Of a DNA stretch of 64,000 bases, positions 1 through 64,000 are shown piece after piece; position 1 is the first letter of the stretch; each line of letters starts with the position of its first letter. Where the stretch lies: contig NW_026252101.1 of the NCBI RefSeq assembly GCF_025399195.1, forward strand, positions 310,001 to 374,000. Direction: 5' to 3'. A model generated the notes under the pieces. It saw nothing but the letters and a program-made list of their open reading frames with translations. It searched no databases and was not told the origin of the DNA. Source of the DNA: Umbelopsis ramanniana AG. Taxonomy: Eukaryota > Mucoromycota > Umbelopsidomycetes > Umbelopsidales > Umbelopsidaceae. The position numbers and the translations under genes are program-made.

Positions 1-12629: not shown

Positions 12630-12880
12630 ATGCCTGGCACCAAGCAAAATGGTCGATCAGCAGTTCGCGTACCCCCTTTTGTGTTCCCGCCAGTTTGCTT
12701 CCTTTGTGCTAGGGAAAGGACGAACGCAATCATTTGTCCAAAGTGTGGCCAACGAAGACTGTTGCGGTGTTCAATACAGCGACAATGCTTATGCTACTAT
12801 TGTGATTACTTCAAATATATATAGATTTCTTCACGGCATCGATATCAGAAGGTCTACTCTCATGGCCTGCAACGAAATTT
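12520..12880 (+). repeat. right arm of inverted duplication carrying copy E
   Basis: Partner of the 10,230-10,610 arm in opposite orientation; contains copy E and its upstream region. The similarity includes the shared start context atagatgcctggcaccaagc. Confidence 0.65.
12630..12824 (+). CDS. Cys-rich zinc-ribbon-like mini-protein, copy E
   Basis: 64 residues from ATG with all eight family Cys in the same spacing as copy D. Differences from D cluster in the Pro-rich N-terminal third and in non-Cys positions (for example CPKCGQ for CPSCGH). The C-terminus ends in FKYI, as in D. No signal peptide, no introns needed. A TATA-like tatataatt lies about 120 bases upstream, at about 12,510. Function unknown. 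Confidence 0.55.
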   Translation: MPGTKQNGRSAVRVPPFVFPPVCFLCARERTNAIICPKCGQRRLLRCSIQRQCLCYYCDYFKYI

Positions 12881-13727
12881 TCCAAAATGTATGGACACAT
12901 TTAAAGGACCTGTTGCCGATTGTTCAAAAATATAATCATTAAATAAACCCTTTAGAGTGTCTCACCTTTATGATTGTATCTCTATCACTTTTTAGAAAAT
13001 ACATGATCGTAATCCGTAATATCTGACAGTATCAAATATTTTTTGCCACGAGCTTGCAAAATGGCACGATAATGTGATAGCTTGGATATTGATGTCTTCA
13101 ATGCCGTCCAACATCCTACCGAAGGTGCGTTCATTTATATTCCAGCTTCAATTAGTATCGTCCACCACTGAAAAATGATTTTGTTCGCAAAAATCAGCTA
13201 CCGGCACTTTAGGAGCGCGATGAAAATCGCAAGTACACCAACTAAGCAACTTTTTTTTGGGTTGGGGTCATTTTCCAACGGTTGATGAAAAACTTTTTTT
13301 TATATATACACTCACCACGCCACGCCACAAAGCCATGTCCTCTACAAACAAAATTAATTTATTAGGAAAAAAGTAATATCATATACCAAGCACTAGGTAG
13401 AATGGTTGACCAGTAGCTAACGCACTTTCGCACCAATTAGTTCACTAGCTCATTTTCAACTGACAGCAGCGAAACGAACGCAGCCGTAGCCTTGGTGCGC
13501 CAAATTCAACAGTAATAGACATGACCCTCGTTAGGAAACCTGCCAAACAGTGATGTGTCCGGTCACATTTTTTTGTTTTTTTTTAAAAAAGTGTGTCCCG
13601 CCATGCCATAAACAGATCCGGTAATTCCGTTTGGTGAAGTGCTGATGAATATATAAAACCCCTATAAAATAGATTTGACGTTTGTCTATCTATCCGCTTA
13701 TTACCAGCAAGAAAGTAATCTCATCAA
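12825..13727. other. spacer with a decayed mini-protein copy
   Basis: No intact gene. Contains the degenerate copy described at 13380-13510 and several T- and A-runs. Confidence 0.5.
13380..13510 (+). pseudogene. decayed copy of the Cys-rich mini-protein
   Basis: The stretch following aagtaatatcatataccaagca resembles the upstream and start region of the copy at 13728 (aagtaatctcatcaaatgcc). It continues with recognisable family bases (gtagaatggttgaccag, then cgaacgcag), but the ATG is gone (ATA) and in-frame stops appear. It is probably a tandem duplicate of the 13728 copy that has degenerated. Confidence 0.4.
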
Positions 13728-13928
13728 ATGCCAAGCATCAAGAAATACGAACGACCTGTAGTTCGCGTGTCTGCCCCTGCTTTCCCACCAAAATGTTTTC
13801 TGTGTTCTCGGGAGCCTACGATCACCATTGTTTGTCCAAGATGCTGTCGTCGCAAAGTATTGAAGTGTTCCGTACTGCGACAATGTATATGCTACAATGG
13901 TAACTGCGGCTATGCCAAGTATATCTAA
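13728..13928 (+). CDS. Cys-rich zinc-ribbon-like mini-protein, copy F
   Basis: 66 residues from ATG (MPSIKKYERP). Cys at 23, 26, 36, 39, 40, 47, 53, 55 and 60: the family pattern with one extra Cys (CPRCCRR) and a two-residue insertion before the last Cys (CYNGNC). It ends KYI like D and E. The sequence has diverged well beyond D/E, yet the Cys frame is intact, which supports purifying selection on the fold. Basic, no signal peptide. Function unknown. Confidence 0.5.
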   Translation: MPSIKKYERPVVRVSAPAFPPKCFLCSREPTITIVCPRCCRRKVLKCSVLRQCICYNGNCGYAKYI

Positions 13929-15176
13929 ACTTCACCCAGCTTATATCCCTAAATGAACGCTCATGATCCGTGACAAGATCTGGCCGTTGTGTTATTTACG
14001 AAAAGTTTATATAGAGGAGCAAACTACGTCAACTTTGCTGGATTTTTGTGACTTATAATGTAGCTTAATTTTTAGTGAAAGTCTGTATTTGGATTGATTA
14101 TTCAAACAATAAATTGGCTTCGTAATTCTGTTTAGCAAGGCTGCTTGTTCATAACTAGATCAACAGCTCAAAAACTAAAGGTAGGTAAATCTCGTCTGTG
14201 GAGGCAAAGATGGCGCATGAGGCAAATCGTCATTCTAATCGTAAGTTAAGCAGACAGTCCACATTACATGTGGATGTAGTGCGGGCAGGCTTGCTTTTGT
14301 TAACATTTTTAATTGCGAGCGGGCCGCCAAAAAAAATTTTCCTATATTTTGGGGGGAGGAACCCATGAAATTTTCCCAAAGGAGAAACTGCACTTTGTCC
14401 ATTACAACATACAACTTTGTCTCACAGTGAGGTCCTCAGAACAGGCATGCTTACAACAGCTACGCGCATGTTATAGTTGTGCTGTAAGAGTAAGTGATTG
14501 CCAGCTTCATCTCGTGCAAACAGAACTAATACAGTTCATGGCGTGGCCGAGGCTCACTACGTTGCATAATGGCACTTTGGTTTTGCTACCGGTTGCCACA
14601 GCTACCTCAACCCACCATGCATTGGGAACTCTCACTTTTGTTTCCTTTACCCGCGGCTTACAATTATCATCGTAGTCTATTGATACCAACTGTTGATGAG
14701 CACATTTGAAGCATGCTTAGTGATCCTTAGATTAGTGTTGAGGACATTCGTTCCATCGCCCGCAAGGTCTAAATCGGTGGTAGCACACCTGTTCGTTAGA
14801 TCGATCAAGATGAAGAAATTAGTGTCAATTCCTCGCTGAACGATGTTGCTGGTATAGATCTTCTTCGGCGGCTCTGCCTTGTCGGACCTCGACGCACTAT
14901 TTTCGATGATAGCTGTCAATCCTCACCGACGATGTCCCAGTGTCTATATGAATCTAATGGTGGGATTGTATTATTCTTATGATCGCTCTTATATAATTTG
15001 TAATGATATCATTATACAGGGCGGGTTCACACTTATATCCTGTATCGAACGTGAGTTTTGCCAGAGTAATAGATGGGCCCAGGCCACATACACTACTCAA
15101 AATTTTAATTTACTGCTTTTTTTTTCATGTCTTTATTCAGAGTTGGATGTGTATACAAGTAATCTGTCTCTTCCAT
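13929..15176. other. spacer before the proteasome gene
   Basis: No supported intact gene. Contains the frame-broken ORF pair at 14507-14919 on minus. Confidence 0.45.
14507..14919 (-). pseudogene. possible frame-broken coding remnant
   Basis: Two adjoining minus-strand frames (14919-14677, then 14689-14507) read as ordinary protein sequence and would join by a shift of frame near 14,680. No GT/AG pair of reasonable size joins them. The first includes RGIDTNFFILIDLTNR; the second KPRVKETKVRVPNAWW. I recognise no family. Either a decayed gene or chance. Confidence 0.22.
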
Positions 15177-16485
15177 TTACACGGAATCGGTATCCATGGG
15201 TGCGATATCTTCAGTCAAATGTGCATCAGCAGCCGAGGTTGCAGTGCCTTGTCCGCGTCTTGGTCTTCCGGTATCACCGATCAGATCGAGGTATCGCTTC
15301 AAATCCTCTCCTTCAATGATTTCAAATTCTCTGTCCACACCAACAATGCCTATCGACGTGTTCTCTGTTGTCAACTCACTGTCTTGTTGCAATGTGTCGC
15401 GCAAAGCTTGCAGTCCGTGCTTCACAAGATCCTCTAGCGATGCTATGATGAAACAGCGCTTAGGTCAGTACTGCACAGTTGGTGCTTCCATTCACATCGT
15501 TTGGCGTACTGTGACTTACCATCGTTAAACTCGGAGTATTTGCTTTCAAGATATGTTTTTGCGGATTGCGATCGTGCTCCAATTGACATGGCATAGTATT
15601 CAAGATTATTCCCTGATGGTGAGCATTCGTAGAGATGAGGACCAGTTTCCTACACAATGAAAGTAAATAAGTTGATTGGAACATATCTCACATAGCTTCA
15701 ATGATAAACTTACATCATATCCAATAACAAGAAGTCCAACTCCAAACGGTCTTTCACCATACATGACAGTTCTCTTCTGTGCCTCTGTCAGTGGGTAGGA
15801 ATGTTTAGATTGGTGATCGAACAGAAGGGTTAGGCACGCGGCCAATTAATCCATTTACTTACTTTCACCTATCGCTGAAACAATTCGGCCAACTGGAAGA
15901 GGTTGATCAAACAGCATTTTTGATCTCATAGCCTCTGTTCTCATGAAATTGCTTTAAAGAGGGTGCGTTAACTTCTCCGGTGCATTAAATGAGGTTATCG
16001 CCCGTTCCTTGCCACGTACCTTATATCACGAGCGTCGGACGTCAACCCGGCAATGGCAATTCCCATATGATCGTCGACCTTGATTAACTTCTTCTGGTAT
16101 GATGCAAGTTCGCCGGATGAGCGCTGTACGAGTGAAATCTTGTGGTTAGCCAAGGCAGGTACGCAATTATGAATGTTTAACAGGCATCGGTACCTTGAGC
16201 ACAAGAAGGACAGCGTAATCCTTGCTACGAAGACCAACGGCTGCTGATCCCTGTTTGACAGCTTCAAGCGCATATTCTAGCTGATGGATACGGCCTTGTG
16301 GCGACCATGTGGAAACGTCATTGTCATATTGATTGCGAAACTAAGTCATACAAAGCTTGGTTAGTGAATGTCGTTCAAAATATTCTCGGGGCGCGCTTCT
16401 TGCATCGTCCGAAAAATATTCAACATGTCCTTCGATTGAATCGTCAGAGTATTCATGTTGGAGGTCGTGCGTCCAAACTCACCAT
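15177..16485 (-). CDS. PRE5: 20S proteasome subunit alpha-6 (PSMA1/Pre5)
   Basis: Structural alpha-ring subunit of the 20S proteasome, in cytosol and nucleus. Seven exons: 16485-16483 (the ATG alone), 16340-16194, 16123-16020, 15951-15863, 15784-15714, 15649-15520, 15442-15177; 269 residues. The N-terminus [20 protein letters not shown] followed by [12 protein letters not shown] is the alpha-subunit gate/signature specific to alpha-6. [22 protein letters not shown] and [14 protein letters not shown] follow at the family positions, and the C-terminal tail is acidic. The start codon is separated from the rest by a 142-base intron (GTGAGT...TTAG). Alpha subunits have no protease active site, so none is expected. 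Confidence 0.95.
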
Positions 16486-17060
16486 TGTTTCGAAGAGAAA
16501 GTAGTTCGGTAAGTCTCTTGCACAAAGTGACGCGCAATCGAAATGTGCTTAACGTCTAGCTTGCGCGGCGAATGCTCAAAGCGGTGACGTAAAAATTTAT
16601 GTTGACTTAATTAGTTCATGAAAATTCAGGAAAATCGTGTTTGTACAGGAAAATGTATTTGCTTCACATCGGCAGCCATGACTTTCTTGGATATCTAATT
16701 GCAGTATTATGAAAAAGTTCATTTTGCTATGCTTCTGTCATGCCACTTGGTTAATCAACTATAAGGCACGCTCTTGATTCTCAAAGACTTGTGAACAGCG
16801 TACGCATGGTAGTCTTCTACAGACACAGTACAATTTTTGAGAAATTCATAGCAAATGATTTATAAATCATAAATTATCGCAGTATTACTCCAATTAGAGG
16901 CAGCGTATGTTCCTGAAGTATCTATTCCATAGGCTAAAGGTATTTACAATTTAAAGGTCTAGCGATACAAATCAATACTTCTTAGACAAGGTGAGCGTTG
17001 ACCTATTCAAGGATATACATGTTAGTAGGCTATTTCATCATGGCTGTGTCAGCCCTCAAG
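16486..17060. other. intergenic between PRE5 and ATG29
   Basis: 575 bases holding the PRE5 promoter and ATG29 3' flank (both minus). No ORF or RNA gene recognised. Confidence 0.55.
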
Positions 17061-18605
17061 TTATAAAATAAATACAAACATTTTTGATCCATTGAACTTT
17101 GACATATACGCATCTTCCAATGCTGACTGAGTGACAGACGAGTCTAGTTGATACCCTCTCTGTTAGTATGGTCGCCATGATTACCTTCTCATATCCGCTT
17201 GCTTACCTGAAACATCACTGAATGAGGAACCCACGCTGTTTGTTCCTTCGGTAGTAAACTCTTCTGCAGTAGAAAGTTGATGTGTTCTTTCATGCCTTAG
17301 TGGAGATCTAAGTTGTTGTGCAGAAGGAGGTTGTTGCTGGCGCATATCTGGAGATGTAGGCAGTGACGAACTGCTAGGCTCGTGGCGAAATGGACTTTGC
17401 TTGTCAATAACCACACTCTTCAGTAGGGACATGATACTATTCGAGTGGCCTCTGGGAGATCGTGTAGAAGATGGAAGGAACGCCGGTGCATCTTCTTCAT
17501 CAACATACAGCTCATGGAATCGCTCTTCAAAGTTGTCATTTTTATCATTATCGTTGTTGTCATAATCGTCGTTTTCTTGGCTGCTGTCGTCTTCGTCGGG
17601 TGCGAAATCTGATGCCCCGCCGCCAGTGAGTTCCTGTCTATCCCATGCATCCAATGGCAGTGATTTTTGCAACACACCAGAACCACTTGCTGACGACGTT
17701 TTGGTGCTTGCTTCATCTTCGAGCTGTGAATTTGTCATTTCATGTTCAGCCATTCTCGATCGTTTCATATTGTGAAAGGAGGACTCAAGTGGCGGTAAAG
17801 GTGAAGTCGCCTGAACCATTGGTTCGGTGTTGCTTGACTTATCTTGAGATGTTTGGCGAGTCATATACGGTCGACCTGGCGACCCAAATGATCGCGGGTG
17901 ACTGGTAGCTGAAACAGTTGACAGGTACAAAGAGTCTACTTTATATGATTAGAGGGATATCCGTTTTTGCTTGGAAAAGACAACGAGTTTGACCTATTAC
18001 CTGAGACGTTGTCTACAGTCGGAGAAGTTGCATTTACAGTTGATATAGGTCGATTCCCAATATCGGAGTGTGCTGTTGGAAATGATCAGCCCGTGTACAC
18101 TCTCTCATGCGTAGACCGTAACTTGGAAGGTAAAATACAACTTACCATGCATAGCACTAGATGGCCGACTAGCTCGTGATGATCGGCCGCTTGCACTTGC
18201 TGAGTCCGATGCTTTGCCCTTGCCCATTTCACCCATTCTTAGCTGCTGCTGAATACCTCGGAGCTGAGTTTCGTAAAGAAAGGCAGCATGTCGAATTAGA
18301 ATCTGGGTGGGCACTTCCAATTGCCTTGCTATCGAATTCCCTGTTTCAAACAGTTAAAAGATAAGGGCATGGAGGTCAATAACCAACGCCTTTGACTTAC
18401 AATCGGTGTTCTTTTGGCTAGTATATTGCCATAGCCTATGCTCCATTTCCTCTGTCCATACTATCTGTACAAGAGATTACCACTGTGATTCAAGGCTGGT
18501 TGGCAGCAACGGAGAAACACATACCAAAGGAGGTTCTTCAAAGTCTTCGGGTCTCTGAAAAGGCAACCGAACAATGACATGGTGTGGCTCTTCTTTCTGA
18601 GGCAT
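17061..18605 (-). CDS. ATG29: autophagy-related protein Atg29
   Basis: Scaffold component of the Atg17-Atg31-Atg29 complex that organises the pre-autophagosomal structure. Exons 18605-18525, 18464-18401, 18340-18146, 18072-18001, 17908-17207, 17143-17061; 398 residues. The conserved N-terminal Atg29 domain fills residues 8-75: HVIVRLPFQRPEDFEEPP, then a Trp/Glu-rich segment with LWQYTSQKNTDW and VPTQILIRHAAFLYE. The middle is Ser-rich and disordered with acidic stretches, as in other fungi, where it is phosphoregulated. The last exon encodes SSVTQSALEDAYMSKFN, the conserved Atg29 tail; it is lost if the frame is read through the intron at 17206-17144. Exon sum is in frame. Confidence 0.9.
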
Positions 18606-18899
18606 TTTGTGATGGGTTAAAGATAGAAGTGAACAAATTCAGGTGACTTCTGACAACTCTAAATCCTATTTTGCAAGCAGACACACGCACACATTGACAA
18701 TCAGAACAGACCATACGCGCAATCGCGTTTGCTACCTTTGTGACAAAATATGATATTTTTTGGGCTTTTGAAGGGGGTGTCTAACAAATTATACAACGAG
18801 CGAAAATGTACGGTAAAAATGTATTGAAGGAGAGATATGGACTCTATAGCCGCCCACAATATGATCATGTACCTCTCCATCAACATAGTACTAAATAAT

Positions 18900-20101
18900 T
18901 TAGTACTTGGTTCCGAACATGAGGATCTGGAGCTGATCGTATCTATTGAAAGGAAAATCAGTATTAGTTTGGGTTAAATGAGCCGTAATTTCCCACTCTT
19001 AACTATATACGTACCCAGAAAGGACACCAGCACCAGCGATGGCACGGAGAATGTTAGCACCAGCACCCTTGAAGAGAGACTTGTAACCCTCGTTCTTGAT
19101 GACCTCACGGAAGCAGTGGAGGGAGGAGTCATACTTGACGGCGGCACCGGAAGTCATCATCATACGACGACGGACAGTGTCAATGGGGTAGGAAGCTAAA
19201 AGAGGAAAAAAAGGTCAGCCAAGCCACTAGGAAGCACAGGGCGGTGTTTCAAAATGACGCGCAAATTTTTGCGAAAAGTAAACTTACCAAGACCAGCACC
19301 AGTGGTAACAGCCCAACCAAGAGCGAAGTTAACCAAGAAGTTATCCTTGTACTGAACGGGAAGAGCGGGCTTGAGGGAATCGTACATACCGAAGTAGAGA
19401 CCACGGTAGACGATGATACCAACACAAGAGATGTTGAAACCACGGTAGAGACCGGCAACACCATCGGAAGCGAGGGTCTTACGGTAGACATCGACGAGAC
19501 CGTTGAATTGACGCTCACCACCCTTCTTGGCAGACTTGGCATCGTTAGCAAGACGAGTACGAGCATAGTCAAGAGAGTAGACGAAGAAGAGGGAGGAGGC
19601 ACCAGCGGCACCACCGGAGGCCAAGTTACCGGCGAACCATTGCCAGTAACCATCTCTGTTCTTGTCCTTGTTGAACATGCGCTTGAACTTATCCTTGAAA
19701 GCGAAGTTCAAGGCCTGGGTAGGGAAGTAACGGATGACGTTGGCCAAGTTACCTCTCCACATGGAGTACATACCCTCATCCTTGATGGTACGGGCGAAGC
19801 AGTCGCCAATACCCTTGTAGGGGTGGGAAAGACGACCTTGCTTGATCATCTCATCCTGGTTCTGGACGAGAAGCTTGACACGCTCGATGGGAGCGGCAGC
19901 AGTCTTGGAGACAGCGGCGGAGACACCACCAGCCATGAAGTCCTAATAGAACAGAAGAAAAAAAAAATTATAATGCAGAATTAGCAAATGGTCGACATCA
20001 GAACAGAAAAGGTATAGGAATGGCTCTTAGGCCACTCTCGAGGTTATTGTATTGTCTCTACTTACCATAAGGAACTTGTTGGTCTTGTTATCGGCAGACA
20101 T
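18900..20101 (-). CDS. AAC: mitochondrial ADP/ATP carrier
   Basis: Exchanges matrix ATP for cytosolic ADP across the inner mitochondrial membrane. Exons 20101-20066, 19942-19288, 19195-19015, 18942-18900; 304 residues. Three carrier repeats are present, with the PxD/E-x2-[KR] signatures PIERVK, SLDYART and PIDTVRRR. The ADP/ATP-carrier hallmark RRRMMM is intact in the third repeat. The short N-terminal exon ([12 protein letters not shown]) matches fungal forms without a cleaved presequence. Codon use is highly biased, so abundant expression is likely. A CCAAT motif occurs on minus at about 20,190. The long antisense frames across this gene are shadows. Confidence 0.95.
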
Positions 20102-22568
20102 GTTTAATCAAGAGATGAGGAGTGGATTACTTTTCAGGCCAAAAAGAAGGAAAGAGCAAGGAGCGAGGGCCGAGTTGAATGTTTCTTATACTATTGGCCA
20201 GACCAATGAAAATTTTTATTTTCAATTTCAGGGCATCTGGGCAGGGGTCACATCTACAACGGGTATTGTAAATTCTATAAAGGCTGACAAAATTGTGTTT
20301 GTGTTCATGAAAATGTTATTTGTGCCTACTCACTTGGCCCTTGAAGGATCCGCTACTCTCCTGTTATTAAATTATCTGTTTGTATGCGCTTCAGTTGGTG
20401 CTGGGATATGGATGATTCCAATATCACAAACCCATATTGCAAATCTCTTCAAAGCGTGTCTTTCGGTCTTCATTTCCATTTGCCACCCCGCAAAAAGACT
20501 AAAGGATATTCCGACTTTTGCCGAGTTCGATGTGAAAAGGCAAGAGCCAACTATTTCATTGTTTACAAACCGACAGCAATGCGGGTGACATCTCTAATAT
20601 GTCTTCTTATACAATGGCTACATATTGCCTTTTCATCAAAAGCAATAATGTTGTAAAGGGGTTAAGCTAGAAACTTGCAATAATTTTTTTGTGTGCGTAA
20701 GAAGGTTGACTTTTTACTTTTATAGACACAACACCTATCTTCGGATCGAGTTTACAAGACGGTATTGATACGAGCTGATCTTAACACCTTGGACCAGTAA
20801 AGCATCAGGTTTTGTATATTCATCATAACACCATGAGGGCTACGCCAGGATGCATTAAAATATCCACCTTTTAATGGAAGCCTATTGATTTACATGCCAG
20901 CATGGCAGGGACCAATGAACCCCCATTTTCGATTTACACGTGATGCCCACAACTAATATCAAACAAAAACTTTGTTGTCTGTGCTCTACCTGCCTTCGAG
21001 TGTATTGTAATATTGGAATCGAATAATATGACGACTTTCATTCATCTACATAAGCTGCAGATATAAGGTAGATTTTCTACAAATTAGACTCGAATTTAGC
21101 CTATGGGCTACTTTGCGTACCCCGGTCGTCCGTAGTTTCAGCAGTTCTCCGAATTTTCAGTTATCTCGATCATGCTTTCTACAAGGGCCGTATGATCTAC
21201 TAGACTGGTGACCAGCCGTTGTGTCCTACTGATACTAAAATTACTGGCAAGCTCATAATGCTACTACTAAACTGTAGATACGAAATGAGTCTTAACGTCA
21301 ATATATTTTTCTAAAGTGAAGCGAGACAGTGGAATCATATCTCAGCTTTAAAGCTATCAAGTGCCACATATTCACTATGTTAAAACGATGATACTCAAAT
21401 ATCGCACGAGTCAATGTAAGCTGTCTACCATTGCCACAACTGCTGTGGTGAAACGTTAACCAAAGGACATCCTTACTTATGTCAAGAACGGTGATTTTGC
21501 ACAAGTTGATCTCATTTCAACAAATGCTAGTCGTACCGCAAATATATGACATAGCCATCTGGACATAAAATGGGATTGCCAATCATTTTTTCAACAGCGT
21601 GCTTGTTCCTAAGAGGTTGAAGGGACAGGGTCAATTTACATTGAACTCAGCAGGGACCAACAGAAATCCGCCAAATTAAGGTAGGAAAAATTCTTCCAAC
21701 CCTGAAACAGAAGCGATTTAACTTCAGGAACTTTCCGATACATTGGTAAGAATTGTAGCTAATGCGCGGAGAAAGTCAAAGGCGGAAAATGTGTCAACTG
21801 TTTCTGAGCATCCAAACTTTTACCACCACCATTCATAAAGTAATGAGACAAAATAGCGCTTTTCCTTAATTAACTGAATAGGTCGAGAAAACTTACCATA
21901 TAGCTGCAATTTTGGAGACTTTTATGTGAATCTGCTGTAAACCTGACAAGCTACAAAATGTTAACATGGCATTGCATTTGTGCGAAATTTTCGATACCTG
22001 TTTAATGTCGATAGATCATCCCCAGATCCTTTCTGCTCATTCAAAGTCTCTATATGACAAGTCGAGCAGTCGTAGCGTACTAGATATAAAATTATCATCT
22101 ACTATTGACATTCTTACGTCAATATAATGCGATCATTTTTCACTATCAGACTACATTCACCGCATGTAAAAATCGCACCACGTTTAATTTCGTAGTGCAG
22201 CATCGGATCTCTATCTAGGTTAAATGTCATTAGTGCACCGCGGTGATTGTCTTCCATCAAAACCGCAGCCTCGTTATTATGTTTTGATGCGCTTGCATTC
22301 TCGCCTTTCGAGTTTCAGGTTTATGACTGCTCTGGCCAGCCATAAACGAATTATGCACTTTTCACTTGAAGGTTTCTGACATAAAGCAAACTGTAAATCC
22401 CCTTATCTCTGAAACGAAAATGGTAGATCTGTTAGGGGTTGTAGCCTCGAAAAGCAATTTATGTTCCTGCAGAGTACCCAATGCTAATACTTAGTGTACA
22501 TCAAACCGTGGTCTCAAGAAGGAAAAGCCCCACACCATCAACTGGTTCGCGAACTCTCGGTGCTGGGG

Positions 22569-22886
22569 TTACACTAATGTCGCACTAGCGATCTTGTTAT
22601 TTCGCAAAGCACTGAATACCAGCACAATGATTTCTTTGACTAAGGTAATCGTTGCTTGCTGGGAAAAATAGGGTACATCAGTCAAATAGTCGTTCGAGAA
22701 GAAGATATAAAGGCTATACACATCTACCAAAATCGACTCCTTTAAGACAGTTGACAGGGGTGCGGTTACTCCTCCACATCGCAGGTTGCAGCTGACATTC
22801 GCATTGTATGCAGATCGTTCAATTAGTTTTGTGCTTAGCACCACATTGTAAAAATAGTCGTTGGTAGCTGTATTGAGCTTCTCCAT
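22569..22886 (-). CDS. small ORF, doubtful
   Basis: 105 codons from an ATG with an even amino-acid composition and a hydrophobic C-terminal third (VKEIIVLVFSALR). No family recognised and no copies in the window. It sits in the upstream region of the CotH gene on the opposite strand. Could be chance. Confidence 0.2.
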   Translation of the reverse strand: MEKLNTATNDYFYNVVLSTKLIERSAYNANVSCNLRCGGVTAPLSTVLKESILVDVYSLYIFFSNDYLTDVPYFSQQATITLVKEIIVLVFSALRNNKIASATLV

Positions 22887-23189
22887 TTGGAAATCATTTG
22901 CAAGGCGGCTGCTCTCCCTTGAACTACCAATCAGCGTCAGGCCAGCCTTCTATGTTTGTAAGTTTTGGTTTGTGTTCCAGCATGCCACTTTGTCGGGTCA
23001 TGATCAACTGCTGGCAAAAACCGAAGGTGAGCCTCAAGAAGACAATAATAGAACAGCGGAGACGGTAAGTTGTACAGCATCAGCGAAGAATAATCAGAAG
23101 CATGCAATTTGTAGCCACCACCCACAAAATTTTTTTTTCTTTTCGGACACAAATCACGAATGTTTTCCTGTCTTCACGGGAGAGGGGTT

Positions 23190-23195
23190 TATAAA
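23190..23195 (+). promoter_or_regulatory. TATA-like box of the CotH gene
   Basis: TATAAA in ggtttataaatcc, 107 bases before the ATG at 23302. Position fits a fungal promoter; no experimental basis. Confidence 0.4.
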
Positions 23196-23301
23196 TCCAT
23201 GCCATCGTATGTCCATGAAAAAATCACACAAACCTCTTCCGCTTGTCCCTTCTTCCACTTTCCTTCATCCCTTTCCACTCATTTCTAATTGCTAACGTGC
23301 A

Positions 23302-25132
23302 ATGAAAGTAACTGTTTTTACCGCCTTTGTTTGGGCATTGGGTAAGTGCATTCGACCTCACGCGACTTTCCATAGTAGTATAACTCCTGATTAACAATTT
23401 TCATTGGGCGCTTCTTTTTGGTTCTTCTATACCTTGTTTTTCACTTTTACTCAAGTAGCTACAGCGTCTGTGCAATGTAAACTGGCTACCTACACTGTGC
23501 TTTCCCCCAGCCCAACTGTTTCGGTCATTGTTAAGAGCAAGACTTACACCCTAAAATCGTCCACTGCTACTCCTCTCGTTCATGTTGGGACAGCACCAGG
23601 TGGCTCATCCTACCGCTACGTAATCAAAGGAAAAAAGGAGAGGGCTACTCGCAATGCAATCCCCGCTGGCAGTGCTACTCAACCTGAATTTTTTGATCGC
23701 CCTAATCAAGTTTCTGTTCCCAAGTTACCAAAGTTGTATACCAACAAGTATTCCGACAAGGTCTATACCAGCGCTCACCTCGAGAATGAGATTGGCTCCA
23801 TTCACTTTTCAGCTCCTGCCTCTGAGGTGAAGAAATTGTACGCAAGCAAAGAATCCAAGGCTAAGGTGACTTCAACCATGACTTTCATCAAGTAAGTTGA
23901 TCAAAGTGTGCCCACATTCTACGTTACGACAAAAATTTACAAATTCCTATCAATTGCAGTTCCAAAGGTATCCAGACATTTACCAATTCTACCATTGCCA
24001 TTGGTGGCGAGTCCACCAGAGACTGGGCCAAAAAAGCATACAAATTTTCGCTAAGCAAGGACACTGACGGGTTGTATGGACTACGCAAATTCAAGCTTAG
24101 AGCTGAGGCGTCTGAACCTACCATGATCAGAGAGAAATTGTATTACGACATGCTTGACGCACTTGGCCTTCCTTCTCCTTCAACCTTCTATGTCCGTCTT
24201 TTCATCAATAACGATCAAATTGGTCTGTTTTTGCTGGTCGATGAGATCTCCAATCCTTGGCTCAAATCAGATTTCAACGGCGGTAAAAAATATGACAACG
24301 GTATCCTGTACAAGATGGATGGCGGCGGCGACACCGTTGGTGCCAACCTTGCTTATGTCGGAAGCTCAGAGAGCAAGTACACAGATTTCTATTCTGTCGA
24401 AGAAGAGTCTGGTTCTGGCGAAAAGTCATTGAAGCGCCTTATTGATTTTACAAAGTGGATTAAAGAAAAGGGCAACACCGCTTCTACCGCTGAATGGGAC
24501 GCTCAAATTGATACTGATGGATTCCTCAAACAGTAAGTGATCAATCGATGGTCTCTTAGTTTCAGTCTTTTATCATGCTTCTAATCAAGGTTTCTCCGCC
24601 TTCCTTTTCTTTTGGCAGCATGGCTTTGGAGTTTCTCAATGCCGCATGGGACAACTATTGGGTTTCTGCTAGTAACTATTATCTCTACCATGATCCAAAG
24701 AAGAACCAGCTTCAATGGCTCAGCTATGATTTGGACTATACTATCGGTAACGGCATTGAAAAGTTCCAAAAGCATATGCTGACGGACACCTACAGTAAAT
24801 ATGCCGCCGACCAGCCTGCTCGCCCACTTATTGATACTCTGCTCAAATCCAGCACTTTCAAAAAGAATTTCGAAAAGATCCTCAAGAATGTGCTTGAAAA
24901 CTTATACAAACCTGATATCCTCAACAAACGCATTGATGGTTTGGTCAACCTGATCCAAGACGATGTTGCGTGGGATCGTTCTCTCAAACGCGTCACCAAA
25001 GGCGATGATTGGGAATGGGACTTGAGCGATTTTAAGTCAAGCATCACCAAGGGTTTTGGTGAAGATGGGCAGTGGTATGGATTGAAGGAATGGATCAGCA
25101 AAAAGTACGCTGCTGTCCACAAGCAATTGTAA
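23302..25132 (+). CDS. CotH kinase-family spore coat / invasin-type protein
   Basis: Secreted or cell-surface protein of the CotH family, widespread in Mucorales; some members act as host-cell ligands and others as spore-coat kinases. Exons 23302-23341, 23459-23891, 23960-24532, 24619-25132; 519 residues. A signal peptide spans residues 1-18 (MKVTVFTAFVWALATAS). The CotH core is clear: GGESTRDWAKKAYKFSL, GLRKFKLRAEASEPTMIREK, then LFLLVDEI and the segment MALEFLNAAWDNYWVS followed by WLSYDLDYTIGNG. Asp in SYDLDYT is the kind of metal-binding residue seen in the kinase fold. I see no C-terminal hydrophobic GPI signal, so the protein may be secreted rather than anchored. The segment after GGGDTVGAN lacks an obvious match to the ligand motif reported for invasin members, so a role in adhesion cannot be inferred. 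Confidence 0.88.
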
Positions 25133-25335
25133 TATGAGTAACATGAAATGTTGATCATTTTTCTTTTTTGTTCAAAGAGTGTTATATTATGCAAAGTTGG
25201 TGATAAGCTAATTGCCTAACGTGGTCTAGTTAAATGACCTAGGTCCATAGCCAAAAGTTGGCCAGCATCCCAATAAAACTTGTCAGAGTAGATAAAAATT
25301 TGCTATGGTGCAGGAGATAATTTTACTATTGAATA

Positions 25336-26717
25336 TCATGATTCCAGCTTTCGCTTCCAGCCTCCCGTATCCCCATTTTTCTTCGGCTCTGTACTTTTTG
25401 GAGGTTCTTCGTTGGAGGATGACGATGATACCGAAGCTGCACGAGGTTCTCGATCGTCGTTCAAGACTGTACCTAAAAACAGCTTTCGCCGCTTGCCGGT
25501 ATTTTCGTCAGTGTCCTTCATTGATCTAAGGAGATTTCCTTGGAGCCCAAGATTATGTGGGCCAATCAGAGATTGATGCACATGTTCGATGGATTTAAAG
25601 TATTTGACGGTCTATGGTAGAGTCACATTTAGCTCAACTAGTAGTACATGGAGTCAGCAAGCATAAAGCCGCGGCTCTCACCTTGACATGCAGTTCCAAG
25701 GTGGCGTCTTCGTCGCACACAATTAAGCCTTTGGGGTGCATCTGCATCGCTGATACTGTCCACATGTGATTTACACCTTCTTCAATGCACTTCGCAAGAG
25801 CAATGCTTTTATGAGCCCCAGTGATGACGACCAGCACCTCTCGAGCATCCATAACAGTGCTTCAAAATTAAAAGTAGTTAAGAATGGACTGTTGCGCTTA
25901 TCGTTCCTGCACCATAATTCATTCAGTGATGGAATACTCACGCCACACCTACGGTCAACGCAAGTTTTGGCACTTTTGTAACATCGCCTTCAAAAAATCG
26001 AGCATTTGCAATTATGGTCTCATATGCCAACGTCTTGACTCTTGTCCGCGACGTGAGCGATGAACCAGGTTCATTAAAAGCGATATGCCCATCGGGACCG
26101 ATTCCTAAAGAACAAAATTCAGTAAAAACAGGATGAAGTAACTTTATGCTAATACAATATTGCCCTTTCTTACCGCCTAGGAATAGTTCGATGCCCCCAA
26201 CCCGTGCAATCAAAGCTTCGAACCTTCGACACTCCTCATCAAGATCGGTGGCGTTTCCATCTAAAATATGCACATGCTTCATATTTATATCTACATGTTT
26301 GAAAAGGTGATTCCACATGAAGGAATGATAGGATTCTGGATGGTTTCTATGGCGATACGTTAGATGACCGGAGTTTAGGCAAGTTGGGTTCAAGCTAGGT
26401 TGAAAGACCTACCGAGGTAATCCAACGTATTCGTCCATGTTGAAGGTGATAACATTTTTGAAGCTAATCTGGCCAATCCTGTGTAAATCGACCAGTTTTG
26501 CGTATACACCTATGGGGGAAGATCCAGTGGGCAGGCCGAGCACAAATGGTCTTTCGGGTGTAGGTTGAAATTGGTTGATCCGCTCCTTGACATAATGCGC
26601 TTTTTGAATTCGAAATTCATGTCAGCGTAAAGTAATGGGGACAGAAAAGCGTAATATTGGCTACTTACCAACATACGACGAGACTTCATCATAATCCTGC
26701 CGAATGATGAGTCTCAT
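25336..26717 (-). CDS. NAG1: glucosamine-6-phosphate deaminase
   Basis: Converts glucosamine-6-phosphate to fructose-6-phosphate and ammonia, last step of N-acetylglucosamine (chitin-derived) catabolism. Exons 26717-26669, 26599-26413, 26346-26174, 26104-25942, 25859-25682, 25611-25336; 341 residues. Family motifs are intact: [13 protein letters not shown] (phosphate loop), [10 protein letters not shown] with the catalytic Asp, [16 protein letters not shown] with the catalytic Asp/His/Glu, and [17 protein letters not shown]. The core ends near residue 275. A further 60-odd residues, Ser/Lys-rich with KRRK, form a disordered extension not found in standard enzymes of about 270-290 residues. 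Located next to the CotH gene, tail to tail (203 bases apart). The ATG chosen gives the normal MRLII start. Confidence 0.94.
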
Positions 26718-27239
26718 TTGCGCTATGTGGTGAGGTTTTAGAGTTGAATGGAGTGTGCAATTGGACCCTGAAAGAAAAAGAAAACAAAATAAATTATTTG
26801 GGTTTCGGATGATTTCGTTCGTGGAAAAAAACTATTCAGTGTGGCCAAGTATATTCCGCGGGTGTAATGTAACACTCCAGCCAGGGTTTTTTTATAGCTT
26901 CATGCCCTTATCGGCTATCACAAGCGGTCACTACTGCCGCCTTTGCCAAACGTGCACGCAAGTAAGATATTGAGTCCATTGTATTGTTATTGACCTACTA
27001 ACTGGATACCCTCTTGATTCTATGACTACATTACTTACCCGCAACCATATACCAACATTTCTTATTTCTACCATAACTCTGCATCCATTATCATCATATC
27101 CACACAATATTCTCGTCATCAACATTAAGGGAGCTGCACGCCTGATAGTCCAATGCTTTCATTTGTTTGGGGGGAAAATATCTCTCTTTTTGTCCACACA
27201 ATTAATCAACAGTATCAACGTCGCATCTGAGGGCGCTTC
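26718..27239. other. intergenic
   Basis: Promoter side of the deaminase (minus) and 3' flank of the RRM/RS gene (minus). No gene recognised. Confidence 0.5.
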
Positions 27240-28392
27240 TCAACGTCTATCATATGGGCTAGCTGATCTTCCTCGTCCATAATCCGGACTATAACCTCGC
27301 GCTGATTCAGAGTGAACGGGTGGGGATGCTCCTGCAATGTAAAATGAGATAGGTCAGTGAGAGGCTGTTGCGAATATCAGCACAAAAGTTAGTTGCTTAC
27401 GATCGATTGGTCCGCGGGAACTTTAAGACGACAAACAGAGCCTCGTTAGTATAAGGGACGTATCTTAATATACACAAATCGGACATTCACCTTTCACGGT
27501 CTCCAGCAGGGCGAGGGGGACGACGATCTTCCTTCTTGTCAATGCCAACATCCCTAAAAGCAATTTAACGACAGGTCAACTACGCCGTGTGCACAGTTAT
27601 GACTACTTAATGTAACATTACATACCAGTCAAGCTTCAATCGACGTCCTTCAACACTAAAACCATCGAATTTATCAAAAGCATCCTCTGCGTCGCGACGT
27701 TCTTCAAATTCAACGAAGGCAAAACTGTATGTGAAGAGTTAGTTGAATACAACAATCACCGTACGATTTGACCATAATACTCTACCCTTTGTTCTTTCCA
27801 GTCATGTTGTCAAGCAGAACAGTAGTCTTTTTGATTCTTCCATAGCGTTCAAAAAGGTTAGACACATCCGGTTCTCTGAAACTGTAAGGCAAGTTGCCCA
27901 CATAGATGGTTGTAGACGATTTTCGATCATCTTCATTACCGCTTAAAAAGAAAAAAAAAAAAAAAACACGGATACGTTAGATGCAGACCATAAAAACAAA
28001 GAGTCAATTATTCATAATAACTACCGATACACTGGTCTTCTTGGTCTACCTCTGGAGGGAGGACCGTGGCGAGACGGAGGGCGACCATAACGATCATAAT
28101 CCCTATCGTAGCGATCATAACCGCGATCATAACCTCGGTCATAACCTCGATCATAGCGGTCTTCTCTGTAGCGATCATAGTAGTCATCTCGGTGTCTGCT
28201 ACCTCGATGATCGTCTTTATGATAATCATCACGGTGGGAAGGGCGTCGGTGTCTGCTATAAGGATCGGATGATCTACGTGGTGAAACGGAGCGCTCACGA
28301 CGATCTCTTGGTGATCTTATGGGTGAGGCACCTCCTGGTGGTGGAGAAGCTCCTCCTGGTGGTGGAATGTGTGGTGCAGCGTACGGATCCAT
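27240..28392 (-). CDS. RS/RD-rich single-RRM splicing-factor-like protein
   Basis: Nuclear RNA-binding protein of SR type. Exons 28392-28025, 27941-27786, 27724-27626, 27553-27491, 27420-27401 (20 bases), 27331-27240; 265 residues. Residues 1-123 are Pro/Gly then Arg/Ser/Asp-rich, with SPRDRRERSVSPRRSS and tandem YDRG units. One RRM follows at about 133-210: TIYVGNLPYSF is RNP2 and KGFAFVEFEE is RNP1. The C-terminal part carries RRPPRPAGDRES and ends SASPYDRR. The RS-RRM-RS arrangement resembles Tra2/SR proteins, but I cannot assign an orthologue. Its 20-base exon is unusually small; all junctions keep frame. Confidence 0.82.
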
Positions 28393-30407
28393 TATGTGTC
28401 AGTATTGTCACGTTTGGACTGTCCATTTCATAAAGTTGAAATTTTTCAGACATTAATTGTTACGTCATCCTAGTACAATTTGATCTTTTGAGTCCGTCCC
28501 TGCGTGTTTCAGACTTTCAATTGTGATCTTTTGGTGCTGTTACTAGCATAGAGGCATACTACCAGGCTTTTTGTCAACAGTGTCTCCAATTATATAAGCA
28601 AGCAAGTGTCAGCAACGTCCGCTTACAGCAATATCTGGAGCATAATCAATCCAAGGTTTGTGTAAAATTAGCCACATGTCGGCCCATGCTTTGGTATCGC
28701 ACTAGTGGTGTCCTTCCGATACAGAAACTCTCATTTACTCAGTGGACAAACTAAATACGATGGTATGCCAAAAGTGGGATTTGTAGGATAATTAACGGTA
28801 TCTTGCCAAATGCTGTAGCATCGTATCAAATGGCTCATAGAGATGAGCTGCTAGGCCATCCGCGGAGGTTTTTTCCATATGTATCAATGTGACGGTTTGC
28901 TGATTCTCTATGAAGTTCCGACTTTTGGAAGAAACAGAACGCTTAGGAAGTGCAAATTGAGTTGGACAGGCTGTGACCAAATCTAAGCGCCACTTTTAAG
29001 GCAGTGATTGCGATTGTCGGATGCAAAGAATACTTGTCTTGCATCATGTACATTTACAATGGACAATCACTTCCTTACATCAAGTAGCCTGAAAATAAGT
29101 GTTCGTTCGGGTTTTCAGGTTTGTACTCCAGCTCTGTGACAGGCTAGCCGTTCCTAATTCGCTGTCAGCGTTGTAAATAAAAGGAATAACGTTATGATAA
29201 ACGATTCGGGAAAGTAGTAGGATGAAAAGTCGGTATACCTCATTCAGCTGCCTGTACAAACATTCAATGATAACCACCTCAATACAAGATTACGGAGCTG
29301 GAAGTTGTGGACTATCATTACCTAACAAATAGCAACCAGTAAGCCTCCTAGCCGCGGGACAAGTATTGCAATGAAATCACAGCGATATGGCTATGCGTAC
29401 CTCAGAGTTTCATCGAAAGTAGAAGTTCGATGTAATCTTCTTTCGTGCAAATCTCTTGTAAGCTGTAGCAATTAGAGCTATTCGATTTCATTAGATTGAT
29501 AATCTAAGGCTACCTTTTGATTATGGCCATATGGAAAGTATACGACTTGAGCAAACGTGGCGATCTACCTCTGTAAAGAACCTCTGTCACACTGCTCAAG
29601 ACATGAAATAGCCCATGACTTGAGGTATACGAGGGGTAAATATAGAGATATGGTTATATATGGTAGATGAAGCATGGCCACTTCTGTACACTACATAACA
29701 CGCAAACTTTTTCTTTTTCTGCCATCCCAAACATCACGTCCGCTCCCGTAAAATTAGGTAACCTTAGGCGCACAAGTCGACACTACTGTCTTACGATACC
29801 CCGCGTGATCATATCACAGCATGGAGATGTCAATAAATGGAGTATGTCTTGGACAATAGGAGATATTCAAAAACTTTTCGGCTCGAGGCAATTTCGATGA
29901 AAGAGAGCTTGACAGTTGCACTACAGAAGGAGAGTTTTCCTTTCCCATATATTTTTTTTGATTCGTTTTGGATCTCCTCTGCTGGCAGCGCATCTTTAAT
30001 GAAGAGGTTTTGGCCGAATTACCATAAGGGGAATTTACAAGGTTAAGCCAGCCATGAATTTTTTGCCCCGGAAAAACTTGGCTGGGTAACAAATGCTCTC
30101 AATTATTCCGCTACTCACTCACACCTGACTTTGTCATTTTGTGGTGCAGTGCTAAGGAAATAACTAGCAGTGAGGTATCATAGTGCTATATTGGAAGCAA
30201 CTGGGTGGACTATGTGGTATGATTACATAATATAAAAGATAGTTCATTATGTTACGCCGCGTAGTTGGGAAAAATTAGTCCCCACACTACCGAATGACTT
30301 TGAAAAAAAAAAAAAAAGATTTCTTATAAAACTATAAAACGGGATAACTCTAGATCCACGCCTTACTTTCAGCTCCCTTTCCCTTCCCCTCTTCCTTTTA
30401 AACAGCC
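28393..30407. other. intergenic
   Basis: 2 kb between divergent genes. Frames are under 95 codons and lie on both strands. An A-run near 30,303-30,317 precedes a TATAAA at 30,325. No RNA gene recognised. Confidence 0.5.
30325..30330 (+). promoter_or_regulatory. TATA-like box of polyol dehydrogenase
   Basis: TATAAA in cttataaaactataaaacg, 78 bases before the ATG at 30408, directly after an A15 tract of the kind that excludes nucleosomes. Confidence 0.45.
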
Positions 30408-31948
30408 ATGACTTTAGCCCACGAAACAAACGTGAACGTCGTTTTGCGCAAGCAAGGTGAAATTGTCCTCGTAAGTTTGAAACCAGCACATATGCGCTTC
30501 CTCTGTTCTACTTCCCACACAAGTGAATTAAAACCACCTCTTGTCAACCCATCTCGTATACTAGGAAGAGCGACCAGTACCCACTATTCGACCAGATGGT
30601 AAGAATTTGTTGTCACTAGGAAATGCGTACGTGAAAAGAAGATACTTTGAACCTCGGGCTGACGTAATATTGTGTTTCTCAGAGGTCTTGCTGAACATCA
30701 AAGTCACTGGTATCTGTGGTTCAGATGTCCACTACTGGCTTCACGGTGGAATTGGTGATTTCAAGCTTAAGGCTCCTATGGTTCTTGGTCACGAGTCTGC
30801 TGGTATCGTCGTTGCCGTTGGTGACAACGTTAAGCACCTCCAGGTCGGTGACCGTGTTGCCGTTGAACCTGGCGTGTCTTGCCGCCTCTGCGAGGAATGT
30901 AAGACCGGCCACTACAATTTGTGCAAGGACATGAAGTTGTAAGTTCATCATCTGGAATGAGTCGTAGTTCCTGTTTTGCAGCTACAACATATCTTACGTT
31001 ACTCTGATTTGACAGCGCAGCAACTCCCCCCATCGACGGTACCTTGTGCAACTACTACGCTCATGCCGCGGATTTTTGTTACAAGTAAGGTTAATTCAAA
31101 TATCACGCTTTGGTGGCAGAGATACTAAAAAAAAACTCCCTTCAGAATACCCGATAACTTGTCTTTGGAAGAAGCCGCTTGCATCGAGCCCCTCTCTGTT
31201 GCCATCCATACCGCTAACCGAAGCAATATTCGATCAGGAGACAGAGTTATGGTCTTCGGGGCTGGTCCCGTTGGTCTTCTGTGCTGTGCTATGGCTAAGG
31301 CTGCTGGCGCAGGACACGTTAGCATCGCTGATATCTCACCATCTCGATTGGAGTTCGCCAAGTCATACTATACCGATTCACAAATTGTTCTTCAACGACC
31401 AGAGGTTGGCGAGCCAAACATAGAATACTCGCGAAGAACTGCAAAGGCTATTTTGGAGACCGAAGAAATGGCTGACGTTGTCATCGATGCCACTGGTGCT
31501 GAGACCTGCGTTCAAATGTCTCTCATGGTAAGTTGATACCGAGTATGGTCATGAAGTCCAGTATGATCTGTGAATCATCTAATCTCATTCATGTATATCA
31601 CAGTTGGCCAAGAATGGAGGGTGCGTTGTTTTGGTTGGTATGGGCTCTGCTGTTCAGAGCCTTCCTGTCCAAGAGCTTGGAGCTAGAGAGGTTGATATCA
31701 AGGGTATCTTCCGTTACCGCAACACGTAAGTACAAAGTCATAACCTCAAGTGTTTGATCGAATTATTCTTCTCATTTTCTACAATCAAACTTTTCAGTTA
31801 CCCACGAGCTGTTAAGATGCTCAGCGCCGGCACTATCGATGTTAAGCCATTAATCACACACTCATACCCATTGAAAAACGCAGTGGATGCATTTGAGCAT
31901 GTCAAGAGCGGACGGGATGGTGCTATCAAGGTCCTCATTCTTGGATAA
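30408..31948 (+). CDS. NAD-dependent polyol (sorbitol/xylitol-type) dehydrogenase
   Basis: Zinc-dependent medium-chain dehydrogenase oxidising polyols to ketoses. Exons 30408-30470, 30565-30598, 30683-30938, 31016-31084, 31146-31527, 31604-31725, 31798-31948; 358 residues, the usual size. Catalytic zinc ligands sit in [10 protein letters not shown] and GHESAG. The structural zinc Cys cluster is complete ([15 protein letters not shown]). The Rossmann motif is GAGPVGLL, and the following beta strand ends with ADIS, an Asp that normally selects NAD over NADP. The sequence cannot tell sorbitol, xylitol and L-arabinitol dehydrogenases apart by eye. Exon 2 is only 34 bases. Cytosolic; no targeting signal. 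Confidence 0.9.
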
Positions 31949-32438
31949 AATCCCTTTTTCACTTTCTTTCTTTTTCTAAATAGTAGTATACAATATGTTT
32001 TTCTTTCAATGTGCTAGAGGCAAATACATTATAATGGACCATCAACGATACCAAAGATAATTGACATGCTACAGTGTTGTTTGAAGAACATCAAACAAGC
32101 TAGCCAGCAAACGGACGTCATGGCGGATTGAATACGTTCCCATCAGAAGAGAATGATTGGTGCAATGGGGATACATCTGTCAGACGGAGACTGCTGGAAT
32201 CCAAAAGAAGGTTCAGTAATTGATAAATGACCGTACGACACCTTTAAGATGCCGTCCCAACGCCACCTTTGTATTCAAGCTCACCTCAGCTTTACAATAA
32301 GAACCGTTATATGAGAGTTTTGGTGACAAAATCGCGATGCTTTGATATTGATGATACGTTAAAGTTATGCTACAAGTACACAGTGATTGAAAGAATATAC
32401 GAGTCTTAATACTGAGTTATATAATACAATTTTCTATT
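31949..32438. other. intergenic between convergent genes
   Basis: 490 bases of 3' flank shared by the dehydrogenase (+) and the membrane protein (-). No gene recognised. Confidence 0.55.
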
Positions 32439-33742
32439 CTACACGTCCAAGTCTTCTTCGGCTAGGATGAGCATCATACCTTCTTCATCTACAAGACGTG
32501 CTTCACGCAATCGCTCATCCACTTGAGCCTTTGTGCTTTTGAAGCGGAAGAATAGGTATATGATGCTGACCACGCCTCCAACCGCGCAAATCACTCCAAA
32601 TGCAATATTGGCATATGTCACCACTTCATCCAAAGATATAGGAGATAAGACGAGAGCTAACCGAATGATGAATTCGAGGAACAGAATGAATCCCCACCAG
32701 AGCGTCAGGAAAGTGATATCGAATCGGAATCTGTGAGAGTGTTCAAACATCCAATCATACTTGTCAATGGATGGGCCGGTTGTATCTCCAAACAGCTGCC
32801 TTATGATATATTTGTTAAATCTAGAGCGACGACGATTGGGTCGTCTGTTTGTTTCCAGATCATAATTATTCGTAGCTGTAGAATCTCTTTGGATTTCGTT
32901 TTCTTCTGGGGTGGCGTCAGGGGCATTGCCATTCGGCTTCTCATTGGGTAATTCCTGCTCAGCAGGATGTACGCTGTTAATAGGTTTGACGTTGGTTGTG
33001 TTTGTGTATTGTTGGTCGACAGGTTCCACTGATGTCACATTAGCTGAACCATAAACAAGAGATGGGTTGATATTACCAAGTGGAATCAATTGCTTGATGA
33101 CGAGTAGCATGAATGGTTTTAGTCGCACTGATCTGAATTTGATCGGCAGTACAGTGATAATGAACCCAACACCTAATATCAAAGTTACGATAGACTTTTC
33201 AAATGTAAGAATACGGGCATCTCCTGAAGCAAAGGCAACAATGGCAGAGACCAGGAATGCCAAGAACACTGCAATGAAAAAATAATTAGTATGATTTCAT
33301 GATACCCATTGCTAGTACATACTCAAAAGTTACCTAGAATCCCAATGGCATCCAAGCTTCTTGCGTAAATCAAACGAAGGATGACCATAATCAAAGCTGG
33401 TACACCACCAATCAAAAGGGCATATGCAGGATTGCCTAGAGGACCTTTCAGAACAAAGTATAGAAGGACAGGTAGTGCGACATCCATGATAATCATGCCG
33501 ATTACTTTGAGGACATTTCGGAAGATAAGTCGCCGAGTAGCCATTGCATAGAACAATTCTCTATCTGGATTATTCGCCAATTCTTGTTCTTCCAGTTCAT
33601 GAGGGCCTATTGAAGATGACGTTTTTCTGTACTTTTCTTCTATAGAAAGCCTGTTTTGATCTGGGCGTGGTGTATCAAGTGTAGTTTGCGTTGCTTCCTC
33701 AGGGCGGGAAGCTGAGGTGCCATTCTCTGGATGGCTAGACAT
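32439..33742 (-). CDS. multi-pass membrane protein, VC0807-like
   Basis: Exons 33742-33334 and 33268-32439; 412 residues. I start at the ATG at 33742 because the upstream open frame begins with a non-ATG codon. After a polar N-terminus of about 85 residues come hydrophobic segments: VIGMIIMDVALPVLLYFVL, then the PAYALLIGGVPALIMVILRL helix, then helices in the segment that ends SGDARILTFEKS. This order (D..LP..LY..L, GG.PAL, SGDPR-like turn) is that of the VC0807 family of bacterial and fungal membrane proteins with no established function. A polar loop and two more helices follow (about residues 325-385), then an acidic tail. Function unknown; family call moderate. Confidence 0.65.
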
Positions 33743-34046
33743 GGGGAGGGGGGAATGAAACAAGCGATAAGTGTTGTGCGAAGAACTTATTTATGTGTTC
33801 AAGGTAAAGGTGCCGATTTGCCGTCTACAATGAAAGAACACTGTTCTTGTTCTTCGGCAGTAACGAACTTATTTCTCTGACACCGCATTTCGTCATTTTT
33901 TGTAAATCTATCACTGTGCTTAAATGGCATTTTATTTTTTTGGGTGATGACGTAAAATCATTGGTCCGCTGCTCAGGAGTCCCGCCGAGAGAAAATTTTA
34001 GGCTCGGGATCGCCAGTCGAACCAAGCTGAAAGAAGTAATTCTACC
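33743..34046. other. divergent promoter region
   Basis: 304 bases between the VC0807-like gene (minus) and the Ecm14-like gene (plus). No other gene seen. Confidence 0.5.
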
Positions 34047-35958
34047 ATGAGGCTCAACGTCCCTATTGCCATTGCTGCATCATACCTAGTATGCTCGGGA
34101 CTTGCGCTACCTACCTTTGATGACCAAAAGCCATTCCTTTCAAAAGGCAACGGTGTAAATGCTATCGCTGATTTTCAACTGAAGGATTCCCCAAATCAAC
34201 ATTACGATGGCCATCAAGTGATCGCCATCAATGCAACTAATGAGCAAGCGCTATCAGCACTGTATGCTCTTAGAGAGGTAGGATATTGAACAATCATCAA
34301 TATATTTCCAAAAGTGTGATTAACTCATCGTACATTATCACTTAGCGTCTTGCCCTGGATTTCTGGACCCCATTATCACTCGATAAACCTATCCAAATCC
34401 GAATCAATCCGGAACAAAAAGATCAATTTTTTGATCTTTTACCATCATCTACTAATTACTCGGTCGCAATACCCGATCTACAACAGTTTCTCGACAATCA
34501 AGCAAAGCTAAACTACGAGACAACAGTAATTCGAAAGGGATTTGAAAATTTTTTCACTGATTATCATTCATATGAAGATATTACGGCACACTTGGATGAA
34601 CTTGCTTCCCAGCACAAAAAATTAGTTAAAAAAATCAAAATTGGTACCACTAGCGAAGGCCGCCCTATCTATGCTTGGAGACTTCATAAGAAGGCAAAAA
34701 AATCAAAACCGACTAAGAAACCCAAGAAGAAGACGCATGGCAAAAACCTGCTTTCGAGCTGGCTCGAAGATTTAGGTGATAACATAACTGAGTTGTTTGA
34801 ATCGGCTGCAGACATTTTTAACACACCTGATGAGAATGAAGATCTCTACGAAGATGAGGAAGATGACTATCAAGTGACGAAGAAGAAGAAACAGAAGAAA
34901 CCAAAAAAGCCCATGGAAATTGTCATCAATGGTGGTCAGCATGGACGTGAATGGATATCACCAGTAAGTTGTCAGAGTGGTAATGCGATAATCTAGTCTA
35001 TCTCCTAACCCAAGAATTAGGCCGTTGTTTCTTACATGATGGCCGCCATGTTGGACAGCTATGATTCGGATAAGACTACGCATCGCTTGCTAAAGTATTT
35101 TAAATGGACCTTCATCCCAGTCCTCAATGTTGACGGTTACGAATATTCTCAAACCAACGATAGGATGGTATGGAAACTTTGAAAGAGAAAAAATGGCATT
35201 AGGCGCTCGAAATATGTACTCATGGCATTATTGGTTGCAGTGGCGAAAAACTAGACAGTCGTTTGAAAACTCAAAGTGTATTGGTGTTGATTTGAACCGA
35301 AACTGGGTAAGTATTCGCACAAGTACGATCTATGCCCTTGTTGTATCTTGCGAAATCTTACTAATTACCATCTCTAGGACTTTGAATGGGAAAGCAGACC
35401 AGGATATGATAGTAACCCATGTAGCGAGACGTATGTTGGGACTTACCCGTTCTCAGCTCCTGAATCGCAAGCTCTGGCTAGTTATATTGCATCTCGCAAA
35501 CGAGTTATTAGTTACTTGGATCTGCATTCATTTTCTCAAATGTGGATGACACCTTATGGTAGCGACTGTCGTCATGAACCAAAGGACAATGAGGATATTA
35601 TCGAAGCAGCCCTTCATGCTGTCAAGTCCTTGAAGCGAGTACACGATAAACAATTTGAAATTGCTCCCGTGTGCCGCTCGGTGTCAGAGGTAATGTATAC
35701 CATCCACTATACCATGCTTCAATACCATATATATCTAACTCATATCGCATTCAGACTTCTGGTGATGCCATTGAATGGTCATACACCAAGCAACATGTAA
35801 AGTATTCGTATGAAATACAGTTGCGAGACACAGGTAGTTACGGCTTTTTGCTGCCACCTTCTGAAATTTTACCCAGTGGAGAAGAAATGCTCTCTGCTAT
35901 ACAAAACCTTGCCCTTTTTATTCGCTCTCGAGATGGAAAGGGAAAGAAAGGAACATAA
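34047..35958 (+). CDS. ECM14: secreted Ecm14-like inactive metallocarboxypeptidase (M14)
   Basis: Exons 34047-34277, 34346-34963, 35021-35167, 35241-35306, 35378-35689, 35755-35958; 525 residues. Signal peptide MRLNVPIAIAASYLVCSGLA, then a propeptide-like domain to about residue 140. The M14 domain keeps the zinc ligands His276 and Glu279 (QHGREW) and His404 (DLHSFS), and the substrate-binding VDLNRNW. However, the residue before LRD, normally the catalytic Glu, is Gln480 (YEIQLRDTG), and the Tyr expected before the SG turn is Ser. The same kind of loss defines the Ecm14 pseudoenzymes, which bind zinc and assist cell-wall biogenesis; the DSNPCSE and SYGFLLP stretches also match. A 75-residue Lys/Asp/Glu-rich insertion (about 192-266) interrupts the domain. 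No activity expected. Confidence 0.85.
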
Positions 35959-36125
35959 ATATTTTGTCGTAACCACTTTCAATAAATCAAAAATCAAGCA
36001 ATATCTGTCCTTCCCTGAGGAAATGTGGTTGACTGCTCTCCGCTTTGAGTGCCAGTCACACTGACAAAAAAAAAAAAAAAATTGAGCCATTTCCTTCACA
36101 GTAGGCTTGTCTCGATAGATCAAAC

Positions 36126-36665
36126 ATGGGTACCAATTTCAATCCTAACAAAAGTGAGTCGACGCTTTGTATTCGAACTTCTTATCATGAATCTTTTTCT
36201 CAAATGTTTTCATCTTGCAGACCAACACAAAAACAACATCGGTGTCAAGAAGAGAGTTAGAAAGAATGCTTATAAGGCCCGCCGAGGTGTTGCAGTTCCA
36301 ACTGTAGAGATGCGAAAACTCGTTAGCAAGAAGAAGCAGCAACAGTTCGCCAAAGCTTTGAAAAATGTAAGATCCCCTTCTGGCAGTGTGAAGTGATGCT
36401 TGTATACCTATCTCACTCTGCTTTCATCAATTAGGAACAGAAAGGTTTGGCAGCTCAAGGAAAGATTGTCATCGAAGAAGAAATGGCTGGTAAGCACAGG
36501 CGCTTGTGGTAGTGAAACAGATATGGCATGGCCAGAGGTTAACACTATAATATAGATGCAATCGATGAGGAGACACAGCAACGAACAGGAGATTTCCAAG
36601 TTCCTGAGGAAGTTCTTGTCGCGGCGGCGAGTGGTCCTGGTACCACTCTCGGCGGCCCACAATAA
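36126..36665 (+). CDS. ALB1: Alb1-like ribosome biogenesis protein
   Basis: Exons 36126-36153, 36221-36366, 36435-36489, 36556-36665; 112 residues. Very basic N-terminal two thirds (KKRVRKNAYKARR, then KLVSKKKQQQFAKAL) and an acidic C-terminal part ending GPGTTLGGP. The TTLGGP ending after an acidic region and the KKK-rich helix are features of Alb1, the nuclear partner of Arx1 on pre-60S ribosomal particles. Yeast Alb1 is longer (about 175 residues), so this would be a compact form. Family match is by short motifs only. Alternative: an unrelated small nucleolar protein. Every intron is small and keeps the frame, which supports the gene model. Confidence 0.65.
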
Positions 36666-36818
36666 GCAGAACCTTCAAACCGAAAACGACTTTCGATACG
36701 CTTGTATTATACATCTTCATGCTTTAGTATTCGTCATCACTCATTAAAAATTGTCACTTTTATTATTCTTCATTCGCCCTCTCAAAAGTGCTGGTTACTT
36801 GATCAATAACCACGATCG

Positions 36819-36834
36819 ATATATATATATATAT
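36819..36834. repeat. (AT)n microsatellite
   Basis: Eight AT units immediately downstream of the methyltransferase stop codon. Confidence 0.8.
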
Positions 36835-36835
36835 C

Positions 36836-37772
36836 TTATTGGCTTTGAGCCCAGTAAATATCCGTCTCGTGAAGGAAAAGGTACTCGCCATCAGAATTTG
36901 GGATGAAGCCGTTCTCTGGATCATCGAGGATAGCGTATACTTGCTGTTGCAATGTCTCTTGCTCTTGAGGTGGCATCACAGCAACATAACTTTTGCTCTT
37001 GACACGTTGCCATACAACTTCCTTGTTGGCTATTAAGAAGTCATTTGTGAATTGGCGATGGTTCAATGGCAGGTGAAATAATTCACCGGCCTCTTCGGTA
37101 TTGAACACTTTCTTCCATGCTCCTTTGCGGTATTGCGGAGCCTTTACATCATGCTGTTCATAAATTCTGCCGATAATATTTGGTTAGAATGGTTTTTATC
37201 TTTGAGAAATTTGTCACAAGTGGTGATACTGACTGTCTCAACTTTGCAATCCATTGGCAACGCTCTTGGCTCTCCATATTCCATATAAACACAATGTAGC
37301 CATTGGATTTGAGAACCCGTCGACACTCACGCAAGGTTTCGATATCGTCGAACCAGTGAAATGCTTGCGCAATAACTACGACGTGTTGAGAGTCACTTTC
37401 TACGGGGATATTCCATGATGTTCCTTCAACTGCTTTCACAGTAGGCAATGTTTCAGTGATTTTTGCTCGCATTTCTGCGACCGGCTCGACCGCTGTAACT
37501 TGATAGCCATCCTTGACGAGAAGCTCAGTGAACTTTCCTGTCCCAGCTGCTAAGTCAAGTATCTTGGTCTCAGCGGGAATAAGCTTGAGCTCGGACTGAA
37601 GGCATTGTAGCGCTGCGGCCGGATAACTCGGGCGCGCTTTGGCTAGTATTTTTCACGTTTTAAGTTCATGTGCATTTTTGATACAAGTTTGGTTTACGTT
37701 GTATTTACCGTAGTCGTCTGCACCAGTGCTGAAGCCTTGCTCTGCAACAGAATGAGGATTCTTGGATGTCAT
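36836..37772 (-). CDS. SAM-dependent methyltransferase (class I, type 11-like)
   Basis: Exons 37772-37709, 37642-37234, 37166-36836; 267 residues. Motif I is ILDLAAGTGKFTELL, followed by the acidic end of beta-2 in VTAVEPVAEM. The segment VIAQAFHWFDD and then RECRRVLKSNGYIVFIWN form motifs II/III. The AFHWFD motif and overall length match the fungal family of small-molecule methyltransferases related to trans-aconitate methyltransferase. The substrate cannot be deduced. No targeting signal. Convergent with the Alb1-like gene, 170 bases away. Confidence 0.88.
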
Positions 37773-38300
37773 GATCTCAGAAAGGAATCGAGCGGTTTGG
37801 GAAGTAAAGTCCAAAAACTAGCAAGTATTGCAATAAAGTTGATTGATCCGATTTCCGGGCAAACTCTTACCCCAGTCCGCAATCAACTATTGCACCATAA
37901 GTATGTCTTTCCATGTCATGCGCTACCAGCAGCCCATTGACTGGACATTATTGATTGATTCGCAACCAGATGTTTTTAATAAATCTGTATGGTAGTCCAA
38001 ATTAATTGGCATCAATAAGTGTCTTCTTGACTTTGTATTTTACCACAGACCAAGGCTCTTCTCCTGTTAAACCTTTTTTACCTCTAACTGTTGTAGTCTT
38101 TAACTGGTTAAGTTTACGTGATTACCACTGAAATGAACGTTTGTTAAGCAAAAAACAAACACCACTGTGGCCACCTACTGCAAAAGTGGGAGAGAATAGA
38201 TATAGTCTTCCTTCACTTCGTAAAGCCATATCTCATATACGATATAAGCTATTTCATGAGGTTTACAAACCAAAAACGCTGTGTTGTTCATACCATTGTT
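37773..38300. other. intergenic
   Basis: 528 bases between the methyltransferase promoter and the ankyrin-HET 3' end. Nothing recognised. Confidence 0.5.
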
Positions 38301-41300
38301 TTATTTACGACGTCCCGACCATCCGCTTTCGAATTGGTCGACTTCTGCAACATCAAACTGATCGCCTAGCCAGATTCTTTCAACTGCGGCATCAACTCTT
38401 CCGAACAGCCTTTTGAACTCGTTTTCTTCTATTTGGCAGCATTGGAGTCGATGACGCAGCTTTATTGGTCGTCTACCACTTGCCTGCGACTCATCGTTGT
38501 AGGTTTCCACTAACATAAGAGATCTGATATGGTGCACGACGGCGAGCTCGATGGATGAGGCGCTTTGTCCTTTCGATCTTTTTTCCGCTTCTATCAACTC
38601 GTCCACACCTAAGAATCGTCCTTTAGCGAAGCTCATGGTTCTCCAACGATGCAATTTATGCAGTATCTGACTTATTTCTTGCCCTTTGATAAGTTGAACC
38701 TCAAAGCATATACCGAAATGGCTGACGGTAATTGGCGCCGGAGCTATGGTGCACTTTGCCACCAAATAGCTGGGTTCGCTAATGGCCGGTAAGCAATTCT
38801 GAGATATCGTTTGAGTCGTCTGGAAGCTCAAGAATGATAGATCTCCTTTCTGGGTGGCTAGTGCATGAAACAGTCTATCACGAGATTTGATTCCTTCACC
38901 ATATGCCAATGTATATCGAAGAGAAAATACACCTATCAAACTATAAGCGATATCTTCATGGCGTGTTGTCTCTCGAATATTCATTCTTGTCAGGATTTCA
39001 GCAGCATTCCCTGGCCGATAATATAGATGAAGGTCAAGAGTACAGATGCTCTGGCGCTGCTCAATGGCTAATTCTTGAATTGTTACAAGCTTCCCTTCCT
39101 TCGATATACCGCAAAGGACGCCTGCGGCAGCACCTTCTTGTAGACACCAACCTCTCTTGCACCACACACGTAGAGGAGTACCAGAATCCAGAATAACAGC
39201 AGCACAACTAGCATACCACTTATACATCGAACGAATAGCTTCATCAACCTCTGATAAATTCGACTTATCGATACAAATAGTGTCGATCCAGATATATTTT
39301 GTATGTTTCAGTAAGGCTCTTCTGATGCGATGTAATTTATCTGATCTTCTGCTTATGGACTGACCTTTCCACCGTTTCATTTTTTCGACATCATGATATT
39401 CTACTTCACCAGTAATCCATCTGTGTGTGATAAACATGACGTCCGTTGCATCAATATCCTTTACAAGCTTATCTTGCTGCAAATCCCATACTCGCTTTAG
39501 GGTTTGCTTAGGTCGGTCGCGCCAAATGTCTATCCCAACGGCTTTCGCAGCGGCTACTGGTGAAAGTGGACGATGGACGGAATCGATGTCACAAGAACAC
39601 TGGCGACGATTTCGGATAAGCCAGTCTCCTGACGCTTCCTTCGATGAAGTAATTTGTGCAGGATCCAGCTTTACGCCAAGAATGATCATGACTAGCTTAT
39701 CAACAGCTTCATCGCCTCCAGTAATGGCGAGGATACTAAGGCCTGCTATTAATATGGCATGTAAATCGACTGCAAGTGTGCGCTCCGACCCACCAAGTAT
39801 GTCTGAAAATACTTCTTGACCAATGCTAGCGGACGCCTTTCGACATACATACATAGCGTCAATGAATCGAAGATATGGGTGAGTACTTTTGTACCATGCA
39901 GGTATGGACAAAGCAGTTTGTTTTGAAGGGATTTGCATAATCAATCGACCTGATTCTCGAATAATACCTTGCATCTTATCGAACTGTATCGCCAACTTTG
40001 TAGGCGCTGTTTCGATATATCTGTCCGACTCCATTACGAAGAAATATTCGGATATGAATAACTTGATACCAAAGCAATCGAATAAAGCTTGGATTACAGC
40101 TACAGCACGCTCGTTGATAGATATGGTGTCAAATAACTTCAATGATCGAACATGTGGACTCGTTTTTGCTGATGTACAAGGATCGTCTATTTCATTAGCA
40201 TTTGACAAGTTGTCCAACTGTAGTCTCTTTGAGAGCGGAAAGCCATAACCATACTTGTGCTTTATTTGAATCAAACGCCTTTCTTTGCAATGCCTATCTT
40301 TGGAAGCAATGAAGTGAATAACGGTGAAAATAGGAGAGGCGATGTTGATACCAGTGAACATTATGATACTTACTTTTACGTCGGTTGTCGGGATTACCAA
40401 TGTATTCCTTTAAAAGGATATCCGTCTGATCGAGGTTACTTGCTTCTTCCTCCAAAATAACTGATGATGGATACATAACATTCCTCCCACTGCTCGTAGA
40501 TTGAGTTGCGGGCCTGGTTAATGCGCTAACTAGTGCTGGAAACCTCTTTCTAAATTCTTCATTTAGATGCAAGCCGGTAGTGTCAGCACCGGCTTCGATA
40601 ATTAAGGTTATGATCGATATAAATTTGCTCTCAAAGTAGAATCCTTTTGGAAGCATAAGAGCATTGATGGTAGTATTTAGAAGACGTGGGCCAATGTCTG
40701 ATATTTGAACGGAAGCACCGTGATCCAGCAATAGCTTAACAAGAAAGGGGTTACAAAGTAGCATTGCGTGGTACAAAGGAGTCCTCTCTGTCTTGTCCAA
40801 TATATTAACATTTGCACCGTGCTCAATAATTAGATAACATTCCTTTGTGAGGTTATGAGATGCAGCTATATGTAGGGCGGTATTTCCGAAGGCATCCTTC
40901 GCATTGACATTGGCGTTTCGGTCCAGCAAAAGTGAGGCTAACTTCGAGTTATGGTTTTCGATTGCAATATGTAATGCCGTCTTTTCCAGAGCAAAAGTTT
41001 TTGATTCAACATCCACTCCAGAGTCAATCAATATCGTTACTAGATCAAAGAATCCATGAGCTACTGCAATGTGCAAAGCAGTTTCTCCGTTTCCGTTCTT
41101 GGAATTAAAATCTACACCATGTTCTAGCAGTAGAGTTGCTATTTCACTCTCTCCGCTTTTCGAAGCATAATGGAGAGCGGTGTTATCGTCATCGTCAAGC
41201 AAATTAATATTGCAGCCACAATATAACAGTACACGTAAAGCTTCAAAGTGACTGAGAAGAGTAAAATGATGTAGAAGGCTTTCTTTCCGGTTTTTTGAGC

Positions 41301-43095
41301 TCTTACTGTTCATGCAAGCTCCGTAATGAAGTAGAATAGAGACCATCTCTGGATACTGGCCGGCTAAGAAGAGTGGTGTGAGGCCATCATCATCTCGGTC
41401 TTCAAAATCAGCACCGACGTCCAAAAGATGTGATGCGATTTCAACCTGTCCTTGTTGTGATGCTCTGCGCAACGTTGCATTAATCAAATATGACCTTTCT
41501 TGTGCATTGGTGATCTTTTCTAATGCGGTCTTGACCAGCTTCAATTGGCCAGCATCCGCAGCCAAATACAGTATCTCCAAATCGACGTCTCCCTCCATCG
41601 TTGTTGTTTCTCCAGCATGTTTTAGACAGTATACAATTTCACAGTTACCATTTAATATAGCCACCTGGATTGGCGTGTTTCCATCGAGGTTTTCAGCTTC
41701 AAGGCATGCACCATATTCGAGTAAAGTAGTTACGATTTCATAATGGTTGGATTTTGCAGCGATATGTAGTGCGGTATCACCATGTCTTGTTTTAGCTTCT
41801 ATCTGCACGTTTTGTTTTAAAAGCAACTTCAATACATCCAGATTGTTCTCCTTAGCTGACCAGTGTAAAGCCGTTAGTGAGTCCTTATCGGTAGCTTCCA
41901 TGTTGGCGCCATGACTTATAAGCAAATCAATCATTTCCCGTTGGCCAGCTTTTGCAGCAATCATAAAGATGGTTTGACCTTGCGAGTCAAGAGCTTCGAG
42001 GTCAGCACCATGACCCAATTGCAGACGGGACATCTGTCCGGTACCAATTTCCGACACTTCGGTACGAACAGGACTTATACTTTCAATCTCTTCTTTTGCA
42101 CATGCGCGACTGCCAAGCAATAAAGAAACCACTTCTTTGTGCCCATACCTTGCAGCCTCGTGAAGTGCAGTTTCTGACTTGAGATTTTTTGCATCAACAG
42201 TAGCGTTATGATCCAATAACAGGGTTACTACTTTTCTGTATCCCCTCAAAGCAGCCTTATGTAATGGGGTATTACAATCTTGATCTTTTGCATCAACCGC
42301 CGCTCCATAATTGAGCAACGAGTGTATTACTTCTTTGTGACCAAACAATGTAGCCTTGTGCAGTGGAGTATCCGAATTCTGATCTTTCGCATCAACTGCT
42401 GCACCATGTTCCAACAGCAGCTGTACTAATTCTTGGTGTCCATCTAATGCAGCCTTGTGAAGTGCAGTACTTGAATCTTCATCTTTTGCATCAACCGTCG
42501 CACTGTGATTAAGCAAGAGCTGCACAATTTCTTCAAATCCATTCGTTGCAGCCATGTGAAGAGAAGTACTAAGATTTTGATCTTTTTCATCAACATTTGC
42601 ACCATACTCGAGAAGCAGGCGCGCTACCTCTTTGTGTCCAAACAATACAGCCTTGTGAAGTGCAGTATTTGAATCTTCATCTTTTGTGTCAACCTCCGCA
42701 TTATGATCGAGCAGCAACTGCACTATTTCCTTCTCTCCGTACTTTGCAGCCTCGTGGAGTGCTGTACTTGAATTTTCATCTTTATGGTCAACAGTTGTAT
42801 CAAGGTTTATAAGCAATGATACCAATTCCGTGTATCCCTGTCCAGCACATATGTGAAGGGCTGTGCACTTCTGTTCGTTCTTCCAACCAAAATCTGCACC
42901 AAGTCGTAATAAGCGCTTTATATCATCGATGTTTCCGCTACGAGCTGCGTCAAACCATTCAAGTCGATGGTCGTTCTCTTTCATGGTATCGCCGTCGATA
43001 TGTTGAAGATTTGTTTTTTCATTTATCAACTGGTTTTCCCCCGAGAAATGCAGCTTAGAAGTGTTCCTGTAGACTTCTATAGCTATTCGGGTCAT
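38301..43095 (-). CDS. ankyrin-repeat / HET-domain fusion protein
   Basis: Two exons, 43095-40374 and 40297-38301, 1,572 residues; the 76-base intron has donor GTAAGTAT and an atypical AAG acceptor, and joins the frames exactly. About 20 ankyrin repeats fill residues 45-850. The first block is highly regular (TALHKAALDGHQELVQLLLEHGA type), the second more diverged. The C-terminal part holds a HET domain at about 1190-1380: VMFITHRWITGE, YIWIDTICID, WCKRGWCLQE, then YSLIGVFSL and YGEG. In filamentous ascomycetes and basidiomycetes HET domains trigger cell death during non-self recognition, and ankyrin-type repeats act as sensors. Start uncertain: a mini-exon ATG at about 43,307 followed by GTAAGTG could add residues. 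Gene model otherwise intron-poor compared with neighbours. Confidence 0.82.
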
Positions 43096-43981
43096 GGGGG
43101 AAAAGAGATACAAGAGACGCTGAAGTTCGGTTGCTAAGCGCTTTCTTCGAGGCAAAATGTAAATACACTGTGTAACAAACAAAAGGCAGTTGACTTGCCC
43201 TCGAACCGCTCTTCGAACAGTAATCGATAAACAGCTTGGAGAATAAGATCATTTCAAGGAAAGATAATATGAGCTTGCAGTTCACTTACCATAATTGCCG
43301 AAAAGCATTGACCGATTGAAGCAGGCATTCGCTGAAACCAAATGCCGTGATAAGAGATCAACTTTAGACCAAGTCATTTCATGGTTGTAGTGAAGACAAT
43401 CCGATAATGACAAATCCAAGGGACGCAGTAATTCAGGGCATATGGAATATACATTGCCAAGCCAGGCCCATCTTCATGCACATTTTTGGCGTATCATGTG
43501 CGAGCTAAGCAGCTTGAGGAACTTTGATGATCCTCTTTTGTACGATGTTGTCGCTACATGGCTGAAGGACCGCCACTATTCCATATGTCTCAAGTTGAAT
43601 TGCTATGCTTGATTTGTACAATTTTGATATCACCCTTATTGTATACTTGATCAAAGCCAGACAGCATCCTAAACTTGGAAGATGACTATAACTTTGGAAT
43701 GAAAATCAAAAGTATAATACAGATTCTGGTGCTTCAAAGCCACATCAACTACTGACAACAGGCATATGATAGGTATTGTTTATACTTATAATTCGGATAG
43801 CGTCTAGAGCTATAAAGCTCACATACATTGGGAGAATCAAATGTAGGTAAATATTTTCGCCGACGAATGGCTCACTTACGTGACTGGTTCTAAAATTCAT
43901 GATTCGGCCCAGTATAAGGGCTTCTAGCGAATTCTGAAGCCCTCTTCACTCTTTTTCACCTCCACCTAAACAAACCGCAAT
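43096..43981. other. intergenic, divergent promoters
   Basis: Upstream regions of the ankyrin-HET gene (minus) and aminotransferase (plus). Holds the possible mini-exon ATG at about 43,307 on minus. No other gene recognised. Confidence 0.45.
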
Positions 43982-45539
43982 ATGTCTCAACCACACAAGC
44001 TTTGCATGATCCCAGGTAAAGCCAAATGCCAACACCATAAATGTGTCTTCTAGGCTCTATCATATACTCTTGCACACACGCATAGCTACCTCGTAAGCAA
44101 ACAAGCAACTGAACACTTTGTCGTCATACTAGGTCCCATCGAATTTCACGAGGATGTCCTGAATGCCATGAGCACCCCTGCTACTTCTCATGTCGACCCT
44201 CTCTTCGTTCCTATTTTTGGAGAGTCTATTGAGCTTCTTCGCAAGGTACTGTTGACTAAAGACGCGCAACCTTTTGTTGTTGCTGGCTCTGGAACTCTTG
44301 GTTGGGATATGATGGTTAATCTCATTGAGAGAGATGATGAAGTGTTGGTAGTCAACACCGGCTACTTTGGCGACCACTTCGGCGAATGGTAAGATAATCT
44401 ACAGGTGGTTTTTACGTGGATGGTGTGGGAGGGTACTTTGAAACTACTATCGTGGGTAGCAGTATATTTTTTTCGCATCAGCCAATCGGGTTCCAGACTT
44501 AGTCGCATATCCAAAATATCGAACTCCGCTTCTTACACATCAAACTCTATTAGCTTGGAAGTCTATGGTGCCAAGGTCACCCACTTGAGAGCCCCTATTG
44601 GCTCTCGCCCATCTCTCGAAGACCTTGAGCAGGTTCTCACTGGAAAGAAGTACAAGATGGTTACCGTCACACACGTTGATACCTCGTAAGTAAAAGCGGA
44701 ACTTTTGCACTTTTTTTTAAAAAAAAAAAAACTAAGCCAGCTCTATCAATCCAGCACTGGCGTTTTGGCTGATATCAAGGGCGTTGCCAAGGTTGTAAAG
44801 TCCATTTCACCAGAAACTATTGTCGTTGTTGATGGCGTTTGTTCTGTCGGTTCTGAGGAGATCAGATTTGATGAGTGGAATATCGATGTTGTTATCACCG
44901 CTTCGCAAAAGGCTTTAGGTGTTCCCCCTGGTCTCGGTATTGTTGTTACCAGCCAACACGCCATGCAAATCTTCAAGAGCCGCAAGACTCCTGTTGCTTC
45001 TTACTACTCCAACTGGAACAAGTGGTTGCCCAGTCAGTATGAAGACATATGTTTCTTACGATAATTCCTACATATGATCTAATATATTTCTTTCCTTAGT
45101 CATGAACGCTTACGAAGCAAGAAAGCCGGCTTACTTCGCTACTCCTGCCGTTCAACTCATCTATGCTCTCCATACATCACTCAAGCAAATCACTGCTCAG
45201 TCTATGGATAGCCGCTTTGAGCAACACCACCAGGTTTCCCAGAAGTTCAAGAATGCTATCACTGAACTTGGCCTCAAGCAGTTGGCAGTCTCAGATGAGG
45301 TAGCTGCTAACGGTATGACCGCCATCTGGCTTCCTGATGGTGTTCAGGTCTCCGACATTGTTCCCAGCTTGGCTGCAAAGGGTGTTCAAATCGCTGGTGG
45401 TCTTCACAAGGAGTGCGCTGCCAAATATTTCCGTATTGGCCACATGGGTATCTCCGTTACAGAACCTCAACGCGGTCATATCGACAAGGTCATCGAATCT
45501 CTCGCCACTACTTTGAAAGAGCTCAAGTCTAAGGCATAA
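43982..45539 (+). CDS. AGX1: alanine-glyoxylate aminotransferase
   Basis: Class V PLP enzyme converting glyoxylate and alanine to glycine and pyruvate. Exons 43982-44015, 44133-44388, 44554-44685, 44755-45032, 45100-45539; 379 residues, normal length. Signature features: MIPGPIEFHEDV at the N-terminus, AGSGTLGWD in the cofactor site, VVDGVCSVG with the PLP-ring Asp, and ITASQKALGVPPGL with the Schiff-base Lys. WLPIMNAYEARKPAYFATP and the Arg in YFRIGHMG bind the substrate carboxylate. The C-terminus (LKSKA) is not a clear PTS1, so the enzyme is probably cytosolic or mitochondrial. Could also use serine (serine-glyoxylate activity); sequence does not decide. Confidence 0.93.
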
Positions 45540-45944
45540 ATTACCTTACGATAACCAGACTTAAAAATCAGCTTATGTATTTTGTAAATTTAAAAATATC
45601 GTAGATCACACAACCCTGTTGAGCATGATAAAAATATATCTCAGAACTTTGGTGATGTATAGAAAATTCATTGTGATATGATGTTGCTAAACGCGTATCA
45701 TTGACATAGAGCCAGTAAGTGAACGCGTCTTACACAAAGGGTGGTCTTCGTTTTCTGTAGTGAGCGATATCAATTACATATCCTTCACGCAAAACATGTT
45801 AATGATTCTAGTGAGAAATGCAACTGAGACAAATGTACAGCTTTTAAAAACAGTGATTTTTCTGACACTCGTCAAAATTATCTCATATAAATTTATTTCG
45901 CAACACACAGGCCCTTCGTGGACGTCTTTCTGGCTGCATTCATT
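45540..45944. other. intergenic
   Basis: 405 bases between two plus-strand genes; AT-rich, nothing recognised. Confidence 0.5.
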
Positions 45945-48900
45945 ATGAATCCAGATTCTGCTAACGACTCCAGGAAACGACCCCGCGAATCCCCACAGCC
46001 AGTGCCGTTTGCGTCAACATCTGACGATACGGACCTGAAAAACGTTGACTGGGCAGCACTTGGCATTGATCCTGCTGAGATTGCTGCGCAAAAAGAATTA
46101 GAAGAGCAATACTCAAAGAGACACCGGATTCAAACAGAACAGGACGCTGTCTTGGCTAGACGTCTTCATGAAATGATGAATGGTTCTTCTCATGACGTTA
46201 TGGGAAGTCAACCAGAACCTGAATCGGAAACGTCAGAAATCAATGCCGTTCGACATCAACAGAATGAACCTTCAAGCTCCTTTGTCGCTACGGGGACTGG
46301 AAATTTCCCCACCAACATCGCACCACCACCACAAGAAGTCAAATTTGAAAGCATTTCAGTGGCAGATTCGCCGTTGCCAGTCAATAGTGATACGCCTGCG
46401 TCGACTGTCAGCACTCCTCCTACGACTTCAAGCACTAGCACTTCAAATTATGATTTAGACGTCATAGACTTAACAACTCAGGATGAAGTACTGGCTAAAC
46501 GGCTTCAGAATGAAGAGCTGATGCTAGTCGAAAATGGACTGATAGGAAGCAGTTTAGATACTCCGTTAGTCATATCTGAAAAATCCAGAAGTCCATCTGC
46601 CTCATCGGCAGAAAACCAGAATCATTTTCTCTATCAAAGTTACATCAACGGCCTTCAGCAAGGAAATAGTAACGCGGCAAATAGAACGGGAAACTCTTCA
46701 GAACAAGGTTACATCAAACTGGACGAGGATCTGTTCATGAGAGATGGCCAACCCAACAGGATGTTATTGGCTAATGGATATATGCAAGCTCTTCAAAATC
46801 TGTTTCAAAGGCAAAATAGAGCGTCGCTTTTTCCAACGCCTTCTTCATCCTCCTCATTGGCCGCCGAAAGCTCTTTATCCAATCGTACAGACAATCGTGT
46901 ATCAAGAGATGAGTCTGAGAAGGAACTTCGCGTACTACTAAAGAGCATAGAAAACGATTACAACATCAATCTTGAAGACAGAACAGGTACACCAGACGCA
47001 CTAATTCCAGCACTGATGGAGCATCAAAAGAAAGGTTTGTCTTGGCTGATCAACATGGAAGAAGGATCGAATAAAGGCGGTCTACTTGCTGATGACATGG
47101 GACTTGGTAAAGTGCGTATTGTTTTGGTAGTGACCCTGATAACATTGCTCGAGATCTCACATTCTTCAACGCTCACCATAGACAATACAAATGATTGCAT
47201 TGATACTATCACGACCGTGTTCCGATGCAGATCCGATCCCTCCTGTACCCAAGTACACTCCGTCAGAAAGGGAGGCGATACGACAATCGTTTCAAAGACC
47301 CTGTGGGTATCTTGATCACAAAATTCAAGAAAAAGCTAAAGAGAAACAACCAGAAGCTTTATTGAAGACGAAAAGCACTCTTGTGGTGTGCCCAGTATCA
47401 CTTATTTACCAATGGCGAGACGAAATTCTTAGTAAAACCTCTCCCGCTCTCAACGTCGTTTTACATCATGGACCCCTACGTGATGTGGTTCCAGCTGGTC
47501 TGGCATCTGCCGATGGTGCGTAATCATATTTAACTTGTACTGAAGTATGAATGTATACAATTTACTCAAAACTTATCACTCTAGTCGTTCTCACGTCGTA
47601 CACTTTGCTGGTCTCGGAGTTCGGTTACGAAGATATGGATAGTGGACCACTTTATAAAATCCATTTTCATCGGTATCTATTGCATATTCAAGTTCGAATC
47701 GTTTTTGAAATGGTAAATGTATATCTGACTTTTCTCAAAAGTGTTGTTTTAGATGAAGCACATTGTATAAAAAACAAAGCAACTCGATCTGCGAAAGCCT
47801 GGTAAGCAAAAAGCTTTATCTGATGATAGAGATCGTCTACGCTAACCTTATAACTCCTATCTCTGTTAGTGCTGCTATTCATGCAACTCATAGATGGTGC
47901 TTGACGGCCACACCAATTCAAAACAGAGTGTCAGATTTGTAAGAGAAATACCACACGAGCACTTTTGAGTTGTACCTTCATACCAGCACTCTAATATTTT
48001 TTACGAAAGATTTTCCCTCATTCGCTTTCTAAGAATCAAACCATATCACGAGTGGTCAAGATTCAGCGCAGAAATTGATCTTCCAATGCTTTCAAAAAAC
48101 CGGGATCATGTAAGTGACATATCTATAATTTTCAGATGTTACATGACCATACTAAAGCTATTGTGACAGGCAATGAAGCGCGTTCAGATTTTAATGAAAG
48201 GTATGCGATTAATTACTCTGAAGTGATATATTTGCTCTTTAAGCTAAGTATTATTATGATTGCAATAGCTATCTCTCTTCGGCGTACAAAGGATGGGACC
48301 ATTGATGGAAAACCGTTACTGGTTCTGCCTGCACGACGTGTCCATATCACCCATGTTGAGTTCAGTGAAGATGAGCGTAATTTTTACGACTATTTGCGGG
48401 AAAAGGCGCAAGCTAAGTTTAGCAAGTACTTGAACAGCGGAACAGTTATGAAACATTATTCAAGCGTAAGCCATGAGATTTTTCTGCGTAAAAGTAGTGT
48501 TTACTCAACTCATCATGAAATGTATATTACAGGTTTTGGTCTTGATTTTAAGACTTCGGCAAGCCTGCCTACATCCTGTTCTCACCACAACGGGTGTTAA
48601 TGTTTCCACAAGTGAAACACAGAAGGAAGAGACTTACAGAAGGCGAGCTGCTATGATGCAAAGTACGGTGATTCAGCGGCTGATTCAGCAGGAGCTAGAG
48701 GAGGAAACACCGGAGGTTGGCTTTTCTACTTAGAGATAGTACGTTGGCGTGTAATTGTTCATGAACATTATTTTTTAGTGTCCCATTTGCATGGATGTTA
48801 CCGGTTCCCCATACCTGATTACTGATTGCGGTCATAGCTTTTGCCAAGAATGCTTATTCAGTAAGTAATAATATTACGCCAGCCGTAACTGTGAATCGAC

Positions 48901-49857
48901 CTCTTTCTGATCTTATTTTACGCTTAAGATTTTATGAATACAGTTTCGGGCGAAACTGTAAAGGAATTGAAATGCCCACAGTGTCGCATTAGATTCAATG
49001 AACATCACCTCATACCAATTGAAATATTCCAAGAAGTGCACAATCCACACTTTAAGAAGGCTGAAAAACCGGATAAGGATATTGCTGTGATGAAACCAAA
49101 AGATTTTGTATCCAGTACCAAAATCGATACCATGTTGCAGATTCTGGCCAAAACAAAGGAAGAAAGCAATGGAAAAGACAAGACGATCATCTTCACTCAA
49201 TTCACGAACATGCTTGATCTCATTGAAAAGCCATTGAAGACCGCAGGTTATAAATTTGTTCGATACGATGGCTCATTAAATGTGAAGGCGAAAAACAACG
49301 CAGTGCAAACTTTGCGAAATGATCCCGATACGACCATCATGCTCACATCCACTAAGTGTGGATCACTGGGTCTCAACTTGACAGCTGCCAATAGGGTGAT
49401 TGTATGTGCCAGCAGTAACTTTCTTACAACTTTTCATTTGGAGATTTTCTAATTCTTCTTCCTCTAGCTTCTGGATATTTGGTGGAATCCTGCTCTTGAG
49501 AATCAAGCTATCGATAGGTATGTTTTGATATGGATTACAGCTTGCCTTGATATATGTAATATCTAACCGCTAGGACCATCGTATACAGAGTTCATCGAAT
49601 TGGCCAAACGAAAGACGTAGAAGTCCATCGAATTTTAGTGAAAGACACTATCGAGGACAAGATTGTAGACTTGCAAAACAAGAAACAGGTGAGCCTAAGA
49701 AATAAGAAACGATGTTACTATTATGGATTTCTCGCTAATGGGTTGTTATCTCTGCAACATTTAGGCTATTGCTGATTCCGCATTGAACGCTGGTGCCACC
49801 AAAGAATTTAGTAGACTTGGTATTAATGAACTACTTCATCTTTTCCGAGGACCTTAA
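45945..49857 (+). CDS. ULS1: Uls1-like SNF2 translocase with RING finger
   Basis: Chromatin/DNA translocase of the Rad5/16-Uls1 group, linked to SUMO-conjugated substrates. Fourteen exons: 45945-47111, 47182-47515, 47585-47672, 47742-47801, 47870-47938, 48010-48109, 48170-48200, 48269-48465, 48533-48715, 48779-48860, 48929-49401, 49468-49517, 49574-49688, 49765-49857; 1,013 residues. Helicase motifs: DMGLGKT (384-390), LVVCPVSLIYQW, VVLDEAH (531-537), LTATPIQN, then in the C-lobe STKCGSLGLNLT and RVHRIGQTKDVEVHR. A C3HC4 RING sits between the lobes from residue 744 (CPICMD...CGHSFCQEC...CPQC). The disordered N-terminus carries VIDLTT at about 173, a SUMO-interacting-motif-like sequence. Donor of intron 9 is GTTGGC, weak but the only one that keeps frame into the RING. 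Confidence 0.9.
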
Positions 49858-51061
49858 CGCATTCAACCAACCCCATCATTGTACATTAAATAAAGCAAAA
49901 ATAGGACTAGCATAAATTATACTTAATATTCAAACACGTCAGCGATATCGAAGTAAGTGGGGATTATTAGTAGAGGAGAACAATCTGTTCAATAATCGCT
50001 TGCCATCGTATTTTCGCTTTTACGCGACTATTCATTATTGGACGGCGGAATTATACTTCACTGAATATTTCTATCACGAGCTTTGCTTGGAAAAATGATA
50101 CATTTAAATGGCGATATTCACATTGAATAGCATTTAGCCTATGCCTGTATATTCAATAAGATCTGTTCTAATGCAGTGTTATGGATTGTAAACCCCATGC
50201 GTCGCATCAAATAATCTCAGCGCTTTCAAAAGTCGATAACTCCTTTTTGCTTTCAAATAAATTTCAAGTGTATTATCAAAATAAATTAAAAGTTTTCATC
50301 CATCTTGTCAGATCAAAAAGTTCACGCAATGCCGTGCCTGACACCATATCAGTTTGATTGATCAACTGATATAAAAGAGAAAAGTGTTGAAAACGACAAT
50401 GCATTGAAGTTTGCCACCTTTTATGGTTTCCGGAATAAAAAAGAAGTGATTTACAGTTTACGATATTCGAAAGTGATATGGACACTAAAAGAATAATTAC
50501 AGTATGCTATTAACATGTTCGCTCAAATGAAATCGGTGGTGACTTACACAAAATGAGTACCTCTTTGCTTTGATAAACCATCAGCGCGTATTTCTGAGGT
50601 TTTCCAACTGCTTTCTGCTCTCGAGTCAGCACATATATTTTCCGCTTCTACAGGCCTACAATTATAGCATATCCTCAAGGATGTCATACAGATTTTCGAT
50701 TGCCCGACAATCAGTATGCATCCAACTGCCACTTCCTGTGCTTCCTTTTCTTTTTTGGAGGCTGACAATCCGCTGGAGAGAGCTGCGAACAAACGTTTTA
50801 ACTCACATATTTAGTAATATGCGATCCTCATTAACGAGACACTCATGTCATAGCTACAGTCCTATCTTGTAAAAAAATAAAAGGCCACCTATGGCTGAAT
50901 TTTTTAACTCCAGTCATGTGCTTAATATACACATGACTGCAAGAATAATTGCAGACTGTATACTCATGTTAGATAGAAAGACTACACAAATGGTGTTGTA
51001 ACTATGCTTAAGCCCAACGAACACTAGGTAAATGAAAGTAATGCATTTTATGAGTAAAAAC
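49858..51061. other. intergenic between convergent genes
   Basis: 1.2 kb between the Uls1-like and GT61 3' ends. Frames are up to 100 codons, without family features. Confidence 0.5.
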
Positions 51062-52999
51062 TTATTGATTATCCATTCTTCGAAGAACATGCTCAACAGT
51101 ATCTAATAACACTGACTCAACAGCGCGAACATTACGGATAGAATCACCAATGTCAAGGTGTCTATATAACTTTGGACCAGAAAGCGCCGCAATGTTGTTA
51201 AATTGGTAGTTAAAGCGTCGGGTTGGATGTTGGAGCTCAATGACGCCGCCGTATGAAGGCATGAAGGATGTGTATATGAAAGAAGCTCCATGTGGTCCAA
51301 TAATTATGTCAGATTCCCTTGCGAGAGCAATTTGTTCCTGCATGGTCGGTAAATCTGCAGGATTGACTCGACGGAAGACCAAAGCTCTATCAAAATAAGC
51401 CTCGCTAAAATGCGATTCCAAACGTGCTTGAAGTTGTAGAATGACAGAGTGTTCGTTGCCAATCTTCCGCAGAGTGTTCACGTTCCATGCATTTTTGGTA
51501 GGGTTTCGAGACAAGAATGTAACTACCAAAGGTTTTCTAGAGAGATCTGTTTGGTCGGTATAAAATAAAGTAGGCTCTGGAGTAATTGGTGGGGTAATCA
51601 GTTTGAAGGTATCAGCTGTAAAATTTGCTGGCGCTGACGATGGCAAAAAGTTGAGGGGTAAGTTCAGTCGGGATAAAACATAATCAATATAGGCTTTCAA
51701 GACGACTGAGCCGTCGCAACTGGTCGCTTCTGCTTTTTCTCGGCTGAACAACGTGACACCAGCATGGAAACCAAAAGTCGCTGAGCGGAAGCATATATTA
51801 TTCAGTGGAGCCTGAGATTTTTCCTGTGCTTCTTGTACGATGTCGCGTATAGTCCGTATATGGTTTTGAGAACGTCGTTTGCTTGAGAATAGACTGGTCC
51901 ATAAACTATTCAGGCTAGGTATGCCTCCTTCGTTTGAATCAAGAAATACGATTTCGGTTGTTTCGGTATTCATGTCACTTGCAGCCAAACCAATAAATGC
52001 TTGCATTAAGTCTTGATGAATGTGATAAACGTTGCCAGTATCGTAGCGGGAAATCAAATATAGATCCTCTTCTACCCAGGCGTCACAGGTAACGTTTTGC
52101 GCCAAGCTTTCTTCGTTTATGAAACGATTTTCCAACCCAGAATATAGCCACATAGCTCCTACAGGAAATTATTTCCGTCAGCATAAGCAGAATTTTAAAG
52201 TCCAAGTCGAAAGAAAATGCGTACCTCCAAATCCCCAACTGGGACGATCATAGAAATTGTCCTTTAATTTGCACTTTGCTTCCGTGCCACCTGGTACAAG
52301 AAACATGTCTATGCTACCTCTTTTAGGTTCTTGTGGGAGTTCATCAAGATTTAGCACAAGATTCTTGGTATGACAGAGGTTCTCAGGAATATCCATATGT
52401 ATCATGCTGCACTCCATCGAGAATTTCGATATTTCAGGTGAATTTCTAGAATGAATGTAGCCCACCTCAGTAGAGACGGATTCGTCAAGCGTGACACATT
52501 GCTCGGCATCATCGTTGCCACTTGTTGAAGGACATGAGTCTTCGCAAAATGGTTTTATATTTTGCCGCCAATTGCGAATGACATCGAATCCATATCGTTC
52601 GTCGCAAAAGGATGAAACACCGGAAATAGCGTTATCTTTTTGCAGCTTATACAGAAATGAATATGGTCGCGATAAGGAGTCTTCATTTATGGGCTCCATA
52701 TCTGAGTAGTTGTTATAACCTTCCATCCACTTGCTTTCTTGGCTATTGTCGATTGGTCGGCCATTCACATCGGTAGCATCCTGTCCAGAAAAGCCAATGA
52801 ACTCTTGATAATTCTCACTTCCTTGATCATCGTTCAGATCCATAGCCACCAGGGCCTGAACCTTTTCTCTATAACCAGTGATATGGTTGGTTAACATGAT
52901 CATACCAGTGACCATTATGAAAGCCAGACATGCTAGGATGACTACTATGTGAGATTTCCTTGACCATATTATCCTGTTACGAAACGGCAGAAGCTTCAT
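51062..52999 (-). CDS. GT61-family glycosyltransferase, type II membrane protein
   Basis: Exons 52999-52225 and 52158-51062; 623 residues. A short basic cytosolic tail is followed by one signal-anchor helix (HIVVILACLAFIMVTGMIML, about 17-36), a Golgi type II layout. The catalytic DUF563/GT61 domain lies in the second half and ends with IIIGPHGASFIYTSFM and GVIELQHP, the family hallmark G.HGA followed by a [V/I]E-hydrophobic strand. Family members transfer xylose, arabinose or GlcNAc (plant xylosyltransferases, animal EOGT). The fungal substrate is unknown. Asn-rich and acidic stem region at residues 45-110. Confidence 0.82.
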
Positions 53000-53687
53000 A
53001 ATAAATTTGACATAAGAAGGGAAGGAGTGTAATAGAGGAGAAAGAGCTTGGCTTCACCCATTTCTGTACTTAAAATGCCATCTTTGGGGATATTCGGACA
53101 TGTTCAAGTGATACGAGATCGGTGATTGAACAATTTTTTTTTTTTGCCTAAATTTTGAATTTCAGATATTGTACTGTGATTTCTGCAGAGAATCGTTCTT
53201 TTGAAATCGAGAATGTAAATAGTCCTCTTGAGCAGAAGTATATCATAGTAGACCAAAAAAAATTCTGGCTAAAAAATGAACAGATTACTGGTACGCTTAT
53301 CGAAGGCTGCATTGAAGGCATTGAGTAGTTGTTTCAGTCAACAGATGGCTTCCCTTTTAGGAGAGTACCGGTTGAACCATTACCCTCACCAGCATGCCGT
53401 TGTTGTAAAATCATTGGGGGACGTTCTTTATATATGGCCAGGATAAGTAGTGAGCTATCCTGACTAATTGTTAAAGCGATTTAAAATTACTTTGGATTGT
53501 AGTACTCCTCCATCGTCGTAAGATGTGGAACCTTGCTCGCTTGATGACCGTTAGGCCGCATAATCCAAATTCAGCAATTTGGTGGCTTAGATGATTTGCG
53601 GACACCAAATACTAACATTTTCTTTCCTTCCGCAATTTGTTGACATCCAATCTCTGTTTATCCATCCCATCCATCCATCCATCCATC
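53000..53687. other. divergent promoter region of GT61 and uS11 genes
   Basis: 688 bases; ends with a CATC/CCAT tandem repeat just before the uS11 start codon. No gene recognised. Confidence 0.5.
53662..53687. repeat. CCAT tetranucleotide repeat in 5' leader
   Basis: About six CCAT/CATC units directly before the ATG at 53688, so it lies in the 5' leader of the ribosomal protein mRNA. Confidence 0.75.
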
Positions 53688-54561
<874 letters not shown>

Positions 54562-54795
54562 ATTTTTAGTGTTGTTACCTTGTTTTGTGAATATACAGTA
54601 TGTCATTACTTCAAACAATGCTCAAAAAATTTTGTATGTTGCACTTGGCTTCATTATTATAAACCCATCTGGAAGCGATCAATGCAAAAAAAGAACAATC
54701 AACGAATGAAAATATCCCTACTACAAGCGAAATTGAACAGAGAAACAAAAAGCCAACTATTAAAGTAGAATTATGTATCAGCCATGCTGACCAAG

Positions 54796-56720
54796 TTATT
54801 CAGCTTTAGATCCTTCATCCTCTTCTTGGCCGATCTTCAGCTTGTTTTCAACAGCGGTGGACAGTTCGTCCTCGACTTTAGGTGTAGCTTCTAAATTGTC
54901 ATTGTCGCCATAGTAAGGCTGCTGAGTGTTTGGGTATTGTGCAAAGCTATAGAGAAGAATAACAGGAATAGTTGATGAGGCAGCTGAGCAATTGATTGGT
55001 ATCGATAAATTTCAGTTGAAACTTACTTTGCTTGAGACAGGTACGCAGGATTGCCTCCTGGGGGTGCGTTGGCTGGATTATTGGACGCAAAGCCGAGCAT
55101 TGTTTCAGGAGTCATAGGCATTTGCATAGGTCTAGCAGTAAAGCCTGCCATAGGTTGGAAATCTCGGGCTCTCCACACACGCTTGCGAGCTGTCTGGCCC
55201 TTGAGGCGCTTTTGTGCCAAGGAGTCAGCAAATCGAACCTGCAGAGGGACATTGCTCCCAGGCAAGGTATGTCCGTTGAATGTCTCGATAACGGATATCG
55301 CAGCAGAACGATCAGTCATTCTAAGAGATCCACAATTAGACTAATGCTATTTCTAAATAGTTTGATAGAGTATACGAAAATATATACCTTGCAAAGCCAA
55401 CACCTCGACTAAGACCTGTTTGAGGGTCTCTTAGAATTCTGTTGGAGACCGTATGGTAAGGCTTGAACATTTCTTCGAGTTGCTATGGTACAGTTATGTG
55501 AAATGGTGAAATAGGTACGTGTTTTAAAATATGGAATGTTTATACTTACAGGCTCATTCATGGTAGGAGGTAAATTGGAGACATAGATATTGGCAGATGT
55601 CTCGTCTTGTAGACTTCGAAGACGGGCACTGAATGATTCCTATAACGGGGCGCAAGAGAGACGTAAGCATTTTGTTCGTAAAGAGCGACAACCACAGGTT
55701 ATCAATGTTTACCTGTCCAACCCTGGCGAAAGAGGCCTGGAGTCCGTTTCGATTGAGACCTTCGATAGCGCGTTGTGCCTCATCTTCGTTCTCAAACATA
55801 GCGAATCCATAACCCTTACATTCACCAGTCTTCTGCTCTATAATAGCCTTGGATGAAGCGATGGCGCCATAGCTAAGAAAGAGTTGTTTAGTACAGTGCG
55901 TCAACGGTTTGCTACAAGCATGCGCATTCACTTACGGGCTACACATGTCTGCAAATGCCTCATCTGTGGTGGTTGAATCAAGTCCACGAACGTAAATATT
56001 ATGGGTATGAAATTGATTACTTTGTTGCAGTTGCTGCAGTTGCTGCAGTTGCTGCTGCTGTTGTTGGTCAGGTTGATTCGCTCGTCTTTGGGATGTAGAA
56101 GAACCAGAGCCAGTGGATCGTGTTCCCGTGTTGTTGAAAGGGCCAGGAAGACGCTGCATCATTTGATGAGGTGGTGATCCTGGAGCTGAGTTGGTACCAG
56201 TCAGCACGGGTGAAGAAAGGTGCAATGGTGGGAAGTGTTGCCCTGGCGGCAATACGAAGGCGTGTGTGGGTGGCGACATTGACATACCACCTTGTTGAAA
56301 CTGGAATGTCGGGGTAAACGGAGGGCTATTAGGATTGAGCGGCGGTGATTGCGGATGCATGGCGGGAGAACCAGGGTAGCTTTGGTAGCCACTCATAAAG
56401 TCTGGATAGTACTGCATCGTGAATTGCGGACTGAGCGGGTAGATATACGCTCCAAACGATGGGTCAGAAGGGTCATATCCACTAGCGACAGCTTGGTCAT
56501 ACGCGTACTGAGCTGTAATAGGATCGACGTATCCAAACGCGAAAGGTGGATAAGCAGGAGATGTAGGTGGAGGAATGTTACGATCATCGTGTTCGGCCTG
56601 TCGGTGTTGCTGAGAAGGACCATCTTGTCGGTCTGAATTGTCAGCAGGCTTTACATTTTGCTTCTCTGTTTCAATTTGAGTTTGTTCCGGATTAGCCGTG
56701 GCAGTTTGTGGGTTGGTCAT
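54796..56720 (-). CDS. RBMS/MSSP-like two-RRM RNA-binding protein
   Basis: Exons 56720-55936, 55872-55713, 55639-55550, 55482-55388, 55320-55027, 54946-54796; 524 residues. A long Pro/Gln/Ser-rich N-terminus contains a Gln tract. RRM1 begins at about residue 245 (NIYVRGLDSTTTDEAF) with RNP1 KGYGFAMFE. RRM2 begins at about residue 332 (NIYVSNLPPTMNEP) with RNP1 RGVGFARM. The tandem order, the CKGYGFAMF and SRGVGFARM signatures, and the segment VRFADSLAQKRL after RRM2 match the RBMS/MSSP family of RNA and single-stranded DNA binding proteins. Its targets in fungi are unknown. Acidic C-terminus. Confidence 0.86.
56022..56066. repeat. CAG/CTG tract encoding polyglutamine
   Basis: Repeated ttgctgcag units that encode a Gln-rich stretch just before RRM1 of the RBMS-like protein (read on minus). 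Confidence 0.8.
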
Positions 56721-57126
56721 GTTGAATTGATAGAACAGTGTTTATCAGAATGGCAGGTAATTCGTGATGGCTAGATTTCAACAATGCTCGATAAACTATT
56801 ATTCGTCTCCAGAACTCCCAGCGGAATCTAAGCGAGTTTTGCTGGTAAAGTTGACTAGAATGTCTGTTGTGAGAAGTGAAAAGGTAATTAAAGGCAGCTG
56901 ATTGTTGTAAACGGAAGGAAAGCGCCCAAGCTAAGAGATGCTGTTAATAACAAACGAAAAAAAATAAGGCGAGTGACCTGGACGAGAACAGGTCATCAAC
57001 TTCAGATGAGTTACACCGGCAAATCCTCATATGGAAATAGGCCAGGTGGCCCAGTTCAGATTTGCAGCAACGACAAAAAATTCTCTATCCAAAAAAACAA
57101 ATATACTACAACGTCAACCTCGTACT
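56721..57126. other. divergent promoter region
   Basis: 406 bases between the RBMS-like and shugoshin starts. An in-frame ATG at 57031 could extend the shugoshin N-terminus. Confidence 0.5.
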
Positions 57127-57763
57127 ATGACGGACCAGAAGCACCAAAGTAAGTCCTGGATGCTACAGCTCTATTTCGTTCATGCTGCTGTTCGCTGTTT
57201 ACTTATTTTGTTAGTTCAAGACTCATACGTCCAACAGAATCTCGATTTAGCGCGGTAATACCAAGGCGATAGCCACAAGTTGTACATGCCAAAAAAATCC
57301 AGCGTCCTGATTGTAATTTCACAGGATAAATGCCTTCTATTTGAACCGAATTCATACACTGGAAAAAGAAGTTGAATACCTTCAATGCGAAAACCTGGAT
57401 CTACGAGCGTTGCTAGCTCAAAGTCGTCAAATTCCACATGCTCAAAAAATCCAGGGCCCGCCGAAGGGTAAGGTAATACTAATTTTGTAAGGGCATTTTC
57501 AACTATGTTTAATTCGATTTATAGTTTTAAAGGAAAATCTCCCAAAAGTAATATAAATTATATTTTATAATATTTTATTGTAATTTATTAATTTTATTTT
57601 AATCATTTAGAGAATTAAAAGATATTCTGCGCGTCCTAATTATGTACTTCCAAGCCTAAAAAAGTTAATAATTTATATTATATCAGTATTTGCTTAAAAT
57701 TTATAACTAATTATAGGATTTGTTAGAAAATTGAGAAAGGGTGATTCATTCACATTCAAATAA
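57127..57763 (+). CDS. SGO1: minimal shugoshin
   Basis: Protects centromeric cohesin by recruiting PP2A and the chromosomal passenger complex. Six short exons: 57127-57148, 57215-57254, 57325-57467, 57525-57547, 57611-57663, 57727-57763; 105 residues. Residues 8-56 form the shugoshin N-terminal coiled coil (QQNLDLARRINAFYLNRI then LEKEVEYLQCENLDLRALL). The C-terminal basic SGO motif is complete: RIKRYSARPNYVLPSLKK followed by KLRKGDSFTF at the very end. All five introns are GT-AG, 57-71 bases, three of them very AT-rich, and every junction keeps frame. An in-frame ATG at 57031 would give 137 residues; I prefer 57127, which has A at -3. Typical shugoshins are several hundred residues; here the middle is nearly absent. 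Confidence 0.8.
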
Positions 57764-58038
57764 CTGTACATAAAGCTTTAAATATGCGATAGAATAGAAG
57801 TAGCAGATTACACGCTATAAAGTCGCACTATGGTCTAATTTTTATTGTACACAATTCTACCCTTCTACTAGCATTCTATTCCGAGTTCTGCTTATAGAAA
57901 AATTTTGTTCATGAATTTTTTTTTTTTCACATAGAGTATACCGCCGAGCGTTCGAATCGGGAACTGTGACTGCGTTTTATATTGTTTTCAGTTTCTTGTC
58001 AAGGACAAGATAACTGCAGATTGGTTTGAGAAGTGCTC

Positions 58039-60619
58039 ATGTTCAATCGTGTACGAGGTATCCGCTTGTTTACACAAGTGCAAAAGAGCCGATCCCGTGC
58101 TTTGTGCAGATCTGTAGTGAACTCTGCTTTTCATACTCTTCCTTTAGGTCAGTGTCTTTCTTTTTGCTTGCCATATTTCTTCGGTGTGTTTACTAACTCG
58201 TTGATTTGATCTTCATAACTCAGTAGCAGCAACAAGTAGTATTGTATCATCTAATAGAGGCTACTATTTGGATGGTGTCTTAGACAAACGTGGTTTTGTC
58301 GCATTTACCCCCGGTGTACGGCATGCGAGTACTTCTACTGGCGAAGAAGCCTTAACCTCTACCACCGTGGATGCACACTTGCAAGCATCAGTAGACGCAT
58401 TAGATCTTCATGGAGCGATGGATATAATTGAACAAGCTCATAGCCGTGGTCTTGTTCAACCACATCACTACCGACAAGTTTTTCGTATACTGGAATCAGA
58501 TGTTGTACCTGATTTCGCAAGCCTCTCACGTATTGCTCGGTGGTTTACATCCTCACAGCCAGTACATCTGAACACGGCAACTCCAGAAGAATTAAATCTT
58601 TGGAAAAGCGCTATCAAAGCTTGTTTTAAGCTTGGCAGATCTCATTTCAGTCGAGACTTAAGCGGTTTATTACAAGCCTTTGCGTCTCGCGCAAAGCTCG
58701 ACCAAGTTGTTGATGCCGATCTTTGGGGTATCGTACTTCGGGTAATGTTGCAAAACAGAGACACTCTTCTATTATCTCTGTACTGATAATTTTTTTAGGG
58801 ATACGGTATTCTGAAACAAGAAGACATGATCGATGCCACCATTGCCAAAATTCCCGCTGATGTAGATTGCCAAGACTACATACCAATGGCATATGCGTCC
58901 GCTGGAGCTCATGGCAAAGCAGATGTATATTTAGACAGACTCATCGAATTGAGGATCCCGAAACCCGAAGTCTTCAAAGTTTTGTCCAAAACTGCTGCAT
59001 ATGAAGGTGACGTACAGCGTGTCAAGAAAATTGCCTCCATGGGCACAGAACTACTGGATGGAGTAAGCTTTGATCAGGATGTCATCTTGGCGCACAAAAC
59101 GAGATTATTTCATCTTTTGAAAAAGCAAAACCCAAGCACAAGTTATTCCGGCAGGAACAACAGTGGCATACTCAGTGAGGAACTGAAGGAATCCAGACGA
59201 GAGTGCGAAGAGCTGATGTCAAACATGCTTTCAGACCGATACCCATTAGACATATCCTCTGCCAATATCATTCTTGATTACCTGACCTTTGGTAATCGCC
59301 TGGATCACGCCAAGTTTCCCATGGCCCATGCCCGTGACATCCTTGAAAATGTTTTACCTACAAAGGGCATTCAACCAAACTTTCAATCCTATTTCCTTGT
59401 TCTGAGAGGATATGCCAAGACTAGGGAGCTGGATTCACCACGACACAATGCCAGATTAGACAAATGCCTGGAGTTGTTTTATATGATGGAAAACGCCGGT
59501 TTCCATAGTCATCAACATGCAAAATTCCAATGTCTTTTCGAAGCATGTTTGCCACACTCGGACCGATATAACTACGATTTGTTCCAGTCAAAAAGTAGAT
59601 TGGCACCAACACTCCAAAGTAGCGTTGCTCGCCACAATGCCCCGTATGTGGACCCACGTATATTTGACATTGAACGTATAATGCTAGACTCCAATATCCG
59701 CCATGACCGGATCACCATCAAGACTGTCTTGACATGCTTAGGAGTCAGTGGGCTCTATGGGGCCATGTGGAGAAGATGGAAGGAACTACAACTTGCAGGA
59801 GTGCGACGTGATGGTGGACTGTTTGAGAGGATCTTTTCACTCGCGGCATTGGAACCCGAGCAAGCCCAGTATGCTCTTGCTGTTGTTCATCATCAGCTGG
59901 AAAGAGAAACTCCGAAAATTGAGATGACTATGCCTCTATACCGATCCATTATCGATTGTTGTATAACGGCTCAAGACGCCGTCAGTGCCACTTCAGTATT
60001 ACACACTGCAGGTGTTGACAATCTGCCATCTCCTGAAAAGCTCTCTAGTCCTCAAGAGAAACAACTAAAGAAGCTTGGGCTTAAAGCACAATTAGGTATT
60101 AGATCATTGACTGGATCAATTGGCACCCACTTGAAGGACATGATGGACTTGCAAGTTTCACCCAAAAGCGACATGTGGTTGATGCTCATGTCTCATGCTG
60201 TAGAGACACAGTTTTCATTGCAAGATGCACAACGTGTATTCAATGGATTCACAATGTCAAGGTTTGAAAAGACAGGCAAAATTCCCGTCCCTGCACATGA
60301 GCAGTCGCCGATCATTCCATTCCCTTCTTCGCCTTATAACGAAACGGATGTTCTAATGATCGATATGTTCGTTTCTGCTTTGCTCAAGTCACAAAACATT
60401 CCGGTCATCAGAGATGTATTGGAAACGTATGGAGAACAATCTTCAAAATTATGGCTCTCTCGCGATTCTGTCAAACAATTTGTCACTTTAGCTAAGGAGG
60501 AGAAGAGCGATGACGATGTCAAATGGATTGTTGAGAAAATTCTTCCAAAAGTATCTGGTCAATCATCAAATTACAGACATTGGATGCGCAAACTTCAACG
60601 ATCTGTAGACAATCTTTGA
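58039..60619 (+). CDS. mitochondrial PPR-like helical repeat protein
   Basis: Exons 58039-58147, 58224-58741, 58799-60619; 815 residues. The N-terminus is Arg/Ser-rich without acids (MFNRVRGIRLFTQVQKSRSR), a mitochondrial presequence. The body is built of paired helices of pentatricopeptide type, for example YIPMAYASAGAHGKADVYL and PNFQSYFLVLRGYAK followed by LELFYMMENAG. Such proteins bind organellar RNA for splicing, stability or translation. The repeats are degenerate and I cannot name an orthologue or RNA target. No catalytic domain seen. Convergent with the next gene, only 95 bases between stop codons. Confidence 0.72.
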
Positions 60620-60714
60620 AATGACAATAGATTTATAGATTTTTCATGTATAATAAAGCTGTTTTATTGAGTAAACTTAAACATTATATCCATGGCTCCA
60701 GATACTAAATGTTG

Positions 60715-61590
60715 TTACTGAATTTCGCGTGCATTATAGACGCCTGTGACAATTTCTTTTAGTTCCTCTAACAAGTTTGGCCATCCTTCAAGCGAGTCAA
60801 AGATCTCCTCTTGCCATTTGTCATCATTTGGCTGTTCCCTTCGCGAAGTCTTCAATACGGATATGAACGTTTCGTAGTCGCCCTCTGCATCGACGTTAAT
60901 ATTTTGATGTCGAACTTCTGCAACATCAACGTCAACATCATCGGCAAGGCTATCAGCATATACAGAGTTTCGACGTGATGGGATGCTGATTGCATCTGAG
61001 CTGCATCCTTGTGATAGACAGTGTTTTACGTTGCGGAAGAAAGCCGGAAACGCATCTGGTAGCTGCTGTTGAAGGTCTGGGTAATTTCGGAGTTGACGTA
61101 GATCGATGAGGTCGTCATCCGCCTCGCTGTCAACTTCTTGCCGGTTCAGATGCAGATTACCCCCACGATTTTCAGCCTCATCCTCTGGTTCAGAATCAGA
61201 ATCATACACATCGTAACCAACGATTTCATAAAATTTGGCGATGAAGGTTGGGTTAGAGTCCAGCTTGGCGACTAATGAATCCAGCCAAGGACCATCGGGC
61301 ACAGTTTCTCTGGGAGAGAACATGATATGCTTGAATTCATCCCATGCTTCTTTTCCTTGAGATTCACGTATGTGATGCTCTATCACTTCAAAAAAGTCTG
61401 TGTTTCGCGATACTAGATCCTCCATGTCTCGCGAACGATCGAGGAGGGCAACAAGGACGGAGTCTCCAACAGCTCTGCCACGAATGTCAACCAGTCTGGC
61501 ATTCAAGCTGCTCTTCCTACTAAGGGCTTCTTCATGTTGGCTATTTTCTTGTTGTAAATGTGCAATGGTAGATGCGCGTTCGGTTTGCAT
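60715..61590 (-). CDS. acidic protein of unknown function
   Basis: Single exon, 291 residues from an ATG with A at -3. The N-terminal about 35 residues suggest a short coiled coil (TIAHLQQENSQHEEAL). The rest is helical and acidic, with low-complexity stretches such as DVYDSDSEPEDEAE and DDVDVDVAEV between more ordered segments (LRQLRNYPDLQQQLPDAF, LEGWPNLLEELKEIV). No signal, membrane segment or known domain recognised. The length, normal composition and absence of an overlapping alternative support a real gene. Confidence 0.65.
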   Translation of the reverse strand: MQTERASTIAHLQQENSQHEEALSRKSSLNARLVDIRGRAVGDSVLVALLDRSRDMEDLVSRNTDFFEVIEHHIRESQGKEAWDEFKHIMFSPRETVPDGPWLDSLVAKLDSNPTFIAKFYEIVGYDVYDSDSEPEDEAENRGGNLHLNRQEVDSEADDDLIDLRQLRNYPDLQQQLPDAFPAFFRNVKHCLSQGCSSDAISIPSRRNSVYADSLADDVDVDVAEVRHQNINVDAEGDYETFISVLKTSRREQPNDDKWQEEIFDSLEGWPNLLEELKEIVTGVYNAREIQ

Positions 61591-62327
61591 TATTGTTTTG
61601 TTGATGAGAGGGGCGATACAGGTAGTGATGCATTTTTCCTAAAATTAGGCGCCTTATAGCCAAATATTACAATTGGCTGATGAGTGAAATTTTTGTTTGG
61701 TTGGCAAATGAAGTGAATTCGCTGACGCATGGTGCCAATGCTTTATTCTTTTGAGCACACCATTGACTGCATGCTTTCTTTAAAAAATGTGGACATGTTG
61801 GAAGCTTGAGACATTGAATAAGGTCAATACTAGTAAAGTACCTTCTTTCTCCTTTTACAATACACATCTCTAAATGTCAATTTGAGCCACTTCAACCATG
61901 TCAAATCAATCCCAGGATGAAGCGTATTTCTAAGTATTTCATCTTAAGAAAAGGAACAATATACATGAGTTGCTTCTATAACATTAAGCGTCAGCTTTGT
62001 AGATACCAGTGTGTGGGACAAAATGTCGGAATGTGAACGAACCAAAAAATTCAACTAACGCTGATCCTCGCATAAGTGAAAATTATCAGGTCATGTTAAA
62101 GAACCAACTGAATACAAAAAAAAATGTTAAAGAACCAGTCTTCTATCGCAATGAGCAAGATGATATTTGTACAACCATTGTTACGACAATTCATTCGAAT
62201 CAAAAGATAAAATACAGAGTAAAGTACCATACACTAAACTAAGCTAATGTGATTGCTATGCTGATGATTCTAAATTTTTTTGTCAGTGCCATAGTAAATG
62301 CCAAAAGATGTCTTCATGACTTATCGT
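61591..62327. other. intergenic
   Basis: 737 bases between two minus-strand genes. Frames below 80 codons, nothing recognised. Confidence 0.5.
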
Positions 62328-64000
62328 TTAGTTAAAGGAGTCGATATGCATGTGGTCAATAAGTGCATGTGAGTGCTGATCAGGCAGTAAGTTCTGTGCG
62401 GGGCTACTTGGAACGGTTATGGAAGCCGTGGTAACTGGGAGATCATTGCCATGCAGAATGAATTTGGAGGTAGATGAAACGCCAACATCCAGTGCAACAG
62501 CGTTTGGCGGCGGCTGTGATTGCTGCTCTGGCGTACGTAATATTACTTGTGGTGCTTGACTATGATGTCCGCTATACCACTTTTCGGAGTCATCTACCCA
62601 TCCTGTAGCAGACGCTGCGATTGAATAAAGTATGGTGTCATCAGATGTTGGATTATGATCTAAAGCATTGCTTGTGTGATTCCATAATGTTCGTGGATCA
62701 GGTGGAGGTGTGTCCATTTCTGGAGGGGAATAGTTTCTTGTGATAGCTGGTGGGGGAGTGATATGCCTTGAGTTCTTTATGATACCGTGCTCATGATTAG
62801 AATTTGACGGCGAACTGTGAACTGATAAATGAGCTTGATTCATCCCTGAAATAGCTTCCGGTTGCTGATGATCCAAAGTCCGAGTCGTTGTAGCCATCCG
62901 CGACGAATATCCCCAATTGTCATCTACCGATATAAGCTCAAATGTGTAGTGCGCAGGCTCTAGTACTTTGGATGTCTCTGGTAAAACATGGTCTGAATAT
63001 TTTGGCACTAATCGTGATTGGTTATGATGAGAGTCGCTTTGGAGAATCGGTGGTAAGCTTGAAATATGTTCGGGACTACCAGAGTGCCGGAAGCCGGTCT
63101 CCACAATCTGTTGGAAACTTGTTTGTTTGGAAAGGGGGAGATGATCCATTCCTTGACTCTGAGGTCCGGTAGGCTCTATCTGTAGTTTCTCCAAAAACGC
63201 CTTTGCTTTGTCGTGCAGTTGAAGAGATGATAGATTCCTACTATCCTCAGAATACGAAGAATCGGCTACGGTATCAATGAGAGCTGAAAATGAACCTGAT
63301 CCGGTCACGGTACGAGTATCCAAAAGATAACCTATGATGGCAATTGATCGACGCAATTGCACTTCTGATTGTATTAGCACCTGAGGCGTCGAATGCTGTA
63401 GGTCGTTTGCGTGTGTCAAGGCAGCAAGTAGAACGGAGTATGCACAATAATCATAATTTGTAAGAAGACTTGTGTCATTGACCAGAAAATGTGCCAGTTG
63501 AGTTATGGTATTTGCTACGGTCCGTATTCGCCGATGTACCGACTTTACCGATTTCTGAGAATTGATTGTCAAGATGTGGTGTTCAAGCACATTGTATTGA
63601 AGATGTAGCATGGCAACTGCGGCAGCCTGTGGTGGTTTGACTGGTATGGGGCTTGAAACCTCCGGTACTGGTGTCCATGCAATCGCTCGTGGAAGTGAAA
63701 TCAGCCAGTCTGACAGTTCTTTTAGCAATTCCGACCATCGTTCTTGGATTTGTAAATAACTGGGGTCGGTCTTTATGCTTGACTGTAGAACCAAATATTT
63801 CTCGCACAGTATCATCAATTTTGTTTGGCATGCAAATGCTTCAATAGGAATGGAATCCTCATCATCTGGAAGAACTTTTGGAATGGGTATCATGGTGTCC
63901 CTTTTGGAGATCACAAATGGGCGCCCGGATCCAAGACTAGTCAGCTTGTCCATGTTGTAACAAGTCCAAAATATACGATTTCGTAGTTCAATATCAAACT
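62328..64000 (-). CDS. fungal-specific transcription factor (middle homology region), 5' partial
   Basis: The frame is open from the stop at 62328 to the right edge, so the gene starts beyond 64000. The edge reads ELRNRIFWTCYNMDKLTS followed by LGSGRPFVIS, the RR.(L/I)FW..Y..D+..S...GRP motif of the fungal_trans domain of Zn2Cys6 transcription factors. The ATG at 63953 lies inside this motif and is not the start. Helical segments of the middle homology region continue for about 250 residues (LLKELSDWLISLP, AMLHLQYNVLEHHIL). The C-terminal half is Pro/Ser/Gln-rich and disordered, a likely activation region. The DNA-binding Zn2Cys6 cluster is expected upstream, outside the window. Target genes unknown. 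Confidence 0.85.
   Translation of the reverse strand, partial: FDIELRNRIFWTCYNMDKLTSLGSGRPFVISKRDTMIPIPKVLPDDEDSIPIEAFACQTKLMILCEKYLVLQSSIKTDPSYLQIQERWSELLKELSDWLISLPRAIAWTPVPEVSSPIPVKPPQAAAVAMLHLQYNVLEHHILTINSQKSVKSVHRRIRTVANTITQLAHFLVNDTSLLTNYDYCAYSVLLAALTHANDLQHSTPQVLIQSEVQLRRSIAIIGYLLDTRTVTGSGSFSALIDTVADSSYSEDSRNLSSLQLHDKAKAFLEKLQIEPTGPQSQGMDHLPLSKQTSFQQIVETGFRHSGSPEHISSLPPILQSDSHHNQSRLVPKYSDHVLPETSKVLEPAHYTFELISVDDNWGYSSRMATTTRTLDHQQPEAISGMNQAHLSVHSSPSNSNHEHGIIKNSRHITPPPAITRNYSPPEMDTPPPDPRTLWNHTSNALDHNPTSDDTILYSIAASATGWVDDSEKWYSGHHSQAPQVILRTPEQQSQPPPNAVALDVGVSSTSKFILHGNDLPVTTASITVPSSPAQNLLPDQHSHALIDHMHIDSFN

Follow-up and report, generated by a model that had tools for sequence, protein, structure and literature searches.

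A putative, unusually short and intron-rich shugoshin gene in Umbelopsis ramanniana

Gene structure at 57127-57763

We analysed a 64,000-nt stretch of Umbelopsis ramanniana DNA (the window) in which, between an inferred divergent RRM gene and a PPR-type gene, the plus strand can be read as a small candidate gene for shugoshin, the protein that protects the attachment of sister chromosomes to each other (Table 1). The initial annotation had described six small exons encoding 105 residues, and the same assembly was recovered here: splicing 57127-57763 left an open frame of 318 coding bases (105 residues plus a stop), with all five introns running from GT to AG. The predicted protein begins with MTDQKHQ, continues through a coil and a linker, and closes with an SGO motif. 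Its predicted pI is 9.95, and the majority of the SGO1 proteins listed in PMC5134366 have a pI of 9 or more.

Table 1. Coordinates of the candidate gene's exons and introns, and of the flanking genes, within the window
Feature	Position	Strand	Remarks
Divergent RRM gene, inferred first exon	55932-56720	-	RRM match itself in the adjoining frame 55557-55931
Exon 1	57127-57148	+	Start codon; MTDQKHQ; alternative start at the in-frame ATG 57031
Intron 1	57149-57214	+	66 nt, GTAAGT..TTAG; in frame and stop-free; retention would add 22 residues
Exon 2	57215-57254	+	Coiled coil of the Shugoshin_N type, first part, QDSYVQQNLDLAR; Y12 and N16
Intron 2	57255-57324	+	70 nt, GTAATA..ACAG
Exon 3	57325-57467	+	Most of the coiled coil, ending near residue 53 (57421), then the linker's first part
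Intron 3	57468-57524	+	57 nt, GTAAGG..ATAG; alternative is a 138-nt intron, 57473-57610, skipping exon 4
Exon 4	57525-57547	+	23-nt microexon, VLKENLPK; uncertain
Intron 4	57548-57610	+	63 nt, GTAATA..TTAG; AT-rich
Exon 5	57611-57663	+	First part of the SGO motif, RIKRYSARPNYVLPSLKK
Intron 5	57664-57726	+	63 nt, unusual donor GTTAAT; acceptor is the second of the AGs that follow a branch-like CTAAT
Exon 6	57727-57763	+	Closes the SGO motif (KLRKGDSFTFK) and carries the stop; contains K95
PPR-type gene	58039-60619	+	Type taken from the domains of relatives; the window frame itself has no Pfam match

Since the RRM gene starts at 56720 on the minus strand and the PPR gene near 58039 on the plus strand, the candidate cannot extend far either way. 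The inferred first RRM exon carries a glutamine run (QQQQQQLQQLQQLQQ). The PPR neighbour was 92% identical to a U. ramanniana protein, 66% to one from U. nana and 62% to one from U. isabellina, and no shugoshin was found fused to any of these three PPR proteins. The U. ramanniana PPR record (731 aa) starts, at MDSQLQ, further along the sequence than those of U. nana and U. isabellina (814 and 848 aa); its annotated start looks wrong, because the N terminus of these relatives resembles the window's codons from about 58039 on.

The lengths of the candidate's introns (57-70 nt) are near those of nine B56 introns that we measured in two genes of the same genome (60-82 nt). Donors of ten B56 introns, read by eye, comprised nine GTA, one GTG and no GTT. 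Introns 4 and 5, in the 3' half of the gene (57548-57726), are very AT-rich; introns 1 and 2 are not. If the nearer AG were used as the acceptor of intron 5, the protein would end in KKIC, and the match to Shugoshin_C was then lost.

The exact product can be read in several ways. It had been stated that no open frame longer than one exon marks the gene, which proved incorrect: exon 1, intron 1 and exon 2 share an open frame at 57031-57258. Further freedom lies in the linker, where 21 GT..AG routes join the coil to the motif and leave a stretch of 16-37 residues that starts at A52 and stops just short of N86 (34 in the route originally drawn). The most credible of these are a six-exon route, in which the introns measure 57 and 63 nt, and one of five exons, with a single 138-nt intron and 99 residues. 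The six-exon model thus stands in that its spliced frame is open, but its 23-nt exon 4 is not forced. Over all combinations of start, intron retention and route, the product ranges from 87 to 162 residues.

We regard it as possible, if somewhat doubtful, that the gene is a real shugoshin with another product, namely one that starts at 57031 (32 more residues), retains intron 1 (22 more) or lacks the microexon (99 residues); this explanation overlaps with our preferred reading of a real, short shugoshin gene. The extension from the in-frame ATG 57031 is basic (pI 11.7), and a peak of positive charge before the helix is described as usual in shugoshins (PMC5134366), but this ATG has a C at -3 whereas ATG 57127 has an A. 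Likewise, the frame through intron 1 is open, but the intron has a full GTAAGT donor, and the spread of linker routes leaves room for a five-exon version whose 138-nt intron, however, exceeds every one of the nine measured B56 introns. A home-made gene finder, which gave implausible donors or too few introns, did not predict this gene, and scans for bacterial promoters and terminators and for tRNAs returned nothing useful on the locus.

The coil and the SGO motif

The first of the two conserved blocks, the N-terminal coil, was recognised by the Pfam profile Shugoshin_N (PF07558), as the initial annotation had led us to expect: the 105-residue model scored 33.4 bits against a curated cut-off of 30, over residues 9-50 and profile positions 2-43 of 45. 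The score was 19.8 bits for exon 3 by itself and rose to 36 bits once the coil was joined (residues 8-53), so exon 2 contributes real signal and the junction of exons 2 and 3 is needed. No match at E ≤ 10 was obtained with any of 40 shuffles that preserve the hydrophobic/polar pattern, a count to be read with the HMMER filters in mind, which remove most weak matches.

When the whole genome (22.8 Mb) was searched in six frames, exon by exon, none of the ten scored Shugoshin_N candidates passed the cut-off. The best of them (25.9 bits) sits in a long coiled-coil frame, and exon 3 of the locus itself was among the ten (18.5 bits). Judged by eye, the other nine and two genomic matches to Shugoshin_C comprised long coiled coils, frames of bZIP-like type, one Yta7-like AAA frame and noise. 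A short coil frame (L012 1501-1578, C3, minus strand; KAKIEEISEELQRLLSENEAFRAQLS) gave a sub-threshold Shugoshin_N match of 16.2 bits as a 63-residue piece; it may be an Ndc80 exon.

The second block, the SGO motif (PF07557), forms the C terminus (NYVLPSLKKKLRKGDSFT). Here the profile result was mixed: the Pfam Shugoshin_C match lies below the cut-off (15.4 against 23.3 bits) and covers the second half of the profile (positions 12-24 of 24), and the C-terminal piece alone still reached only 17.7 bits. With a matrix built from the 16 motif sequences of Table 3 in PMC5134366, on the other hand, the reading SARPNYVLPSLKKKLRK ranked first. Its score was 18.0 bits and the 16 training motifs score 34.5-46.3, so the motif would be a divergent member. 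When the 500 nt that follow exon 3 were shuffled 300 times with dinucleotides preserved, every shuffle fell below 18.0 (best 10.9, median -4.7). The first rank is out of about 1.94 million readings, drawn from both strands of the whole window with one intron allowed and counted over overlapping chunks, spliced readings being prefiltered on six columns. The runner-up, a spliced reading at an unrelated place in the window (RTIVYRKQVSLRNKKR, 49572-49715, plus strand), reached 17.2 bits, and the motif by itself is therefore not overwhelming.

Beyond the end of the matrix, the sequence continues with GDSFT, resembling the GDPFT of human and mouse SGOL1; this likeness was spotted afterwards and entered no score. 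A degenerate DNA pattern for K-L-R-K-G-D, likewise chosen post hoc, had a single match in the window and none in 100 shuffles. No more than about 220 nt separate the end of the coil from the start of the motif, and the two blocks stand in the expected order, with the motif at the C terminus.

These results bear on the alternative that there is no shugoshin here, and that selective splicing on paper has joined a small coiled-coil protein to a basic stretch unrelated to it. Many GT..AG pairs do give a choice, and the runner-up, a chance place in the window, reaches 17.2 bits with the motif matrix. We nevertheless find this explanation very unlikely, given that the coil passes a curated cut-off and its match was gone in 40 of 40 shuffles, that the motif lies close behind the coil in the right order and above 300 of 300 regional shuffles, and that the GDxFT extension agrees with vertebrate SGOL1 although the matrix does not include it. 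Together, a coil above the Pfam cut-off and a top-ranked motif uphold the proposal of a shugoshin reduced to coil and SGO motif. We consider it probable, from sequence comparison, that the locus holds a real, unusually short and intron-rich Umbelopsis shugoshin gene, with a product of about 99-105 residues.

By counting along Table 3 of PMC5134366, K95 in KLRKGD corresponds to human K492, the lysine of KLRR, and to position 298 of S. pombe Sgo1. Human Sgo1-K492A is reported to be deficient in H2ApT120 binding (PMC11182772), and K382 of C. neoformans is reported to be needed for phospho-H2A binding (PMC11774493); we infer that K382 occupies the same motif column as K492. According to a review, the SGO motif is required for interaction with phosphorylated H2A, and the coil allows the protein to dimerise and to associate with PP2A and/or the CPC (PMC4301718). 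The lysine needed for phospho-H2A binding is kept in the candidate as K95, and the binding itself is predicted.

The initial annotation had also spoken of PP2A/CPC binding. In the best match to the human Sgo1 coil that uses no gaps, human Y57 and N61 are kept as Y12 and N16, and six further residues are changed (N60 to Q, K62 to L, L83 to E, K87 to C, Y90 to L and C94 to A). This alignment serves residue mapping only, since it does not outdo shuffles, 6337 of 10000 of which attain its score. Human SGO1 N61I is reported not to bind PP2A (PMC5460030), and L83, K87, Y90 and C94 are given as contacts of human Sgo1 with B56 (PMC8256288). As cohesion protection is described as still intact when the B56 side of that contact is mutated (PMC8256288), its loss need not be fatal. 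PP2A binding by the coil is plausible: the matches at Y12 and N16 speak for it, but the six changes and an alignment short of significance do not. CPC binding found no support. The first 130 residues of human Sgo1 (AKER tail plus coil) are described as its main CPC-binding region, and the AKER tail as conserved in most higher vertebrates (PMC9253516); the predicted protein begins with MTDQK, and this N-terminal tail is absent.

Relatives and pathway partners

A protein-database search with the 105-residue product returned no relative at E ≤ 10 (3 candidates), nor did a search with X filler between the domains among candidates of about 200-637 residues (19 candidates). Since the database includes U. 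ramanniana, U. nana and U. isabellina proteins, these null results carry meaning, within the limits set by shared 5-residue words, length classes and 90% clustering. A short shugoshin is probably absent from the annotated Umbelopsis proteins, in agreement with the earlier suspicion that automatic annotation had missed the gene. Among viral contigs, 16 pattern matches contained no relative. Searching solved structures with the spliced protein matched no shugoshin; the one match was a chorismate mutase (E = 0.82). Moreover, we noticed no shugoshin of similar size, and none from Umbelopsis, in the parts of the shugoshin literature available to us.

In its own genome, the spliced protein found this locus only. 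No second shugoshin, and so none of the longer paralogues whose existence had been raised, was detected with the protein, Shugoshin_N or Shugoshin_C, in searches that read exon by exon and have low sensitivity for split exons; the Shugoshin_C profile failed to list even this locus. This sensitivity leaves some room for a different explanation, in which the locus is a decayed shugoshin remnant and a working shugoshin lies elsewhere, too divergent or too split to be seen. The extreme shortness of the candidate and the unusual GTTAAT donor of intron 5 would fit decay, an exon-by-exon search could miss a second split gene, and another weak Shugoshin_N match does exist in L012. We judge decay unlikely, however, since the frames of all six exons remain open, the two conserved blocks are still intact and the functional lysine is kept, and since none of the ten genomic Shugoshin_N candidates passes the cut-off, the others being, by eye, generic coils, bZIP-like or Yta7-like AAA frames, or noise.

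Partners expected of a shugoshin were matched in the genome. There are two B56 genes (L015, C1; L016, C58) and two H2A genes ending in LLPKKTKKVGASQEL, in which the Bub1 threonine is kept, plus one weaker H2A-type C terminus. Two genes carry a Mad3/BUB1 region; one of them has a protein kinase domain further along the same strand, and is therefore likely Bub1. The second (L035, C39:98500-105500) adjoins frames that resemble arsenic-handling genes by eye. Kleisin N-terminal matches, one strong and one weak (L032, C34; L034, C33), and INCENP-like matches (L039, C87; L040, C65) were each found at two places, as was B56. Genome searches for BIR (survivin) and chromo-shadow (HP1) domains gave no match, which with split exons is not proof of absence. 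Bub1 with its kinase, H2A with the Bub1 threonine, B56 and kleisin are thus likely present as partners, which is supporting and not defining for the candidate.

With these partners, the short shugoshin could act as follows. Bub1 would phosphorylate the threonine in the H2A tail (LLPKKT), and this phospho-H2A mark would be bound at centromeres by the SGO motif, by way of K95 and the basic residues around it. The coil would dimerise and recruit PP2A-B56, which would keep cohesin (Rec8/Rad21) dephosphorylated and so protected until the sisters should part. The regulatory middle of the protein would have been lost. Expression, splicing, dimerisation, every binding step and the status of sole shugoshin are all parts of this scheme that we infer, the individual binding steps less surely than the gene. 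Tentatively, and with rather less confidence than in the gene itself, we propose that this is the organism's only shugoshin and a working one, in which about 100 residues suffice to place phospho-H2A reading and phosphatase recruitment some 25-30 residues apart. If this is true, the long central region of well-studied shugoshins is dispensable for centromeric protection.

Comparison with known shugoshins

Shugoshins vary greatly in length and in their middle, and their essential parts have usually been probed with artificial truncations. A natural protein of coil and SGO motif would give a minimal working unit for the protection of centromeric cohesion, of a size that would allow structural study of the entire protein together with a phospho-nucleosome. 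It would also illustrate that split, tiny genes can escape automatic annotation and be counted as missing when the kinetochore network is surveyed. What is new is probably the extreme shortening, the plan of an N-terminal coil and an SGO motif being already known.

The 32 published shugoshins in Table 1 of PMC5134366 span 306-1265 residues, and the candidate product is about one third of the shortest among them; the rank of smallest working shugoshin, raised in the initial annotation, goes beyond what this comparison supports. At the lower end stands Caenorhabditis SGO1 with 306-307 residues; it has the same two-domain plan (PMC5134366, Tables 1 and 2), yet is still about three times the candidate's length. 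Human SGOL1 has 561 residues (PMC5134366, Table 1), and the candidate lacks both its AKER tail and its central region. Shared with vertebrate SGOL1 are the lysine at the K492 position and, in the best gapless coil alignment, tyrosine and asparagine at the Y57 and N61 positions; the KLRRGDPFT of human and mouse and the KLRKGDSFT found here agree at 7 of 9 positions (PMC5134366, Table 3). S. pombe Sgo1 and Sgo2 (319 and 647 residues; PMC5134366, Table 1) are three to six times longer and have a central region, whereas the gap between coil and motif is about 25-30 residues here. They nonetheless follow a common plan with the candidate, an N-terminal coil and a C-terminal NY..P.L..KLR motif, and the motif core NYVLPSLKKKLRK is identical at 8 of 13 positions both to that of Sgo1 (NYAIPSLRTKLRR) and to that of Sgo2 (NYALPGLRTKLRR), as given in Table 3 of PMC5134366.
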